NCBI GenBank assembly: GCA_016287865.1
Contig: JAEEXP010000002.1
Coordinates: forward strand, 1-64,000
Direction of reading: 5' to 3'
Source: Caryophanales bacterium
Lineage (GTDB): Bacteria > Bacillota_I > Bacilli_A > Izemoplasmatales > UBA1188
Length of the DNA stretch: 64,000 nucleotides
Part shown: positions 1-64,000 of the stretch, in pieces
How positions within the stretch are numbered: position 1 is the first letter of the stretch
How the letters are laid out: each line of letters starts with the position of its first letter
Position numbers and translations under genes: made by a program
Notes under the pieces: model-generated
Database searches by the model: none
What the model was told of the DNA's origin: nothing
Seen by the model: the letters and a program-made list of their open reading frames with translations, nothing else

Positions 1-375
1 ATTGATAGCACTACCTTTTATTAAGTATTGTTTTAGAACGGAGTTAGCCCATTGTCTAAATAAAATACCTCTTTTTGAATTGATTCTATATCCTATTGCA
101 AGTACCATGTCTAAATTATAATGATCTACATAATATGTTTTACCATCTGATGCAGTATGGGCAAAATTTGCCCTAACTGAGTTTTCATTCAATTCTGAAC
201 TACTTATAATGTTTTTGATATGTTTTCCAATCACAGACCTATCTCTTTCAAATAATAGTCCAATTTCGTCTAGCGTTAACCATACAGTATCTTCTTCAGG
301 TGACACATTAACATCTAGACTAAATGCTCCATCTTCAAATTTGATTAATTCATATTTCTTTTCTTGATTATCCAT
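1..375 (-). CDS. RhuM-family protein, N-terminal 125 residues (cut by window edge)
   Basis: The reverse strand is open from the ATG at 375 to the window edge. The start is preceded by a strong AAGGAGG site. The translation carries the RhuM-family hallmarks: KYELIKFEDGAFSLDV near the start, EEDTVWLTLDEIGLLF (a winged-helix-like segment), and YNLDMVLAIGYRINS followed by FRQWANSVLKQYLIKG. RhuM proteins are found in pathogenicity islands and defence-type loci; their biochemical function is not settled. It is clearly a paralogue of the complete gene at 21208-22071, with which it shares the leader arrangement upstream. The C-terminal half lies outside the window, so intactness cannot be judged. Confidence 0.85.
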   Translation of the reverse strand, partial: MDNQEKKYELIKFEDGAFSLDVNVSPEEDTVWLTLDEIGLLFERDRSVIGKHIKNIISSSELNENSVRANFAHTASDGKTYYVDHYNLDMVLAIGYRINSKRGILFRQWANSVLKQYLIKGSAIN

Positions 376-406
376 ATTATTACCTCCTTGTTTTCTCAAA
401 AAAGAA

Positions 407-436
407 AAGCCTTACTGCATTTAAGCAATAAGGCTT
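407..436 (-). terminator. Leader terminator/attenuator upstream of the RhuM gene
   Basis: On the minus strand a 12-bp stem (AAGCCTTATTGC / GCAGTAAGGCTT, one G-T pair) is followed at once by TTTTCTTTTTT and then the RhuM Shine-Dalgarno. It therefore looks like an intrinsic terminator placed in the 5' leader of the gene it precedes, not at the end of another gene. Confidence 0.6.
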
Positions 437-492
437 GAATTTACATTAAGTTGAATTAACAGTTTTTTACTAATAGTTTTACCAACTTTCAT
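421..492 (-). CDS. Putative 23-residue leader peptide of the RhuM gene
   Basis: An ATG at 492 opens a 23-codon frame that ends with TAA in the loop of the terminator hairpin at 407-436. The peptide contains LLIQLNVNSSLI, which matches LLQLNLINSSPI in the leader frame of the second RhuM gene (22089-22178). No good Shine-Dalgarno is seen, but a -10-like TATTAT lies seven bases upstream of the ATG, so the message may be leaderless. Translation through the stem would stop the terminator from forming. The shared peptide is the main evidence that this is real. Confidence 0.45.
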   Translation of the reverse strand: MKVGKTISKKLLIQLNVNSSLIA

Positions 493-639
493 AATTAAGA
501 TAATACTACAAATATTACAAAAAAACTATAAGTATTAATAAATGATTAGTGTTTTTTATGTTGGATACTATTAGATAGGATAATTAATAATTAGCTTATA
601 TTATATTTATATAGATATATATCCCATTTTTTTATACAA

Positions 640-655
640 TATAATATATAAAGGT
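640..655 (+). promoter_or_regulatory. -10 box and weak RBS of the GNAT gene
   Basis: TATAAT at 640-645 is followed by AAAGG and the ATG at 661. No convincing -35 box is seen. Apart from this and the minus-strand RhuM leader (407-492), the intergenic stretch 376-660 shows nothing else recognisable. Confidence 0.45.
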
Positions 656-660
656 ATTAC

Positions 661-1641
661 ATGAATAAATTTGAAATAAGAGAAATAAAATATGATGAAT
701 ATGAAACTTTGCTTGATGTGATGAACACATCTTTTGGCTTTGTGGATGATGAGGTAAAGTTTGAACATATTCTTCCAAAACTATATTATAAAGATAATCC
801 TAATATGATTCATATAGGTGCGTTTGTTGAAGGAAAGCTTGTCACATCAATAGGTCTATATCTATTTAATATGATTAATAATGATAAAAGAATTAGTATT
901 GCTTGCGTGGGTGCTGTCTCAACTTTACCTGAATACAGAAATAAAGGATACTTTACTAAAGTATTAAATAGAGTGATAGAAAAAGCTAAAGAGTTAAATC
1001 TAGATCTACTCTATCTTGGAGGAGACAGAACTAGATATAACCATTTTGGTTTTGAAACCGCAGGAAGATGTATCTACTTTAATTTAAATAAGAGAAATTT
1101 AGGTCAACTCAAAGAAGAATCATATGAATTATATAAGTTAGAAGAAAGTGATACTGAAGTAATTAAAGAACTTCTAGACTTATATAATAAAGAACCTATG
1201 AGAATAGAAAGAACTATAGATAATTTCTATAAAACATTAATTAGTTGGAACTGTACTCCTTATTATGTAAAACAAGAAGGAAAGGTAGTTGGATACTTTA
1301 CATACAAAGAAGGAGAAGTTGATGAACTAATCTTTAATACATCAATAGACACAATGTTTAGAGCTATTTTAGATGTTTCTGATTATGCAATGATGACTCT
1401 TCCAATGTCTTATTACAAAGATGTTATAGATAGAGCGGATTGGTATGTTATTAGATTCGCAGATATGTTTAAAATATTAAACTTACACAATGTAATAAAT
1501 TTCTTAGGCGGAAATGCTTATCAATTAGATCATTTAAAGAATAAAGATGAATTAGAAGTAATAAGACTTGTCCTTGGTGATGCAGCTTATGATAGTGTTA
1601 TTGGAGATAATATGTTTATAAGCCGTACTAATGGCGGATGA
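661..1641 (+). CDS. GNAT-family N-acetyltransferase, Eis-like length
   Basis: A 326-residue protein with an N-terminal GNAT fold. VSTLPEYRNKGYFTKVL (about residues 86-102) is the acetyl-CoA pyrophosphate-binding motif (R-x-x-G-x). The C-terminal half continues well beyond a single GNAT domain, as in Eis-type enzymes that pair a GNAT domain with a second acyltransferase-like part. The substrate is unknown. The GH20 gene starts 36 bases downstream on the same strand with no terminator between, so the two are probably co-transcribed, which hints at an amino-sugar or peptide substrate. That substrate idea is inference only. Confidence 0.8.
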   Translation: MNKFEIREIKYDEYETLLDVMNTSFGFVDDEVKFEHILPKLYYKDNPNMIHIGAFVEGKLVTSIGLYLFNMINNDKRISIACVGAVSTLPEYRNKGYFTKVLNRVIEKAKELNLDLLYLGGDRTRYNHFGFETAGRCIYFNLNKRNLGQLKEESYELYKLEESDTEVIKELLDLYNKEPMRIERTIDNFYKTLISWNCTPYYVKQEGKVVGYFTYKEGEVDELIFNTSIDTMFRAILDVSDYAMMTLPMSYYKDVIDRADWYVIRFADMFKILNLHNVINFLGGNAYQLDHLKNKDELEVIRLVLGDAAYDSVIGDNMFISRTNGG

Positions 1642-1677
1642 TTTATATAGAAATATAATAAAGGGACGGATTCAATA

Positions 1678-3558
1678 ATGAAAGTTAATGTTATATGTGA
1701 AAAACAAATAAGAGATGGATTAGTTGAACTATCTAAAGAGTTCGATTTTGAGCTCGCTGAATCAATTAATGAAGTATTTTTCATTAAAAGTAATAGAAAC
1801 TTTGTTTCATTTGCTGAAGGTAATATGTATAAAATTGAATATACTGAATTAGTATATGCATTTAGATTATTTGTTCACGTATTAGCTCGTTTTAAGATTA
1901 ATCGTTTCTTTGATTATAACTTTGAATTCAATTCTAAAATTGAATATTTAACTTATATGCTTGACTGCTCTCGTAACGCAGTTATGAAGAATGATAGTAT
2001 AAAGAAACTAATTAGATATTTAGCTTCAATGGGTTATAACCGTTTAATGTTATACACAGAAGATACTTATGAAGTTAAAAAGTATCCATATTTTGGATAC
2101 TTAAGAAATAGATTCACTAAAGATGAAATTAAAGATATTGAAGAATACTGTGATTTGTTTGGTATAGAATTAATCCCTTGTATTCAAACTCTAGCTCACT
2201 TTAACGCTATTACTAGATATCCATCTATGAGTGAACTATTTGATTGTGATGATATTCTTTTAATTGATGAAGAAAAGACATATGAATTTATTGAAGAATT
2301 AATAAAGACATGTAGAGAATACTTTAAAACCAATATAATTCATATTGGAATGGATGAAGCTCACAATGTAGGACGTGGTAAATACCTAGATAAAAACGGT
2401 TATCACGATAGATTAGAATTAATGAATTATCACGTTAAAAGAGTTCTTGATATTTGTAAGAAATATGATTTTAACGCAATGATTTGGAGTGATATGTACG
2501 CGTCCCTCCTCGATGAACATCTAAACGTAAACGTTGAAAAACTAAATGATATGCCTAAAGATGTAGAACTCACTTATTGGGATTACTATAGTACTGATGT
2601 AAATCATTTTGAGATGTTTTTAAATATTCATAAAATGATAGGCAATAAATATAGTTTTGCAGGTGGTGCCTGGAAGTGGATTGGATTTACTCCAGATAAT
2701 AGATATTCACTTAAAGAAATAGAAGCTTCAATGCGTGCTTGTATGAATACTAATACTTACCACTATATTCTTACAGGCTGGGGAGATAATGGTGGGGAAA
2801 CATCACCATTTGATACACTACCATCTCTATACTTCGCATCTTTAATGAGATTTGATTTATTAAAGCTTAATCAAGACATTAATAACTTAATGTTTAATGA
2901 TGAATTTAAACTATTAAGTGATGGCCTTAACTTTAATGAGTTTATGGCTTTAGACTTAAATAATCGTCTCACAAATAGTAGTAATGTTCAAGAAAGAAAT
3001 ACTTCAAATAGATATTTACTCTATAATGATCCACTCCTTGGAGTAATGGATTCAACTATTGATGAAAACTGTGGAAAGATCTTTAGTGAACACGTTAAAG
3101 AATTTGAATCAATTAATTATAAGAATACTAAGTTCTCATATCTATTTGATACTCAATATAGATTAGCTAAAGTACTTTCTATCAAATCACGAATCGGAAT
3201 AGAATTAAGATGCCATTATAAGAATAATGATAAAGAAGCTCTTAAGAGTGATTTAGATAAACTTAAAACATTATTAATTCTTTTAGATGATTTCTATAAT
3301 TCATTTGATACTAAATGGAATAAAGAAAATAGAAGTAATGGTATAGATGTATTTGATTTAAGAGAAGGTGCACTAGAAAGACGAGTTAAAAGAGCTATTA
3401 ATCTAGTTGAGTCATATCTAGATAAGAAAATAGATTCTATCCCTGAACTTGAAGAAGAAATTCTAGATTATTTTGGAAACGATAAAGACCTTAAAAAAGA
3501 ATATGATATCTATGAAAATAGATGGAGAAGAATATCTTCGGTTAATGTAAATGACTAA
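1678..3558 (+). CDS. Glycoside hydrolase family 20 (beta-N-acetylhexosaminidase-like)
   Basis: This 626-residue protein has the GH20 TIM-barrel signatures. NRLMLYTEDTYEV opens the barrel, and HIGMDEAHNVG (D226-E227) is the catalytic Asp-Glu pair that positions the substrate N-acetyl group. A Trp-rich stretch, AGGAWKWIGFTPDN, and GWGDNGGE further on line the sugar pocket. No signal peptide is visible, so it is probably cytoplasmic and acts on imported GlcNAc- or GalNAc-terminated oligosaccharides. It lies behind the GNAT gene in a likely operon. NagA and NagB, encoded at 46-48 kb, could process the sugars it releases. Exact linkage specificity cannot be read from the sequence. Confidence 0.88.
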   Translation: MKVNVICEKQIRDGLVELSKEFDFELAESINEVFFIKSNRNFVSFAEGNMYKIEYTELVYAFRLFVHVLARFKINRFFDYNFEFNSKIEYLTYMLDCSRNAVMKNDSIKKLIRYLASMGYNRLMLYTEDTYEVKKYPYFGYLRNRFTKDEIKDIEEYCDLFGIELIPCIQTLAHFNAITRYPSMSELFDCDDILLIDEEKTYEFIEELIKTCREYFKTNIIHIGMDEAHNVGRGKYLDKNGYHDRLELMNYHVKRVLDICKKYDFNAMIWSDMYASLLDEHLNVNVEKLNDMPKDVELTYWDYYSTDVNHFEMFLNIHKMIGNKYSFAGGAWKWIGFTPDNRYSLKEIEASMRACMNTNTYHYILTGWGDNGGETSPFDTLPSLYFASLMRFDLLKLNQDINNLMFNDEFKLLSDGLNFNEFMALDLNNRLTNSSNVQERNTSNRYLLYNDPLLGVMDSTIDENCGKIFSEHVKEFESINYKNTKFSYLFDTQYRLAKVLSIKSRIGIELRCHYKNNDKEALKSDLDKLKTLLILLDDFYNSFDTKWNKENRSNGIDVFDLREGALERRVKRAINLVESYLDKKIDSIPELEEEILDYFGNDKDLKKEYDIYENRWRRISSVNVND

Positions 3559-3571
3559 TAATAAAAGTCAT

Positions 3572-3655
3572 CCCTCAATAGCGAAGAGACTAAACACAGT
3601 GGACTGTAAATCTGCTCTCTACGAGTTTGGTGGTTAAAATCCACTTCATCCACCA
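3572..3655 (+). pseudogene. Degenerate tRNA-Tyr (GTA) remnant
   Basis: The D arm (TAGCGAAGAGACTAAAC), the anticodon arm with CTGTAAA (anticodon GTA), a long class II variable arm and a terminal CCA are all recognisable. However, the 5' acceptor strand (CCCTCAA) cannot pair with the 3' strand (TTCATCC), and the T loop reads TTAAAAT instead of TTCGAAT. A functional tRNA is therefore unlikely. It could be a decayed duplicate or a recombination scar. A terminator follows at 3667. Confidence 0.6.
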
Positions 3656-3666
3656 CGATAGAATAT

Positions 3667-3701
3667 AATTGTGATTGATAAATCAACCACAATTTTTCTT
3701 T
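3667..3701 (+). terminator. Intrinsic terminator after the GH20/tRNA-like region
   Basis: An imperfect stem AATTGTGATTGAT / ATCAACCACAATT with a two-base loop is followed by TTTTTCTTTTTT. The rest of 3559-3857 holds the tRNA remnant and the promoter at 3759. Confidence 0.7.
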
Positions 3702-3758
3702 TTTACACAATGTTTTCACAACTGTCCTATAGTTAGCACATATCTTTTTCCCCTATTG

Positions 3759-3788
3759 TTGACATACAACGTAAAAAGAAATTACAAT
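3759..3788 (+). promoter_or_regulatory. Sigma-A type promoter of the giant surface protein
   Basis: A consensus TTGACA (3759-3764) and TACAAT (3783-3788) are separated by 18 bases. This leaves a leader of about 60 bases before the GTG start at 3858. Confidence 0.65.
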
Positions 3789-3857
3789 TGAACTGTATTA
3801 TTAATAATAATTAAATACTAAACAATAGTAAATATTAGTTACGGGGGTGTTCTTGCT

Positions 3858-6800
3858 GTGAAAAACATTATTAAGACTAAACATTTATCTAGATTATGGT
3901 TAGTAATTCTTGCAGCTGCACTTTGTTTATGTGCGGCTATTTTTGTTAACTCAAAACTAAAAGCACATGCAGATGGTGCTATATCATATGTATCTAAATC
4001 GTGGGATGCTGTAAAAAAAGAAGTTGTTAGTTCACAAGAATCTTGTTCAACATATGAGGTTCTGACTGATTCTAAAACGACGTGGTCAGATGGAAAATGG
4101 TACGTTGTTAATAGCAATCTTACAATTTCAGGAAATGTATACACTTATGGAACAGTTAATTTGATTATTTGTGATGGTTGCACTTTATCAACAAAAACAA
4201 TTAATGCCAATGATAATAAAACATTAAATATTTATGGACAATCGTTGGGAACTGGTACCTTAAATATAACTTCAGGTTATGATTTTACTCCTGGTATTTA
4301 TAATTCAGGAAGTAATCTAAATATACATGGATGTAATATTAATGCAAAGTCAAAAACAGCTGCCGGAATTGGCGGACGTGATTCTTATGCTGGTGGTACA
4401 TTAACTATATATGGTGGAAACATTAATGCATCTTCAACTAGCGGTGCTGGAATTGGCGGAGGTTATAACCAATCTGGTGGTACTATTACCATTTATGGCG
4501 GTAATATTAATGCGACTTCTGCAAACGGTGCTGGAATTGGTGGTGGCCAAAACGGTGCTGGTGCCAATTTATCAATTTTCGGTGGTGTTGTAAGAGCATC
4601 AAGCACTGTAGGTGCTGTTGGTATTGGTGCTGGTGCTGGAAGCAGTGATAATGGTACTTTAACTGTTTTAGATGGTGCGAAAGTATATGGTGGTGATGTT
4701 GAAAACCCTGGTACTGAAATAATAAAAGATGAATTAAATAATTATACTCGTCATAAGTATATGCTTGTTAATACAGGTGATAATAAAATAGAACCTGTCT
4801 ATACAGTTCCAGAAGCCGTTGCTGGTGCAGCAAATCAAAAATTATCTGATGTCACTTTCCAAGATGATCACTGGCATTTTGCAGAACCGAATTCATTAGT
4901 TGGAGATGGCATCAGTAAAGAAATTGTCTACATTTCAGACAATCCTGATGTTTATCAAGAAATACATAAAACAATTGATGTTATAGTAAATGATTATGTT
5001 ACCTATATATCTAAAGAATGGAATGGTAAAGAAGTTGTTGATACTGAAGTTACAACAGCTAACTATTTTACAATTACCGATACAACACTTGAAATGCATA
5101 ATTATACCTATGTACTTAAGAGTGATGTAACAATTAATACTCGTGTTAATGCTACAGGCATAGTAAATATCATACTTTCTAATAATTGTACATTGACTTT
5201 AGTTAAAGGTCTGACTGTTTCTTCACCAAATACTTTGAATATATATAGCCAGGGTGATGGTGAAAACGAGGGTAAGATTGTTGCCGAATTAACCTCTAGT
5301 GACTATTATGCAGCTATCGGTGGAGGTCTTTATTTTAATCCTGGAGAAGGAGATTCAGGTACAATTAATATTTATGGTGGAAATATAACAGCAAGCACTT
5401 GCATTAGAAACAGTCTTGCTGGAGCTGGTATTGGAGGTTCTGCTAATTCAAATAGTGGTCCAATTAATATTTTTGGTGGAACTATAAACGCGACTGGTGG
5501 ATATATGTCACCTGGTATAGGCGGTGGCTATAAAGGATATGGTGGCTATAAAGATATAAATATCGGGCCTATAACAATTTATGGAGGCAATATTACATCA
5601 ACCGGTGGAGATGGTGGACCAGGAATCGGTGGACCAGGTCATACTAGTAGTACTACTGAAAAACCATACTATGCTGGAGTTTTAACTGTTGAGGATATAA
5701 CAATATATGGTGGAAATATTAATGCATATGGTGGAGCAGTAAATACTTCTTACAGTGGAGGAGCGGGTATTGGATTTGGCTATGCTGGTTGTACTACACA
5801 TTCTGGAGAACCAAATGTCGACAATGTTACTCGTGCTGGAAAAATAATAATAAATGGCGGAACAATTAATGCATATGGCGGCAATCGTTCAGCTGGTATT
5901 GGTACAAGTACAATCCTTGGTGATATATCGGTTGAAGCAATTATTATTAACGGTGGTACTATTACAGCAACAGCCTATACTTATGATGGTTCTAAAGGCG
6001 GCGCTGGTATCGGTAGTGGATATGGAGACATTGATTCTGGTTATACTTCTAAAATAATTATTTCTAAAATAGAAATTAATGGTGGAAATGTTACAGCAAC
6101 TGGAGATGCTGGCCCTGGTATTGGATTACCTATCCATGGCACTGATTCATGCATAGAAAATATGATTTTTAATGGTGGAGTAGTTACTGCAATCGGTGAT
6201 GATGATTACGATGGTATCGGTTGTACAAGCACTTCTGATAGTAAATATAGAGGAACAATTACTTTAGGAAATGCAAGCATGGGCGTCATTGGTAATGCAA
6301 CAGGAACTCCTGCTGATACTGATTTAATAAGCGACTATGCAACAAATCGTCCTAAGTATATGATTATAAAATCATTCCACGAACATAGTTGGTCATATGA
6401 AGCAAATGAAGGAACATTAACAGCAACTTGTCAAAACGATAGTTGTTATATAACTGATGGTCTAACTTTAACAATGATTGCACCTTCAGAATTAACATAT
6501 GATGGAACAACTAAAGAAGTTACGTTACAAGCCGGGTATAATGAAGAAGCATTCCCTAATCCTGTTATTAAATACTATAAAGATAACGCTGAAGTAACTG
6601 AATGTATTAATGCTGGAGTATATATTGCAAAAGTAACATTTGGAGATGCTATTGCAACTCTTACATTTGAAATTGCTAAAGAGAACAGTGTTTTATCATC
6701 AGCTCCAACTTCAATATTGAATTTAGAATATACAGGCAATGAACAAGAATTAGTAAATTCTGGCACAGCATCAGGCGGTACAATTCAATATAAGATTGGA

Positions 6801-8507
6801 TTAGATGGTACATATGATGATAATATTCCTGTTGCTTTAAATGCAGGAAATTATAATATCTATTATAAAGTTGTCGGCGATTCTAACCATAATGATATTG
6901 ATGAAGCTGGCCCAATTCAAGTTTCAATTGCTAAAATAAACCCAAGTTATACCGTTCCAACTGGCGTTGAAGCATCTTACGGAGATAAACTAATAGATGT
7001 TGAATTACCAGAAGGTTGGTCTTGGAAAAATGAAACTACAGAAGTAGGTAATGTTGGAAGTAGAGAACATACTGCAATCTTTACTCCTACTGATACTGTT
7101 AACTATAATGAAATAGAAGAAACAGTAGAAATTAGTGTTCAAAAGGGAACTCCAACATATACAAAACCAACTAATTTAGAAGCTACTTTCGGTAATACCT
7201 TAAAGGATATTGAATTACCTAATAACTGGACATGGAAAGAAGAAGATAATTTAGTTGGTAATGCTGGTATTCAAGAACATATCGCAATCTTTACCCCTAC
7301 TGATACTGTTAACTATAATGAAATAGAAGTAACATTAACTATTAGTGTTTTAAAAGCTAACCCTATTTATACAAAACCTACTAATTTAGAAGCTACATAT
7401 GGTGATATGTTATCAACTGTAGAATTACCTGAAAAATGGACTTGGAAAGATCCTAAAGAAAAGGTTGGTAATGCTGGTATTCAACAACATATCGCAATCT
7501 ATACTCCAACTGATGTAAACAACTATAATGTAGTAGAAGATACTTTAAATATAAGTATAGCTAAGGCTAATCCAACATATACAGTTCCGACTGATATTGA
7601 AGCTCCATATGATGTTAAATTATCTAAAGTTGCATTACCAGAAGGATTCTCTTGGATGAATGGAGAACAAGTTGTAAATCAGTGGGGAGATAGCACATAT
7701 AAAGCTAAATTCATTCCATTTGATACTGCTAATTATAATGTTGTTGAAAATATTAACATCAATGTAAATGTTAAATGGATTTTAATAGATCCTTCACAAG
7801 GTGATGTTTCTGTTACCATTAATAATGGTGATACACAATTTGATGTAAACATTAAAGTTCAAATTGAAGTAAAAACAGAAATTTCAACTGAAGAAAAACA
7901 AAAAGATTATCGTAAACTGGGTAAAGAATATATTAATCCAAATGAAGATATTGCTGCAATTTATGATGTTAGATTAATTAGAACTATAAATGGTGTTGAA
8001 GAAGAAATCCAACCATCTGATATTACTCCTGGAACAACTATTTTTGTTCAAATGGCTATTCCTGAAGAACTAGTTGGTAAAGAATTCCGTTTGCTTCATA
8101 TTCATACTGATTCTGATATTTCTGAAATATCTAATTACTCTATTTCTAAAGACGGTAAAACTTTAACAGTAGAAATAGATAAATTAAGTGAATTTGTATT
8201 TGTAGGAGCATCTCAAACAGAAGATAATGGCTTTATCTATAAACATAGTCTTCCTGTTTGGGCAATTATTTTAATTATTGTTGGTTCAATATTAGTACTA
8301 TTCTCAATTTGTTATGTACTAGTGTTCTTTGTATTTAATAAATGGATTAATGTTGATGATAAACAAGTAAGAGTATTCAAATTAGGCCAAAATAATGGCA
8401 AGGTAAGAGTCATTTTAATGAATATAAAATTTGAATATCTTGATGCATCATTAGTATTTAACACTAAAGAACAGGCCAAAAATAATCTTTCAAAAGTAGA
8501 AGAATAA
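3858..8507 (+). CDS. Giant surface-anchored beta-helix/repeat protein
   Basis: A 1549-residue protein. The start is GTG, eight bases after a GGGGGTG ribosome site. Residues about 10-38 form a signal peptide (hydrophobic core, then HADGA). Two blocks (about 75-280 and 400-850) contain many copies of a glycine-rich rung of the form INIYGGNINA..GAGIGGG, expected to fold as a right-handed beta-helix, as in carbohydrate-binding surface proteins. Four Ig/MBG-like repeats of about 75 residues follow (residues about 1030-1300, each with a YTxPTxxEAxYGD start). Near the C-terminus, LPVWAIILIIVGSILVLF is a membrane anchor followed by a short cytoplasmic tail of about 65 residues. It is probably an adhesin or glycan-binding surface protein; the ligand is unknown. 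A terminator follows. Confidence 0.75.
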   Translation: MKNIIKTKHLSRLWLVILAAALCLCAAIFVNSKLKAHADGAISYVSKSWDAVKKEVVSSQESCSTYEVLTDSKTTWSDGKWYVVNSNLTISGNVYTYGTVNLIICDGCTLSTKTINANDNKTLNIYGQSLGTGTLNITSGYDFTPGIYNSGSNLNIHGCNINAKSKTAAGIGGRDSYAGGTLTIYGGNINASSTSGAGIGGGYNQSGGTITIYGGNINATSANGAGIGGGQNGAGANLSIFGGVVRASSTVGAVGIGAGAGSSDNGTLTVLDGAKVYGGDVENPGTEIIKDELNNYTRHKYMLVNTGDNKIEPVYTVPEAVAGAANQKLSDVTFQDDHWHFAEPNSLVGDGISKEIVYISDNPDVYQEIHKTIDVIVNDYVTYISKEWNGKEVVDTEVTTANYFTITDTTLEMHNYTYVLKSDVTINTRVNATGIVNIILSNNCTLTLVKGLTVSSPNTLNIYSQGDGENEGKIVAELTSSDYYAAIGGGLYFNPGEGDSGTINIYGGNITASTCIRNSLAGAGIGGSANSNSGPINIFGGTINATGGYMSPGIGGGYKGYGGYKDINIGPITIYGGNITSTGGDGGPGIGGPGHTSSTTEKPYYAGVLTVEDITIYGGNINAYGGAVNTSYSGGAGIGFGYAGCTTHSGEPNVDNVTRAGKIIINGGTINAYGGNRSAGIGTSTILGDISVEAIIINGGTITATAYTYDGSKGGAGIGSGYGDIDSGYTSKIIISKIEINGGNVTATGDAGPGIGLPIHGTDSCIENMIFNGGVVTAIGDDDYDGIGCTSTSDSKYRGTITLGNASMGVIGNATGTPADTDLISDYATNRPKYMIIKSFHEHSWSYEANEGTLTATCQNDSCYITDGLTLTMIAPSELTYDGTTKEVTLQAGYNEEAFPNPVIKYYKDNAEVTECINAGVYIAKVTFGDAIATLTFEIAKENSVLSSAPTSILNLEYTGNEQELVNSGTASGGTIQYKIGLDGTYDDNIPVALNAGNYNIYYKVVGDSNHNDIDEAGPIQVSIAKINPSYTVPTGVEASYGDKLIDVELPEGWSWKNETTEVGNVGSREHTAIFTPTDTVNYNEIEETVEISVQKGTPTYTKPTNLEATFGNTLKDIELPNNWTWKEEDNLVGNAGIQEHIAIFTPTDTVNYNEIEVTLTISVLKANPIYTKPTNLEATYGDMLSTVELPEKWTWKDPKEKVGNAGIQQHIAIYTPTDVNNYNVVEDTLNISIAKANPTYTVPTDIEAPYDVKLSKVALPEGFSWMNGEQVVNQWGDSTYKAKFIPFDTANYNVVENININVNVKWILIDPSQGDVSVTINNGDTQFDVNIKVQIEVKTEISTEEKQKDYRKLGKEYINPNEDIAAIYDVRLIRTINGVEEEIQPSDITPGTTIFVQMAIPEELVGKEFRLLHIHTDSDISEISNYSISKDGKTLTVEIDKLSEFVFVGASQTEDNGFIYKHSLPVWAIILIIVGSILVLFSICYVLVFFVFNKWINVDDKQVRVFKLGQNNGKVRVILMNIKFEYLDASLVFNTKEQAKNNLSKVEE

Positions 8508-8529
8508 TTAACTAACTACGATAAAATTA

Positions 8530-8595
8530 AAGGCACTCGTAAGTGAACTGAACCCCGTTTAGTTCACTTTAATGGTGCCTTCTTAATTTTTTATT
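8530..8595 (+). terminator. Two-stem terminator after the surface protein
   Basis: An outer stem AAGGCAC/GTGCCTT encloses an inner stem AGTGAACT/AGTTCACT and is followed by a T-rich run. Confidence 0.7.
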
Positions 8596-8642
8596 TATTT
8601 TTTATTAATAATAAGTATAATTATGGTAAGGAGAAATATAGA

Positions 8643-9848
8643 ATGAAAAAAAGAATTATTACATTTTTAATGCTTATAGCTATTCTTGTTTTAACTGGCT
8701 GCAATAAGAAAGTAAACTTTACAGATAGTTTAAAATTTAAAGATAAATTATCTACAAATGAAAAACTTGTTGTAATTGTAAACGTTGAACATGCTATGGT
8801 TAATCTTGTTCAAGTTGAGGGTAATATTAATCAAAAGACTTACAATGAAATTGAAGAAAATAATATTGTTGCAAACGTAACAGAAAAACTTCATTCAGGA
8901 TTCCAAGTTCGTTTTACTGGATCTCTAACTAATACTAATATAAAAAGCGGATTAACAACTGTTCAAGAAGGCAAAATAGAAGTAGATGATTTCTATGATG
9001 AAATGTATGATACTCATGTACATCGTGCAATATATGGCGATGAATCAGACTTAGAATTCGAAGAATATACAATTGAAGAATATCAAGCTTTAAATGAATC
9101 ATATTATAGAGATTTAGTATATGGTGAAGAACTAAGTATACTTAAAGATCTTGATGCTTATAAAGATGGCAGCGGATATGTATTTATATCATCATCTATT
9201 AATAAGAATGTAGAGGGTGTTGCATGGGGTAATACTGTAAAAGAACACACTACAGTTACTAAAACTCAAACTATCGCAAAAGTTAATAGTAACTATCAAC
9301 TTACAAGCATCCAAAAAGTAACTGAGACTCTTACAAATAGAGATACTCAAACTAATGCATGGTACAACAAAGAAACTCAAACTTCATATGAAAGCTCAAG
9401 TTTTAAGTATAAGTATGGCACTAGAAAAGGCGATACTAAGAGAATGGCTGACGTGAGAAAAGAACTAAGTGCTATGATAGTTGGTGAAGTTGGATTAGAA
9501 CTTACTGGAGTAAATAATGATGATAGCTTCGTAGTAAACTTAACTCATAAACGTGATAGTTTACAAAAAGTTCATGTTGTTGGTAGATACACTTTAAACT
9601 ATGATGTTGATAAAGAATTTGAATATAAACCAACTGTATTTGTAACTGTATATAATAAATACAAAGAAACAAGAGATGAATATCCAGTAATATTTGGTAT
9701 ATATTCAGAAAAAGATAATCAATACATTGAATCAGAAAATGTTAAGTTCACATATGTAAAAGGTACACAAGTAATATTTGAATTTGATGTAGAAATTATT
9801 AACGGCCAAGTAAACATTACTGGCGCAAAAGTAGATTTTGTAAAATAA
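8643..9848 (+). CDS. Lipoprotein of unknown function
   Basis: A 401-residue protein with a type II signal peptide ending LVLTGC (lipid-modified Cys at residue 20), so it should be anchored to the outer face of the membrane. The start follows GTAAGGAG at normal spacing. The body is mixed, mostly beta and highly charged, with no motif I recognise. It contains Thr/Gln-rich stretches around NTVKEHTTVTKTQTIAKVN and an acidic patch near residues 130-150. It has its own promoter region after the terminator of the giant surface protein and ends in a shared bidirectional terminator. A structural or ligand-binding surface role is possible but unproven. Confidence 0.7.
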   Translation: MKKRIITFLMLIAILVLTGCNKKVNFTDSLKFKDKLSTNEKLVVIVNVEHAMVNLVQVEGNINQKTYNEIEENNIVANVTEKLHSGFQVRFTGSLTNTNIKSGLTTVQEGKIEVDDFYDEMYDTHVHRAIYGDESDLEFEEYTIEEYQALNESYYRDLVYGEELSILKDLDAYKDGSGYVFISSSINKNVEGVAWGNTVKEHTTVTKTQTIAKVNSNYQLTSIQKVTETLTNRDTQTNAWYNKETQTSYESSSFKYKYGTRKGDTKRMADVRKELSAMIVGEVGLELTGVNNDDSFVVNLTHKRDSLQKVHVVGRYTLNYDVDKEFEYKPTVFVTVYNKYKETRDEYPVIFGIYSEKDNQYIESENVKFTYVKGTQVIFEFDVEIINGQVNITGAKVDFVK

Positions 9849-9857
9849 TTAATAATC

Positions 9858-9896
9858 AAAAAGCCAGCGAAATAATTAATCGCTGGCTTTTTTATT
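9858..9896. terminator. Bidirectional terminator between convergent genes
   Basis: The stem AAAAAGCCAGCG/CGCTGGCTTTTTT has A and T runs on its two sides. Its right half encodes the last residues of the hydrolase on the minus strand. Confidence 0.85.
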
Positions 9897-10703
9897 TTTA
9901 TTAAAGAATTCAACTATTTTATTTGTGGTAATAGTAGTTTGTTCCATATAAGATATTAAAGCTATACCATCACCTTTTTGAAGTGAATAATATGCATATT
10001 GAGTATGGTTGCCACCCTCAATAATAAATTCTTCAAATGTCTTAGGGAAGTTCTTATAATTTTGATTATATAAGTCTTTATTAAGACATAAATCATTTGA
10101 ACCATAAATAGATAAAGTTGGAATAGAATCATCTATTTTCTCAGTTGAATAAGAACCAAGAAGAACAAGTCCTGATACTATATCAGTATGTTTTGCGGCG
10201 TAGCACGCTGCCATAGCTCCACCGAGTGAATGACCCATAATAATATAATTCTTATAATTATTATGTACCTTCACAACTTTATTCATTCTATTTACTCCGA
10301 AGAATGCCATATTGAAAGGCATTCTAACAATATGAGTATCATATCCAGCCTCGGCTAACTTATACATAAGTGGAGCGTAAGCTATCATTTCAACCTTAGC
10401 TCCAGGATAGAATACAATTAATGTATCTTCTCCAGGACCATCAAATAGATAATCACGGTTGTGTTCTGTTACTTCCACAGTAGAAGAAGAATTTAAGTAT
10501 TCTTTAGCTTCAGGAAGTGCTTTGTTATAAGCTGCTAAATAAACATATACGGTAATTAAGAACAACAAAATAGATAATACTGTTCTTTGTAAATGTTTAT
10601 TCTTTATTTTGATTTTTTTAATTTTTTCAACCGCAAAAATGAAAAGGAATGGAAGTCCTATACATACAATTATTGCGGCTGCTACTATTAATAAGTGGTC
10701 CAT
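9876..10703 (-). CDS. Membrane-anchored alpha/beta hydrolase
   Basis: This 275-residue protein has two N-terminal hydrophobic segments (residues about 5-25 and 42-60) followed by an alpha/beta-hydrolase domain. GHSLGG (about residues 146-151) is the nucleophile elbow. The acid is probably in STLSIYGSNDLCL, and the catalytic His is in IIEGGNHTQYAYY. The domain faces outside if the second segment is the anchor. The substrate is unknown; carboxylester or lipid hydrolysis would fit. The ribosome site is weak. It lies just downstream of the DUF1846 gene on the same strand, separated by a small hairpin, and converges on the preceding lipoprotein. Confidence 0.8.
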   Translation of the reverse strand: MDHLLIVAAAIIVCIGLPFLFIFAVEKIKKIKIKNKHLQRTVLSILLFLITVYVYLAAYNKALPEAKEYLNSSSTVEVTEHNRDYLFDGPGEDTLIVFYPGAKVEMIAYAPLMYKLAEAGYDTHIVRMPFNMAFFGVNRMNKVVKVHNNYKNYIIMGHSLGGAMAACYAAKHTDIVSGLVLLGSYSTEKIDDSIPTLSIYGSNDLCLNKDLYNQNYKNFPKTFEEFIIEGGNHTQYAYYSLQKGDGIALISYMEQTTITTNKIVEFFNKNKKASD

Positions 10704-10778
10704 TTTACTATTACTTTCTACTCTCTTTCCACGCTTTTTAAAGCGTTATAACTATTTTATCATTAAATAGTAATTTGT

Positions 10779-12263
10779 CTATCTTGGATTATATAGTTTC
10801 TTTGCGAAGGCTACTGGTTCTTCGGTAACTTCTATTCCAAGTCTTTTAAATGTATTTAAGTCAACTTCATCCATTAAACAAGAAGAATGAGCTTGAGTTC
10901 CTTTTAGTTTTGGAAGTTGTTTAAGCGCAAGTTCAGATAATGTATTAGTTGATGCTTGAATTGCGAGGGCAATTAATATTTCACCCGCATGAATTCTTGG
11001 ATTATGGTTGTTTAGATCATTTACTTTTAAATCAATAATAGGTTCAATTACTTTTCTTGAAATTAAAGTTAAAGAATCATCAATATGTGCGAGTGATTTA
11101 AGTGAATTAAGAAGAAGAGCTGCAGGCGCACTTAATAGGCTTGATCTTTTACCTGTGACAATCTTTTTAGAATTTAATTCTAAAGACATTACAGGAACTA
11201 GTTCCTTTTGATATTTCTTAAGACAAACTTTAACGCACTTTCTATCATCTGTAGATACGCCGGCTTTATTCATTAATACTTCAGCTTTATCTACACAATC
11301 ATCTGAGAATTTGCCTAGGAAGTTGTTTTTAAGGGTTTGATAGTATCTTCTTACTATTTCATTTTTAGATGCCTGACAAGCCGCCTCATCGTCTACAATC
11401 GCATATCCACACATATTAACTCCCATATCAGTAGGAGAATAATATGGTGATTCACCATAAATATGTTCAAAGATTGTTTTGAGTACTGGGAATGTTTCAA
11501 CGTCTCTATTATAGTTAACTGCGAGTGTGCCATATTTTTCTAAATGGAATGGATCAATCATATTAACATCCATTAAATCTACTGTCGCAGCTTCATATGC
11601 CATATTAACTGGATGGTTTAGTGGGAGATTCCAAATAGGGAATGTTTCATATTTAGCGTATCCAGCTCTAATACCTCTTAAGTTATCATGATATAGTTGA
11701 GAAAGACATGTTGCCATCTTACCTGAACCAGGACCAGGTGCGGTAACAACTACAAGTGGTCTTGTGGTTTCGATATATTCATTCTTTCCAAGACCTTCCT
11801 CAGATACAACAAGAGGAATGTTTTGAGGATAACCATTAATTTTATAGTGTTTATAGACTTTAATATTATTCTTTTCAAGTTTATTTACGAATTCATTAAT
11901 AATAGGTGATTCAGTATAGAATGAAAGAACTACACTTGATACATAAAGACCTGATTCTTTAAACGCATCAATTAGTCTTTCAACTTCGTCTTGGTAAGTG
12001 ATTCCAATATCGTTTCTAACCTTAAGTGAATTGATATCTTGAGAGTTAACAGCGATGATAATTTCCGCTTTATCTTTAAGTTTTAATAATACTTTAAGTT
12101 TTGAATCGGGTTCAAAACCAGGGAGAACTCTTGATGCATGATAGTCATCAAACAATTTTCCTCCAAATTCTAGATAAAGTTTGTCTCCGAACATTTTGAT
12201 TCTTTCATTGATTTTATCTGATTGAATCTTTAAATATTTCTTATTATCAAAAGCTTTTTTCAT
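10779..12263 (-). CDS. DUF1846 family protein
   Basis: This 494-residue protein matches the DUF1846 family along its full length. The N-terminus is KKAFDNKKYLKIQSDKINER, and VVVTAPGPGSGKMATCLSQLYHD is a P-loop-like nucleotide-binding stretch characteristic of the family. The family is widespread in anaerobic Firmicutes; its function is not established. I chose the ATG at 12263 because AGGTGGG sits seven bases upstream; the longer frame would start at a GTG inside that ribosome site. A TATAAT-like box lies just upstream, and the gene is divergent from the flavin reductase-like gene. Confidence 0.85.
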   Translation of the reverse strand: MKKAFDNKKYLKIQSDKINERIKMFGDKLYLEFGGKLFDDYHASRVLPGFEPDSKLKVLLKLKDKAEIIIAVNSQDINSLKVRNDIGITYQDEVERLIDAFKESGLYVSSVVLSFYTESPIINEFVNKLEKNNIKVYKHYKINGYPQNIPLVVSEEGLGKNEYIETTRPLVVVTAPGPGSGKMATCLSQLYHDNLRGIRAGYAKYETFPIWNLPLNHPVNMAYEAATVDLMDVNMIDPFHLEKYGTLAVNYNRDVETFPVLKTIFEHIYGESPYYSPTDMGVNMCGYAIVDDEAACQASKNEIVRRYYQTLKNNFLGKFSDDCVDKAEVLMNKAGVSTDDRKCVKVCLKKYQKELVPVMSLELNSKKIVTGKRSSLLSAPAALLLNSLKSLAHIDDSLTLISRKVIEPIIDLKVNDLNNHNPRIHAGEILIALAIQASTNTLSELALKQLPKLKGTQAHSSCLMDEVDLNTFKRLGIEVTEEPVAFAKKLYNPR

Positions 12264-12429
12264 AATAGAACCCACCTATATTATATAAAGTCTAAATACA
12301 ACATAATTTAATTATATAATATAAGAGCTCTATCTTACACATAAAAATAAAATAAATTTTTATTTGTAAATCATAATTATTTAGATGTGTTACAATCTAA
12401 TTACAACACACATATTTAAGGAGATAATT

Positions 12430-13359
12430 ATGGCAGGTTTTAAAGAATTAAATCCTAAAGACAACTTTTATCAGACATCGCTTTTCTATCCGATGCCTTT
12501 AGTGCTTATCACAACACTAACTGACGATGGTAAAACTAACATTGGCCCATACTCATTAGTTTTCCCATACTATATCGCAGGTAAAGAATATTATGCGTTT
12601 TTACTTTTATGCAGAAACTCATCTAATACTGCACAAAATATTTTAAGAAGTAAGAAATGCGCATTAAACTTTATTCCTGATGATAAGAAATATTTTAAAG
12701 AAGCAGTAAGAATGGGCTGGCCAGGAGATTCAACTGATGAAAAGATGAAGGGATGTATCTTCACACTAGTTGATGGCTTAAGACAAGAAAAGAATAAAGA
12801 AGAAAAATATCCTAAAGTAGTAAAAGAAGCATTCCAAGTAGTTGAATGTACTTGGGATGACTCACTAGATAACGCAGAAGGTGATAAACCTGGAGAACTT
12901 TCAGGTTATAAAGGACCATTCCATAACTTTAATGGAATCACATCACCTTATGGAGCTCATTTCATCTTAAAAATTGATGATATTATGATGGATGAAAAAT
13001 ACTGGAACTCTATCGTAAATGGAGTAAAGAAGAATAACTTTCCAAGAGTTCCTGTGGATTATGGTTATAGAGATAGTAAGAATTTCTGGTGTTCAAGTCA
13101 TAAGGCACCAAACCCAGAATTACTTCCTGTAAGAGAAACCACAGTAGATTCAGTAAGATACGCAGCTAAAAGACTTCAAACTGACGTTGAGTTTACTGAT
13201 GAAGCACTAGCTATGCTTGTGAATGTTCCACGTATCTTTTTACCTTTAGTATTAAAAGGATGCGTTAAGTGGGCAGAAGAAAATGGCTGTAAGTTAATTA
13301 CTCCAGTTGAGATGAAAGAAATAAACGATAAGAGATCAAAAGAAAAGAAGAATAAATAA
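12430..13359 (+). CDS. Flavin reductase-like FMN-binding split-barrel protein
   Basis: A 309-residue protein. The start is ATG at 12430, placed by TTAAGGAGATAATT immediately upstream; a longer reading from 12385 lacks a ribosome site. The N-terminal half (SLFYPMPLVLITTLTDDGKTN, then an LLLCRNSSNTAQNIL stretch) matches the flavin reductase-like domain, which binds FMN in a split barrel. The C-terminal part (about 200-309) is family-specific. Members of this group serve as flavin reductases or FMN-dependent electron carriers in anaerobes; the partner here is unknown. It is a single-gene unit ending in a bidirectional terminator. Confidence 0.75.
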   Translation: MAGFKELNPKDNFYQTSLFYPMPLVLITTLTDDGKTNIGPYSLVFPYYIAGKEYYAFLLLCRNSSNTAQNILRSKKCALNFIPDDKKYFKEAVRMGWPGDSTDEKMKGCIFTLVDGLRQEKNKEEKYPKVVKEAFQVVECTWDDSLDNAEGDKPGELSGYKGPFHNFNGITSPYGAHFILKIDDIMMDEKYWNSIVNGVKKNNFPRVPVDYGYRDSKNFWCSSHKAPNPELLPVRETTVDSVRYAAKRLQTDVEFTDEALAMLVNVPRIFLPLVLKGCVKWAEENGCKLITPVEMKEINDKRSKEKKNK

Positions 13360-13363
13360 AAGA

Positions 13364-13392
13364 AAGGCCTATAGTAAGCTATAGGTCTTTTT
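13364..13392. terminator. Bidirectional terminator
   Basis: The stem AAAGGCCTATAG / CTATAGGTCTTTTT with a TAAG loop lies between the convergent flavin reductase-like and thioesterase genes and overlaps the end of the latter. Confidence 0.85.
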
Positions 13393-14101
13393 CTTTATAT
13401 TCTATATTACATTCAAATATCTTTTTATCATCTTTCATGAATGTAAAATATGTATAATCATTAGATGCATAAATATCTAATTTCTCATTTTCTTTCATTT
13501 CTTCTTTAAATACCATATTGATTTTAGTGATATCTTTATTTTTATAGAAATCACTATTATTTAAATCTAAGATGAAATCTAAATACTTCACATTATTAAG
13601 ATGATTATTTAAATCTAGGTCAGTATATTTAATAATTCTACTGTCCTTTAATTCTGTCTCTTTAGTTTCAATTGACGAGATCCTTTCCATTTTAACTGAT
13701 GGTGGAGTAACTATTCCTGAATCACTAGAAAGAAGTACTTTTCTAGTCTTGTAATTTAAAAGACACCACAACGATTTAGCTTCAACTAATGTTTCACCAT
13801 TTAAGTCAGTAATTAAGAAAGTTCTAGGATAAATATAGTGAATCATATTATTTGGATAAGTATATAGTAATACTTCCTCAGTATATTTAGGCATTCTCTT
13901 AATGTTTATCTCAAGATTAGTATAAACCCAGATCATTCCTTTATATGTGGTTTTATCAGCCCCTAAATTGATGTATGAGGCACCATTTACTGAAAGGTCT
14001 TGAATTATCTTAAGTAAAGATGAAATAGTAAGCTCAAGCTTATTATTTACCTCGGTTGATTTAATTTGATATTTTTCTTTATAAGTAATTTGTTCATTCA
14101 T
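13379..14101 (-). CDS. Acyl-ACP thioesterase (FatA-like)
   Basis: A 240-residue double hot-dog protein of the acyl-ACP thioesterase family, which hydrolyses acyl-ACP to free fatty acid and sets acyl-chain length. Visible features are IIQDLSVNGASYINLG (first hot-dog helix), KGMIWVYTNLEI, TFLITDLNGETLVEAKSLWCLLNYKTRK, and YTDLDLNNHLNNVKYLDFIL, which contains the Asp-Asn-His catalytic region (D-x-N-x-H-x-N). The start is taken as ATG 14101. An earlier in-frame ATG at 14110 overlaps the -10 box and is unlikely to be transcribed. There is no Shine-Dalgarno; the message is probably leaderless (see promoter 14109-14117). Confidence 0.85.
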   Translation of the reverse strand: MNEQITYKEKYQIKSTEVNNKLELTISSLLKIIQDLSVNGASYINLGADKTTYKGMIWVYTNLEINIKRMPKYTEEVLLYTYPNNMIHYIYPRTFLITDLNGETLVEAKSLWCLLNYKTRKVLLSSDSGIVTPPSVKMERISSIETKETELKDSRIIKYTDLDLNNHLNNVKYLDFILDLNNSDFYKNKDITKINMVFKEEMKENEKLDIYASNDYTYFTFMKDDKKIFECNIEYKEKDL

Positions 14102-14108
14102 AAAATAC

Positions 14109-14117
14109 ATTATAGCA
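14109..14117 (-). promoter_or_regulatory. Extended -10 promoter giving a leaderless thioesterase mRNA
   Basis: On the minus strand TGCTATAAT (extended -10) ends seven bases before the ATG at 14101. Transcription should therefore begin at or within a base or two of the start codon. Confidence 0.6.
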
Positions 14118-14166
14118 AAAAAGAAGAATGTTATATAATAAATCTTGAGTGAATAAAGGAGAGTTT

Positions 14167-15291
14167 ATGAAAAAGATTATAACTTTAATAGTTTGTGTAT
14201 TAAGTTTGATTCTTACACTTGGCTGTACTAAGAAAACAAACTCTAATACAACAACAAAGAAACCTGTAGAAAGTAGTTCTATAACTATTAAACCTACAAA
14301 TGGTAGTAGTTCTACCACTAAAAAGAATGAAACTACTAAAGCTTTAGTTGATACAACTAAAAAGGAAGAAACTACCACAACTAAAAAGAGTGAACCAGTA
14401 TATAAGGTAATTGACGAAACACATTTACTATTTGGTTCTTATCCACAATCACTTGTGGAAGATGATAGTTTATTAAGTACGCTTAATAGTAAATATTCTA
14501 ATAAGAATGAATGGACTTCATTTGAAGATTATTGGTATGGCGTAGAGGAAGTAGATACATATAAGTATATTGACGTTGTTGAAGGTGACAACAAATATAG
14601 AGGTTTCACATATGAATACGCACGTCCTTACTGCGTTGGTGATGATTCATCATACCTTAAGGATTATGGTTATGCTGAAGAAAATGGAACTTATTGGTTT
14701 AAATGGGAACCTATTAAATGGATTATTTTAAATAATAGTGGAAATAATAAAGATGACTATTTATTAGTATCTGAACTTATTATTGACGCACAAAACTATG
14801 AATTAAATGATGGCAAAAATACATATGCACATGGCGGTGATACTGGTTATGCATCAGATTACGCTTTATCATATATAAGAAATTGGTTAATCACTAGCTT
14901 CTATAATACTGCGTTTACTGAAGCAGAAAAAGAAATCATTTTAGCTAAGACAGTTAATTTAACTAAACTAACATTAAATAATCCAGACACAAACCAATTT
15001 GGATCAAATGAAGTAATTAAAGATAAAGTATTCTTATTATCATACGCAGATATTAATAATACGCACTATTTTGAAACATCAGATGATTTATTCGATGAGG
15101 CAACTGATTACACCTTAGTTAATGGTGGATCTTATTATAGCGAAGGATCATATCACTGCTACTGGCTTAGAAGTCCTGAGTCAGAAGACACAGTAACTAT
15201 AGTTGATGCATATTCATATGCTTATGGTGTAAATACTCTTTTAATTAATGGTGTTAGACCTGCAATCTATATCGATATTACGAATAATTAA
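14167..15291 (+). CDS. Lipoprotein with DUF6273-like domain
   Basis: A 374-residue protein. AAAGGAGAGTTT directly precedes ATG 14167, so the upstream in-frame GTG (14149) is not used. The signal peptide ends ILTLGC (lipobox), then comes a Thr/Lys/Ser-rich linker of about 60 residues. The globular part has LLFGSYPQSL, WFKWEPIKWIILNNS, YALSYIRNWLITSFYNTAFTE, FLLSYADINN and a closing YHCYWLRSP...NGVRPAIYID pattern. This is the DUF6273 signature common in surface proteins of Firmicutes and Mollicutes. Function is unknown; it is related to sulfatase-modifying/C-type-lectin-like folds by appearance only. Confidence 0.75.
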   Translation: MKKIITLIVCVLSLILTLGCTKKTNSNTTTKKPVESSSITIKPTNGSSSTTKKNETTKALVDTTKKEETTTTKKSEPVYKVIDETHLLFGSYPQSLVEDDSLLSTLNSKYSNKNEWTSFEDYWYGVEEVDTYKYIDVVEGDNKYRGFTYEYARPYCVGDDSSYLKDYGYAEENGTYWFKWEPIKWIILNNSGNNKDDYLLVSELIIDAQNYELNDGKNTYAHGGDTGYASDYALSYIRNWLITSFYNTAFTEAEKEIILAKTVNLTKLTLNNPDTNQFGSNEVIKDKVFLLSYADINNTHYFETSDDLFDEATDYTLVNGGSYYSEGSYHCYWLRSPESEDTVTIVDAYSYAYGVNTLLINGVRPAIYIDITNN

Positions 15292-15299
15292 CAAACTAA

Positions 15300-15343
15300 T
15301 TAACAAAACAAATATTTTATAGTAAAATATTAAAGGTTAAATA
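15300..15343 (+). promoter_or_regulatory. gap promoter with conserved early transcribed region
   Basis: TTAACA (15300) and TAAAAT (15323) are spaced by 17 bases. The -10 and the following TAAAGGTTAAATA are almost identical to the promoter of the hydrogenase operon at 23935-23955, with one mismatch in 21. Confidence 0.6.
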
Positions 15344-15373
15344 AAAAAATACTAAACGGAGGAAAATATTAGT

Positions 15374-16408
15374 ATGTCAGTAAGAGTAGCTATTAATGGT
15401 TTTGGTAGAATTGGACGTTTAGCATTCAGACAAATGTTTGGTGCTGAAGGTTATGAAGTTGTTGCAATCAATGACTTAACATCTCCAAAAATGTTAGCAC
15501 ATTTATTAAAGTATGATTCTGCACAAGGAAGATATGAATTTGCAGATCAAGTTGAATGCTCAGAAGAAGGAGCAGCTGAAGGTTGGATTTCAGTAAAAGG
15601 AAAGAAGATTAGAATCTATTCAGAAAAAGACGCAGTTAACTGCCCTTGGAAAGAACTCAATGTAGACGTAGTTCTTGAATGTACAGGTTTCTATGTAACT
15701 AAAGAAAAATCTATGGCTCACATCCAAGCAGGTGCTAAGAAGGTTGTTATCTCTGCTCCAGCTGGAAAAGATTTAAAGACTATCGTATATAATGTTAACC
15801 ATAAGACATTAACTAAGGATGATCAAATTATCAGTGCTGCATCATGCACTACTAACTGCTTAGCTCCTATGGCCAAAGCATTAAATGATTTCGCAGCTAT
15901 CCAATCTGGTATTATGCTTACAGTTCACGCATATACTGGTGACCAAATGGTACTTGATGGACCACACAGAAAGGGCGATTTAAGAAGAGCTAGAGCAGCT
16001 GCAGTTAACATTGTACCTAACTCAACAGGTGCTGCTAAAGCTATCGGTTTAGTTATTCCTGAACTCGATGGTAAACTTATTGGTTCAGCTCAAAGAGTTC
16101 CAGTACCTACAGGTTCAACTACATTACTCTTCGCAGTAGTTAAGAGTGATAAAGAAGTTACTAAAGACGCTATCAACGCTTATATGAAGAGTGTTGCTAA
16201 TGAATCTTATGGATACACAGAAGAACAACTCGTTTCATCTGACGTTATCGGTATGAGATTTGGTTCTTTATTCGACGCTACACAAACTATGGTTTCTAAA
16301 GTTGCTGAAGGAACATATGAAGTTCAAGTTGTTGCTTGGTATGACAATGAAAATTCATATACTTCACAAATGGTTAGAACTATTAAGTACTTCGCTGAAT
16401 TAAAGTAA
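15374..16408 (+). CDS. gap: Glyceraldehyde-3-phosphate dehydrogenase
   Basis: This 344-residue protein is a canonical type I GAPDH, which converts glyceraldehyde-3-phosphate, phosphate and NAD+ to 1,3-bisphosphoglycerate in glycolysis. [14 protein letters not shown] is the Rossmann NAD-binding loop. [11 protein letters not shown] holds the catalytic Cys at about residue 158, HAYTGDQ the catalytic His and [12 protein letters not shown] the C-terminal signature. ACGGAGGAAAATATT precedes the ATG. It stands alone rather than in a pgk/tpi operon and ends in a strong terminator. It shares promoter sequence with the NADH-linked hydrogenase operon, which would make sense if both respond to redox state (inference). 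Confidence 0.97.
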
Positions 16409-16433
16409 TTAAACTAACTAATTAAAAATCAAT

Positions 16434-16465
16434 ATATAGCCTCTCCCGAAAGAGAGGCTATATTT
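16434..16465 (+). terminator. gap terminator
   Basis: A strong stem ATATAGCCTCTC / GAGAGGCTATAT is followed by TTC. It lies between gap and the next gene, which starts 13 bases later. Confidence 0.8.
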
Positions 16466-16477
16466 CTATTAAAGGAC

Positions 16478-16987
16478 ATGGCTAATTTATTAATTATTGT
16501 AAACTTTCAAGTTGATTATGTAAGTGGCGCAATTGGTCACCCAAAAGCATTAGAACTTGAAAGTAAAATCTTAAACGCATTAACTGAATACACAGACTTT
16601 ATTTTCACAAAAGAAATCCAAGATGATAACTATTCAAATACTATTGAAGGTAAATATTTAGTCACACCTCATTGCCTAAAAGGCACTGAAGGCGCAGAAA
16701 TCTATGGAAAACTAAAAGAAAAAGAAAAGGATGCCTTAAAGATTTTTGAATCTAATACTTTTGCGTGTCTTGATTTAGCTAATTATCTAAAAGATAAAAC
16801 TTATGATGAGATAGATATTTGTGGACTCAATTCACACGTAAATGTGGCCTCAACCGCCCTTTTAATTAAAGCCGCACTCCCAAATACAAAGATTAAAGTT
16901 AAAAGAGATTTAACTGTATCATATGACTTAACTTTAGAAGAAGAAGCATATGACACACTTCGCGCAAATCATATTGAGGTATTCTAA
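16478..16987 (+). CDS. Isochorismatase/nicotinamidase-fold protein lacking the catalytic triad
   Basis: A 169-residue protein that aligns end to end with small Firmicutes cysteine hydrolases of the isochorismatase family. TPHCLKGTEGAEIYGKLKE is especially well kept. Yet each catalytic position is changed. The Asp of the usual VDxQxDF is Asn9 (VNFQVDYV). The Lys of the usual EKxTF is Ser92 (ESNTF). The nucleophilic Cys of the usual TDxCV is Asn122 (SHVNV). The DxH of the metal site is also gone. The reading frame is intact, so it looks like a selected pseudoenzyme rather than a decayed gene. It overlaps tcdA by one base (TAATG), implying translational coupling. A binding or regulatory role is inferred. 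The ribosome site (AAAGGA) is adequate. Confidence 0.8.
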   Translation: MANLLIIVNFQVDYVSGAIGHPKALELESKILNALTEYTDFIFTKEIQDDNYSNTIEGKYLVTPHCLKGTEGAEIYGKLKEKEKDALKIFESNTFACLDLANYLKDKTYDEIDICGLNSHVNVASTALLIKAALPNTKIKVKRDLTVSYDLTLEEEAYDTLRANHIEVF

Positions 16988-17649
16988 TGTTTAAAAGAAG
17001 AGATTTACTATTAACTAAGTCTCAAATAGAAAAATTAGAAAACGCTAAAGTAGCGCTTTTTGTCTTGGGCGGTGTTGGAGGATATACTCTTGAAGCTATC
17101 ACTAGAATGGGCATTAAGAATTTATTCTTATGTGATGGAGACGCATTTGATGAATCAAATCTTAATAGACAAATTCTATCAACTCAAAATGTACTTGGAA
17201 TAAAAAAGGCCTTAGTCGCAAAAGAAAGAGTCTTATCAATTAACCCTCAAGCTAACGTTATAGTATTTGATAAGTTTATTGATGAATCAACTATTAATGA
17301 AATTAACTTTGATTTCGATTACATAATTGATGCGATAGATGATACTAAAGCTAAAGTACTACTAATAAAGAAAGCTAATGAATTAAATATCCCTATCATA
17401 TCTATGATGGGCGCAGGTAATAGACTTAGCGCAAACTTTATTGTCTCAGATATTAATAAGACTGAATATGACCCACTTGCAAAAAAGATGAGATATCTTT
17501 TAAAGAATGAAGGTATTAAACATTTAAAAGTAGTATATACAAAAGACTTACCTTTGAGACAATCTTCTCCAGTTGGTTCTATTTCATATGTAGTAGGTCA
17601 AGCTGGGCTTAAACTCGCAGAAGAAATAATCAAAGATATAATTAGTTAA
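16987..17649 (+). CDS. tcdA: tRNA threonylcarbamoyladenosine dehydratase (TcdA/CsdL)
   Basis: A 220-residue E1-like (ThiF/MoeB superfamily) enzyme that cyclises t6A37 to ct6A in tRNAs using ATP. GGVGG at residues 28-32 is the nucleotide-binding loop. CDGDAFDESNLNRQ contains the ATP-contacting Asp, Asn and Arg. DAIDDTKAK and SMMGAGNRL, followed by DPLAKKMRYLL, are typical of TcdA rather than MoeB. It is shorter than the usual 230-270 residues because the C-terminal segment is trimmed. It starts inside the stop codon of the preceding pseudoenzyme gene, and a tRNA-Arg gene lies 22 bases downstream in the same direction. Confidence 0.88.
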   Translation: MFKRRDLLLTKSQIEKLENAKVALFVLGGVGGYTLEAITRMGIKNLFLCDGDAFDESNLNRQILSTQNVLGIKKALVAKERVLSINPQANVIVFDKFIDESTINEINFDFDYIIDAIDDTKAKVLLIKKANELNIPIISMMGAGNRLSANFIVSDINKTEYDPLAKKMRYLLKNEGIKHLKVVYTKDLPLRQSSPVGSISYVVGQAGLKLAEEIIKDIIS

Positions 17650-17671
17650 TGTTATAATTGTATCTATAAAC

Positions 17672-17746
17672 GCTCTCTTAGTTAAATGGATATAACGGAT
17701 CTCTCCTAAGGATTTGTTGCTGGTTCGATTCCGGCAGAGAGCGCCA
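17672..17746 (+). tRNA. tRNA-Arg (anticodon CCT)
   Basis: A full cloverleaf can be drawn. The acceptor GCTCTCT pairs with AGAGAGC and there is a TTA..TAA D arm. The anticodon loop CTCCTAA gives anticodon CCT, which reads AGG. The T arm has GGTTCGATTCC and CCA is encoded. It lies 22 bases after tcdA and 21 before the next gene, so it may be processed from a longer transcript. Confidence 0.95.
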
Positions 17747-17767
17747 TTAATATAATAAATAAAGAAT

Positions 17768-18343
17768 ATGGATAATAAAGAACTATATTTAAGTATTAAA
17801 AATGATTTAGACAATTATATAAATGAGAATTATGTCTTTGAAGAGATTGTTTTAAATGTTGCTGAAACTAAAAAAAGAGTTGTTTCAAAGTGTGTTCCCC
17901 CTAAAGGAACGTCTAAACCTAGGCTTTCAAAACCAAAGATGCCTTATGGAAAGGTATTAAGGGAAGTTAAGCCAAGAAGTTTAGATGATTTAATTAATCA
18001 CGTTAATGATACTTTCCAAGAAGCTGTATTCTATCATATTGATACAAAAGGTCTTGATGAAGTAGAAGTATATACCAATGCTCACTTAGATAGAAGATTA
18101 TTTTCTAAGCTTAGATCAAATAGAGATTTTAAACCAAGTAAGAAGACGGCTATATCAATTTGTCTTGGATTAAAACTTAATTTAGATGAGACAAAGGATT
18201 TACTTGAAAAAGCTGGATATACTTTATCTCATTCATCTATAGCTGATTTAATTATTGAATACTTTATTAAAAATAAAGAATATGATTTAAATGTTATTAA
18301 TAGTATTCTATTTGAGTATCACCAAGAATTATTATATGTATAA
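17768..18343 (+). CDS. Unknown protein with C-terminal helical HTH-like domain
   Basis: This 191-residue protein has no catalytic motif I recognise. The N-terminal 70 residues are charged and Pro/Lys-rich (a linker-like PPKGTSKPRLSKPKMP). From about residue 78 a helical domain begins (TFQEAVFYHIDTKGLDEVEVY, AHLDRRLFSKLRSNRDFKPSKKTAI, CLGLKLNLDETKDLLEKAGYTLS). I recall this domain as a C-terminal attachment on other Firmicutes proteins, for example some macrodomain proteins; it resembles a lambda-repressor/XRE fold. It is followed by a gene for a VWA-domain protein, separated by a terminator. The start codon has only a weak ribosome site. Confidence 0.65.
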   Translation: MDNKELYLSIKNDLDNYINENYVFEEIVLNVAETKKRVVSKCVPPKGTSKPRLSKPKMPYGKVLREVKPRSLDDLINHVNDTFQEAVFYHIDTKGLDEVEVYTNAHLDRRLFSKLRSNRDFKPSKKTAISICLGLKLNLDETKDLLEKAGYTLSHSSIADLIIEYFIKNKEYDLNVINSILFEYHQELLYV

Positions 18344-18347
18344 AAAT

Positions 18348-18372
18348 GTCGCATTCAATGCGACCTTTTTTA
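18348..18372 (+). terminator. Intrinsic terminator
   Basis: The stem GTCGCAT/ATGCGAC with a TCA loop is followed by CTTTTTT. Confidence 0.9.
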
Positions 18373-18428
18373 TTTTAAAAACTTATATAATCCTCATGTA
18401 AATAAATTAAACACGGAGGATTATATTT

Positions 18429-19076
18429 ATGAAAAAAGGTTTAACTGAATTAGTATTTGTATTAGATATGAGTGGATCAATGAGTGGTCTAACTCAAGAC
18501 ACTATTGGAGGATTTAATTCTTTAATAGAGAAACAAAAGAAAGAAGAGGGTGATGCTATTGTTACTCTCGCAGTATTTAATAATGAGGTATATTCAATCT
18601 TTGATAGAATTCCAATCAAAGACGTGAAGAAACTCACAGAAAAAGATTACTGCCCACAAGGTTGTACTGCCTTACTCGATGCGGTAGGATTTACTATCAA
18701 TCATATTGATGCGAAACATCTAGAATTAAAAGATGAATTCTTACCTGAAAAAGTAATGATGGTTATTACCACAGACGGTATGGAAAACTCAAGTGAAGAA
18801 TATACTTATACAAGCATAAGAAGAATGATTGATAAGAAAAAAGAACTTGGTTGGGAATTTATTTTCTTAGGCGCAAATATTGATGTTCAAACTGAAGCAC
18901 GTAAGTTTGGCATTAATGAAGCAAATGCTGCTGAATATAACTGTGATAAAGAAGGCCTAAAAATTAGTTATGATGTCTTAAGTAAGGCAGTATGCCAAGT
19001 TAGAGCGACTGGCTCAGTAGATAAGAAGTGGCGTGCAAAAATTGATAAAGACGTAAAAGAGCGTAAAACTAAATAG
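18429..19076 (+). CDS. Von Willebrand factor type A (VWA) domain protein
   Basis: A 215-residue single-domain VWA protein without signal peptide, so cytoplasmic. LDMSGSMSG (D13, S15, S17) is the metal-ion-dependent adhesion site. The MIDAS Thr is supplied in the PQGCTALLDAVG loop, and MVITTDGMEN gives the second Asp. CACGGAGGATT precedes the ATG. Such stand-alone VWA proteins are often found next to stress or tellurite-type gene clusters and usually act as binding scaffolds. The neighbour upstream (17768) is its most likely partner by position. Confidence 0.88.
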   Translation: MKKGLTELVFVLDMSGSMSGLTQDTIGGFNSLIEKQKKEEGDAIVTLAVFNNEVYSIFDRIPIKDVKKLTEKDYCPQGCTALLDAVGFTINHIDAKHLELKDEFLPEKVMMVITTDGMENSSEEYTYTSIRRMIDKKKELGWEFIFLGANIDVQTEARKFGINEANAAEYNCDKEGLKISYDVLSKAVCQVRATGSVDKKWRAKIDKDVKERKTK

Positions 19077-19100
19077 ATTTCATTTCATCTCCTTTCTCTT

Positions 19101-19145
19101 ACTATAAAAGCTTGCCCCCTCGCAAGCTTTTATAGTTTTTTATTT
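19101..19145. terminator. Strong intrinsic terminator (symmetrical stem)
   Basis: A perfect 15-bp stem ACTATAAAAGCTTGC / GCAAGCTTTTATAGT with a six-base loop is followed by TTTTT. Confidence 0.9.
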
Positions 19146-19174
19146 ATAAATAAAATATTAAAAATTAAAGGTAT

Positions 19175-19207
19175 GCAACAGACAGTTGCTTGTGTATATA
19201 ATATAAT
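19175..19207 (+). promoter_or_regulatory. Promoter with inverted repeat upstream of the XRE regulator
   Basis: GCAACAGACAGTTGC (19175-19189, arms GCAAC/GTTGC) overlaps the expected -35 region of overlapping TATAAT boxes at 19197 and 19202. Its position suggests an operator for the regulator encoded immediately downstream. Confidence 0.4.
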
Positions 19208-19239
19208 TAAAGTATCATTGTATTAGGAAGGTGATTTAT

Positions 19240-19692
19240 ATGGAAACAAAAGAAATATTATTACAACTTAGAACTCAAAAAGGATTGTCGCAAGATGAAC
19301 TTGCAGAAAAGATGTTTGTTACAAGACAAGCTGTCTCAAGATGGGAAACTGGCGAAACAATTCCTAATACAGAGACTTTAAAGTTATTATCTAATTTCTA
19401 TCAAGTATCTATTAATACTCTTCTTGGTTCACCAAGAAAGTTAATATGTCAATGCTGTGGCATGCCACTTGAAGATGATTCAATAATTTCAAAAGATGCT
19501 AATGGTGATTTTAATGAAGATTATTGTAAGTGGTGCTATGCAGATGGTGAATATACCTATGATAATATGGACAATCTTATTAATGTATGCGTTAAGCATA
19601 TGGTTAGTCCGGGCTTTAGTGAAGAACAAGTTCGTTCATATATGAAAAACGTTCTTCCAAATTTAAAGTATTGGAAGAATAGAGTTAATTAG
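19240..19692 (+). CDS. XRE-family regulator fused to a zinc-ribbon domain
   Basis: A 150-residue protein. Residues 1-62 are a Cro/C1-type helix-turn-helix (GLSQDELAEKMFVTRQAVSRWETG). The C-terminal half carries CQCCGMPLED ... YCKWCYADGEYTY, four to five cysteines arranged as a putative zinc ribbon of the type often annotated on its own in Firmicutes. ATG 19240 follows AGGAAGGTGATTTAT; the in-frame GTG at 19231 lies within that ribosome site. It probably represses its own promoter through the dyad at 19175. Its neighbour is a CDF metal transporter, so metal sensing through the ribbon is attractive but inferred. Confidence 0.85.
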   Translation: METKEILLQLRTQKGLSQDELAEKMFVTRQAVSRWETGETIPNTETLKLLSNFYQVSINTLLGSPRKLICQCCGMPLEDDSIISKDANGDFNEDYCKWCYADGEYTYDNMDNLINVCVKHMVSPGFSEEQVRSYMKNVLPNLKYWKNRVN

Positions 19693-19805
19693 CATTGACT
19701 AACAAATTATTTAAGTGGTACACTTAAAAATGATCAGACACCATTTAGGGTTAGTCGGGCTAATGCAACAGTAAAACCTGTGGGACAATCCACAGGTTTT
19801 TATCT
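19692..19805 (+). promoter_or_regulatory. Structured leader plus terminator before the CDF gene (riboswitch-like)
   Basis: GCATT (19692) and GACTAAC (19697) pair with GTTAGTC (19750) and AATGC (19762), leaving a one-sided bulge GGGCT. Inside are two hairpins, TTAAGTG/CACTTAA and AAATG/CATTT, so the whole is a branched element of about 75 bases. It is followed by AACCTGTGG/CCACAGGTT and TTTT (19775-19801), an intrinsic terminator 16 bases before the CDF ribosome site region. This is the architecture of a riboswitch or attenuator. I could not match it to a known class. Confidence 0.5.
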
Positions 19806-19820
19806 ATATAGAGGTGACTT

Positions 19821-20729
19821 ATGAATAACTATAAAAACACAGTTAAAAAAGTAGGAATAGTAACGATTACTTTAAATATATTATTAGCTATTTCTAAAGT
19901 AGTATCAGGTGTATTTGCATCATCTAGTTCTTTAATTTCAGATGGTATACACAGTATGTCTGATATCTTATCAACAATAGTAGTAATGATTGGGGCTAAG
20001 ATGGCCGCAAAAGATGCGGATAAGGAGCATCCTTTTGGCCATGAAAGAATGGAATCTATTGCGACACTAATTCTCGCATTGCTTTTAGTGTTTACCGCAG
20101 CGTTTTTGGGATACAATGCAGTTACTTCATTTATTAGTTGTTTAAATGGTACAAAAGAAGTATCTGAAGGACTAGTGTTATATATTGCATTAGTATTCGC
20201 AGTAGTATCTATAGTCACCAAAGGATGGATGTATTTCTATACTAAGAAAGAGGCAAAAAAGATTAAATCAGAAGCTTTAGCCGCAGATGCGATTCATCAT
20301 CTCACAGATTCTATCTCATCAGTCGCATCACTTCTTGGTGTAATAGGTTTAATTATTGGAAAAGGATTTGCGATTGCTGACCCTATCGCATCATTTATTA
20401 TTGCGTTCTTTATTTTAAAAGTTGCGATAGATATTGGAAGAAAAGCAATCTCAGAAGTTCTTGATACATCTGCGAGTGATGAATTTAATAATAGTATTAG
20501 AAAAGAAATAGAATCTAATCCACAAGTTAAAAAGATTAATTCGTTAAAGACAAGATTATTCGCAAATAAAATATATGTAGAAGTTGAAATCGCAGTAGAC
20601 GATAACTTAACTGTAAAAGAAGGACATGATATCGCTTTATCTATTCATGATTCACTAGAAGAAAAATATGAAGAGATAAAACATTGTATGATACACGTTG
20701 ATCCTGCATCTATAGAAGTAAAAGAATAA
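19821..20729 (+). CDS. Cation diffusion facilitator (CDF) family metal efflux transporter
   Basis: A 302-residue protein with about six transmembrane segments in the first 200 residues and a cytoplasmic ferredoxin-like C-terminal domain (about 210-302). The family exports Zn2+, Mn2+, Fe2+ or Co2+ in exchange for protons. SSSLISDGIHSMSDILST (transmembrane helix 2) and DAIHHLTDSISSVAS (helix 5) each give the metal-site pattern with His/Asp four residues apart. HPFGHERMES is the conserved loop. The first site reads D-x3-D and the second H-x3-D, which does not settle metal choice. A structured leader (19692-19805) likely controls expression. Confidence 0.92.
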   Translation: MNNYKNTVKKVGIVTITLNILLAISKVVSGVFASSSSLISDGIHSMSDILSTIVVMIGAKMAAKDADKEHPFGHERMESIATLILALLLVFTAAFLGYNAVTSFISCLNGTKEVSEGLVLYIALVFAVVSIVTKGWMYFYTKKEAKKIKSEALAADAIHHLTDSISSVASLLGVIGLIIGKGFAIADPIASFIIAFFILKVAIDIGRKAISEVLDTSASDEFNNSIRKEIESNPQVKKINSLKTRLFANKIYVEVEIAVDDNLTVKEGHDIALSIHDSLEEKYEEIKHCMIHVDPASIEVKE

Positions 20730-20757
20730 GTGGAGCATTTTGCCCCACTTATTTTAT
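20726..20757 (+). terminator. CDF gene terminator
   Basis: The stem ATAAGTGG-GCA / TGC-CCACTTAT with one mismatch is followed by TTTATAAT. It overlaps the CDF stop codon. Confidence 0.7.
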
Positions 20758-20761
20758 AATT

Positions 20762-21218
20762 TTAAGTATTTTTTTCTTTACTAGAGTCTTCAATTTGAAC
20801 TACCGAGGATTCCTCGGTTGTTGAGTCATCTAATTCTTCCCCCCCAAAAAAATTAGTTCTACATTTTTGCCAAATACTATTTCTTCAACATTTGCCCATT
20901 TTCTAAATTGAGTGCCGCGATTCGAATAGACCCTATATCCTATAGCAATAATCATATCGAGATTATAGCATTTTACATTGAATGTTTTTTTCATCAGAAG
21001 CAGTAGTTCGGAAATTCCGAACAACTGAATCGTCTAACTCATTTTCTGCAAAAATATGGTTAATATGTTCACTTATATTTACTTTAGATGATTCAAATAA
21101 AGAACATATTTGCTTTAGGCTTAACCATACAGTGTCTTACTCAGGTTCTATCCTCACATCTAGACAAACTTCCCATATTAAATTTGATTAAATCGTATTT
21201 CTTTTCTTCATTTTGCAT
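20762..21218 (-). pseudogene. Broken RhuM-family gene (third copy)
   Basis: Reading backward from the ATG at 21218, the translation begins MQNEEKKYDLIKF, like the intact neighbour, then loses frame. Fragments in other frames include EP-stop-DTVWLSLKQICSLF and CYNLDMIIAIGYRVYSNRGTQFRKWAN. That last fragment joins directly to VEEIVFGKNVELIF, showing an internal deletion of about 60 codons relative to the intact copy. A run of T7G7 near 20840 marks another frame change, and a coding-like tail ends at 20762. Its start overlaps the last codons of the intact gene by 11 bases, so the two are a tandem pair. Confidence 0.85.
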
Positions 21219-22071
21219 GTTTATGTACTCTTTTTAATATTTCGTTTTTATTAAAGCTTTCGACTTTTATAATACTAAATCTTTTCTTGCCTATACTATT
21301 TATAGAAGTTCCAAGTATGTAAACTAAATCATCCACAATAATATATCTATCGTGAAAAATGTTAGTGTGTATTATTGTAATATTGCTTGGAACTTCTTTA
21401 TTATTTAAATAAGAAGAAGGAGAAGTAATGATAGTCGTCTTTACTTCTACGTCTTTAAGCATAGTCAACAAAAAGTCATCTGCATAATTATCGATAATTA
21501 TTAATTCTTGTTTGGCTAAGAAGAATAACTTTCTTATAAGTGTATAAGGTTCAAAAATTTCTCCCTCAAATATGATTTCTGCGTTTTTACCAAATATAAT
21601 TTCTTCTGCGTTGTTCATTCTTGATTCTAAAGCATTATATTTATTCTCTAAACTAATTAGATTAGTTGAACAAGATAAGCATCTTTCTTCGTTGATAACG
21701 TGACCTTTAAGCAAGAACTCTTTTAATATGGAGTTTGCCCATTGCCTGAATTTAACTGCAATTTTTGAGTTTATTCTATATCCAACTGATATAATCATAT
21801 CGAGATTAAAATATTTAACATTACGTTTGATAACACGATTTCCTTCAACTTGAACTTTTTCCAAAACGGAAATAGTTGAAGTATTTAGTTCACCATCATT
21901 AAGTATATTTGAAATATGCTTACTAATAGCAGGCACATTAACACCAAACAATTGTGCAATTTCATCTTGTGTTAACCATACAGTGTCATCATTTGGTTCG
22001 ACTCTTACATCTAGGCTAAACTCCCCATCTTCAAATTTGATTAAATCGTATTTCCTTTCCTCTTTTTGCAT
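21208..22071 (-). CDS. RhuM-family protein with PLD-like C-terminal domain
   Basis: A 287-residue protein. The ATG at 22071 follows AAAAAAGGAGGAAATAAAT; a longer reading would begin at a TTG inside the ribosome site. Residues 1-125 are the RhuM core (TVWLTQDEIAQLFGV, NLDMIISVGYRINSKIAVKFRQWAN). Residues about 165-287 resemble a phospholipase-D-like fold. IIDNYADDFLLTML is followed by HDRYIIVDDLVYILGTSINSIGKKRFS, which retains an HxxYxxxDD segment in place of a full HKD motif. The function of RhuM proteins is unknown, though they occur in virulence and defence islands. Expression is probably governed by the leader peptide and terminator directly upstream. Confidence 0.85.
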   Translation of the reverse strand: MQKEERKYDLIKFEDGEFSLDVRVEPNDDTVWLTQDEIAQLFGVNVPAISKHISNILNDGELNTSTISVLEKVQVEGNRVIKRNVKYFNLDMIISVGYRINSKIAVKFRQWANSILKEFLLKGHVINEERCLSCSTNLISLENKYNALESRMNNAEEIIFGKNAEIIFEGEIFEPYTLIRKLFFLAKQELIIIDNYADDFLLTMLKDVEVKTTIITSPSSYLNNKEVPSNITIIHTNIFHDRYIIVDDLVYILGTSINSIGKKRFSIIKVESFNKNEILKRVHKHAK

Positions 22072-22088
22072 ATTTATTTCCTCCTTTT

Positions 22089-22178
22089 TTAGCAAAATAA
22101 AAGCCCTATCGAGTATTTCTCAATAGGGCTTGAGTTAATTAGATTTAGTTGTAGCAATTTAATCTTTTTCTTTTTCAT
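22089..22178 (-). CDS. Putative 29-residue leader peptide of the RhuM gene
   Basis: ATG at 22178 has GTGGTGG four bases upstream and a TATAAT -10 just before that. The frame runs through the terminator hairpin and stops at TAA (22089) just before the RhuM ribosome site. It contains KLLQLNLINSSPI, matching the leader of the RhuM gene at the left end of the window. Codons for SPIEKYSIGL lie inside the stem-loop, so a translating ribosome would prevent the terminator from folding. Confidence 0.55.
   Translation of the reverse strand: MKKKKIKLLQLNLINSSPIEKYSIGLLFC
22092..22131 (-). terminator. Translated leader terminator of the RhuM gene
   Basis: On the minus strand a perfect stem AAGCCCTAT / ATAGGGCTT is followed by TTATTTTGC. 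It stands between the promoter and the coding region of RhuM, equivalent to the hairpin at 407-436. Confidence 0.65.
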
Positions 22179-22209
22179 AATTACCACCACTTTGATTATA
22201 ACATATTAT

Positions 22210-23226
22210 TTATCTTCCGAACACTTCGTTAAATAATTCTGGGTCATCAGTCATTATGCAGTCAGCGCCAAGTTTAGCCAAATGTTCCATTTCATCTCTA
22301 TCATTAATAGTCCAGAATTGAACGGCTATTCCTCTTTGATGTGCTCTTTTGATGATGGTTTTTCTATCTAATTTTAGTTTAGTAACTTTAATATTAAAAG
22401 AAGTAGGAATTTGAAGACATGCGAAGTCAGCTTTACATAATAGATTAACTCCAAATAATTGAGTTAGAATAAATCCGGCTGCATCTCCAACTGAGGCACC
22501 ACGAAGTAGTGTTGGATGTGTTTCTTTTAAGTATTTTGATATTTCATCGTGGAATGTTCCAATAACTACTCTAGATTTATATTTAGGGAAATAACTAGTT
22601 AAAAGATTATTTAGAATGTCAGCGGCTTTCATTCCTTCTTCGCCACCATTCTTAATTTCAACTATAAACATTAATGTAGGATTTGTTTCATAGAATTCGT
22701 TAAATAATTCTTCAACTTCAAGAATTTGAAGATCATTAGCTTTTAAAACTTCTTGTCTATTAGCTTGATCAACGGATACAAGATTCTCGTATGGTCGATT
22801 TCCGTTTTTGTCTTCAAAATTATAACCAAAGTTAAAGTTTTTAAGTTCTTCTAAAGTGTAATCAGCGATATAGTGTTTATTTGTTGAATCATCAAATAGT
22901 TGAACATCACTCATTCTATCGATATATCCATCATGTGAATATACTAAATATCCATCTTTAGTCATCCATAAATCTGATTCAATAATATCGATATGATAAT
23001 TGTTTACTGCGGCCTTATACGCTTTAAGCGTATTCTCAGGATTATTTAGTGAGCCTCCTCTGTGAGCCGCCAGCATGGGTATATCACTATTCTCATTAAT
23101 AAATAGATTATCTTTGAATGCTTTTCTTGGTGGAATAATATTCACTAAAAAGAAGAATAGTGCGAGTACTCCAACTATTGACGCTAATATTATTAGTCCT
23201 TTTTTATATTTCTTTCTTTTACTCAT
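22210..23226 (-). CDS. Membrane-anchored glycerophosphodiester phosphodiesterase
   Basis: A 338-residue protein. Residues 10-30 form a transmembrane anchor; the rest is a GDPD TIM barrel that hydrolyses glycerophosphodiesters to glycerol-3-phosphate and an alcohol, probably outside the cell. LAAHRGGSLNNPENTLKAY supplies the catalytic His-Arg and Glu-Asn. IESDLWMTKDGYLVYSHDG supplies the metal-binding Glu/Asp and second catalytic His, and VEIKNGGE the third metal ligand. VQFWTINDRDEM and GADCIMTDDPE close the barrel as expected. The likely role is phospholipid head-group scavenging. The start codon lies six bases after a TATAAT, so the mRNA is probably leaderless. Confidence 0.9.
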   Translation of the reverse strand: MSKRKKYKKGLIILASIVGVLALFFFLVNIIPPRKAFKDNLFINENSDIPMLAAHRGGSLNNPENTLKAYKAAVNNYHIDIIESDLWMTKDGYLVYSHDGYIDRMSDVQLFDDSTNKHYIADYTLEELKNFNFGYNFEDKNGNRPYENLVSVDQANRQEVLKANDLQILEVEELFNEFYETNPTLMFIVEIKNGGEEGMKAADILNNLLTSYFPKYKSRVVIGTFHDEISKYLKETHPTLLRGASVGDAAGFILTQLFGVNLLCKADFACLQIPTSFNIKVTKLKLDRKTIIKRAHQRGIAVQFWTINDRDEMEHLAKLGADCIMTDDPELFNEVFGR

Positions 23227-23232
23227 AAAATT

Positions 23233-23255
23233 ATTATATCACAATGTGATACAAT
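23233..23255. promoter_or_regulatory. Divergent promoters overlapping a 15-bp palindrome
   Basis: TATCACAATGTGATA (23237-23251) is a perfect dyad. It overlaps the minus-strand TATAAT (23233-23238) of the GDPD gene and touches the plus-strand TACAAT (23250-23255) of the acetyltransferase gene. A protein bound here could block both promoters. Confidence 0.5.
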
Positions 23256-23273
23256 AAACTTGCGAGGTATAGA

Positions 23274-23861
23274 ATGACTGAATTTGAAAAGATGATTAAT
23301 AATGTAATCTATGACCCTATGGATAAAGAGTTAGTTGATTTAAGAACTAAAGCTCATAGATTATCAAAGGATTATAGTGATACATATGATGATGAATTTG
23401 CTAAGAGAAAAGTGATATTAAAAGAGTTACTACCTAATGCATCAGATGATGTGAATATAGAAGGACCAGTATACTTTGATTATGGAGTAAACACATATAT
23501 TGGAAAAAGATTCTTTGCGAACTATAATTTTACTGTATTAGATTGTGCGAAAGTAATAATTGGGGATGATGTCTTTATCGCACCTAATGTATCTATCTAT
23601 ACTGCCTATCATCCAATTAAATATAAAGATAGAAATGGATATGAAAGAGAAGATGGAGTAATCACTGATAAAGAATATGCGAAAGAAATAGTGATTGGAT
23701 CTAACGTATGGATTGGTGGAAGTGTAACTATTTTACCTGGTGTACATATTGGTGATGGATGTGTGATTGGAGCTGGTTCTGTGGTCACAAAAGATACTGA
23801 ACCTAACTCAATTTATGTTGGAAATCCCGCAAAAATGCTTAAAAGAATAGATAATGATTAA
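23274..23861 (+). CDS. Sugar O-acetyltransferase (maltose/galactoside acetyltransferase family)
   Basis: A 195-residue protein with an N-terminal helical Mac domain (residues 4-55) followed by a left-handed beta-helix of hexapeptide repeats (about 65-185). It should transfer acetyl from acetyl-CoA to a sugar hydroxyl. The catalytic His is in IYTAYHPIKYKDR, where most members have AGHP. WIGGSVTILPGVHIGDGCVIGAGSVVTKD is the typical acetyl-CoA-binding coil region. Such enzymes detoxify non-metabolised sugars or modify surface glycans. It is divergent from GDPD and shares its promoter palindrome. Confidence 0.88.
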   Translation: MTEFEKMINNVIYDPMDKELVDLRTKAHRLSKDYSDTYDDEFAKRKVILKELLPNASDDVNIEGPVYFDYGVNTYIGKRFFANYNFTVLDCAKVIIGDDVFIAPNVSIYTAYHPIKYKDRNGYEREDGVITDKEYAKEIVIGSNVWIGGSVTILPGVHIGDGCVIGAGSVVTKDTEPNSIYVGNPAKMLKRIDND

Positions 23862-23910
23862 GAAAAAGACATATTTGTTGTCTTTTTTCTTTTATGTAAG
23901 TGTTTTCTAT

Positions 23911-23955
23911 ATTGTTAAAAACAATATAATTTGATAAAATACTAAAGGTTAAATA
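23911..23955 (+). promoter_or_regulatory. Hydrogenase operon promoter with possible redox-type dyad
   Basis: TTGTTA (23912) and TAAAAT (23935) are spaced by 17. The -35 lies in the dyad ATTGTTAAAAACAAT (23911-23925), which resembles overlapping halves of a Rex operator (TTGTTAA...TTAACAA). The -10 and following TAAAGGTTAAATA repeat the gap promoter. Confidence 0.5.
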
Positions 23956-23977
23956 TATAAAAAATATGGAGAGTTTT

Positions 23978-24466
23978 ATGGGAAAGTTAAACAAGACTGC
24001 AGAATCTCATATCCTAGAGATTATAAGTAGGTACAAAAACGAAAAAACACCATTAATGCTTATTCTAAGTGACATCCAAAATGAATATGGATACATCCCA
24101 CTAGAAGTACAAGAAATTGTATCAGCTGAAACTGGTATTCCTGTAGCAGAAATTTATGGTGTAGTAACATTCTATTCATATTTTTCTTTAAAACCAAAAG
24201 GAAAGTATGTAATTGGTGTTTGCTTAGGAACTGCTTGCTATGTTAAAGGATCACAAAACATTATCGACAAGTTCCAAGAATTACTTAACATTAAACCTGG
24301 TGAAACTACTGAAGACGGTTTATTCACACTTGATGCATTAAGATGCATTGGTGCATGTGGTATCGCTCCAGCAGTATCTATTAATGGTAAAGTTTATTCT
24401 AAGATGACAGTAAGCCAAGTTTCTGAAGTAATTGAATCTTATAGAAAGGAGGCTCAAAATGTTTAA
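23978..24466 (+). CDS. NADH-dependent [FeFe] hydrogenase, NuoE-like [2Fe-2S] subunit
   Basis: A 162-residue thioredoxin-like ferredoxin subunit equivalent to HydC/HndA/NuoE. The four cluster cysteines are in GVCLGTACYVKGS and LRCIGACGIAPA (C-x4-C ... C-x3-C). The N-terminal helical part (residues 1-55, IQNEYGYIPLEVQE) and YGVVTFYSYF are typical. GGAGAG before ATG 23978 sets the start; the in-frame ATG at 23966 lies upstream of that site. It is the first gene of a three-gene operon and overlaps the next by 8 bases. Its role is electron relay to or from the flavin subunit. Confidence 0.93.
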   Translation: MGKLNKTAESHILEIISRYKNEKTPLMLILSDIQNEYGYIPLEVQEIVSAETGIPVAEIYGVVTFYSYFSLKPKGKYVIGVCLGTACYVKGSQNIIDKFQELLNIKPGETTEDGLFTLDALRCIGACGIAPAVSINGKVYSKMTVSQVSEVIESYRKEAQNV

Positions 24467-26342
24467 GAGTTTTGAAGAATTCGACAAGAAGTCTAATGCT
24501 TGTGTTGAATGCATTGAAAAGAAATTCAATGGCCAAGATGGTAAAAGACACATTTTAGTATGTGGTGGTACAGGCTGTCTTTCTTCTAGATCTGAAGAAA
24601 TCATTGAAAGCTTTGAAGCATTAATTGCTGAAAACCATTATGAAGATAAAGTAACAGTAAACAAAGTAGGTTGCTTTGGTTTCTGTTCACAAGGTCCATT
24701 CGTTAAAATCTTCCCAGAAGATACATTATATAGAATGGTTAAAGTAGAAGATACAAAAGAAATCTTCGAAAAAGATATCATGGGTGGAGAAATTGTTGAA
24801 AGATTACTTTACGTTGATCCACAAACTAAAGAAAAAGTTACTAAACAAGATGATATCAACTTCTATAAGAAACAAATAAGAATCGCTCTTCACGGATGTG
24901 GAGCTATCAATCCTGAACAAATTGAAGAAACACTTGGTGTTGGTTCATTTAAGGGTTTAGAAAGAGCTCTTAAGATGGATAGAGCTGATGTAATTAAAGA
25001 AATCTTAGATTCTGGTTTAAGAGGAAGAGGCGGAGGAGGATTCCCTACAGGCCGTAAATGGCAATTCGCTTATGCTCAACAATCAGATGAAAAATATGTA
25101 GTATGTAACGGTGATGAAGGCGATCCAGGAGCATTCATGGATAGATCTATCCTTGAAGGTAACCCAATCGCAGTTATTGAAGGTATGATGATTGCTGGTT
25201 ATGCAATCGGTGCTAAGAACGGTTATTTCTATGTTCGTGCTGAATACCCAATCGCTGTTAACAGACTTAGAATCGCTATTAAACAAGCTGAAGAACTTGG
25301 TTTAATCGGTGATAACATCATGGGAACTGACTTCTCATTTAGAGTACACTTAAGACTTGGTGCTGGTGCATTCGTTTGTGGTGAAGAAACAGCTCTTTTA
25401 AATTCAATCGAAGGTCAACGTGGTATGCCACGTCCTCGTCCACCATTCCCAGCTGTAAAGGGACTTTGGGGTCAACCAACTATTATCAATAACGTTGAAA
25501 CACTCGCAACTGTTCCATACATCTTAAGAGAAGGTGCTGCTAAGTTTGCATCACTTGGTACTGAAAAATCTAAAGGTACTAAAGTATTCGCGCTTGGTGG
25601 AAAAGTAAATAACGTAGGACTTGTAGAAGTTCCTATGGGTACAACTTTAAGAGAATTAATCTATGATATCGGTGGTGGTATCCCTAATGGTAAGAAGTTT
25701 AAAGCTATTCAAACTGGTGGACCATCTGGAGGATGTTTAACTGTTGATGATCTAGATGCTGAAATCGACTATGATAACTTAATCGCTAGAGGCTCAATGA
25801 TGGGTTCTGGTGGAGCTATCGTTATGGATGAAGATAACTGTATGGTTGACGTAGCTAAGTTCTATATGGAATTTATCTGTGATGAATCATGCGGTAAGTG
25901 TTCTCCTTGTAGAATTGGTACTAAGAGAATGCTTGAAATATTAACAAGAATTACTGAAGGCAAAGGCACTATGCAAGATCTTGAAGACTTAGAAGAACTT
26001 GCAGTAGCAGTTAAGGCTAACTCACTTTGTGGTTTAGGACAAACTGCCGCTAACCCTATCGTATCTACTATGAGTAAATTCAGAAATGAATATCTTGCTC
26101 ATATTCAAGATAAGAAGTGTCCAGCTCATGTATGTAAGAACTTAATGGAATATGTAATTGACAAAGAAAAATGTATCGGTTGTGGTATGTGTGCTAGAAA
26201 CTGCCCTGTTTCAACTATTACTAGAACTGATTACATCGCTCAAGGTCATAAACTTGCATCTATGGAAATTGATCCATCTAAATGTATTAAATGTGGTATG
26301 TGCCAATCTGTATGTAAATTTGGCGCTGTATCAAAGAGATAA
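24459..26342 (+). CDS. NADH-dependent [FeFe] hydrogenase, NuoF-like flavin subunit
   Basis: A 627-residue protein equivalent to HydB/HndC. In order it has: an N-terminal [2Fe-2S] thioredoxin-like domain (CGGTGCLSS, then CFGFCSQGP); an NADH/FMN domain with GRGGGGFPTGRKW and the FMN loop CNGDEGDPGAFMD; an SLBB domain; the [4Fe-4S] site ESCGKCSPCRIGT; and a C-terminal two-[4Fe-4S] ferredoxin (CIGCGMCARNCP and CIKCGMCQSVCK). ATG 24459 follows AAAGGAGGCTCAAA. It oxidises NADH or reduces NAD+, passing electrons to HydA. In trimeric enzymes of this kind the reaction is coupled to ferredoxin by bifurcation. Confidence 0.95.
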   Translation: MFKSFEEFDKKSNACVECIEKKFNGQDGKRHILVCGGTGCLSSRSEEIIESFEALIAENHYEDKVTVNKVGCFGFCSQGPFVKIFPEDTLYRMVKVEDTKEIFEKDIMGGEIVERLLYVDPQTKEKVTKQDDINFYKKQIRIALHGCGAINPEQIEETLGVGSFKGLERALKMDRADVIKEILDSGLRGRGGGGFPTGRKWQFAYAQQSDEKYVVCNGDEGDPGAFMDRSILEGNPIAVIEGMMIAGYAIGAKNGYFYVRAEYPIAVNRLRIAIKQAEELGLIGDNIMGTDFSFRVHLRLGAGAFVCGEETALLNSIEGQRGMPRPRPPFPAVKGLWGQPTIINNVETLATVPYILREGAAKFASLGTEKSKGTKVFALGGKVNNVGLVEVPMGTTLRELIYDIGGGIPNGKKFKAIQTGGPSGGCLTVDDLDAEIDYDNLIARGSMMGSGGAIVMDEDNCMVDVAKFYMEFICDESCGKCSPCRIGTKRMLEILTRITEGKGTMQDLEDLEELAVAVKANSLCGLGQTAANPIVSTMSKFRNEYLAHIQDKKCPAHVCKNLMEYVIDKEKCIGCGMCARNCPVSTITRTDYIAQGHKLASMEIDPSKCIKCGMCQSVCKFGAVSKR

Positions 26343-26356
26343 TGGAGGATATATAA

Positions 26357-28132
26357 ATGGCTAAAATCAATATTAAAATTGAAGGTCAACCATATCAAGT
26401 AGAAGAAGGATTAACAATCCTTGAAGCTGCGAGAGAGTGTGGTTATGAAATCCCTACATTATGTAATTTCAATCATGGTGAATGCTCACTCGCATCTTGC
26501 CGTGTTTGTTTAGTTGAAGCAACAGGTGCTAGAGGCCTCGTTGCATCTTGCGTATATCCAGTAGCTGAAGGAATGGAAATTAAAATCTCATCTCCTAAAG
26601 CAACTCAAGCAAGAAGAGTTTCTGTAGAACTTTTACTCTCTAACCATTCATTCCATTGTCAACAATGTGATAAGAATGGTCACTGCGAATTACTTCACGT
26701 TGCCCAACTCGTTGGCGCAAGAGAAGGTAAATTCTTTGGTTCTAAGAGTGAAACATTCTTAGATCAAAACAACTCATCAATCGTTCGTGATACTTCTAAA
26801 TGTATCCTTTGCGGAAGATGCGTTAATAGATGCGTAAGCATTCATGGAACTGGTATCCTTGGATTTGAAAGAAGAGGATTCAAAACATTTATCGCTCCAG
26901 CTGGAAACAGAGGTTTCGATGAATCTCCATGTTTACTCTGTGGACAATGCGTTAACGTATGTCCAACAGGCGCTTTAATGGAAAAGAGTGAAATTGATAA
27001 GCTTGATGCAGCTATGGCAGCTGGTAAATATGTTATCGTTCAAACCGCTCCTGCAGTTAGAGCTGCTCTTGGTGAAGAATTCGGTCTTCCAGTAGGTACT
27101 CCTGTAACTGGTAAGATGGTTGCTGCATTAAGAAGACTTGGTTTCTATAGAGTTTATGATACTAACTTCGGTGCTGACCTCACTATTATGGAAGAAGCTA
27201 CTGAATTATTATCTAGAATTAAAAATGGTGGAACTCTCCCTATGATTACATCTTGTAGTCCAGGTTGGGTAAACTACGCTGAATATTATTATCCAGAAGT
27301 ACTTGATAACTTATCAACTTGTAAATCTCCACACCAAATGCAAGGTGCTGTAATCAAATCTTACTTCGCTAAAGAAAAAGGTATTGATCCTAAAGATATC
27401 GTTACTGTATCTATCATGCCTTGTACAGCTAAGAAGTTTGAAAAAGACAGAAAAGAAATGGAAGTTGATGGCATAAGAGATGTTGATATCGTATTAACTA
27501 CAAGAGAACTCGCAAGACTCATCAAGAGAAGTGGTATGAACTTCACTAAACTTCCTGATGAAGAATACGATCAAGATATCATGGGTGAATATACTGGTGC
27601 TGGTGTTATCTTCGGTGTTACTGGTGGTGTTATGGAAGCTGCACTCCGTACAGCTTACAAAGTACTTACAGGTAAAGAAAGACAACCAATTGAATTCCAT
27701 GAAGTTAGAGGACTTGAAGGAATCAAAGAAGCTGAAATTGATCTTGGCGCAGCTAAGATTAAAGTTGCAGTTGCATCTGGTATGAAGAACGCATCTAAAC
27801 TCTTAGATCAAATCAAAGCTGGAACTAGCCCATATACATTTATTGAAATTATGTGCTGTCCAGGTGGATGTATCAACGGTGGTGGTCAACCATTTGTTAA
27901 ACCAATGCTTATGCCTAACGAAGACGCTGATATCTATGAAACTTATCGTGCTAAACGTGCTCAAGCATTATACAGTGAAGATGAAAGACAATTATTACGT
28001 CAATCTCACAACAATCCACAAATCCAAGAACTATATAAGAAGTATTTAGGTGAACCTAACTCTCATATAGCTCATGAATTACTACATACTCACTACAATA
28101 AAAACAGAGAAAAATACCCTGTTAAAAAGTAA
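26357..28132 (+). CDS. [FeFe] hydrogenase catalytic subunit (HydA/HndD type)
   Basis: A 591-residue protein. It has an N-terminal NuoG-like [2Fe-2S] domain (CNFNHGECSLASCRVC), the His-Cys [4Fe-4S] site (HSFHCQQCDKNGHC) and two [4Fe-4S] motifs (CILCGRCVNRC, CLLCGQCVNVCP). The H-cluster domain has L1 TSCSPGWV, L2 MPCTAKKFE and L3 EIMCCPGGCINGGGQP. The C-terminus (from about residue 525) is the fused small-subunit segment, ending in LLHTHYN. It makes or uses H2, presumably disposing of glycolytic NADH. L1 has Ser and L3 an extra Cys compared with the CpI-type motifs. No HydEFG maturases are in the window. Confidence 0.95.
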   Translation: MAKINIKIEGQPYQVEEGLTILEAARECGYEIPTLCNFNHGECSLASCRVCLVEATGARGLVASCVYPVAEGMEIKISSPKATQARRVSVELLLSNHSFHCQQCDKNGHCELLHVAQLVGAREGKFFGSKSETFLDQNNSSIVRDTSKCILCGRCVNRCVSIHGTGILGFERRGFKTFIAPAGNRGFDESPCLLCGQCVNVCPTGALMEKSEIDKLDAAMAAGKYVIVQTAPAVRAALGEEFGLPVGTPVTGKMVAALRRLGFYRVYDTNFGADLTIMEEATELLSRIKNGGTLPMITSCSPGWVNYAEYYYPEVLDNLSTCKSPHQMQGAVIKSYFAKEKGIDPKDIVTVSIMPCTAKKFEKDRKEMEVDGIRDVDIVLTTRELARLIKRSGMNFTKLPDEEYDQDIMGEYTGAGVIFGVTGGVMEAALRTAYKVLTGKERQPIEFHEVRGLEGIKEAEIDLGAAKIKVAVASGMKNASKLLDQIKAGTSPYTFIEIMCCPGGCINGGGQPFVKPMLMPNEDADIYETYRAKRAQALYSEDERQLLRQSHNNPQIQELYKKYLGEPNSHIAHELLHTHYNKNREKYPVKK

Positions 28133-28139
28133 GTAATAT

Positions 28140-28171
28140 AAAAAGTGGTGCAATCGTGTACCACTTTTTTT
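28140..28171 (+). terminator. Hydrogenase operon terminator
   Basis: The stem AAAAAGTGGT / ACCACTTTTT with a ten-base loop runs into a T tract. Confidence 0.9.
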
Positions 28172-28235
28172 CATTTAAGCACATTTACTTATAAATATAT
28201 AAATGTATTATATGATATAAGTAATGGAGGTTATT

Positions 28236-29075
28236 ATGAAAAATACTACCCAAAAAGTTATACTTATTACTGGTGCATCTTCAGGATTTGGATTTGATGC
28301 GGCTAAACTCCTAAAAGATAAAGGCGCTATTGTTTATGGTGTCGCAAGAAGAGAAGATAAACTCAAAGAATTATCTGAATATGGAATTAATACTTATAAA
28401 TTAGATGTTACTGATTATATTGAATCAGAAAGAGTTGTTAATGAAATCATTAAGAAAGAAGGCAGAATTGATGTTCTTATTAATAATGCTGGATATGGTG
28501 AATTAGGCCCAATAGAAGTTGTCTCAATTGAGAATGCGAAGAAACAAATGGAAGTAAATGTATTTGCTCTAGCTAATATGTGTAAACTTGTAATTCCATC
28601 AATGAGAGAAAATAGAAGCGGAAGAATCATTAATATCTCAAGCGTAGCTGGAAGAGTATCTACATATTATGGTGGTTGGTATAACGTATCTAAGTTTTCT
28701 GTAGAAGCTTTAACTGATTCACTGCGTTTAGACTTAAAGAGATTTGGAATATCAGTAACCGCCATTGAACCAGGCCCATTTAAAACTAACTGGGGAAACA
28801 TTGCCTATAAGAATATACTTGAATCTACTAAAGGAACTATCTATGAAGAAGATGGCATTCAAGTAGCTAACTTCTATAAAAAAGGATATTCAAAAAAGAA
28901 TCTAATTATTCAAGATCCTACTAAAGTATCTAAGAAAATAGTTAAAGTATCACTTAAGAAGCATATTAGAGCGAGATACTTAGTTGGTAACTTTACCGGA
29001 TTCATGGTATATGGTTCTAAACTAATACCTACTAAACTTCTAGATAATATTAAGAGATCTACAAGACTAAAATAA
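28236..29075 (+). CDS. Short-chain dehydrogenase/reductase (SDR)
   Basis: A 279-residue classical SDR. ITGASSGFGFDAAK is the cofactor glycine motif, INNAGYGELG the NNAG motif, ISSVAG the catalytic Ser region and YGGWYNVSKFS the Tyr-x3-Lys active site. GVARRED after beta-2 suggests NADP(H) preference. ATG 28236 follows AATGGAGGTTATT; the in-frame ATG at 28224 is part of that ribosome site. The C-terminus is longer than minimal SDRs and basic, as in oxidoreductases acting on hydrophobic substrates. The substrate is unknown. It is a single-gene unit between two terminators. Confidence 0.9.
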   Translation: MKNTTQKVILITGASSGFGFDAAKLLKDKGAIVYGVARREDKLKELSEYGINTYKLDVTDYIESERVVNEIIKKEGRIDVLINNAGYGELGPIEVVSIENAKKQMEVNVFALANMCKLVIPSMRENRSGRIINISSVAGRVSTYYGGWYNVSKFSVEALTDSLRLDLKRFGISVTAIEPGPFKTNWGNIAYKNILESTKGTIYEEDGIQVANFYKKGYSKKNLIIQDPTKVSKKIVKVSLKKHIRARYLVGNFTGFMVYGSKLIPTKLLDNIKRSTRLK

Positions 29076-29078
29076 AAG

Positions 29079-29112
29079 AAAACACATATCGAATAAGCTG
29101 ATATGTGTTTTT
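29079..29112. terminator. Bidirectional terminator
   Basis: The stem AAAACACATATC / GATATGTGTTTT has A and T runs on both sides and lies between the convergent SDR and Crp-type genes. Confidence 0.85.
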
Positions 29113-29716
29113 AATTTAAAGTGATTATATTATCTTCCTTTTTAATATATCCATCCTTCACAAGTTTAGTTAGTATTCGTGAAACATTTTCTCTTGGAAG
29201 GTTAACAATTTTAGCGAGATTAGTAACTGATTTAATATCAATCTTTCCATCAACATTATTATTCTTTAGATAATAAATAATTCTATCAATATTCTTTTTG
29301 TGAGATAACATTTTAACCTGTTGTTTTATTCTAAATGCTTCAATAGAAATATCACATAAATATGCATTTAAGAATACTTTATTAGCCATTAGAATATTAT
29401 CAAGCGTGTTCTTATTTATTAGCGCAATTTCGCTATTTTTTATAGCTATTACATCACCTAAATATGTACTATTACTCTCATTGAATATCAGAAACTGACC
29501 AAAGAATTCTCCTTCATTAATAGTGCTTATTATTTCTTCTTTATCTTTAAAAGATAGAGTAGAAATATTTAGTTTACCTTTAAGTAAATAGCCTAAATAT
29601 TCACAGGTTTCGCCCTCATTAAAAAGGACGCCTCCACTTTGAGTTTTAGTGGTTATTATTTTCTTTTCATTTATTAATTTTTGTATTTCATGTTTAATAA
29701 TTTCTTTATTTGTCAT
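29111..29716 (-). CDS. Crp/Fnr-family transcriptional regulator
   Basis: A 201-residue protein. The cyclic-nucleotide-binding-like beta roll (about 30-120) contains GYLLKGKLNISTLSF and NEGEFFGQFLIFNE. The C-terminal winged helix (about 150-200) has VTNLAKIVNLPRENVSRILTKL. RExxxR in the recognition helix is the arrangement Crp uses to read TGTGA. The few cysteines do not form an Fnr-type cluster pattern. Its own promoter region contains a matching dyad (29730-29745), and it is divergent from an ABC importer, so it likely represses itself and activates the transporter. The effector is unknown. Confidence 0.9.
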   Translation of the reverse strand: MTNKEIIKHEIQKLINEKKIITTKTQSGGVLFNEGETCEYLGYLLKGKLNISTLSFKDKEEIISTINEGEFFGQFLIFNESNSTYLGDVIAIKNSEIALINKNTLDNILMANKVFLNAYLCDISIEAFRIKQQVKMLSHKKNIDRIIYYLKNNNVDGKIDIKSVTNLAKIVNLPRENVSRILTKLVKDGYIKKEDNIITLN

Positions 29717-29729
29717 AATTCACCTATTG

Positions 29730-29772
29730 TGTGATAAACATCACAGTATTTAAATTATAACTGAGTTATAAT
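29730..29772 (+). promoter_or_regulatory. Crp-type operator and transporter promoter
   Basis: TGTGATAAACATCACA (29730-29745) is a perfect 6-4-6 dyad matching the Crp consensus TGTGA-N6-TCACA. The -10 TATAAT is at 29767-29772. With transcription starting about seven bases after it, the dyad centre falls near -41.5, the classic class II activator position. The site also overlaps the regulator's own upstream region. Confidence 0.65.
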
Positions 29773-29796
29773 TATTACGCAAGAGAGGTATTAAAA

Positions 29797-30720
29797 ATGA
29801 AGAAATTAATTTTATTTGTATTATCACTAGTAACAGTTTTCACACTTGCATCATGCAAGGTTAAAACTCAAGAAGTGAATATTATTTGTCCAAGTGGTAC
29901 ACCACTTTTAAGTATTGTGAACTATATGGATGAACATAAAGAAGCAAATGTTGAAGTAGCTCAAGGTAGTGATCCACTAGTAGCTGCATTCGCAAAAGAT
30001 TATTATGATGTTATTGTTGCTCCAGTTAATCTAGGTGCTAAATTCTATAACACTAATGGAAACTATGTTTTAGCTAAGACAATCGTTTGGGGTAACTTAT
30101 ATATCGCATCTAAAAACGATATGACAAGTTTTGATGATTTAAATGGTAAAAAGTTAGTAGTATTTGGAAAGAACTCTACTCCAGATATTATCGTTAAAGC
30201 TATTTTAAATTCTAAAACAAATTTAAATGTTGAAATTGAATATGTAGCTGATGTTGCTGAAGCTAATACACTTTTAGTATCAGGTAAGGCTGAATACATT
30301 GTAACTGCTGAACCAAGTATTTCTAAGATTAAAGATGCTAAAGGATTAAAGACTTTAGATCTTCAAGAAGAATACAGTAAGATTAGTGGAACTAGAAGCT
30401 ATCCACAAGCTGGTATCTTCGTACTTAAATCAAAGAAGAACGACAGACTTATAAGAAGCGTTGTTTCATCTTTAATTGAATCTGTAGATTTAACTAACAA
30501 AGAACCAAATGTTACTGCAGTTAAGGCAGTAGAATTAAATGATACATTTAAGACACTTGGTGCTGATGCACTCACAAAAGCTATTCCTAACTGTCACTTT
30601 AATGTATTAAATAAAAAAGAAGAAAAAGAAGCTGTAAATAAATATCTTCAATTAATGATTGATTTAGGCTTCTCAAAACAAGTAGGAGATAAACTCCCTG
30701 ATGAAGAGTTCTTCTTATAA
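29797..30720 (+). CDS. NMT1/SsuA-like ABC substrate-binding lipoprotein
   Basis: A 307-residue lipoprotein (signal peptide ending FTLASC) with a periplasmic-binding-protein type 2 fold. Recognisable pieces are SGTPLLSIVNYMDEH, KDYYDVIVAPVNLGAKFY, DLNGKKLVVFGKNSTPDIIVKAIL and AEYIVTAEPSISKI, the pattern of NMT1/SsuA/TauA-like binding proteins that serve thiamine-precursor, sulfonate or related importers. AGAGAGGTATTAAAA precedes the ATG. It is expressed from the promoter carrying the Crp-type site, and its 3' end overlaps the permease gene by 20 bases. The ligand is not deducible. Confidence 0.85.
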   Translation: MKKLILFVLSLVTVFTLASCKVKTQEVNIICPSGTPLLSIVNYMDEHKEANVEVAQGSDPLVAAFAKDYYDVIVAPVNLGAKFYNTNGNYVLAKTIVWGNLYIASKNDMTSFDDLNGKKLVVFGKNSTPDIIVKAILNSKTNLNVEIEYVADVAEANTLLVSGKAEYIVTAEPSISKIKDAKGLKTLDLQEEYSKISGTRSYPQAGIFVLKSKKNDRLIRSVVSSLIESVDLTNKEPNVTAVKAVELNDTFKTLGADALTKAIPNCHFNVLNKKEEKEAVNKYLQLMIDLGFSKQVGDKLPDEEFFL

Positions 30721-31456
30721 GCATTTCATCGTATCATTCACAGTAATTATAGGTTTAATTGTAATCTACGAGATTATATCTTTAACTAGTAAAAATAATT
30801 TATTTATTCCTGATTTTCTAGATATTTTAAAGAATATATTTAATATCTTTAAGAGTGGTAAAGATGTTTTAATCTTACTTAAAACCATTCTTAAAATATT
30901 AATAGTTATTATTTCAAGTTTCTTAATTAGTATTCTCATTCACTATATCTCACATATCTTTAAATACAATAAAGATATAGTGAATCCATTAATCTTTATT
31001 ATTAAGGCATCGCCATTTGCGATAGTATCTGTCTATCTTTATATTTTATTATTCAATAATAAAGAGATAATCCCATATATTGTTTCATTTATGGTTATAT
31101 TCCCTTTAGTATATGATGGAGTAGGTGGAGCATTAAAGATTGATAAGAATATCATTGAAGAAGTTAAAATGCTTAAAGGTTCTACTTTAGAAAAGTATAA
31201 AGAAGTATACCTGCCTTTAGCTCTTCCTCCAATGTTAATCACATTCCTTCAATCAATTTCACTTGGTGTAAAGGTTATGGTTATGAGTGAATATATTGCG
31301 TCAGTAAATAATTCGATTGGTCAAATTATTAATGATGCGAAGCTTAATCTAGACTTCGGTGTAATACTTGCGTGGTTAATATTATTAGTGTTAATAATAG
31401 TGATGTTTGATGTTTTAGTAAGTATTCTTAAAAAGAAATTAAATAAGATTTATTAG
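30701..31456 (+). CDS. ABC transporter permease (TauC/SsuC-like)
   Basis: A 251-residue integral membrane protein with about six transmembrane helices and the binding-protein-dependent permease signature. The EAA loop is ILKGSTLEKYKEVYLPLALPPM in modified form (MLKGSTLEKYKEVYLPLALP around residue 160). The start lies inside the end of the binding-protein gene without its own ribosome site, so translation is probably coupled. No ATPase gene follows; the next gene encodes an unrelated zinc-ribbon protein. The importer must borrow an ATPase encoded elsewhere. Confidence 0.85.
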   Translation: MKSSSYKHFIVSFTVIIGLIVIYEIISLTSKNNLFIPDFLDILKNIFNIFKSGKDVLILLKTILKILIVIISSFLISILIHYISHIFKYNKDIVNPLIFIIKASPFAIVSVYLYILLFNNKEIIPYIVSFMVIFPLVYDGVGGALKIDKNIIEEVKMLKGSTLEKYKEVYLPLALPPMLITFLQSISLGVKVMVMSEYIASVNNSIGQIINDAKLNLDFGVILAWLILLVLIIVMFDVLVSILKKKLNKIY

Positions 31457-31498
31457 TAAAAGGTAGTTTTATAGAATTTAAACCTGGAGGAGTTAAAC

Positions 31499-31858
31499 AT
31501 GGAAGATAATAAATATTTGTGCCCAGAATGTAATGGTGAAATGGTTGCCGAGTACAACAAGCCTGCTTTAACGTTGACTTGCCCTAAATGTGGATGTAAA
31601 ATAGCAACAACAAAGTGGGATGATATTGATGTTGATCCAAACATTTATAAGATTATTGTTATGCCTAATAATGATGAAAGTATTGAATCTATTAAAATAA
31701 TATCAAAATTAACTGGTAAGAATTTTAAAGAATCTAAGGAATTATTGAAAAATGGATTTGTGATATTTGAGGGCTATGCTAATTTTATTAAAGAAAAAAT
31801 AAGTTTAATTTCAAATACACTTGTTAAGTATGAAATTACTCCGCATTTCCCTTATTAA
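31499..31858 (+). CDS. Small zinc-ribbon protein with ribosomal L7/L12-like C-terminal domain
   Basis: A 119-residue protein. Residues 8-34 form a zinc ribbon (CPECNGEM ... CPKCGCK). Residues about 50-117 resemble the C-terminal domain of ribosomal protein L7/L12. KIIVMPNNDESIESIKIISKLTGKNF matches the beta-alpha start, FKESKELLKNG the LKEAKDLVE helix, and LVKYEI the last strand. The strong site GGAGGAGTT precedes the ATG. The L7/L12 fold appears outside ribosomes in small Firmicutes proteins of unknown function, some bound to other partners. It is 42 bases after the ABC permease and may be in its operon. Confidence 0.75.
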   Translation: MEDNKYLCPECNGEMVAEYNKPALTLTCPKCGCKIATTKWDDIDVDPNIYKIIVMPNNDESIESIKIISKLTGKNFKESKELLKNGFVIFEGYANFIKEKISLISNTLVKYEITPHFPY

Positions 31859-31888
31859 TTAAATTGTTCAGAGTGAATATTATTAATA

Positions 31889-31925
31889 TAGTGGTATATT
31901 ATATATGCCACTTATTTTTATTTTA
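31889..31925 (+). terminator. Intrinsic terminator
   Basis: The stem AGTGGTATAT / ATATGCCACT with one G-T pair is followed by TATTTTTATTTT. Confidence 0.7.
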
Positions 31926-31936
31926 AGGAGTTAAAT

Positions 31937-33148
31937 ATGAAAAAGAATATTTGGGTATATCCAATTAAATCTATGATGAGTTATGGAGATTTAATTAATA
32001 AAGATTCAGCTAAATTATTAGAATCTTTAACTAATAAGTTAAATAACGAATATGAATTTAATATTATTGAAGATTTATCTAAAGTTAAAAAAGATGATTT
32101 TTTATTAATCTTAGTTCAATCAGGCGGATCTGAGGCTATCTTTAAAAATGAAATATATAACACTTATCCAGGACCTTATTATCTTTTAACTTATGGTGCA
32201 TCTAATTCACTAGCTGCATCACTTGAAATACTCACATTCTTAAAAGATAATTCTAAAAAGTGCGAAGTATTACACGGAAACGATGATTATATCGTAGATA
32301 GAATTAAAGCATTATATGAAAATAGAATAAATTCTAAAGTCGTAAGACTTGGAGTAATTGGAAAACCTAGTGATTGGTTAATCTCATCAGAAGTTAATTA
32401 TAATAGAGCTCTTGATGTGTTTAATATTGAACTCATAGATATTGATGATAAAGAAGTAATAGAAGAGATTAATAAAATTAATGAGAAAGGTTTATCTAAT
32501 TCTTATGACTTCAAATACGACAATAAAGAATTAGATAAAGCCTTAAGAATCCATGAAGCTTTAAAAGTAATAGTTAAGAAATATGATTTAGATGGATTCA
32601 CTATTAGATGTTTCGATATTATTAAGGCAGTTAAATCTTCAACTTGCTTGTCTTTAGCTTTATTTAATAAAGAAGGAATAATCGCATCATGTGAAGGAGA
32701 TATTCCTGCGATGATTAGCGCTTATGTTGCACTTAAAGTATTAAACGCTAAAGCATTCCAAGCTAATCCACAATGGATTGATCCAGTAAATAATATAGTT
32801 GAATTTGCTCACTGTACACTTCCTCTTGATATGTCTATAAATACTACACTTGATACGCACTTTGAATCAGGTATTGGAATTGGACTACATGGAGAACTTA
32901 AAACTGGAGATATCACTATTTTAAAGATTAATTCTAGATTAGATGAATTCTATGTAGAAGAAGGAAATCTATTCACTAATGAATATAGAAAAGATAGATG
33001 TAGAACTCAAGTTAAGATTAAACTTAACTTAGATGCTTCATATTTCTTAAGAAGTTCTTTAGGTAACCATCATCAAATAATATATGGTCACCATAAGAAG
33101 GAATTAAAAGAATTCTTAGAATCAAATGGCTTAAGAGAAGTAATATAA
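31937..33148 (+). CDS. L-fucose/L-arabinose isomerase-like protein
   Basis: A 403-residue protein resembling the shorter relatives of L-fucose isomerase. The N-terminal Rossmann-like part has LLILVQSGGSEAIF and YLLTYGASNSLAASLEIL. The C-terminal part has GFTIRCFDIIKAVKSSTCLSLALFN, then CEGDIPAMISAYV (a Glu in the metal-site position) and TLDTHFESGIGIGLHG (a His in the catalytic region). The family interconverts aldoses and ketoses, but members of this short branch are mostly uncharacterised. TTAAGGAGTTAAAT precedes the start. It is a single-gene unit with a terminator before and after. Confidence 0.65.
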   Translation: MKKNIWVYPIKSMMSYGDLINKDSAKLLESLTNKLNNEYEFNIIEDLSKVKKDDFLLILVQSGGSEAIFKNEIYNTYPGPYYLLTYGASNSLAASLEILTFLKDNSKKCEVLHGNDDYIVDRIKALYENRINSKVVRLGVIGKPSDWLISSEVNYNRALDVFNIELIDIDDKEVIEEINKINEKGLSNSYDFKYDNKELDKALRIHEALKVIVKKYDLDGFTIRCFDIIKAVKSSTCLSLALFNKEGIIASCEGDIPAMISAYVALKVLNAKAFQANPQWIDPVNNIVEFAHCTLPLDMSINTTLDTHFESGIGIGLHGELKTGDITILKINSRLDEFYVEEGNLFTNEYRKDRCRTQVKIKLNLDASYFLRSSLGNHHQIIYGHHKKELKEFLESNGLREVI

Positions 33149-33191
33149 AATACACAGTATTTTCACATTTTTACATCTTTTTCACAAAAAC

Positions 33192-33216
33192 AATGGTTTC
33201 TATAACCATTTTTTTG
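33192..33216 (+). terminator. Intrinsic terminator
   Basis: The stem AATGGTT / AACCATT with a short loop is followed by a run of seven Ts. Confidence 0.85.
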
Positions 33217-33223
33217 TATTGTT

Positions 33224-33252
33224 TTGACTTAGTATAGATTAAGTAATAATAT
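33224..33252 (+). promoter_or_regulatory. Sigma-A type promoter
   Basis: TTGACT (33224) and TAATAT (33247) are separated by 17 bases and precede the lipoprotein gene at 33285. Confidence 0.6.
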
Positions 33253-33284
33253 CAAAATGTAGATTTAAAAAGGAGGGAATTATT

Positions 33285-34190
33285 ATGAAAAGAAAATTAA
33301 TTAATATATTCTCAATTATCGCGCTTGTAGCAGTAACTTTATCACTCGTATCTTGCTACGCATCTAAACCTGGTACTTTAAAACAATTAGTTGGTACATA
33401 TGAATTAACTAAATATACACTAAGTAATTCAAATGATAATTCAGATCCTGAAGCTAATGATCAAATAAAGAAAGAAGGAATCGTTGCGTATTTAGTTATA
33501 AAAGATGATGGCACAGGTTTTTATGCTTATAAATCAAGTAGTGAAGCATTAAGAGTTGAAGCTATCAAAGTTAAATATGTATATGATGAAGAAGAAACAA
33601 ATAAAGTAAAAGAAATTAGTTTTACTAATGGCCAAGAAACATCTGGTAAAGATGTTCCTGGATGTGGATATGAAACATTAGGTTTATACTTCAAACTATT
33701 TAAGAAGACTTTAAACCAATCTCATCCTGCAGTATTCGGAAAGAAGACATCTACATCAGTTACTTATACTAAAGTATCTTCTAAGTCAGACTTATCATAT
33801 GTTGAAAAGAAGATGGGTAAATTACCTGAAGTATTACCATTCATCCTTAATGGACTTACTGGTAACTATGTATTAACTTATGATAACCAAAATCTTTATG
33901 AATACTATATCGTATCATTAGATACTGCTACTATGAAAGCTACAGCTAACTATCGTTTAAAATCATCTACTCAAAATGTTAAAGTAGAAAATCAAGTTTT
34001 CACTGTAGAATATAAGACAGGCGAAACTGAGAATTATCTCGAAATCAAGGTTGGAGATTACACACTAATTAGAAGACAAGGTGCTAATGGTCAATTCGTT
34101 AACGTTCTTGACTTAAAAGTTGATGAGTTCACTAATTATTACAACAAAGATTCTAGAAGTGTAAACGAGATTATTAATACTTATAACTAG
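33285..34190 (+). CDS. Lipoprotein of unknown function
   Basis: A 301-residue lipoprotein. AAAGGAGGGAATTATT precedes the ATG, and the signal peptide ends TLSLVSC. The mature part consists of two similar-looking beta-rich halves. TLKQLVGTYELTKYT (about residue 32) and LTGNYVLTYDNQNLYEYYIVS (about residue 190) each open a barrel-like segment, reminiscent of lipocalin-type lipoproteins with a GTYxLxxY start, but I cannot assign a family. It has its own promoter (33224) and terminator (34211). It is the first of three consecutive lipoprotein genes. Confidence 0.7.
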   Translation: MKRKLINIFSIIALVAVTLSLVSCYASKPGTLKQLVGTYELTKYTLSNSNDNSDPEANDQIKKEGIVAYLVIKDDGTGFYAYKSSSEALRVEAIKVKYVYDEEETNKVKEISFTNGQETSGKDVPGCGYETLGLYFKLFKKTLNQSHPAVFGKKTSTSVTYTKVSSKSDLSYVEKKMGKLPEVLPFILNGLTGNYVLTYDNQNLYEYYIVSLDTATMKATANYRLKSSTQNVKVENQVFTVEYKTGETENYLEIKVGDYTLIRRQGANGQFVNVLDLKVDEFTNYYNKDSRSVNEIINTYN

Positions 34191-34210
34191 ACTTAAAAAT
34201 CTATAATATA

Positions 34211-34250
34211 AGCGAGCAAAATTGCTCGCTTTTATTTTCCTTTTTTTCTA
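34211..34250 (+). terminator. Intrinsic terminator
   Basis: The perfect stem AGCGAGCAA / TTGCTCGCT is followed by TTTATTTTCCTTTTTTT. Confidence 0.9.
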
Positions 34251-34251
34251 C

Positions 34252-34274
34252 CCTTTACATTTATGTAAAGGAGG
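34252..34274 (+). promoter_or_regulatory. Hairpin masking a Shine-Dalgarno sequence
   Basis: CCTTTACAT (34252-34260) and ATGTAAAGG (34263-34271) form a perfect 9-bp stem with a two-base loop. The 3' arm covers the AAAGG of the AAAGGAGG site (34267-34274) that serves an in-frame GTG at 34284, 45 bases before the likely lipoprotein start. Confidence 0.5.
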
Positions 34275-34328
34275 AGTAAACTAGTGTTAGTGAAATATTT
34301 TAATTTTATTAAAAAAGGGAGAAAAAAC

Positions 34329-34973
34329 ATGAAAAACAAATTATTATCAGTGATGTTTGTTTTACTTGCTTTAGTTCTACTTGTTGGTTGTGAAAAGAAG
34401 ACTCAACCTCAAACAAAGAAACAAGGAAATGAATCATCACAAGTAGTTAATGGTGGAAGCCAAACACAAAAGGGTGATGCTACTACTAAACCAGTAGCAA
34501 AACAAGAAGTAGTTATTACTTTAAGTGCTTCAGATTTCGGTGATGCAGCAACTGAAGAAATTACCGACTATGTTCAAAAGAACATTGAAAAGAATGGCGT
34601 TGGATTCTACGCACACAGTATTATCCGTAGCAGTTACTTACAAGTAGGTGTTGCAAAAGTAAAGAAAGGAGTAATTACAAGACAACCTTCTGTAATTATG
34701 AATACAACTGCTAAGAAAGTTGTAAAGATTGAAATTACTGTTGATGCTGCAAATCAAAACTTTGACGGTAAGATTTTAGTATTTGGTTTCAATGAAGCTA
34801 TTGCTGATTTTGAAGCATTTGCTGCTAAAGGATTAACACCTGTTGAAACTATTCAACTCGCTTCAGGAACAACTACTTATACATATACATTTACTGCAGA
34901 CTATAATTTCTTTGCAATTAGTCCATCTGACAGATTCTTAGCATTAGCTCAACTCAAAGTAACATTTGAATAA
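34329..34973 (+). CDS. Lipoprotein, stand-alone paralogue of the M6 protease N-domain
   Basis: A 214-residue lipoprotein; the signal peptide ends LVLLVGC, followed by a Gln/Ser/Thr-rich linker. Residues about 60-214 are homologous to residues about 58-205 of the next protein, the M6 metalloprotease. Shared are an ASDF start, a YAHxI segment, MNxTAxKxVKxIxV, a GFxEA loop and a TYxYxFxxxxxFFA strand. I chose ATG 34329, after AAGGGAGAAAAAAC, because it gives a normal-length signal peptide. A GTG at 34284 with a stronger but hairpin-masked ribosome site would add 15 residues. Function is unknown; the domain could bind a shared surface ligand. Confidence 0.7.
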   Translation: MKNKLLSVMFVLLALVLLVGCEKKTQPQTKKQGNESSQVVNGGSQTQKGDATTKPVAKQEVVITLSASDFGDAATEEITDYVQKNIEKNGVGFYAHSIIRSSYLQVGVAKVKKGVITRQPSVIMNTTAKKVVKIEITVDAANQNFDGKILVFGFNEAIADFEAFAAKGLTPVETIQLASGTTTYTYTFTADYNFFAISPSDRFLALAQLKVTFE

Positions 34974-34984
34974 AAATGAAAACA

Positions 34985-35024
34985 AAGTAAGGATAACAAT
35001 AAATTGTTAATCCTTACTTTTTTC
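34985..35024 (+). terminator. Intrinsic terminator
   Basis: The 16-bp stem AAGTAAGGATAACAAT / TTGTTAATCCTTACTT with a short loop is followed by TTTT. Confidence 0.85.
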
Positions 35025-35105
35025 TTTACTTTTTATACTTGTGGGTATATAATAAACTCACGTTTAAAATGTAATTTTAAAAGAAATTAATAAAAGGAGT
35101 TATAT

Positions 35106-38100
35106 ATGTTAAAGAAGTTATTAAGCGTGTTTCTTTGCTTAACAGCAGTTTTCTTTTTAGCATCATGCGATAAGAAAACTAAGCCTACAAAGAATAATGG
35201 CAACGAAACAACAACAACACAAAATGGCAGTGGCTCACAAACTCAAGGTTATGGTTCTGAAACTCAAACTAAAGAACAAACTGTTGAGCACACATTTGCT
35301 GCCTCAGACTTTAGAACAACTGGATCTACATACACAGATCTTACAGTTACTAAAGATGGAGTTGAATATTATGCACATATTATCGTTGATGGTGGTAAAC
35401 TTCAATTCCGTGCACCAAAACCTGATCAAAACAAAGAAGGTGCTGTATTAATGAATAAAACTGCTGGAAAAGCAGTTAAGTCTATCACAGTAGTAACAAG
35501 TGATAAACCATATGGAGAAAGAACTCTAGATTTCTATGGTTTTGATGAAGCATTTGATGGTATTGATTCATTTGAGGGCGCAGGACTTGAACCACTTGGT
35601 TCAATTACTATCACAGCTGCTGGTACTTATACATACGAATTTGAAAGTTCACATTTATTCTTTGCTTTCGCAGTATCAGGCGGAGCTCAAAAGTTCGATA
35701 GTATTAAAGTTGTATATGGCGGTGAAGTTAAACCTGTTGAAGTTAAGCCAGCTGATGAAGCTTTAAACACAGCTCTTCAAGCTCTTCAATCATTAACTAA
35801 TTATAAACTTCACTATGCTTATAAAGGTACTGGAGATTTTGCTGATTATCCACTAGATGTTACTCTTTATTTCAAAGGCGATGAAAATGATTCAATTATG
35901 GTTGAAACTACAGAAGAAGACTGGCTCTCTGGTGAAACTTATCCAGTAACTTATTATTACTTCATTAAAGACCTTATTGAATATGTTGAGTTTGAATATG
36001 TAGAATCAGATGAAGAATTTGATTATGGTGATATTGATTGGAGTGATTTCTTAACAAGAAGAAATGCTAATGATGATACTGAAGAATCAAATTGGGTATA
36101 TGTTACTAGTGAAAATGCAGATTTTGATCAATATTACTATGCGTTAAATATTCCAGAGATTGATTTTGATGTTTTAACTTATACTGATTTTGAAAAGATT
36201 GGTGATAATAAATATAGATTAAGCTCAACTAAGATTGATACTGTTTCTGATGATTTCTTCTGTGGAAACGGTAATCTTGAAGGTGATGATACTGACGCTT
36301 ATGGTGATTCATATCACTATGTAACTACTGAAACTTATAAGAGTTTTGAAGTTACTATTGCTGATGGCAATGTATCTAAGATTATCGTTAAATCTAATTA
36401 TACAGAAGTAGATACATATAGTGATGGTGATGAAACATATACTGGTTCATTCACTTATACAATTGAGTTCTCTGAAATTGGTAAAGTTAACTTCACTATT
36501 CCAGAAGCTACAGAATACGTAGGACCAGCTGAAGAAGCTAAAGTTGCTAATGTTTATGAACTCGAAGATGGCGCAAGTGTATCTTTAGCTGCATATGTAA
36601 ATGGTGTTAACACAGCTGAAAAAGTACTTTATGTATGTGATGAAACTGGTTCAATCGCACTTCATTATGATACTCTTGAAACAGTTCCAGCAGTTGGAAA
36701 GATTGTTGAATTCACAGCTACAGTTAAAGTAACTGGTAAACTCTATGAACTCGTATTAACTGAACTTACAATTGATGAAGAAGAAGCAACTTCAATGATC
36801 GGTTATGAAGTTGAAACACTCGAAGATAAAGATGAAACTTACGCTGGTGAAATTATTAACCTCAACTTCGCTATAGTTAAGGAATATGATTTAACAAATA
36901 AACAAATTGTATTTACTACAATCGGTGGTAAAGATATCTCATTAGTATTTGGTGAAGAAGATATGAGCCAAATTGCAACTATCTTCAGAACAGATGACCC
37001 AGTTGGTAAGGCTGTTAGTCTTAAGAATGTTGCTGTTTCATTATCTGGCGATGATTTCATTTTAAGACTTACAGATATAACTTCATACGAATATTCTAAT
37101 GGTCTTAAGACAAATGCTAAAGATATCACAGTTGAATATGATACAGCTATTAAAGATGCACTTGCTGATTTAGTTGTAACATTCTATCAAGATGGTGTTA
37201 AGACAGTCCTTGATGCTGGAGACTATGCAATTGATGATACAGAATATAGAAGAACAAAACCTGGAACATACACAATCATTCTTTCTAAGGGTGATCAAAC
37301 TGCTAAAGTATACGTTCAAGTTAAACTTCCAGAAGGTAAAGTTGATGAATTTACTGAAGATCAAGGTAAGGGTGTTAAATACGCTACTGAAAGATATGGT
37401 GTAAACGTAGGTCTTCCATCTGAAGGTAATGTAAATGTGCTTGTTATTCCAGTTATGTTCACAAATTCACCAGAAAATCTTAAGACTGGTTATAAAGAAC
37501 TCCTTGAAAAAGGATTCAATGGAACTAGTGAAGCTACTGGTTGGGAATCTTTAAGATCATATTATCAAAAAGTATCTTATGGTAAATTAAACTTCACTGC
37601 TACAGTTCTTGATGCATTCATTACTGGTGAAGCTTACCACTTATCTGAAAAAGATTATGAAGAAGGTTATCTTGAAGGATTTGATGCTTTAGATTATAAA
37701 TATTTAGCTAGAGCTATCGCATACTACGATACAACTATTGATTACACTCAATATGATGCTAATAATGATGGTTATATTGATTGCGTATATATGATTTATC
37801 TTGCTCCATATTCAACAAGCGAAGACGCAATGGATTTATGGTGGGCATATACATATGAATACTATGAATCAGGCGAAGAATCTAAATTTGATGGTAAAGC
37901 AATTGATGTATATATGTGGTTAAGTATTGGTTTCTTCACTGAAGAATTAACTGATGATTATGGCCAAGTTCTTGAAAAACAACCAATAGTAAACGCTGAA
38001 ACTGTTATTCATGAAACTGGTCACGCTTTAGGTCTTGATGACTACTATGACTATAATGGTGAAGATAACATTGAAACAGGTGGATTTGGTGGTGGTATCA

Positions 38101-38666
38101 TGATGGATACAAACGTTGGTGATCATGATGCATTCTCTAAAGCATTACTTGGCTGGATTAACCCAACTATCGTAATCAATAAAGACGCTGAATTAACTAT
38201 TGAATCATTAGCTAAAGTTGATGAAGCTGATATCAACAAGAAAGCAATCTTTATCGCTAAAGACTTTAATGGTATATACTATAATGAATTCTATATTATC
38301 TACCTTTACCCTACAACAGGTGTAAATGAAATGATGAAAGGTAATAGTGGCCTTCCAACTGAAACTGGTGTAATGATTCTTCATGTTGTTGCTAATCCTA
38401 AATCTGATAATTCATCAATTACTTCAATTTGGGATGTTACAGAAGCTCATAATGGTAACCCAAGCAATATGCTTATTACAGTAGTAGAAGCTGATGGTGA
38501 TGGTTCTATTGCTAAGAATCAATATTTAGATAATAGTGATTTATGGAAAGCAAACGGCAAACTTGAAGGTATTAAGTGGGCTGATGGATCTAACGCTGGA
38601 TTCACAGTTGAAGTTAAAACTTTAACTAATGGTGAAGCTACAGTCGTTATCGATTTTGCTGAATAA
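35106..38666 (+). CDS. Large lipoprotein with M6-type metalloprotease domain
   Basis: An 1186-residue cell-surface protease. The signal peptide ends FFLASC, then a Thr/Gln/Ser linker. Residues 58-205 match the preceding small lipoprotein. A beta-rich lipoprotein-like region (about 215-470), an OB-like domain (about 475-660) and an Ig-like domain (about 660-750) follow. The catalytic part (about 755-1186) begins LPSEGNVNVLVIPVMFTNSP and contains HETGHALGLDDYYD (H969, E970, H973, D979), the HExxHxxGxxD zinc motif of immune-inhibitor-A/M6-like peptidases. DANNDGYIDCVYMIYLAPYS is a dockerin-like calcium loop, common just before the active site in this family. Substrate is presumably host or community protein. 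Confidence 0.88.
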   Translation: MLKKLLSVFLCLTAVFFLASCDKKTKPTKNNGNETTTTQNGSGSQTQGYGSETQTKEQTVEHTFAASDFRTTGSTYTDLTVTKDGVEYYAHIIVDGGKLQFRAPKPDQNKEGAVLMNKTAGKAVKSITVVTSDKPYGERTLDFYGFDEAFDGIDSFEGAGLEPLGSITITAAGTYTYEFESSHLFFAFAVSGGAQKFDSIKVVYGGEVKPVEVKPADEALNTALQALQSLTNYKLHYAYKGTGDFADYPLDVTLYFKGDENDSIMVETTEEDWLSGETYPVTYYYFIKDLIEYVEFEYVESDEEFDYGDIDWSDFLTRRNANDDTEESNWVYVTSENADFDQYYYALNIPEIDFDVLTYTDFEKIGDNKYRLSSTKIDTVSDDFFCGNGNLEGDDTDAYGDSYHYVTTETYKSFEVTIADGNVSKIIVKSNYTEVDTYSDGDETYTGSFTYTIEFSEIGKVNFTIPEATEYVGPAEEAKVANVYELEDGASVSLAAYVNGVNTAEKVLYVCDETGSIALHYDTLETVPAVGKIVEFTATVKVTGKLYELVLTELTIDEEEATSMIGYEVETLEDKDETYAGEIINLNFAIVKEYDLTNKQIVFTTIGGKDISLVFGEEDMSQIATIFRTDDPVGKAVSLKNVAVSLSGDDFILRLTDITSYEYSNGLKTNAKDITVEYDTAIKDALADLVVTFYQDGVKTVLDAGDYAIDDTEYRRTKPGTYTIILSKGDQTAKVYVQVKLPEGKVDEFTEDQGKGVKYATERYGVNVGLPSEGNVNVLVIPVMFTNSPENLKTGYKELLEKGFNGTSEATGWESLRSYYQKVSYGKLNFTATVLDAFITGEAYHLSEKDYEEGYLEGFDALDYKYLARAIAYYDTTIDYTQYDANNDGYIDCVYMIYLAPYSTSEDAMDLWWAYTYEYYESGEESKFDGKAIDVYMWLSIGFFTEELTDDYGQVLEKQPIVNAETVIHETGHALGLDDYYDYNGEDNIETGGFGGGIMMDTNVGDHDAFSKALLGWINPTIVINKDAELTIESLAKVDEADINKKAIFIAKDFNGIYYNEFYIIYLYPTTGVNEMMKGNSGLPTETGVMILHVVANPKSDNSSITSIWDVTEAHNGNPSNMLITVVEADGDGSIAKNQYLDNSDLWKANGKLEGIKWADGSNAGFTVEVKTLTNGEATVVIDFAE

Positions 38667-38683
38667 TTAATAAATTAATTATA

Positions 38684-38716
38684 AAGGCTCTAGACAATCT
38701 AGAGCCTTTTCTTTTT
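38684..38716 (+). terminator. Intrinsic terminator
   Basis: The perfect stem AAAGGCTCTAGA / TCTAGAGCCTTTT with a CAA loop is followed by CTTTTT. Confidence 0.9.
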
Positions 38717-38777
38717 GAGCATATTTCTTGGCTAAAATCTATTATTTGCTATAATTAGAATAAAATTAGGGGGACAT

Positions 38778-39725
38778 ATGAAATATAATAATTCTATTCT
38801 AGAGTTGGTGGGTAATACTCCACTCGTTAAATTAAATAACATTATAGAAGCATTTAACCTAAAAGCGAATCTTTACGCAAAAGTAGAAGCTTTTAATCCA
38901 GCTGGTTCAGTTAAAGATAGAGCTGCCCTTCAAATGATTGAAGATTTAGAAAAAGAAGGAATTATAAATCAAGATACATTATTAATAGAACCAACCTCAG
39001 GAAACACCGGAATTGGCCTTGCGTTTATTTCAAACTATAAAGGATATAACTTAACAGTTGTTATGCCTGATAGTATGAGTAAAGAACGTATTGATTTTAT
39101 GAGATCATATGGTGCAAATGTAGTATTAACTCCTGGAATTAATGGTATGCCTGGTGCTATTAGAAAAGCTAAAGAGATTAATGAGGCAAATCCTAATTCA
39201 ATAATTGTTGGTCAATTCGTTAATGAATCAAATCCTAAAGCACACTACCTTCATACAGCTCCAGAAATCTATGAAGCCCTTGATGGAAAAGTAGATGCTT
39301 TAGTTGCTGGTATTGGAACTGGTGGAACTATTACTGGTATTGGTCACTTCTTAAAAGAAAAAGATGAAAATATCAGAGTAATTGGTGTTGAACCAGAAGC
39401 ATCTCCAGTTCTTACTAAAGGATATTCAGGAAAACATGTAATTCAAGGAATTGGTGCTGGATTTATTCCAGAAATACTTGATAAAGATGTAATTGATGAA
39501 GTTATTGATGTCCCAAATGAAAGTGCACTCAAAACTACTCTCTTACTTTCAAGAGCCGAATCAATTCTTGCGGGTATTTCATCTGGTGCTGCATTATATG
39601 CCGCAATTCAAGTTGCTAAAAGAGATGAATTTAAGGGAAAGAATGTTGTAGTTATATTACCTGATAATGGAGATAGATATATGTCTAGTGGCGTATATCT
39701 AGATAAAGAAGAGGAAGAATCTTAA
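38778..39725 (+). CDS. cysK: Cysteine synthase (O-acetylserine sulfhydrylase)
   Basis: A 315-residue PLP-dependent enzyme that makes cysteine from O-acetylserine and sulfide. NPAGSVKDRAAL contains the PLP lysine, TSGNTGIGL the substrate/phosphate loop, GIGTGGTITGIG the PLP-phosphate loop and SSGAALYAAI the late active-site Ser. LVGNTPLVKL at the N-terminus is the family signature. No heme-binding or CBS extension is present. A ribosome site AGGGGGACAT precedes the ATG. It is a single gene; no serine acetyltransferase is adjacent. The 3' end overlaps a bidirectional terminator. Confidence 0.93.
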   Translation: MKYNNSILELVGNTPLVKLNNIIEAFNLKANLYAKVEAFNPAGSVKDRAALQMIEDLEKEGIINQDTLLIEPTSGNTGIGLAFISNYKGYNLTVVMPDSMSKERIDFMRSYGANVVLTPGINGMPGAIRKAKEINEANPNSIIVGQFVNESNPKAHYLHTAPEIYEALDGKVDALVAGIGTGGTITGIGHFLKEKDENIRVIGVEPEASPVLTKGYSGKHVIQGIGAGFIPEILDKDVIDEVIDVPNESALKTTLLLSRAESILAGISSGAALYAAIQVAKRDEFKGKNVVVILPDNGDRYMSSGVYLDKEEEES

Positions 39726-39745
39726 TTGATTCTCCCTCTTTTTAA
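39709..39745. terminator. Terminator between cysK and the methyltransferase gene
   Basis: The stem AAGAGG-AAGAATC / GATTCT-CCCTCTT overlaps the last cysK codons and is followed by TTTTT. Confidence 0.8.
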
Positions 39746-40915
39746 TTATCTTTTATTTATTTGAAGTACATAGAATTTTAAGTATTGTGTTTCATCACTT
39801 AAAAGAAGTGAAGGATGATCTGGTGCTTGAGATTTAATTTCAATGCATCTAGCATTTACTTTAGCTTCTCTAGCTGAATCTATTAACATCTTACTAAATA
39901 ATACTGGAGTAATGAAATGGCTACAAGAAGAAGATATTAATATTCCTCCTTCATTAAGTAATTTCATGGCGAGGATATTAATATCTTTATATCCTCTTAA
40001 GGCATCGCTAACTTCACTAACTGATTTAGTAAAGGCAGGTGGGTCTAAGACTATCACATCAAATTTAGTCCCATCTTTCTTAAAGTCTCTTAATACTTTA
40101 AATACATCTCCAGTAATAGTGTCTATATTATTGAATCCGTTTAGTTTAGCGTTTTCTTTAACGTTTTCTATGGCGCGTTCTGAGATATCTACCGCAGTAA
40201 CTTTAAGCGCGTTTGTACAAGCGTTTAAAGAGAATCCTCCACTATTACTGAAACAATCAAGCACAGTTTTACCTTTAGTATATCTTCTTAAAGCTAATCT
40301 ATTGTCTTTTTGATCTAAGAAGTAACCAGTCTTTTGACCTTCTTTAATATGAACTGAAAGTTTTAAACCATTCTCAGTAATAATAACGCTATCAGGTACT
40401 TCACCATATAAAGTTGACTCAATAGATTTAAGACCTTCTTTAGTTCTTAAATTCTCTTCACATCTCTCATATATTCCTTTAGGATTAAATAATTCTATAA
40501 TTGATTCAACTATTATATCTTTCTTTAAATCCATTCCTAGCGAAGATATTTCAATCACATATACATCCTCATATTTATCAATGATAAGACCTGGAAGAGC
40601 GTCAGCTTCACTAAATACCATTCTATAGGCAGAACTTAAGCCTAAGCTAACTCTAAAGTCATTAGCTTTTTTAATTCTTTCTTTAAATAATTCTTTAGAA
40701 TCATCTTCATCTTTATTTAAGAATAATCTAACTAAAACCTTTGATAAATGATTAATATAACCTTTACCTAGGAATTTATCGTCAAATGAATAAACTTCTG
40801 CGAGAGAGCCATTTTTATCTTTATTCTCAACTCGAAGTACTTCATTCGCATAGATAGTGTTAGATCCACTTATTATTCTTTTTTCTTCATTCTTTTTTAA
40901 GATTACTTTATACAT
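39746..40915 (-). CDS. Class I SAM-dependent rRNA methyltransferase (RlmI-like)
   Basis: A 389-residue protein laid out like RlmI, which makes m5C in 23S rRNA. It has an N-terminal PUA RNA-binding domain (about 1-75), a middle RNA-binding region containing GQKTGYFLDQKDNR, and a Rossmann methyltransferase domain. TVLDCFSNSGGFSLNA is the SAM-binding motif I, VTAVDISERAIE motif II and VIVLDPPAFTKS motif IV. ISSSCSHFI gives the late Cys of m5C enzymes. AGGTGATATT precedes the ATG at 40915. It is transcribed convergently with cysK and divergently from the membrane HExxH gene. Confidence 0.85.
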   Translation of the reverse strand: MYKVILKKNEEKRIISGSNTIYANEVLRVENKDKNGSLAEVYSFDDKFLGKGYINHLSKVLVRLFLNKDEDDSKELFKERIKKANDFRVSLGLSSAYRMVFSEADALPGLIIDKYEDVYVIEISSLGMDLKKDIIVESIIELFNPKGIYERCEENLRTKEGLKSIESTLYGEVPDSVIITENGLKLSVHIKEGQKTGYFLDQKDNRLALRRYTKGKTVLDCFSNSGGFSLNACTNALKVTAVDISERAIENVKENAKLNGFNNIDTITGDVFKVLRDFKKDGTKFDVIVLDPPAFTKSVSEVSDALRGYKDINILAMKLLNEGGILISSSCSHFITPVLFSKMLIDSAREAKVNARCIEIKSQAPDHPSLLLSDETQYLKFYVLQINKR

Positions 40916-40996
40916 AATATCACCTACTTTATTTTACCCTAAAATAAAGAGTTGAAACATATTATTTTCGATTATAATAATTAGTGAGGATTTAAA

Positions 40997-41806
40997 ATGG
41001 CTCAATTAATAATTAATTTTTTGTTTCAATTGTTTTATTATGTAGTCTTAATATTACTTATGGGTTTCGTTATTGGCCTTTTAAATAAATTATTTTATTC
41101 ATTACTTTATAATAATAGAGTGGTTTGTTTTATAACTGGTTTAATTGGTACACCTATTCACGAATTATCACATGCGTTAATGTGTATTATTTTTATGCAT
41201 AAAATAGAAGAAATGAGACTATATAGAATAAGTAATGATGGAGTCCTTGGATACGTTGATCATACATATAATAAGAAGAATATATATGCCGCATCAGGCA
41301 ACTATTTAATTGGTGCAGCACCAATTATAGTTGGAAGCGTTATTATATATTTACTTACTATCTTTCTTCTTAAAGATATGGGATTGGCTATTAATAATGA
41401 AGTTCATAATTTTGTATCATCTCCAATAAGTTTTAATAGTTTTTATATTCTAATAAAGACTACAACTATCAATCTTTTTACTTCATTTTCATTTTACTGG
41501 CAGTCACTTCTATATATATTTATAGTATTGTGTCTTGCCCTTCATATGAATTTATCTAATGCGGATATTAAATGCGCATTACTAGGGTTACCATTTTTAG
41601 TAGTTATATTAGCCCTAGTAAATGTCTTATTATATTATTTACTTGTGAACTGGTATGAACCATTCTTAAATATAATGTTTCTTGGAGGTTCATATCTCCT
41701 CGTTACTTTATTAATATCTTTATTATTCTCACTAGTATTAGTACTGTTTGCCTCATTAATTAGATTAATAATTGTGATACTTAAACCTAGAAATAAAAAT
41801 AGTTAA
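40997..41806 (+). CDS. Integral membrane protein with HExxH motif (M50-like)
   Basis: A 269-residue protein with about six predicted membrane segments (for example residues 8-30, 105-125, 160-185, 195-220 and 225-260). GTPIHELSHALMCIIF (HELSH around residues 56-60) lies at the edge of a membrane segment and is a zinc-metalloprotease motif as in intramembrane M50-type proteases and DUF3267-like proteins. A second metal ligand of the NxxPxxxxD type is not evident, so activity is uncertain. AGTGAGGATTTAAA precedes the ATG. No substrate or partner is encoded nearby. Confidence 0.65.
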   Translation: MAQLIINFLFQLFYYVVLILLMGFVIGLLNKLFYSLLYNNRVVCFITGLIGTPIHELSHALMCIIFMHKIEEMRLYRISNDGVLGYVDHTYNKKNIYAASGNYLIGAAPIIVGSVIIYLLTIFLLKDMGLAINNEVHNFVSSPISFNSFYILIKTTTINLFTSFSFYWQSLLYIFIVLCLALHMNLSNADIKCALLGLPFLVVILALVNVLLYYLLVNWYEPFLNIMFLGGSYLLVTLLISLLFSLVLVLFASLIRLIIVILKPRNKNS

Positions 41807-41865
41807 GCATAACTAACCACTATATTTTTAATATATGTTAGAATACATTATAAAATAAAATATAT

Positions 41866-41937
41866 ACATCTATAGTTAAATGGATATAACGTATCATTCC
41901 GGATGATAAGTTGTGGGTTCGACTCCTGCTAGATGTA
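41866..41937 (+). tRNA. tRNA-Arg (anticodon CCG)
   Basis: The acceptor ACATCTA pairs with TAGATGT and there is a D arm GTTA..TAAC. The anticodon stem TATCA/TGATA is perfect around TTCCGGA (anticodon CCG, reads CGG), and the T loop is TTCGACT. CCA is not encoded; the discriminator A is followed by TAA. The glutathione peroxidase gene starts 15 bases downstream. Confidence 0.93.
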
Positions 41938-41952
41938 TAATGGAGGAAAAAC

Positions 41953-42420
41953 ATGATTTATGATTTTGTAGTAAAACAAAAGGGTAGTGATGTATCATTA
42001 AGTGAATTTAAAGGCAAAGTATTATTAATCGTTAATACTGCGACTCGTTGTGGATTTACTCCTCAATACACAGGACTTGAAGCATTATATGAAAAATATA
42101 ATGAAAAGGGATTTGAAATTTTAGATTTCCCATGCAATCAATTCTTATTCCAAGCACCTGGATCAGATGAAGAGATTAATGAGTTCTGTTCACTTAACTA
42201 TAATACTAAATTCCCTAGATTCTCTAAGGTTAAAGTAAATGGTAAAGAAGAAGAACCACTATTTAGATTCTTAAAGGATAACGCTCCTGAAAATACAGGT
42301 AAGAATGTTAAATGGAACTTTACTAAATTCTTAGTAGATAGAAGTGGAAATGTTGTTCATAGATTTGAACCAACTGACACTCCTGAATCTATTGAAAAGA
42401 GTATCGAAGAATTATTATAA
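41953..42420 (+). CDS. Glutathione peroxidase family (thiol peroxidase)
   Basis: A 155-residue single-domain peroxidase with thioredoxin fold. NTATRCGFTPQYTGLE holds the peroxidatic Cys, FPCNQFLFQAPG the Gln and a second Cys, and KWNFTKFLVDRSGNV the Trp-Asn of the catalytic tetrad. Bacterial members with Cys instead of selenocysteine usually draw electrons from thioredoxin. The ribosome site TGGAGGAAAAAC overlaps the end of the tRNA-Arg trailer, so the gene is probably co-transcribed with the tRNA. It provides peroxide defence in an anaerobe that also encodes a hydrogenase. Confidence 0.93.
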   Translation: MIYDFVVKQKGSDVSLSEFKGKVLLIVNTATRCGFTPQYTGLEALYEKYNEKGFEILDFPCNQFLFQAPGSDEEINEFCSLNYNTKFPRFSKVKVNGKEEEPLFRFLKDNAPENTGKNVKWNFTKFLVDRSGNVVHRFEPTDTPESIEKSIEELL

Positions 42421-42452
42421 GAGATGGATTTAATCCATCTTTTATTTTTTTA
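42421..42452 (+). terminator. Intrinsic terminator
   Basis: The stem AGATGGATT / AATCCATCT begins immediately after the stop codon and is followed by TTTATTTTTTT. Confidence 0.85.
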
Positions 42453-42532
42453 TTATCCTAATTGAAAAAAGAAAAAGAGAGATTTATAATTTATGTGGAG
42501 TAACAATTTGTAGAAATATATTAGGAGGAAAA

Positions 42533-44020
42533 ATGATTAATTCATTGTTATTTGCAATTCAACCATTTGTTTATGTGCTTATTGGCATAGTTGTAGCTGC
42601 AATTATAATTGTGGCTGTTCTTCTTATTTTAAAATCTAAAAAAGCAAAACAAGAAGATGATGTTGTTGAACCTATCAAAGTAGAAGAATCTAAAGAAGAA
42701 GAATTTGTTCCTGTTGAAGAAGAGGCTGAAGAAGAAGATGATGAAGAAGATGAAGAAGAGGAATTAACTCTTAAAGAATCTATCGAGAAAGCGAGTCATT
42801 CTGAAACTAAAACTGAAATTCATAAACAATTCATTAGAGACTATCTAAGAAAAAGATTCAATGATGAAGTAATAGTAAATGAAAGAGAGAATTATACCTC
42901 AACTGGCCTCCCTCTAGCTGACACTCATTATGTAAATAAAGGTCATATTAAAAAATGCTTTGTTTATGTATATGAAACAGAAGGAACTACACTCCTTTTA
43001 ATTAATGCAGATCACCATTTATCTCATGAACTTCACCAAGAAGGAAAACTTGTAAACAAGAGTTTATTCCCTAAATCAAAAGATCAATGGTATAGCTTAC
43101 CTATTGATTCTAAATATACAAACGAAGATATTGAATATATTCTTGATTACTGTTATTTCTTACCACTTGGTGTAAGAGTTGTAAGAGATAGTGCTAAGAA
43201 AGCAAAAGGTGAAGTAACATTAAAAGAATCTCTAGCTATCGCTAAAGAATCTTCAGTAAATGATATCTTCAATAAGAAGTTCGTTGTAGACCACTTAGAA
43301 GAAAAATACGGTGAAGAAGTAATAGTTAACGAAAGAGCAAACTTCACTTCTACTGGTCTTCCTCTAGCTGATACTCACTATGTAAATAAAGGCGATGTAA
43401 AGAAATGCTTTATCTATGTATATGAAGTAGATGGAACATTACTCTTACTTGGAAATGCTGATAATAAGTTAATGAAAGAACTTAAAGATGAAGGCAAAGT
43501 AGTTAATAAGAGTTTATTCCCTAAATCAAAAGATACATGGCTCTCTATTCCAATTGATTCTAAATATACATCAAGAGACGTTAGATATATTGTAGATTAC
43601 TGCTATGGTCTTCAACTTGGTGAAAAGACAGAAAAAGAAGTAGAACATACTCATCAAGCTCATCACCTAAAAGATGTAGAAGTTAAAGAAAAAGTAACTG
43701 TAGCTGAAGCTGAAGATTTAATCGGTGATGAAGTAGTAAAAGAAGCTATCCACGAAGAATTCGTTAAATCTATAGGTGGCAAGAAAACTATCATAAACAT
43801 TGATATAATCTCAGAAAACTTTAATAGTGGTGATAAAGTAACTATTAAAGAAATGAAAGAAAAAGGATTAATTCAAAGTAAGTTTGATTCAGTTAAAGTT
43901 CTCGCAAGAGGAGTACTTGATAAGAAACTCACAATAGTAGCAGATGACTTCAGTGATGATGCAATAAAGATGATTGTTGCAACAGGCGGAGAAGTAATCG
44001 AACTTAAACAAAAGAAATAG
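42533..44020 (+). CDS. Membrane protein with duplicated domain and ribosomal L15-like C-terminus
   Basis: A 495-residue protein. Residues 8-33 are a membrane segment; an acidic Glu/Asp-rich stretch follows (about 40-80). Two homologous domains of about 130 residues come next, each with a NERxNxTSTGLPLADTHYVNKG block and a VNKSLFPKSKDxW block. The C-terminal 75 residues (from NSGDKVTIKEMKEKGLI through VKVLARGVLDKKLTIVADDFSDDAIKMI) match the C-terminal domain of ribosomal protein L15. Because the protein has one N-terminal anchor, most of it is probably cytoplasmic and could dock to ribosomes or RNA at the membrane. That is inference. AGGAGGAAAA precedes the ATG. Its 3' end is echoed at 45352. 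Confidence 0.75.
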   Translation: MINSLLFAIQPFVYVLIGIVVAAIIIVAVLLILKSKKAKQEDDVVEPIKVEESKEEEFVPVEEEAEEEDDEEDEEEELTLKESIEKASHSETKTEIHKQFIRDYLRKRFNDEVIVNERENYTSTGLPLADTHYVNKGHIKKCFVYVYETEGTTLLLINADHHLSHELHQEGKLVNKSLFPKSKDQWYSLPIDSKYTNEDIEYILDYCYFLPLGVRVVRDSAKKAKGEVTLKESLAIAKESSVNDIFNKKFVVDHLEEKYGEEVIVNERANFTSTGLPLADTHYVNKGDVKKCFIYVYEVDGTLLLLGNADNKLMKELKDEGKVVNKSLFPKSKDTWLSIPIDSKYTSRDVRYIVDYCYGLQLGEKTEKEVEHTHQAHHLKDVEVKEKVTVAEAEDLIGDEVVKEAIHEEFVKSIGGKKTIINIDIISENFNSGDKVTIKEMKEKGLIQSKFDSVKVLARGVLDKKLTIVADDFSDDAIKMIVATGGEVIELKQKK

Positions 44021-44034
44021 TTAAATAAATAATA

Positions 44035-44062
44035 AAAGGATGGATTAATTTCCATCCTTTTT
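44035..44062. repeat. 28-bp direct repeat, left copy (also a terminator)
   Basis: AAAGGATGGATTAATTTCC and the following nine bases recur without mismatch at 46000-46027. The sequence forms a terminator hairpin (AAAGGATGGA / TCCATCCTTT, then T run). The right copy includes the end of nagA. The two copies bound a 1.9 kb region of unknown genes. Confidence 0.9.
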
Positions 44063-44063
44063 C

Positions 44064-44112
44064 TTGTAAAAAGGATTTCTTCATATTATAATCAAATCGA
44101 GGAATAAACCAT
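44064..44112 (+). promoter_or_regulatory. Promoter-RBS cassette, copy 1
   Basis: TTGTAA (44064) and TATAAT (44087) are spaced by 17, followed by ATCGAGG and ATG. From AAGGATTTC (44071) to AATAAACCAT (44112) the sequence is repeated at 45427-45468 with two mismatches in 42. Confidence 0.6.
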
Positions 44113-44209
44113 GCTTGAATATAACCTTAAAATAGACTACTTATTTTCTAAAAAATATTTAAATATGAAAGTGGTTATGTTCAAGATGAAAGTTATTGTA
44201 GGAATGTAA
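44111..44209 (+). CDS. Short reading frame, 32 residues, doubtful
   Basis: An ATG with a well-placed GAGG and a good promoter opens a 32-residue lysine- and methionine-rich frame. No relatives are recognisable. It may be the stump of a lost gene rather than a product: in the second copy of this cassette (45427) the ATG has become ATA. Confidence 0.25.
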   Translation: MLEYNLKIDYLFSKKYLNMKVVMFKMKVIVGM

Positions 44210-44273
44210 AAAGTGATTGAAAATTTAGTGGAAAAGATTTCAAGAGCTTTGTTACTTTGAATGGAGATTTAAA

Positions 44274-44684
44274 ATGAATATAAAAAAACTAAATATGTAC
44301 GGCTATCATGATTCCGCTATATCATTTATTAAAATTGAGAAAGGATATGTTAATATTTTCTTTCATAAAGGCCTTTATGTATTAAATGATAATGGATCTG
44401 AAATAGAAAAAAGTGAACCGATAGTATTAAAGATTAAAGTAAATGACTGTTTGGTTGAGGAAACCTCTTTCTTAGTTAACATACTATCTTACAATAGAAA
44501 GAAAAAATATATAGATGTAAATAAATTTAATAACGAAGCACTTAAAAATTCAATTGATATTTCAAACTTATATTATTCTGATTTCAATGATGAAGTTTTA
44601 ATTGTAGCTTCAAGTCGTAAACATGATTACTATTTAATTATTGAGGAGTGCATTGATATAGATTTTGTTTTGCTTGACAATTAA
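44274..44684 (+). CDS. Hypothetical protein, island gene 1
   Basis: A 136-residue cytoplasmic-looking protein, beta-rich and charged, with no signal peptide or membrane segment. ATGGAGATTTAAA gives a reasonable ribosome site. The opening MYGYHDSAISFIKIEKGYVNIFF suggests a small beta-sandwich domain of the kind seen in many island-encoded small proteins, including immunity proteins, but I do not recognise a family. It is the first complete gene inside the segment bounded by the 28-bp repeats. Confidence 0.6.
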   Translation: MNIKKLNMYGYHDSAISFIKIEKGYVNIFFHKGLYVLNDNGSEIEKSEPIVLKIKVNDCLVEETSFLVNILSYNRKKKYIDVNKFNNEALKNSIDISNLYYSDFNDEVLIVASSRKHDYYLIIEECIDIDFVLLDN

Positions 44685-44768
44685 GCTTATAGGAAATAAT
44701 GGTTGAGCAGTCTCGGTGAAATAAAAAAACAAAAATAGTTAGAAAGAAAAAAATGATAGGTTTTTAAT

Positions 44769-45176
44769 ATGAAAATTTATTTCGTTGAATATGTATTTTT
44801 TAAAAAAATAGATAAAACCGATGGTGAAAGAGTGGAACTGCGACTTGGAGCAGGGTTTTGGGTAAACGAAAAGAAAATGGCAGTTGATTTAATAGAAATG
44901 AAGAAAAATCTGAATAAAGGTTGGAGAGTAGAAAAAAAAGCGTTTGATGTGCTTGTTAAAAGAAGACAAAAGAACTTGTATGTTTTAAACTATGAATACG
45001 ATATATCAGATGGCACTACTTTTTATTATCAATTTGAACCTCAAACAAGTTACAAAAAATGTTGGGAACAAATGAAAGAATTAGTCAATAATTCAAAATA
45101 TAAAAATGATTCCACAAAGATTTGCACTAGAGGAAGAGACGGATGGTTTGTTGAAAAATATGAAATAGTATGGTAA
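44769..45176 (+). CDS. Hypothetical protein, island gene 2
   Basis: A 135-residue basic protein with no signal peptide or membrane segment. It has Trp and aromatic clusters (GAGFWVNEKKMA, NKGWRVEKKAFDVL, GRDGWFVEKYEIVW). The ribosome site is weak (ATAGG). I do not recognise a family. It sits between two other island genes on the same strand and is followed by 340 bases without a complete gene. Confidence 0.55.
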   Translation: MKIYFVEYVFFKKIDKTDGERVELRLGAGFWVNEKKMAVDLIEMKKNLNKGWRVEKKAFDVLVKRRQKNLYVLNYEYDISDGTTFYYQFEPQTSYKKCWEQMKELVNNSKYKNDSTKICTRGRDGWFVEKYEIVW

Positions 45177-45351
45177 TTGTTTCTGAAAATTGTGCACTAT
45201 ATTTGCATTATTGTATAAAATGTTTCTGTTATATCAAACACGCTTGTTAAACATAAATAGTGAATTGATATAAAAACTTTAATATATGTAATTTATAATT
45301 CAATAATTTATGTTAAAGAATAAAATAAATTATATGTAATTGATATGTAAT

Positions 45352-45408
45352 GCAATTAAAATGGTTGTTGCTACTGGCGGTGAAGTTATTGAATTAAAAC
45401 AAAAGTAG
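45352..45408 (+). pseudogene. 3' remnant of a second L15-like gene
   Basis: The last 18 codons plus stop of a gene like 42533-44020 are present (AIKMVVATGGEVIELKQK, against AIKMIVATGGEVIELKQK in the intact gene). Most nucleotide differences are at third codon positions, so the fragment comes from a diverged coding paralogue, not from a recent copy of its neighbour. The codons upstream are gone. Confidence 0.8.
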
Positions 45409-45426
45409 TATTAAATAAAAAAGAAA

Positions 45427-45468
45427 AAGGATTTCATTATATTATAATCAAATCGAGGAATAAACCAT
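45427..45468 (+). repeat. Promoter-RBS cassette, copy 2
   Basis: This repeats 44071-44112 with two mismatches in 42 bases. It keeps TATAAT and the ATCGAGG ribosome site but has ATA in place of ATG. It precedes island gene 3. Confidence 0.85.
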
Positions 45469-45517
45469 ACCTAATATCATAATTGATGATTTGCTAAAAT
45501 ATTGAGAGGAATTTAAT

Positions 45518-45979
45518 ATGTGGTTTGAAACAAAAGAGTATAACTATGAGGTAATTTCTACCCTTCTATTTATAGGTTTTTCTCCGATTATAGTCATTCA
45601 TGTTTTTTGCCTTATCGGTATAACATTTTATACTAAAACATTTCAGTATCCATTAAAAATACTTTATGTTCTTTTGATATGGTTGGGCTTGTTTGTAGTA
45701 GGATGCATTTTATTATGTGCCTTTTCAAAAAAAATAAAAATTGTATCGAATAATGGTTGTATTTCATTTAATAGTGAAGTAATAAAGAAAAAAAATATCA
45801 AGAAAATAGAATATGTTAAGTTTAATATGTTATTGTTACCATTTTTATATTTTATTAATAAAGGAAATGGATTGATAATGGAAATATCATATATTGGAGA
45901 AAATTACGAGAACAAAGTGTTTTCGTTACGTGTTTCTAATGTTGTTTTTAATAGAATAAAACAAATAATCGATTTATAA
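45518..45979 (+). CDS. Hypothetical membrane protein, island gene 3
   Basis: A 153-residue protein with two transmembrane helices (about residues 18-40 and 47-70). A C-terminal cytoplasmic domain follows (about 78-153), beginning KKIKIVSNNGCISFN and ending in an RIKQIIDL helix, a layout reminiscent of small membrane PH-like proteins. GAGAGGAATTTAAT precedes the ATG. No family was recognised with confidence. It is the last gene before the right-hand 28-bp repeat. Confidence 0.6.
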   Translation: MWFETKEYNYEVISTLLFIGFSPIIVIHVFCLIGITFYTKTFQYPLKILYVLLIWLGLFVVGCILLCAFSKKIKIVSNNGCISFNSEVIKKKNIKKIEYVKFNMLLLPFLYFINKGNGLIMEISYIGENYENKVFSLRVSNVVFNRIKQIIDL

Positions 45980-45999
45980 AATATAAAAAGGGGAATAAG

Positions 46000-46027
46000 A
46001 AAGGATGGATTAATTTCCATCCTTTTT
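46000..46027. repeat. 28-bp direct repeat, right copy (also nagA terminator)
   Basis: Identical to 44035-44062. It forms a terminator hairpin usable from both sides; its right half encodes the last nagA codons and stop on the minus strand. Confidence 0.9.
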
Positions 46028-47158
46028 ATATACGATTTTACCTTCTTTAAATGTCTCTAGTACATGTAGTGAATTATCTAATAATACAAGGTCTGCGAGT
46101 AGGCCTTCTTTAATGGCTCCTCTATCAGTTAATCCTAATGACTTAGATTGATTAAAACTACTAATTTTAGCCAAATCCATTAAATTGATATGGCACAATT
46201 CTTCCATATTTCGGAGGCCCTTATCCATAGATAGTACTGATCCAGCTAAAGGTCCTGTTTTTAGGTATAATGCATTACCTTTATTTACTACATCCATGCC
46301 TTCCATAACGAACTCTTTTTCTTTAGTATTTTTAGGAGATAAAGAGTCTGTGATAATCATGAATCTATTTGGACCAACTATTTTATAATAAGTTTCAAGA
46401 ACGTCTTTTTCAACATGCACAAAGTCACATATTAGTTCTGAATATAGTGTATCAAAATACATTCCAGCCACAACCATTCCAGGACGCTTATGGCTATATG
46501 GACTCATCGCATTATGAACGTGAGTTAGATTAGTGAGTCCATGCTTAATAGCTTCTTCAATATCGTTGAATGTCGCATCGCTATGTCCTGCAGATACTAC
46601 TATATTATTTCTTCTTAGAAGTTTAATAGCTTCTTTAGTGTTAGTTGAAGCTTCAGGTGCGATAGTAATGTATCTTACATAACCTTCGCCAGTAGTAATA
46701 AACTCATTTAGTTCATCTAAATCAATTGGTCTAATATATTTTGGATTTTGAGCTCCAGAATATTTTTTATTAATATATGGACCTTCAAGATGAATTCCAT
46801 AAAGAGATGGATTTATTTTTGCGGCCTCTTTAATATTCTTAATTGCCTCTAATATCTTTTCTTTAGTAGAAGTTAGGGTAGTAGCGAGGAATGTGGTGAC
46901 GCCTTCAGCGTATAATGCATCACAAGCTATTTTAAAGTCTTCAACCTTAGCGTTCATATAATCCACACCATTAGTACCATGAGTATGAAGATCAATAAAG
47001 CCAGGCATTAAGATTTGATTATGACAGTTAATAATTTCACTGTCACCTTCAGTAATAACTTCTTCATAGATTTCATCGATATATTTATCAACGATTTTTA
47101 CTGAACCATGTTCGATGATTCTATAATCTAATACAATTTTTACATCACTTAAAATCAT
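46010..47158 (-). CDS. nagA: N-acetylglucosamine-6-phosphate deacetylase
   Basis: A 382-residue amidohydrolase that converts GlcNAc-6-phosphate to glucosamine-6-phosphate and acetate. GFIDLHTHGTNGVDYM carries the first metal His pair and GIHLEGPYINKKYSGAQN the catalytic-site Glu and substrate loop. SAGHSDATF and NLTHVHNAMSPYSHKRPG supply further His ligands, and MIITDSLSP the catalytic Asp. AGGAGGCTAATTCATT lies before the ATG. The start overlaps the stop of nagB by four bases (ATGA), so the two are translationally coupled. It is the last gene of the SBP-GH94-nagB-nagA operon. Confidence 0.95.
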   Translation of the reverse strand: MILSDVKIVLDYRIIEHGSVKIVDKYIDEIYEEVITEGDSEIINCHNQILMPGFIDLHTHGTNGVDYMNAKVEDFKIACDALYAEGVTTFLATTLTSTKEKILEAIKNIKEAAKINPSLYGIHLEGPYINKKYSGAQNPKYIRPIDLDELNEFITTGEGYVRYITIAPEASTNTKEAIKLLRRNNIVVSAGHSDATFNDIEEAIKHGLTNLTHVHNAMSPYSHKRPGMVVAGMYFDTLYSELICDFVHVEKDVLETYYKIVGPNRFMIITDSLSPKNTKEKEFVMEGMDVVNKGNALYLKTGPLAGSVLSMDKGLRNMEELCHINLMDLAKISSFNQSKSLGLTDRGAIKEGLLADLVLLDNSLHVLETFKEGKIVYKKDGN

Positions 47159-47868
47159 AATGAATTAGCCTCCTCATCTACGTATATAGTCACATTATTG
47201 TGTTTATTTAATATACTAGCTGGTAAATCATTACTGATTATACCTTTCTTAAGTTCACTAATTACTTTAGCTTTAGCCTTACCTGTTGCGATTAAGACAA
47301 TTTCTCTTGCATTCATTATAGATTTAAGTCCCATAGTTATTGCATATCTTGGTACGTCATCAATAGACGCAAAGAATCTTGAATTATCTTTAATAGTTGA
47401 TTCCTTTAAAGCTTCTATATGAGTTAGTGAATCAAAAGAAGCGCCAGGTTCATTGAATGCAATATGACCATCAGTACCAATACCTAATACTTGAATATCA
47501 ATTCCTCCAGCTTCTTTAATCATCTTATCGTAATATAAAGGGTCTTCATCTTTAATCAGTCCATTTGGGACATATGTATTATTTAAATCAATATCTATAT
47601 GACTAAATAGATTATGATTCATAAAATATCTATAGCTTTGGTCATTCAATTCATCAAGACCGATATATTCATCGAGGTTAAATGTTTTAACATTTTTAAA
47701 ACTTACTTCACCTTCCTTATATCTCTTAATTAATTCCTCATATAAAGGAAGAGGAGTAGAACCAGTCGCAAGACCTAGGACAGGTTTTTCTTTGGTTTTA
47801 ATTAATGAAACAATTCTATCTGCGATATCTTTTGCGATATCGTCTTTATTTAATACAACGTATTTCAT
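47155..47868 (-). CDS. nagB: Glucosamine-6-phosphate deaminase
   Basis: A 237-residue enzyme converting glucosamine-6-phosphate to fructose-6-phosphate and ammonia. LGLATGSTPLPLYEEL is the phosphate-binding loop. FNLDEYIGLDELNDQSYRYFM is the NagB signature with the catalytic Asp, and GIGTDGHIAFNEPG the active-site loop. It is the short, Gram-positive length, without the E. coli allosteric C-terminus. AGGAGGTAATAGATA precedes the ATG. It overlaps the GH94 gene by one base and nagA by four, marking a tightly coupled operon. Confidence 0.95.
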   Translation of the reverse strand: MKYVVLNKDDIAKDIADRIVSLIKTKEKPVLGLATGSTPLPLYEELIKRYKEGEVSFKNVKTFNLDEYIGLDELNDQSYRYFMNHNLFSHIDIDLNNTYVPNGLIKDEDPLYYDKMIKEAGGIDIQVLGIGTDGHIAFNEPGASFDSLTHIEALKESTIKDNSRFFASIDDVPRYAITMGLKSIMNAREIVLIATGKAKAKVISELKKGIISNDLPASILNKHNNVTIYVDEEANSL

Positions 47869-50390
47869 TATCTATTACCTCCTATGAATGTGATAACTAT
47901 AGTATTTTTATCTTTTAAATTATAATCATCAATAAATACTTTTCCATTATCAAGAGCTAAAGGTAAGCCGTTGAATGTAACTGATTCATTTTTACCTTCT
48001 TTAAGTGTTAGGTTAATTAATTTCCCTTTTACAATTACACTTAAAGATGCACTCTTAAATGGTATATGAGATAAAGGTCTAATAGTAATGCCTGATAGAT
48101 TTGGAGTAAATCCAAATACATCAAATACCATCATTTTAATTAATACATTAGCTGAACCAGTAAACCAGTCATTCATTGATTCACCATCAATACCTAAATC
48201 TTGGTTGTATCCATATGAGTTAGACATAATAGAAGGAGTGGTTGAGATGTATCTATGAGTTATTGGAAGAACCTTATATAATTCATTGAATGCATAATCA
48301 GGTTCATTCATTCTAAATAAACTCCAAATACCAAATAAAGCTCCATGAACATATGTAGCTGCGTTTTCTGCGGTACCTTTTGGAAGATTTACAATTCTTC
48401 CTACGCCTTTAGTTCCTCTTTTAAAATATGGTTCAAATGTCTTAAATCCATATTTAGATGAAAGTCTTAAATAAGCACCTAGAATATGATCTCTCATTTC
48501 AGGTTTAACATTAATCATTCCGCTTAATACAAAGAATGCATTAACGGTAAGTGAATCACGAGATTCACCGTCAGGGTCATTAAAGCTTCCAACTTTATAA
48601 CTTCTATTATCTCCCCAACCATGAAGAATTCGAAGTTGGTCTTCATTAGAATCTATAGCGTTTTTAAGTATTCCTTTTTCAATTGTTTTTCTAACTTTAT
48701 TATATTTATTAATTAGCTTTTTGTCATTATTAAACTTGCCTATTATTTGAACTACTTGATCTAAGTTTTCATATAGTTGAAGTGTAGTCATTACTGATAC
48801 ACCATTTCCAAACTCTTTCTTAGGGTCACTAGTAACGCCAAGACCATCTAGTGCGTCATTCCAGTCACCATATAAAGCTTTAACACAAGAAGTAGTTTTA
48901 TCAATATTATTTACTAAATAATCGGTAATTTTAATAAGATGCATATATACACTATCTTTAAGATCTGTATATTCAACTTTATTTCTTCCAACTATTTTAA
49001 AATAACCACAAGTCTCTTTAAGAATTGAATAATCACCAGTAAATGATAGATATCTATAAAGAGCATTAATTACCCAAACACCTTGATCAATAAAGGCACG
49101 AGTATCCATTTGAGGAATCTCTTTATCTCTTGGGATTGAATATTGTCTTGGAAGACGACCTGATGGGTCTGTGAAGTTTAATATTTCAAGTATCTTACTT
49201 CTAGCCTCGTCTGGTTTAAACATTAAACAAGCTTCAATCTGTTGAGCAACATCTCTTACTCCGAGTAAAGATACACCACTATTTTTAGCTAGTGCCGCAA
49301 ATTCAACTTGACCTTCAACGCTTCTTAAAAACTTAGTTAAAAGTTTTGCGTTAATATAGTTTTTACCATCATCAAAAGTCATTTTTAGTGATGGTTCTTT
49401 GAATGTCTTTTTAAGTGATTCAAGTTGATTATCAGCATATCCAGTTAAGTCTCTATTAATAAGTGATAATGCTTCATCTTTATTAAATCTTAAACTAATT
49501 ATGTAGTCTATTGATTCATCTTTAGAGCCTGATAGAGTAAATCCATAGATATCGCCTAAAATAGCGCTATCTGTGAATTGAGTAACTTTTCTTTCCCAAC
49601 CAAATTTACCAACTTCTAAAGTGGTTGCGTTATATATACCTAAAGTAGTAGAACCAGTGTATTCACTCTTAGATGTAGTATGTGATTCAGACTTAATTTT
49701 ATTAATGTTTAATACTCTATTTACTACTGCGAAATTATATAAAGATAAATTTCTATCAATATCCTCTACACTTTCAAATAATGCACCATCTTCAGTAAGA
49801 GATGCTTTTCTAAACCACTTAGTTTCAAAACATTCTTGTGGTGCATGCATAAGAATGAAGTTAAGATAAGTAGAAAAGTAAATATCTTTTTTAGCTCTGC
49901 CTGTATTAATTGCGATGACTGAGAAGATTGGTTCTTTCTTTTCGCTCATAAATACTCTTAATACAAATACTATTTTTTCAACAATAGTGAAATAATATGC
50001 GGCTTCTCTTTTAAATACTGTGAATCTTTCATATTCATCATGAGGACGTTTAGATACTTCAGTTAATGATATTACTTTAAATGTATTATCTTCATTTCTA
50101 ATTCCAGCGAAGAATCCGGTATAAGGCTCTTTTCCTTCACCTGTCTCAGGAATGAAATGGAAAGAAGATTCATTAATGGAGAAATAACCATTTGCGTTTG
50201 CCCAAATGGTTAGTCCATCTTTTGAATATGGATATCTTGTATTTCCAAATTCTCTTGATTCTTGAAGAATGATATTATCATCAAGAATAAAACAATTTGA
50301 AGCTACTTTAGATTCTTCAATTTTGTCTTTGTTACTTCTAAATTCTTGTACGAGTTTAAGAAGATTTAATGCTTCATCTTTAAAACTCAT
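47868..50390 (-). CDS. GH94 glycoside phosphorylase (cellobiose/chitobiose phosphorylase family)
   Basis: An 840-residue protein with the GH94 layout: an N-terminal beta-sandwich with NTRYPYSKDGLTIWANANGYFS, a helical linker, then an (alpha/alpha)6 barrel. YGDWNDALDGLG carries the catalytic Asp, GVRDVAQQIEA and TRAFIDQGVWVINALYRYL line the subsites, and GTAENAATYVHGALFGIW is near the phosphate site. GH94 enzymes split beta-linked disaccharides with phosphate, giving a sugar-1-phosphate and a free sugar. Direct coupling to nagB and nagA points to a GlcNAc-containing substrate such as N,N'-diacetylchitobiose (inference). Cellobiose- or laminaribiose-type specificity cannot be excluded. No signal peptide is present, so it is cytoplasmic. 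Confidence 0.9.
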   Translation of the reverse strand: MSFKDEALNLLKLVQEFRSNKDKIEESKVASNCFILDDNIILQESREFGNTRYPYSKDGLTIWANANGYFSINESSFHFIPETGEGKEPYTGFFAGIRNEDNTFKVISLTEVSKRPHDEYERFTVFKREAAYYFTIVEKIVFVLRVFMSEKKEPIFSVIAINTGRAKKDIYFSTYLNFILMHAPQECFETKWFRKASLTEDGALFESVEDIDRNLSLYNFAVVNRVLNINKIKSESHTTSKSEYTGSTTLGIYNATTLEVGKFGWERKVTQFTDSAILGDIYGFTLSGSKDESIDYIISLRFNKDEALSLINRDLTGYADNQLESLKKTFKEPSLKMTFDDGKNYINAKLLTKFLRSVEGQVEFAALAKNSGVSLLGVRDVAQQIEACLMFKPDEARSKILEILNFTDPSGRLPRQYSIPRDKEIPQMDTRAFIDQGVWVINALYRYLSFTGDYSILKETCGYFKIVGRNKVEYTDLKDSVYMHLIKITDYLVNNIDKTTSCVKALYGDWNDALDGLGVTSDPKKEFGNGVSVMTTLQLYENLDQVVQIIGKFNNDKKLINKYNKVRKTIEKGILKNAIDSNEDQLRILHGWGDNRSYKVGSFNDPDGESRDSLTVNAFFVLSGMINVKPEMRDHILGAYLRLSSKYGFKTFEPYFKRGTKGVGRIVNLPKGTAENAATYVHGALFGIWSLFRMNEPDYAFNELYKVLPITHRYISTTPSIMSNSYGYNQDLGIDGESMNDWFTGSANVLIKMMVFDVFGFTPNLSGITIRPLSHIPFKSASLSVIVKGKLINLTLKEGKNESVTFNGLPLALDNGKVFIDDYNLKDKNTIVITFIGGNR

Positions 50391-50394
50391 TTTA

Positions 50395-51825
50395 TTATAA
50401 ACCTGCCTGTTGTTTCTTAGAATCCCATTGTGACTTAGCTGCTTGAGCTATATCACTAAATGCTTTATCAAGTGATGTTCCTTTTAACATGTTTTCATAT
50501 GGACGGAGTCCACCAGTAAACCAAATATCAATTAATCCAGATAAATACATAAACTTAGTTGTCTTATCGTCGCCATCATTTAGTTTAGGATAATTAGTAA
50601 AGGCTTTTGTATATTGACTTCTGATGTTTAGAAGATTCTTTGTAAATGAGTTAGTTGCATCACTATCTTGATAGTTGCAGTCATAAGCAAGAAGACCATT
50701 GGCTTCCTTTAAGAATGTCTTACAACCAAAATCACTAACGATTAACTTGATTAACGCTTTAGCTTCAACTTGATGAGTTGATGTAGCTGGAATTGCAAAG
50801 TATTGATCTTCACCAATTGTATATAGAATGTTTTCTTCAACAGCATTTGGAGCTGTAGGAGTCTTCATTAATGCGAGTTCAAATTCTTCACTATTAATTT
50901 CATAACCTAAGATTTCATTATAAATCCAGTCAGAGTTAAACATCATAGCAGCTTCGCCTCTTGCGAACTTTCTTTGTGCATCGTGGTTATCAAGACCAGA
51001 ACAATTCTCAAGAACGTAATCAGTATTTCCAATTAATGCTTGCCACATAGAAGTGGCTTCTTTAAGTTTTGCATATGTAGAATTTTGTGATGAATCAAAG
51101 TTAGAAGCAGAAGAGTAGTTTAAGAATTCTTTGATATTAGCTTCGCCAGCAAGTTGAGCCCACCAAGTATATACAGCATAATCGAAGTAGTCAGTGTTTT
51201 GACCAGTATATACAAATGGAGCAACAGTATAAGATTGGTTTTCTACTGGTAATGCTTCATTAACGATTGTTTCACATAAATCTAATAATTCTTGATAAGT
51301 TGTAGGAACTCTCCAACCATTGTTTTCAAACATTTTCTTATTATAGAAGATTCCACCTGTTGCTTTAATCCAAGGAAGTCTATATGTATGAAGTTTTCCT
51401 TGTGAATCTGGGTAATAGATACTATTTCTATATTCTTGTGATACTTTATCTTTTAACTTAACTCCATCAACTAAATCTTCCATGATGTCATCAAGTTCAG
51501 CAAATTTACCTTGAGCTGCATAAGTCATCCAGTCAACGCCAACAGAAATATATAAGTCATCATCATTCTTTTTAGAATTTATATTTTTATTAATAACTTG
51601 ATCCTCATTAGCAGTAGCTTCTAAGTCCACTTTAATAGTAGGATTATCTAATTCAAATTTTTCAATAATTTTATTCATCCATGTAATACCATAACCTCTA
51701 TTTAATACATGAACTTTAATGTGTGTTTTACCATCAACATTTGTCTTTTTACAGCCAATAAGAACAAACGCAAACAAAAGAAGTGCAATAAAACTAAAAC
51801 ACATCTTAAAAATATTTTTTCTCAT
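50395..51825 (-). CDS. ABC sugar-binding lipoprotein (family 1 solute-binding)
   Basis: A 476-residue lipoprotein with the signal peptide ending FVLIGC. The mature part is an extracellular solute-binding protein of the carbohydrate class. HVLNRGYGITWMNKIIEKFELDNPTIKVDLEA opens the fold, RLPWIKATGGIFYNKKMFENNGWRVPTTYQELLDLCE is the hinge-region signature, and RGEAAMMFNSDWI is the conserved ligand-side strand. AGGAGAATTTT precedes the ATG. It is the first gene of the operon ending in nagA; its permeases are on the divergent strand at 53628 and 54584. Confidence 0.92.
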   Translation of the reverse strand: MRKNIFKMCFSFIALLLFAFVLIGCKKTNVDGKTHIKVHVLNRGYGITWMNKIIEKFELDNPTIKVDLEATANEDQVINKNINSKKNDDDLYISVGVDWMTYAAQGKFAELDDIMEDLVDGVKLKDKVSQEYRNSIYYPDSQGKLHTYRLPWIKATGGIFYNKKMFENNGWRVPTTYQELLDLCETIVNEALPVENQSYTVAPFVYTGQNTDYFDYAVYTWWAQLAGEANIKEFLNYSSASNFDSSQNSTYAKLKEATSMWQALIGNTDYVLENCSGLDNHDAQRKFARGEAAMMFNSDWIYNEILGYEINSEEFELALMKTPTAPNAVEENILYTIGEDQYFAIPATSTHQVEAKALIKLIVSDFGCKTFLKEANGLLAYDCNYQDSDATNSFTKNLLNIRSQYTKAFTNYPKLNDGDDKTTKFMYLSGLIDIWFTGGLRPYENMLKGTSLDKAFSDIAQAAKSQWDSKKQQAGL

Positions 51826-51883
51826 AAAATTCTCCTATTTACCTATTTTTAGATATTTTTAACAAATTTAAAAAACTACTTTA

Positions 51884-51912
51884 ATACTACTATATATCAA
51901 AGATATTGTCAA
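51884..51912 (-). promoter_or_regulatory. Sigma-A promoter of the SBP-GH94-nagBA operon
   Basis: On the minus strand TTGACA (51912-51907) and TAGTAT (51889-51884) are spaced by exactly 17 bases. The leader is about 50 bases. Confidence 0.7.
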
Positions 51913-51934
51913 TAGAAATGAATATAAAAAAAGA

Positions 51935-51974
51935 TTAACTAATTAAAAATACCTATGTTTTTTAAGTTAATTAA
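51935..51974. promoter_or_regulatory. Inverted repeat between the divergent sugar operons (possible ROK operator)
   Basis: TTAACTAATTAAAAA (51935-51949) and TTTTTTAAGTTAATTAA (51958-51974) form an imperfect dyad. It lies between the SBP promoter and the GH16 gene, where a regulator such as the locus-encoded ROK protein could control both. In such AT-rich DNA this may be chance. Confidence 0.3.
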
Positions 51975-52036
51975 ATAATATGTTGAATTAAGCCATTTTA
52001 TATGTTAAAATTTTAGTAGATTGAGGACTTGTTTAT

Positions 52037-53623
52037 ATGAATAAACTTTGGAAAAAACCAATTTTATTTCTATTTTTAGGCATTTTTTTGCTACTTATAG
52101 TAGGCTGTTCAAAGAAAAGTACAATTAATGTTGACAGTAGAAATAAATACATGAATGATTACTATAATAGATTATCTTCGCATAAAAAGAGCGATTCTCC
52201 TTTACTATATGAGGGAATTGAATTAGATTTAGATAATCTATTCTTTGACGACTTTATGGACGGAGTCAATAAAGATAATTGGTATATTGCTAATCAAGCA
52301 TGGGGTACTGGAGGTAACGGTGGTGTTATCAAAGAGAATGTTGGATATACTGATGATGGAATCTTAGTCCTTAAAGGCAATGGAAAATATTATACAGAAG
52401 GAAAGGTAAAAGGAGTTGGTTCATATAAGGATGGATCACTTACTGGAGCTGCCTTAATTTCAAAGTTCACAACAAGACCTGGTAGATATCAAATTAAGAT
52501 GAAAGTATTACCTAGACTAGGTGCGTGTACTGCCTTCTGGGTTTATTCATATGATCAATCAAATGGAAATAACCATGAAATAGATATAGAGCTTCCAGGT
52601 GGAGCTAATTCTACACATGTTATTTCATTTGAAAATGTATTAAATACTAACTACATTACAGTTCAAATGAGAGAATCACAAGATACAAAGTTAACTGAAC
52701 TTGAAGGAATGGATGAAAACTTTGTAGCTTTAAATGACGGAAACTGGCATACCTTTGGATTTGATTGGTATACTGACCCTGAACTTGTAGTTTATTACAT
52801 TGATGGTGTAGTAACCGCAGTATCAAATGTGTTTGTACCATTTGCGGATACTCGTCTTTGGCTTGGTTTATGGTTCCCTAATACATCGGGATTTGTAGGA
52901 GAAGCACTCTTTGAATCAGATGCAATGTATGTAGATTGGGTTGAGTATATTCCATTTAAGAATCAACCATGTGACACTCTTGAAACTACATTTGGAAGAG
53001 ACCAAGTCGCAGCTGATGATGAATATCCTACTACTCCAATTTCAATTGAAACACCTAACAAAGTATCTAATGCAACATTTGAATACGCAAAAACTCATAG
53101 TGATTATGAAAATTATGGTTGGGACTTCAATAAGAGAAACTTAACTAGTGATGAAACTGCGTATTTAAAGAATAAATATAAAGAAGACTATCTAAGTAAT
53201 AATCCGGACGCAACTGATGAAGAGATTAATGATTATATAAATGAAAAGTTAAAAGAACTAAGAAAAACGACATCTTTAAATAATTTCACAAGAATCCTTT
53301 CAAATTCAGGAATGAATGATTCTTATGGAATAGAAGTTAAAGATATAGGAAGAGTGAGACAAGTAATAGATTCTATCTATGATGGATATAATATTGATTT
53401 TAGTTTCTACGCAAAAGGAAAAGGAAAAGTAACTATTCAATTCCAAAATAATATAGATTCTAAGATTAGTGAAATTGTATTCGACATTGATGAATTAGAT
53501 TATAAGAATTTTAAATATCAAGGTATAGCTCCAGAAGGAACTAAGAAAATCATGATTATGGTCGATACAACACTTAATAATGTTGTTTACGCTGATGACT
53601 TCAGTATGTATATCAATAGGTGA
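52037..53623 (+). CDS. GH16-family glycanase lipoprotein
   Basis: A 528-residue lipoprotein; the signal peptide ends LIVGC. The GH16 beta-jelly-roll (about 65-310) has FDDFMDGVNKDNWYI at its start and NHEIDIELPGG with the catalytic Glu181-Asp183-Glu185. DWYTDPELVVYYIDGVVT and DAMYVDWVEYIPF close the fold. GH16 enzymes cut beta-1,3/1,4-glucans, galactans, or keratan/mucin glycans. The ExDxE spacing (no extra residue) differs from the ExDxxE of laminarinases. A C-terminal carbohydrate-binding-like beta domain follows (about 400-528). It is extracellular, first gene of the plus-strand operon. Confidence 0.85.
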   Translation: MNKLWKKPILFLFLGIFLLLIVGCSKKSTINVDSRNKYMNDYYNRLSSHKKSDSPLLYEGIELDLDNLFFDDFMDGVNKDNWYIANQAWGTGGNGGVIKENVGYTDDGILVLKGNGKYYTEGKVKGVGSYKDGSLTGAALISKFTTRPGRYQIKMKVLPRLGACTAFWVYSYDQSNGNNHEIDIELPGGANSTHVISFENVLNTNYITVQMRESQDTKLTELEGMDENFVALNDGNWHTFGFDWYTDPELVVYYIDGVVTAVSNVFVPFADTRLWLGLWFPNTSGFVGEALFESDAMYVDWVEYIPFKNQPCDTLETTFGRDQVAADDEYPTTPISIETPNKVSNATFEYAKTHSDYENYGWDFNKRNLTSDETAYLKNKYKEDYLSNNPDATDEEINDYINEKLKELRKTTSLNNFTRILSNSGMNDSYGIEVKDIGRVRQVIDSIYDGYNIDFSFYAKGKGKVTIQFQNNIDSKISEIVFDIDELDYKNFKYQGIAPEGTKKIMIMVDTTLNNVVYADDFSMYINR

Positions 53624-53627
53624 TTAT

Positions 53628-54572
53628 ATGATAAAAGGTAAAAGGAGAATTACTAAATCCCAAAAGAAGGATTGGTTATTTGTATTAATAATGCTTTTAT
53701 ACCCAGTACTACAATTCGTTATAGTCTGGGCTTTTGTCAATATTGGATCTTTAGTTATTGCATTCCAACAAACAGATATTAGAGGAAATACTACTTGGTC
53801 ACTAGTAAACTTTAAGTATGCATTTGACTCAATATTCCATTCAACACTAAATACGACAGGAATCAGTGGACTAACTGATGGAATAGTAATGATTATTAAC
53901 TCATTAGGTTATGCGGTTATTACTATCTTTGTATCAATTCCTTTGTCTATGATATTTGCGTACTTTTTAAGTAAAGAAATGCCATTCGCAGGAGTATTTA
54001 GAGTAATATTCTTCCTCCCTAACGTTATTCCAGTAGTGGCACTTACTATGGCATATAATATGCCACTAAAACCTAATGGATATATTTATGAGTTCCTAAA
54101 TTTATTTGGGAAAGCATTTGATATATATAATAGATGGCCGACATCACAACTAATGGTTTATGTATATTGTGTGTGGGCAGGCCTTGGATATAATATTATT
54201 CTTTTAAGTGCGGCAATCGGAAGAATTCCAAAAGAAATCTTTGAATCTGCGAAGATTGATGGAGTAACACATATCAAAGAATTCTTTATGATTGTAGTAC
54301 CACTATCTTGGCCTACAATAGTAACTTTAATTGTTGTAGGACTAACTAATGTGCTTACACTATACTTACAACCTTACCTATTAACTAATGGTACGGGAAG
54401 AGGAAGCACATGGACAATTGCGATGGAGATATTCAGTAATACATCTCAATTTAACCCAATCAACTATAACTCAATGGCGGCGAAAGGCCTCATGTTATCA
54501 CTTGTATGGGCACCAATTGTTCTTGGAGTAAGAAGACTCCTATCAAATGTCAACAAGGATGTTGATTTCTAG
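53628..54572 (+). CDS. ABC sugar permease (MalF-like)
   Basis: A 314-residue protein with six or so transmembrane helices. EIFESAKIDGVTHIKEFFMIVVPL is the EAA loop that docks onto the ATPase. The start is placed at ATG 53628, after AATAGGTGATTAT, four bases beyond the GH16 stop. A longer reading from 53580 would run inside the GH16 gene. It pairs with the next gene to form the membrane pore for the sugar imported by the binding protein at 50395. No ATPase gene is in the locus, so a shared MsmX-type ATPase encoded elsewhere is likely. Confidence 0.92.
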   Translation: MIKGKRRITKSQKKDWLFVLIMLLYPVLQFVIVWAFVNIGSLVIAFQQTDIRGNTTWSLVNFKYAFDSIFHSTLNTTGISGLTDGIVMIINSLGYAVITIFVSIPLSMIFAYFLSKEMPFAGVFRVIFFLPNVIPVVALTMAYNMPLKPNGYIYEFLNLFGKAFDIYNRWPTSQLMVYVYCVWAGLGYNIILLSAAIGRIPKEIFESAKIDGVTHIKEFFMIVVPLSWPTIVTLIVVGLTNVLTLYLQPYLLTNGTGRGSTWTIAMEIFSNTSQFNPINYNSMAAKGLMLSLVWAPIVLGVRRLLSNVNKDVDF

Positions 54573-54583
54573 GAGGTTATATT

Positions 54584-55447
54584 ATGGATAAGAAAAGAAG
54601 AATTCATCATAAAAGAAGAAAAATGTCTGCTCCAATGATAATAGTATTTATACTATTCATCATCTATTCAATCAGTATTCTTGCCCCATTTATTTGGATG
54701 TTTATTAACTCGTTTAAGAGTGTTCAAGAATATAATTCAGGTAATTATTTTGGATTACCTAAAGTAATTAAGTTTAGTAATATAGTTGAAGTACTAAAGT
54801 TTGAGATTCATTCTCAAAGTATCTTAAGTATGTTTATCACAAGTATCATTTTAACTGTCACAGGTACTGTCGTTAACGTATTCTTTAGTGCTGTCTCAGC
54901 TTATGTAATTGCGAAATATAAATTCCCTGGAAGAAAGATTATCTATTCAATCGCAATTATTACAATGATTATTCCTATCGTAGGAACTTTACCTGCGATG
55001 GTTAGAATGATGGAAACATTTGGTCTTGATGATTCAATACTTGGAGTATTATTCTTATATTCTGGATGTTTCGGATTTAACTTTGTACTACTTCATAGTT
55101 CATTTAAATCTATTAGTTGGCAATACGCAGAAGCTGCGATTATGGATGGAGCTAATAGATTCCAAATCATGTTCCTTGTAATGTTCCCTATAGCTAAAGG
55201 ACCAATTGTTGCAGTATCCGTACTTGAAGCTATCGCTATTTGGAATGATTATTCTACACCATTCCTCTTCATGAAATCTAATACAACACTCGCAGTAGGA
55301 CTTGAACAGCTTCAAACTGCCGCACAAGGAAAGTATCCACTTCAATTTGCGGCTACAATGATTGCGGTTATCCCAATCGTGATATTATTCGCTATATTCC
55401 AAAAAACTATTATAAGAAATACTGTCGCAGGAGGCTTAAAAGGATAA
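54584..55447 (+). CDS. ABC sugar permease (MalG-like)
   Basis: A 287-residue permease. The basic N-terminus precedes a first transmembrane helix (about 20-42), then WMFINSFKSVQEY, the typical post-TM1 loop of MalG-type subunits. YAEAAIMDGANRFQIMFLVMFPIAKGP is the EAA loop, and the C-terminal TIIRNTVAGGLKG is the usual MalG tail (ends in VxGxxKG). AGGAGGTTATATT precedes the ATG. It follows the MalF-like gene by 11 bases and overlaps the next gene by one base (TAATG). Confidence 0.93.
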   Translation: MDKKRRIHHKRRKMSAPMIIVFILFIIYSISILAPFIWMFINSFKSVQEYNSGNYFGLPKVIKFSNIVEVLKFEIHSQSILSMFITSIILTVTGTVVNVFFSAVSAYVIAKYKFPGRKIIYSIAIITMIIPIVGTLPAMVRMMETFGLDDSILGVLFLYSGCFGFNFVLLHSSFKSISWQYAEAAIMDGANRFQIMFLVMFPIAKGPIVAVSVLEAIAIWNDYSTPFLFMKSNTTLAVGLEQLQTAAQGKYPLQFAATMIAVIPIVILFAIFQKTIIRNTVAGGLKG

Positions 55448-58400
55448 TGAAAAAGATATTAATCTATTTAAGTTTACTTTTATCATTAGTATTCTTAACT
55501 TCATGCGCTAAATATACATATAAAATTGATCAAGAGAAGATCTACATTAGAGATGGAATGACTCTAGATATTTCAAACGATAAGAATATATCTTATAAAG
55601 TATTGAGTAAAATAGATGGAGTATCTATTAATGGGTCTACTATAACTATCTCTGATTCAGTTAAAAATGGTACACAAATCCTTATTGGACTTTTTAATAA
55701 GGATACTTTTATTGCGACTATGATTGGTGAAGTTAAAAAAGATATAGCTAATCCAGTCATTTCATTTACTAATTTAAGTAATAATGTAAAAGACGGAGAT
55801 GATATTAAAGCTTCATCATCTCCAGTTATGTCTATAACTTATAGTTTAAAGAATAACCCAGTGGGTATTCTAATAAATTCTTCTAGTGGTACACTTCATT
55901 TCCTTGATAGTGTTATAGAAGGCACTAAATTTACTGTTATCGCTAGCGCTGGTGGCGCAACTATTGAAAAAGAATTTATCTACGCCAAAGAAAACCTAGT
56001 TACTATAAAAGAAGGAAAAGAAAAATTAATCGTTAGTTCAGATGATCCATTTGAACTTGAAGTATCTTTAGATTTTAAAGGCAATACTGAAGCGATTAAT
56101 GAAGGAATACTCGCAGTAGAACTTAACGGAAAAAAACTTAATCAAAGTGAATATTCATTTATTTCTGATGATCAAACATTAGTTATTAGTGGTAATTCAT
56201 TTAAGAATCTTCCACTAGGATTTAATAAATTAAATATTGTGACTTTAAGAAACTCTATCGAAGGAGAAGTTCTTGTCGCACACTTTATCTCAACCCCAGA
56301 AGATTTAGCTAATATTAATAATACTATTGAATCACTTAATTCATATTATGTCTTAAGCGCAGATATAGATCTTAAAGATTATTTAAGTAAAGGTTCTAAG
56401 GGTTATAACGCTGGAAAAGGATGGAATCCAATTGGTCTTTATAAAGACACAACTGATTCAAGCGCAACTGAATATGCATTTGGTGGTTATTTCGATGGAA
56501 ATGGACACACTATATCTAATTTATATATTAATAGAAATGATGAAAGAGGATTTAACTCTGGACTTTTTGGTTATACCACAGTTAATTCTGTGATTATGAA
56601 CTTAAATGTATCTTCAGATAAAGATCAAACTTATAAGGTTTGTAGTTATTCTGGAGGACTAGTTGGTGCAAATAACGGTACTATTTTAAATTGTAGTGCT
56701 GATGTAGATATCACAGCTGATGATGCACATAAAGTTTTAGGCGGATTTGTTGGACGTAATGAAGGCACCATTAGAAACTCATACTCTATAGGCGCTGTTT
56801 ATTCATCTAATCAAGCTGGTGGCTTTGCTGGTCTTGATATGGGTTTAATTGAAAACTCATATTCAATTCATTCTGACCTACTCTTTGATTCAACTGGAGT
56901 AAGTGATAAAAATTATGTGTTTGAATCAAAAGAGTTATTACTTGCATCAGGATTTACTACACTTAATTATCCATGGATATTAAGAATAAATGATTATCCA
57001 TATATTGAGTCAGTAATCGTAAATAACTCAATTAAAGATATAAAAGTATTAAATCAAGAGTTATATGTCACAAAAGGTGACACATTTAAAGTAGAAATAG
57101 AAGCTATCCCTAAAATAGTAGACACTATCTACACTAAAGAATTTGAAATAATTGAAGGTAATGGTGTAACTATTAATGATCAAGGAATAGTTTCTACAAC
57201 TCAAGCCCAAGATGACTATTTTAAAGTAAAAGTTAAAATGGGTAATATTGAAAAAATAATAAAAGTAAATGTCTATCAAAAACCTAAATCAATCAATTTT
57301 AGGGATACTCAAGAATACACAGTGTCCGCAGGTGATTATATTAAACTTGATGGATATGTGCTACCAGAAAAAGCTCTTCAAGATATTAGATATCAAATAA
57401 CGTCACCTCTTCCAGGAGTTAGAATGTATAGCGATGACGTTATTGAAATTAAAAGAGATGCCTCTTCAGGAACATTTGAAGTAACAGCTTATGCTAGAGA
57501 TATCACAAAAACTATCACTATTAATGTAATTGGTTTTGAAACATTTATAGATTCTACTAAATATTTATTAAGTGATAGAGAAGAAAATGTAGTATTCACT
57601 CTTCCAAGTGGCGCGACAAGTGAATTAGTCACAGTTAAAGCTTACTCAAAAGTTGTTGAATACACAGTTGATGGTGATAACGTAACTATCACATCAACTT
57701 GGCTTAAAGAATTATATGGTGAGAGAATCCCTATTGATTTCGTTACTAAAACTAAAACTTATACGGGTGAGGTTAGAGTGTTAAAGAATCAATATGAATC
57801 ATTCTATACAGTTTATCCAAGAAATACTTTTAAAACATTCCCTAATAATACCTATAGTATTGGCAGTGACTTTAGTGAAGATATCAAGTTTACTCTTCCT
57901 GATACCTTTGATACTTCAAAGATTAAGAGTATCAAGAGATACTATGATGAAATAGAAAGTTCTATAGAAGGATTTAATCTCACACTTAGATATAATGACT
58001 TTAAGGATTTCACAAATAGTGCTGTCCCTGTAGTTATTACACTTGATGATGATACTAAATATTTACTTGAAGTAAATGTATATAGTGATTCAATTAGTTC
58101 ATTCTATTACTTATCAAGAAATAAAGATATTATCTTTAGTGGTCAATCACTAGTAAAAGAAACTGATGAATTGAATAATATTGAACTAGTAGTTGGTGGT
58201 GATATAAAAGATATCAAGTTATACTATGAATCAATTAACTATAGTAAAACTTCAAATAAAATAATAATCGATTTAAGCAATAAGAATTTAGATAAATTTA
58301 AAAAGATTCCTTTAGTAATTACTGCGTCAGATAATTCAAGAGTTGGATATTCTTTAATTATCGTAGATGATAAAGAAGAGGATATTATTATTTCTTCAAA

Positions 58401-58944
58401 AGAAGAATTTATTGAATTTAAGAATGACCACAGTAATTATTCAAAGAATATAGTACTTATTAATGATATAGATTTTGAAGGAATGTCTCTTTCGTCTATT
58501 GGGAGTAATAAAGATGGTGGAGAGTTCACTGGAAAATTCTTTGGAAATGGATACGCACTTAAAAACTTAAACATCACAAGAAATGATTTCTCTGGAGAAT
58601 ATATGTCTGAAGGAGAACTTAAAGGTGATGAGACAGTTAATAAATACCATTCATCATATTACGTTGTAGGATTATTCTCAGTACTTAAAGGAGAATTATA
58701 TGATCTTACACTAGAAAATGTAAATGTATGTCCAACATTTAATTCAACTAAAACTGGAAACTATGTTGGTATAATTAGTGGAAAACTAGAAGGTAAAGCA
58801 ATAAATATTAATTTAATAAACTGTAATTCTGACGCTGCGGCAGACGGTAGCCAAAGAGTAGTAGGAATTATATATGCTACATCATCAGCTGATGCAGTGT
58901 ATGAAGTTATTTATAATGGACAACTCATACAAGGAGGAAAATAA
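55447..58944 (+). CDS. Large lipoprotein with GLUG repeats and Ig-like domains
   Basis: An 1165-residue lipoprotein; the signal peptide ends VFLTSC. Two regions (about 280-500 and 980-1165) carry GLUG-type motifs. GLFGYTTVNSVIMNLNV, GGLVGANNGTILNCSADV, GGFVGRNEGTIRNSYSIG and GGFAGLDMGLIENSYSI make up the first run, and YVVGLFSVLKGELYDLTLENV is in the second. Between them are several beta-sandwich domains. GLUG repeats occur in surface proteins of Gram-positives, where they are thought to mediate adhesion. It overlaps the permease gene by one base, so it is co-translated with the importer and probably presents or binds its glycan. Confidence 0.85.
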   Translation: MKKILIYLSLLLSLVFLTSCAKYTYKIDQEKIYIRDGMTLDISNDKNISYKVLSKIDGVSINGSTITISDSVKNGTQILIGLFNKDTFIATMIGEVKKDIANPVISFTNLSNNVKDGDDIKASSSPVMSITYSLKNNPVGILINSSSGTLHFLDSVIEGTKFTVIASAGGATIEKEFIYAKENLVTIKEGKEKLIVSSDDPFELEVSLDFKGNTEAINEGILAVELNGKKLNQSEYSFISDDQTLVISGNSFKNLPLGFNKLNIVTLRNSIEGEVLVAHFISTPEDLANINNTIESLNSYYVLSADIDLKDYLSKGSKGYNAGKGWNPIGLYKDTTDSSATEYAFGGYFDGNGHTISNLYINRNDERGFNSGLFGYTTVNSVIMNLNVSSDKDQTYKVCSYSGGLVGANNGTILNCSADVDITADDAHKVLGGFVGRNEGTIRNSYSIGAVYSSNQAGGFAGLDMGLIENSYSIHSDLLFDSTGVSDKNYVFESKELLLASGFTTLNYPWILRINDYPYIESVIVNNSIKDIKVLNQELYVTKGDTFKVEIEAIPKIVDTIYTKEFEIIEGNGVTINDQGIVSTTQAQDDYFKVKVKMGNIEKIIKVNVYQKPKSINFRDTQEYTVSAGDYIKLDGYVLPEKALQDIRYQITSPLPGVRMYSDDVIEIKRDASSGTFEVTAYARDITKTITINVIGFETFIDSTKYLLSDREENVVFTLPSGATSELVTVKAYSKVVEYTVDGDNVTITSTWLKELYGERIPIDFVTKTKTYTGEVRVLKNQYESFYTVYPRNTFKTFPNNTYSIGSDFSEDIKFTLPDTFDTSKIKSIKRYYDEIESSIEGFNLTLRYNDFKDFTNSAVPVVITLDDDTKYLLEVNVYSDSISSFYYLSRNKDIIFSGQSLVKETDELNNIELVVGGDIKDIKLYYESINYSKTSNKIIIDLSNKNLDKFKKIPLVITASDNSRVGYSLIIVDDKEEDIIISSKEEFIEFKNDHSNYSKNIVLINDIDFEGMSLSSIGSNKDGGEFTGKFFGNGYALKNLNITRNDFSGEYMSEGELKGDETVNKYHSSYYVVGLFSVLKGELYDLTLENVNVCPTFNSTKTGNYVGIISGKLEGKAININLINCNSDAAADGSQRVVGIIYATSSADAVYEVIYNGQLIQGGK

Positions 58945-58945
58945 A

Positions 58946-60076
58946 ATGGTAGGAAAAAATCAATCATACGCAAGACAAGTAAATAATCAATTAGTAATGA
59001 GAGAACTAAGAAAGTCTAATCTATCCGCAACTCAATTAAGCGAAAGATTAAACTTATCTAATGCTGCATTAAGCGCAATTATCTCATCACTACTTGAAAG
59101 GGGATTAATTAAGGTAGTAAAAGATGAACCTAATAAGAATGTAGGACGTCATAGAGTTTACTATACAATCAATGAATCATTTGGAATTATCCTCGTTGTA
59201 TCATTATCAAATCTTTATTCAACTGTGGTTATTTCAGATATGAAGAATAATATCCTTGAAAGAGTTGAATCAAGAATTAATAAATATGACATCAAGATGT
59301 TATATGAACTTGTTCTTCAAATTAAAAACATTCTCTCTGACCAAAAATATAGAGATGTCCCACTTTTAGGTATTGATATTTCTGTACCAGGCTTAGTTGA
59401 TAAGAGTACTGGAAAACTCCAACTCTCAAATCAATTTGATAAAGACTTATTCAGCGAAAAAGAACCTATCGTATCACTTTTTGAACGTCAATTTGATGTC
59501 CCAGTTAAAATCACGAATGATATTAACCTTGCCTGTCTTGGTGAGATGCATCAAGGCTCACTCATTGACTCTCAAAACGGAATGCTTGTTCATATTGATG
59601 AAGGTATTGGTTCTGCATTCATTTTAAATGGTGAACTATATGAAGGCGAAGATGGATTTGCTGGAGAAATTGGTAGAATGCAAATTGGACTTAGAAATAA
59701 GATTGGCGTTTTAGATGATTTCGCATCTATCAGAGCTATTAAAAATATTGCAAAAGAAAAGTATGGAAAAGAGTTCCATACTAAAGAAATAATTGAATTA
59801 TTTAATAGTGATAAAGAAATAAAAGAATATATCCTTGAAACAGCTTATGCACTCGGAATACTTCTTGGAAATATTGAACAATTATTAAATATTAAAAAGA
59901 TTGTTCTTTCAGGCCGTGTAACATTATTCGGTAAAGAATACTTAGCTAAAGTTCAAGAAGGACTCAAAGAAAGAGGCACTAAGTCAACCATAGAATTTAG
60001 TACTTTAAATGATGCATCTATAATTGGTGCAATTTATAAAGCCACTATAGCTCTCACAGATAAAATATTAAGTTAA
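58946..60076 (+). CDS. ROK-family transcriptional regulator (NagC/XylR type)
   Basis: A 376-residue protein. The N-terminal helix-turn-helix is MRELRKSNLSATQLSERLNLSNAALSAIISSLLERG. The ROK sugar-kinase-like domain follows, with LLGIDISVPGLVDKSTGKL, ITNDINLACLGEMHQGS and GEDGFAGEIGRMQIG (the sugar-binding GEIG motif). The DNA-binding domain marks it as a repressor rather than a kinase. The start at 58946 follows AAGGAGGAAAATAAA; the longer frame begins inside the previous gene. By position it should sense the imported sugar or its phosphate and control the two divergent operons, a NagC-like role. Confidence 0.9.
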   Translation: MVGKNQSYARQVNNQLVMRELRKSNLSATQLSERLNLSNAALSAIISSLLERGLIKVVKDEPNKNVGRHRVYYTINESFGIILVVSLSNLYSTVVISDMKNNILERVESRINKYDIKMLYELVLQIKNILSDQKYRDVPLLGIDISVPGLVDKSTGKLQLSNQFDKDLFSEKEPIVSLFERQFDVPVKITNDINLACLGEMHQGSLIDSQNGMLVHIDEGIGSAFILNGELYEGEDGFAGEIGRMQIGLRNKIGVLDDFASIRAIKNIAKEKYGKEFHTKEIIELFNSDKEIKEYILETAYALGILLGNIEQLLNIKKIVLSGRVTLFGKEYLAKVQEGLKERGTKSTIEFSTLNDASIIGAIYKATIALTDKILS

Positions 60077-60096
60077 ATATTACAAGGAGAATAGTT

Positions 60097-63000
60097 ATGA
60101 AAAAGAAATCTTTATTATTATCCTTATTATTAATAGTATTTTTAGGTTTAACTCTTACTGCATGTAAGACTAAAACTAAATCAAACATAACAACTACTAA
60201 GAAAAATCCTAGTAGTAGTTTAACTGAGTCAACTAAAAATACATCTAGTAAAGATACTACTAAATCAAGTAGTAACACTACTAAACAAACTGAAAAACCT
60301 ACAGAAAAACCTACAGAAACTACTAAGGTTCCAGCGAAGAAGCTTCAAGCTCCATTCCTTTCTCTTGAAAGAAGTATTGTGACCATCACTGGTAGTGAAG
60401 ATGCTTTAAAGTTTAAGGTTTATATAAACGATCAAGTAGTTGAAGAAGAATTAGCTCAAAGAGCTTACGCAATTAATATAACTACACCAGGCACATATCT
60501 AATATACGTTATTGCGCTTGGTGATAATATAACTACACTTGATAGTGATAAATCAAACACTATCACTTATGTAGTAGAAGAACCTCCAATTGAAACAATA
60601 GAGTTAAGAGCTCCATCAATTGTGCTCAATGAACTATTAGGTAAGGTTACTTGGGAGGCTGTTAGTAACGCAACTGCTTATCAATTATATATTAATGATG
60701 AAATAGCAGGAACTCCAATGACTCAAACTGAGTTTGATCTATCAAATATCTTCATTGAAGGCACTTATAAAATTAAAGTTAAAGCATTAGGAGATGGTGC
60801 TTTCTATACAGATAGTAATTTCTCTAATGAAGTTACCTATGTATTACAAAATGTAACATATGATTCTTTAGTAGTGACTGGCACTTTAAAGAAATCTACA
60901 TATATAGCAAATGTAGACACAGAAATTGACTTAACTGGTTTAGTATTTAAAGCAGTTTATAGCGATGGTGAACCAGCAGTATTAGATTATATGGACCTAA
61001 CAGTGTCTGAGATTGACTTCACTACTGCAGGAGAAAAGACTGTGACTATTTCATACAGTGAAATGGGTGAAACTCATAGCACTGAGATAACTATTACAGT
61101 AGTAATTCAAAAAGCAGTTTCAAGCATTGAAATTTCTGTTGCTCCAACAGCTAAGACTGAGTACAGAGTTGGTGATGCGGCTTTAAAACTTGCTGGTATT
61201 ACAATCACTGTAAAATACAATACTGGTACTCAAGATACTAATATCGCAGTTACAAAAGATATGATTGATGATTCATCATATGCATTAGATACAATCGGTC
61301 TTTATCATGTTAAAGTAACTTATGCTGATAAGAGTAATACATTTGATATTAGAGTTGTAGAAGGTGATCCAACACTAGATAGTCTTAAAGTTGAAGGAAC
61401 ACTTACTAAAAATACATTTAATGTAAATCATGTATTAGAACTTAATGACTTAAGTGGTATTTCACTTAGCGCTATTTATAGCGATAATTCTGAAGTTCCA
61501 CTAACTTTATCACTTGAAATGGTTGAGTATGATTTTACTGAACTTGGCGAAAGAGATATTACTATCTCATATCAAACAGTCTCTACAAAAATAACTGTAA
61601 CAATTATAGACTATGTTACAGGTATTCAAGTAGTATCTAAGAGTGGTAATACGTATAAATATGATGTGAGTTCAACAAATGGAAATTTCTTAATAGACAA
61701 TACTATTTATAAGACTTGGGCAGTTGGAACTCCAACACAACTTGCATTTACTGAATGGGAGGATTTATCATTTACAAGTTTAACTCCAGGTCACAGAGAA
61801 ATAACATTCACATTTGGTGAATTTGAAACAAAACAAACTTATGATTTAACATATATAATCACTCAAGCTTCTGAATGGAATATGTTAAACACATATCCTG
61901 ATGGATATTTTGAACTTGGCAATGATATTGATTTTAAGTCAGATACATCAATATCTAAGATGATTGGTCTTGCACCAATGGTATTTAATTCATCTGCTGA
62001 AGACTATTATTTTGATGGTGAAGGAAATGGTGAAGCATCTGCTCAAATTGGTGTAGCTTTTACTGGTAAGTTTGATGGTAAAGGTTATAAACTATTAAAC
62101 TTCAAATATAGACCAGAATCAACTCATGACGTTGATGCTTATGGAGTTGGTTTATTTGGCTTTATTGGAGCTGATGCTATAGTAACTAACTTCACACTTA
62201 AAGGTGCTGACATCAAGGGATGGCAAAGATTTAGCTTTATTGCTGGTATGCTTGAAGGAACATTAAGTGATGTATTAATTGATGAAGATTGTTCAATTAA
62301 ATCGGATGGTGGCTCGTGGGCATCTATGAGTGTTGTTGCATTTAAGCGTGGTGCTGGCATTATGAATAATGTTATATGTCTTCAAATAGAAGCTACACAT
62401 AATTCAGGCACAAAAGAAGTAACACTCACAGGTCAATCATATGGTGATGATAAGATTGTTGATTCATTCGTTGATTCAAAATATGTAACTGAAATAGTAT
62501 CAGTACAAAATGTTAATATTGAAGTTGTTCAAAATCAAACAATTGATTTAAGCACAATTATTTTAAATGTTAAATACATTAATGGTACAACTGGCACTGT
62601 TAATCCTACTAGTTATACTGGACTTGATGCTGGTCTTCTTGGTACTCAAACCATAACATTTAGCTATACATCTTCACACGTTACTGACCCACTAACTATT
62701 GATGTAACTATAACAGTAATTTCAGGACAAAAGACTTTAAAAATAACTGCAAAAGACGAAAGCGCAATTGTGTATATACCTTATAATAACGGTTGGCCAA
62801 TTGATAATATTGATTGGAGCGAGTATGTTACTGCGACAGTTGGTGGATCAAGCTATCAAGTATCAGAATTAAATGCTTACCCAGAATTGTCAACAATAGA
62901 ACAAGGTGTAATTTCAGTAACATTTAGTGGGTCTGCAATGACTACCGACAAGATAAATTTGTTTGTAGCACTTGAAGTTGATTCAAAAGAAGCTTTTATG

Positions 63001-64000
63001 GCTATTTCTGGAAAACCATATACTCGTTTCGTATTAACTCAAGATATAGATTTTGAGGATGAAGAAATTACAAATATTTTTGGAGAAGAAGTTACATTCA
63101 CTGGAGAACTTGATGGAAGAGGACACAAATTATTAAATCTTAATTTATCAGGAACAAATTGTGCCATTTTTAGAAATAATAGCGGAAAAATTATTAACCT
63201 TGAATTATATGGAAAAACATATAGTGAAGGTTATGGAGCAATGCTTGTTTTGGATAATAATGGTGAAATAAGAAATATATACTTTGAAGGTGAAAGTAAT
63301 GTAACAAATGGTGGCCCACTTGTTGCAAACAATAATCGCGGTGGTATTGTCCAAAATGCAGTATTCTATGGAAACATTATTAATGGATGTGGAGTTGCTA
63401 AATATAATGAAGGTAATGTTTCAAATGTAGTAATCGTTTACGATAAAATACCTGGAGAGGATGTCTTTGCTTTTGTTGAAAATCAACCTGGTAATAGTAA
63501 TTTTGTTGAAAGGGTTTCAATACTTGAAGTAGAAGATAATATTGCGGAAGTTAGCGAAGATCTTTGGAATAAGGTGTTAAGCAAATCGCGCATAGTTCTA
63601 AGAGGAATTCGTCAATATAATCAAGGTGATTATTCACAGGCTGATCCTCATCTTGACTTAAATTATATGATTGATAATGACAATGATACATTTACTTGGC
63701 TTCCTGGTTCATCAATGGATTTATTTGCCGTCATTCAAATTGACTTAGGCCAAGCCTATGATGCTAAAAATATTTTCATATCTATGGATGTGAATGATTA
63801 TATTAAGAAATACGAAATACTCTATGCTGAACACGTTAATAACTGGATTTCAGTAGGAGAATTTGAAACAAATGAAGTAATAGTAGAAGTAAACACAAAA
63901 GTTAGATATATCAGAATTTATAAAACACTCCTAGAAATAGGAAATCTTAATTATGATGTTCGAATTCATTCTATTACTCTTAATAAAGAAACAACTAAAT
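60097..64000 (+). CDS. Very large surface lipoprotein, 3' end outside window
   Basis: At least 1301 residues, open to the window edge. ACAAGGAGAATAGTT precedes the ATG and the signal peptide ends TLTAC. A Ser/Thr/Lys linker (about 25-85) leads into fibronectin/Ig-like domains. At least four group-3 bacterial Ig-like repeats (for example LVVTGTLKKSTYIANVDTE) follow. Next come two GLUG-like regions (about 590-800, with GVAFTGKFDGKGYKLLNF, and 970-1120, with VTFTGELDGRGHKLLNLN). Near the end, DNDNDTFTWLPGSSMDLFAV with VQIDLG-like strands is an F5/8-type discoidin domain that binds glycans. A catalytic domain may lie beyond the edge. It is the last visible gene of the glycan locus. Confidence 0.85.
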   Translation, partial: MKKKSLLLSLLLIVFLGLTLTACKTKTKSNITTTKKNPSSSLTESTKNTSSKDTTKSSSNTTKQTEKPTEKPTETTKVPAKKLQAPFLSLERSIVTITGSEDALKFKVYINDQVVEEELAQRAYAINITTPGTYLIYVIALGDNITTLDSDKSNTITYVVEEPPIETIELRAPSIVLNELLGKVTWEAVSNATAYQLYINDEIAGTPMTQTEFDLSNIFIEGTYKIKVKALGDGAFYTDSNFSNEVTYVLQNVTYDSLVVTGTLKKSTYIANVDTEIDLTGLVFKAVYSDGEPAVLDYMDLTVSEIDFTTAGEKTVTISYSEMGETHSTEITITVVIQKAVSSIEISVAPTAKTEYRVGDAALKLAGITITVKYNTGTQDTNIAVTKDMIDDSSYALDTIGLYHVKVTYADKSNTFDIRVVEGDPTLDSLKVEGTLTKNTFNVNHVLELNDLSGISLSAIYSDNSEVPLTLSLEMVEYDFTELGERDITISYQTVSTKITVTIIDYVTGIQVVSKSGNTYKYDVSSTNGNFLIDNTIYKTWAVGTPTQLAFTEWEDLSFTSLTPGHREITFTFGEFETKQTYDLTYIITQASEWNMLNTYPDGYFELGNDIDFKSDTSISKMIGLAPMVFNSSAEDYYFDGEGNGEASAQIGVAFTGKFDGKGYKLLNFKYRPESTHDVDAYGVGLFGFIGADAIVTNFTLKGADIKGWQRFSFIAGMLEGTLSDVLIDEDCSIKSDGGSWASMSVVAFKRGAGIMNNVICLQIEATHNSGTKEVTLTGQSYGDDKIVDSFVDSKYVTEIVSVQNVNIEVVQNQTIDLSTIILNVKYINGTTGTVNPTSYTGLDAGLLGTQTITFSYTSSHVTDPLTIDVTITVISGQKTLKITAKDESAIVYIPYNNGWPIDNIDWSEYVTATVGGSSYQVSELNAYPELSTIEQGVISVTFSGSAMTTDKINLFVALEVDSKEAFMAISGKPYTRFVLTQDIDFEDEEITNIFGEEVTFTGELDGRGHKLLNLNLSGTNCAIFRNNSGKIINLELYGKTYSEGYGAMLVLDNNGEIRNIYFEGESNVTNGGPLVANNNRGGIVQNAVFYGNIINGCGVAKYNEGNVSNVVIVYDKIPGEDVFAFVENQPGNSNFVERVSILEVEDNIAEVSEDLWNKVLSKSRIVLRGIRQYNQGDYSQADPHLDLNYMIDNDNDTFTWLPGSSMDLFAVIQIDLGQAYDAKNIFISMDVNDYIKKYEILYAEHVNNWISVGEFETNEVIVEVNTKVRYIRIYKTLLEIGNLNYDVRIHSITLNKETTK

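Follow-up and report, generated by a model that had tools for sequence, protein, structure and literature searches.

Between an L15-like gene and nagA in the window, as we call the whole 64,000-nucleotide stretch of DNA analyzed here, three small plus-strand genes (ORF1 to ORF3, encoding 136, 135, and 153 amino acids) lie between perfect 28-bp direct repeats. The locus raises the question of what these genes do and how they came to stand there. The most likely answer from our analysis is that the island keeps a few shields against the weapons of neighboring cells and is not a novel type of mobile element.

Terminators flanking the island

The 28-mer AAAGGATGGATTAATTTCCATCCTTTTT occurs in two identical copies whose starts are 1,965 bp apart (Table 1), which agrees with an earlier note on this DNA that had described the three genes as bracketed by an exact direct repeat. 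By chance, about 1.4e-6 pairs of a 28-nucleotide match would be expected within 64 kb. The same note had called the repeat a hairpin, and RNA folding gives both copies a stem of 11 to 12 bp followed by a T run, at about -15 kcal/mol on either strand. Its prospect of further copies elsewhere came to nothing, as a search of the 1.33-Mb draft genome tolerating up to 3 mismatches returned only these two. We likewise found no integrase or transposase among the listed open reading frames or the Pfam-scanned neighbors of the island, as had been claimed. The GC content of the island is 24.7%, compared with 30.8% for the window. Queries of a plasmid collection with ORF1 and ORF2 and of a phage collection with the island DNA gave no matches. 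A dif/XerCD-like site, considered because of the repeat length of 28 bp, was rejected; apart from having only two copies, the repeat is simply palindromic, carries a T tail, and lacks the dif arm sequence.

Table 1. Features of the island and its flanks, in window coordinates
Feature	Position	Strand	Basis
L15-like gene upstream of island	42533..44020	+	Pfam Ribosomal_L27A, E 2.2e-13, residues 421-489; paralogs
Hairpin terminator copy 1	44035..44062	+	Exact 28-mer, RNA fold
Promoter-like site TTGTAA-17-TATAAT	44064..44092	+	10/12 consensus matches, just after terminator 1
Leader A (-10 region, RBS, start-codon context)	44068..44112	+	96% copy at 45424-45468
Decayed, frameshifted 5' fragment of nucleotidyltransferase-family gene	44111..44208	+	DNA relative on contig C45, protein relative in G006
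ORF1, 136 aa, putative orphan Rhs-immunity family	44274..44684	+	Homologs within Rhs arrays; AlphaFold pLDDT 86
ORF2, 135 aa, putative orphan Rhs-immunity family	44769..45176	+	37% homolog after Rhs tip in congener G005
Truncated L15-like 3' end, diverged allele	45350..45408	+	Codon comparison; shuffles
Leader B	45424..45468	+	96% identity with leader A; 0/200 shuffles
ORF3, 153 aa, membrane protein by prediction, candidate immunity gene	45518..45979	+	Weak similarity to G005 protein
Hairpin terminator copy 2	46000..46027	+	Exact 28-mer; includes the end of nagA (5 codons and stop)
nagA-like amidohydrolase gene, right flank	46010..47158	-	Pfam Amidohydro_1, E 1.7e-24

Island genes and their relatives

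None of the three ORFs has a cutoff-passing or convincing family in Pfam, NCBIfam, PADLOC, or PHROGs; the named Imm families of Pfam and NCBIfam likewise gave no match. The genes, described earlier as unrecognized, are not wholly so, since ORF1 and ORF2 have relatives beside Rhs toxin cassettes. Judged from these relatives, the two represent distinct families with members encoded immediately downstream of an Rhs core and toxin tip.

The family search covered 395 genomes of the class and was supplemented by a scan of genome contigs. For ORF1 it returned four other loci (G421; G169, with two tandem copies; G152; and L133, from a Clostridia metagenome-assembled genome), each of which is an Rhs array that combines core domains and toxin tips with additional small genes. 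At two loci the ORF1 relative lies directly 3' of an Rhs ORF, with gaps of 12 nt (L131) and 3 nt (L133). The Rhs proteins that precede these two relatives end in the same type of tip, DUF4160-like in one of them by a match below the cutoff (E 6e-4), and a DUF4160-like tip is the likely toxin partner of ORF1. A sequence search of the PDB with the ORF1 family gave no significant match. When the ORF1 model was used in Foldseek, the best two PDB matches were chains of 8owu, a polymorphic toxin-immunity complex (E 0.005, probability 0.99, TM of about 0.4); this likeness, which could be to the toxin or to the immunity partner alike, is suggestive only, but it points in the direction of an immunity function. 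In L132 (5285-6247), an Rhs core is apparently fused in frame with the C-terminal half of an immunity protein of the ORF1 family, possibly an illegitimate recombination junction.

The 37% homolog of ORF2 in congener G005 begins 1 nt 3' of an Rhs core (TIGR03696, E 7.8e-16) and toxin tip, behind rplL. The closest relative of ORF2 is in G246, with no Rhs gene within the 12 kb read around it. The AlphaFold model of ORF2 (pLDDT 50) was too poor for use. ORF3 resembles a membrane protein encoded downstream of Rhs in G005, weakly (E 0.009 in a set of 511 sequences, with 9 to 13 of 500 shuffles scoring as high), and it has no significant relationship to any immunity protein. On this similarity, ORF3 may be a third immunity gene and is treated here as a candidate.

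Rhs genes in the genome and among congeners

We searched the draft genome (G000) for the Rhs core with the G005 core as query and with TIGR03696, and neither search gave a hit; the same searches found seven to nine core matches in congener G005. A six-frame scan of the island revealed no Rhs core or remnant, and none is detectable behind rpsO, where a second island lies. The assembly, in 90 contigs, has 96% completeness and 6.7% estimated contamination. An Rhs gene could therefore be missing from it, and the absence of Rhs from the genome is likely but not certain. In G005, one locus (L084, G005:C20, 211-11998) encodes an intact 1,850-amino-acid Rhs protein, after which come additional Rhs core cassettes and, interposed, an IS-like transposase pair.

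The island genes are absent from six congeners, apart from the ORF2 homolog, which lies at a different locus in one of them. The earlier note had expected, under vertical inheritance, the same three genes in the same place in all relatives; this is not the pattern seen, and the distribution supports the island being an acquired, lineage-specific segment.

Leader A runs straight into a frameshifted 5' gene fragment. The leader and fragment together have an 81% identical DNA relative on contig C45 of the same genome, directly behind rpsO. The protein encoded by the fragment matches C45 and G006, with an NTP_transf_2 domain behind the G006 fragment (Pfam E 2.8e-6), and its intact relatives are nucleotidyltransferases of about 280 amino acids that begin with YNPKIDY. 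On these matches we ruled out that the fragment is an Rhs N terminus. On C45, leader and fragment are followed by a gene for a 199-amino-acid protein, and the 28-mer is missing there; in G168, an Rhs ORF and a relative of this gene overlap at the 3' end of the former. The C45 locus thus appears, by homology, to be a second island with a related leader and an Rhs-linked immunity-family gene. Rhs cassettes or orphan immunity genes were repeatedly seen close to translation genes or immediately behind them, namely rpsO, rplL, and EF-G-like genes, at L030 (C45, 1883-2731), L068 (G005:C5), L088 (G005:C11), L107 (G421:C42), and L122 (G297:C25).

These data bear on the possibility that the island is what is left of a full resident Rhs locus, which lost its toxin gene and kept its immunity genes. 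G005, with its Rhs core copies and with cassettes lodged also behind rplL and other housekeeping genes, shows that such loci exist in a congener. We nevertheless consider this origin unlikely, as no remnant of an Rhs core is detectable in the island or behind rpsO and the fragment in front of ORF1 comes from a nucleotidyltransferase gene.

Two stacked units within the island

Besides the 28-mer there is a second repeat, which the earlier note had missed. The 3' part of the L15-like gene (43959-44041) recurs at 77% identity inside the island (45350-45432), and the two leaders share a 30-bp exact match, longer than the 28-mer. As L15 tail and leader recur inside it, the island consists of two stacked units of L15 tail, leader, and cargo. 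The first is ordered L15 tail, terminator, leader, fragment, ORF1, and ORF2; the second is ordered L15 tail, leader, and ORF3 and is closed by the second terminator, with a degraded leader sitting between ORF2 and ORF3. No terminator is found at the inner junction, where a stretch of about 35 bp bounded by two AAAAGGAT repeats has been lost, as expected for slippage.

The alignment score of the inner L15 tail was reached by 0 of 200 shuffles. Over 18 codons the inner and outer tails differ at 10 nucleotides, and of the nine changed codons eight are synonymous and the ninth replaces Ile with Val; random substitution was never as conservative in 20,000 simulations. As the changes are almost all silent, the inner tail was still coding while it diverged, and its truncation came later. 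It derives from a diverged, coding allele. The leader matches better (96%) than the L15 tail adjoining it (77%), which shows a mosaic history and not one simple duplication. An extension of the L15-tail homology upstream of 45345 was not accepted (1 of 200 shuffles), nor was a nucleotidyltransferase stub after leader B (26 of 200 shuffles).

The unit structure also bears on the cassette-like uptake at a hairpin that the earlier note had raised. Here an enzyme supplied in trans would have integrated a circular or linear cassette carrying one hairpin at the terminator, with duplication of the 28 bp. The exact flanking duplication with cargo between the copies is what this would leave, and joining both hairpins would restore a tidy empty site of L15-like gene, terminator, and nagA. 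However, the genome has just two copies of the hairpin and no recombinase is encoded nearby, the repeated junction within the island consists of L15 tail and leader with no hairpin, and the C45 island has the leader in common but not the 28-mer, and we therefore judge this route quite improbable. An in-place tandem duplication of L15 tail, terminator, and leader, followed by decay and leaving three ordinary hypothetical genes, would yield the two collinear copies of tail and leader but is highly improbable, because the conservative changes show that the inner tail was not a pseudogene fresh from duplication, the two units carry unrelated cargos, and the ORF1 and ORF2 families are Rhs-linked.

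A probable orphan polyimmunity locus

We interpret the island, with a probability of roughly 0.7, as an orphan Rhs-immunity (heterogeneous polyimmunity) locus that is insulated by terminators, has its own promoter, and was built by homology-assisted recombination. ORF1 and ORF2, and perhaps ORF3, would then protect the cell against Rhs toxins delivered by neighbors; since searches of the genome detect no Rhs toxin gene, it is probably the toxins of others that are countered. The predicted immunity proteins would bind and neutralize the delivered toxin tip, the usual mode of action of such proteins. In Serratia, experiments showed that an orphan immunity protein protects by binding the delivered tip (PMC10539506).

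For expression, terminator 1 would end the transcript of the L15-like gene and the promoter-like site would start that of the island at once, while terminator 2 would close the island transcript and meet nagA head-on. The promoter-like site has the joint-best score in the region, but promoter-like matches in total are no more numerous than in shuffles, so that its placement is what counts.

The second unit most likely stems from a diverged allele of this locus and recombined in through the shared homology of L15 tail, leader, and terminator; the diverged L15 tail fits such an incoming allele, and recombination around the terminator and L15 tail is plausible. Similar routes were proposed for Vibrio immunity arrays, thought to grow by homology-facilitated recombination (PMC5361080), and for T7SS immunity genes in Firmicutes, by homologous recombination between tandem paralogues (PMC9484751). 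A bolder extension, to which we give little credence, is that a terminator-promoter module, made up of terminator hairpin, promoter, and RBS leader, behind strongly expressed genes is a recurrent landing site that stacks immunity genes with no dedicated recombinase. If so, each arrival would carry its own leader and be expressed and insulated at once, and the island behind rpsO, which has the same leader, would represent another case.

Comparison with known systems

Heterogeneous polyimmunity loci consist of unrelated small immunity genes and were proposed as a backup against foreign toxins (Zhang et al. 2012, PMC3482391). As interpreted here, the island would fit this description, with its genes in one orientation and uninterrupted by toxin genes or cassettes. 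It differs from such loci in having two firm families and one candidate, in its intergenic gaps of 84 and 341 bp, wider than in a tight operon, in the duplicated terminators that bound it, and in families with no counterpart among the named Imm models of Pfam and NCBIfam. Like the orphans of Serratia Db10 Rhs1, ORF1 and ORF2 belong to immunity families and lack a cognate toxin, but the Serratia orphans follow an intact rhs-rhsI pair (PMC10539506), whereas this draft genome has no detectable Rhs gene.

In Vibrio cholerae, immunity arrays were proposed to arise by effector displacement through homology-facilitated illegitimate recombination, and the island resembles them in its stacked modules that keep homologous flanks; the repeated anchor, however, is a T6SS effector gene in V. 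cholerae (PMC5361080) and, unusually, the tail of an unrelated neighbor gene plus a promoter leader in the island. With the rAID systems of Bacteroidales (PMC12247911) the island shares co-oriented, short, putative orphan immunity genes, and their repeated intergenic sequence may have a counterpart in the 45-bp leader, which has two copies in the island and one relative on C45. Unlike rAID, it belongs to Bacilli, has only two units, and has no tyrosine recombinase among the listed ORFs or Pfam-scanned neighbors. It also differs from integron-type cassettes, as there are two hairpins in the genome, none of them between the island ORFs, and no integrase is seen in the window.

On the polyimmunity interpretation, a repeat-bracketed segment becomes a readable record of toxin warfare in poorly known, uncultured Bacilli, and a genome with no detectable Rhs weapon would carry Rhs-linked immunity genes in at least two places. 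The island offers two putative immunity families unmatched in Pfam, those of ORF1 and ORF2, and a test case in which recombination would have stacked immunity genes where an unrelated gene ends.

Flanking genes

The product of the L15-like gene is membrane anchored, with two repeats and a C-terminal L15/L18e-like domain. Its paralogs lie on contigs C87 and C84 of the same genome and in congener G003, and the gene forms with L025, L026, L027, and L028 a small family of membrane-anchored proteins that end in a ribosomal L15/L18e-like domain. The glutathione-peroxidase neighborhood on the left flank lacks synteny in the four congeners examined.

On the right flank, the second 28-mer encodes the last five codons and the stop codon of nagA (46010, minus strand); the conserved amidohydrolase domain ends at residue 376 of 382, just before this tail. 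A first scan of genome contigs with nagA as query found no relatives. The gene belongs to a nagA-nagB-GH94 cluster (46010-50390) adjoining sugar ABC transporter genes, which may be an accessory sugar-use region, since nagA is missing from all four congeners searched (G001 to G004). Elsewhere in the window, a RhuM-family gene (21208-22095) lies between short repeats (21180/22033 and 20948/21791).
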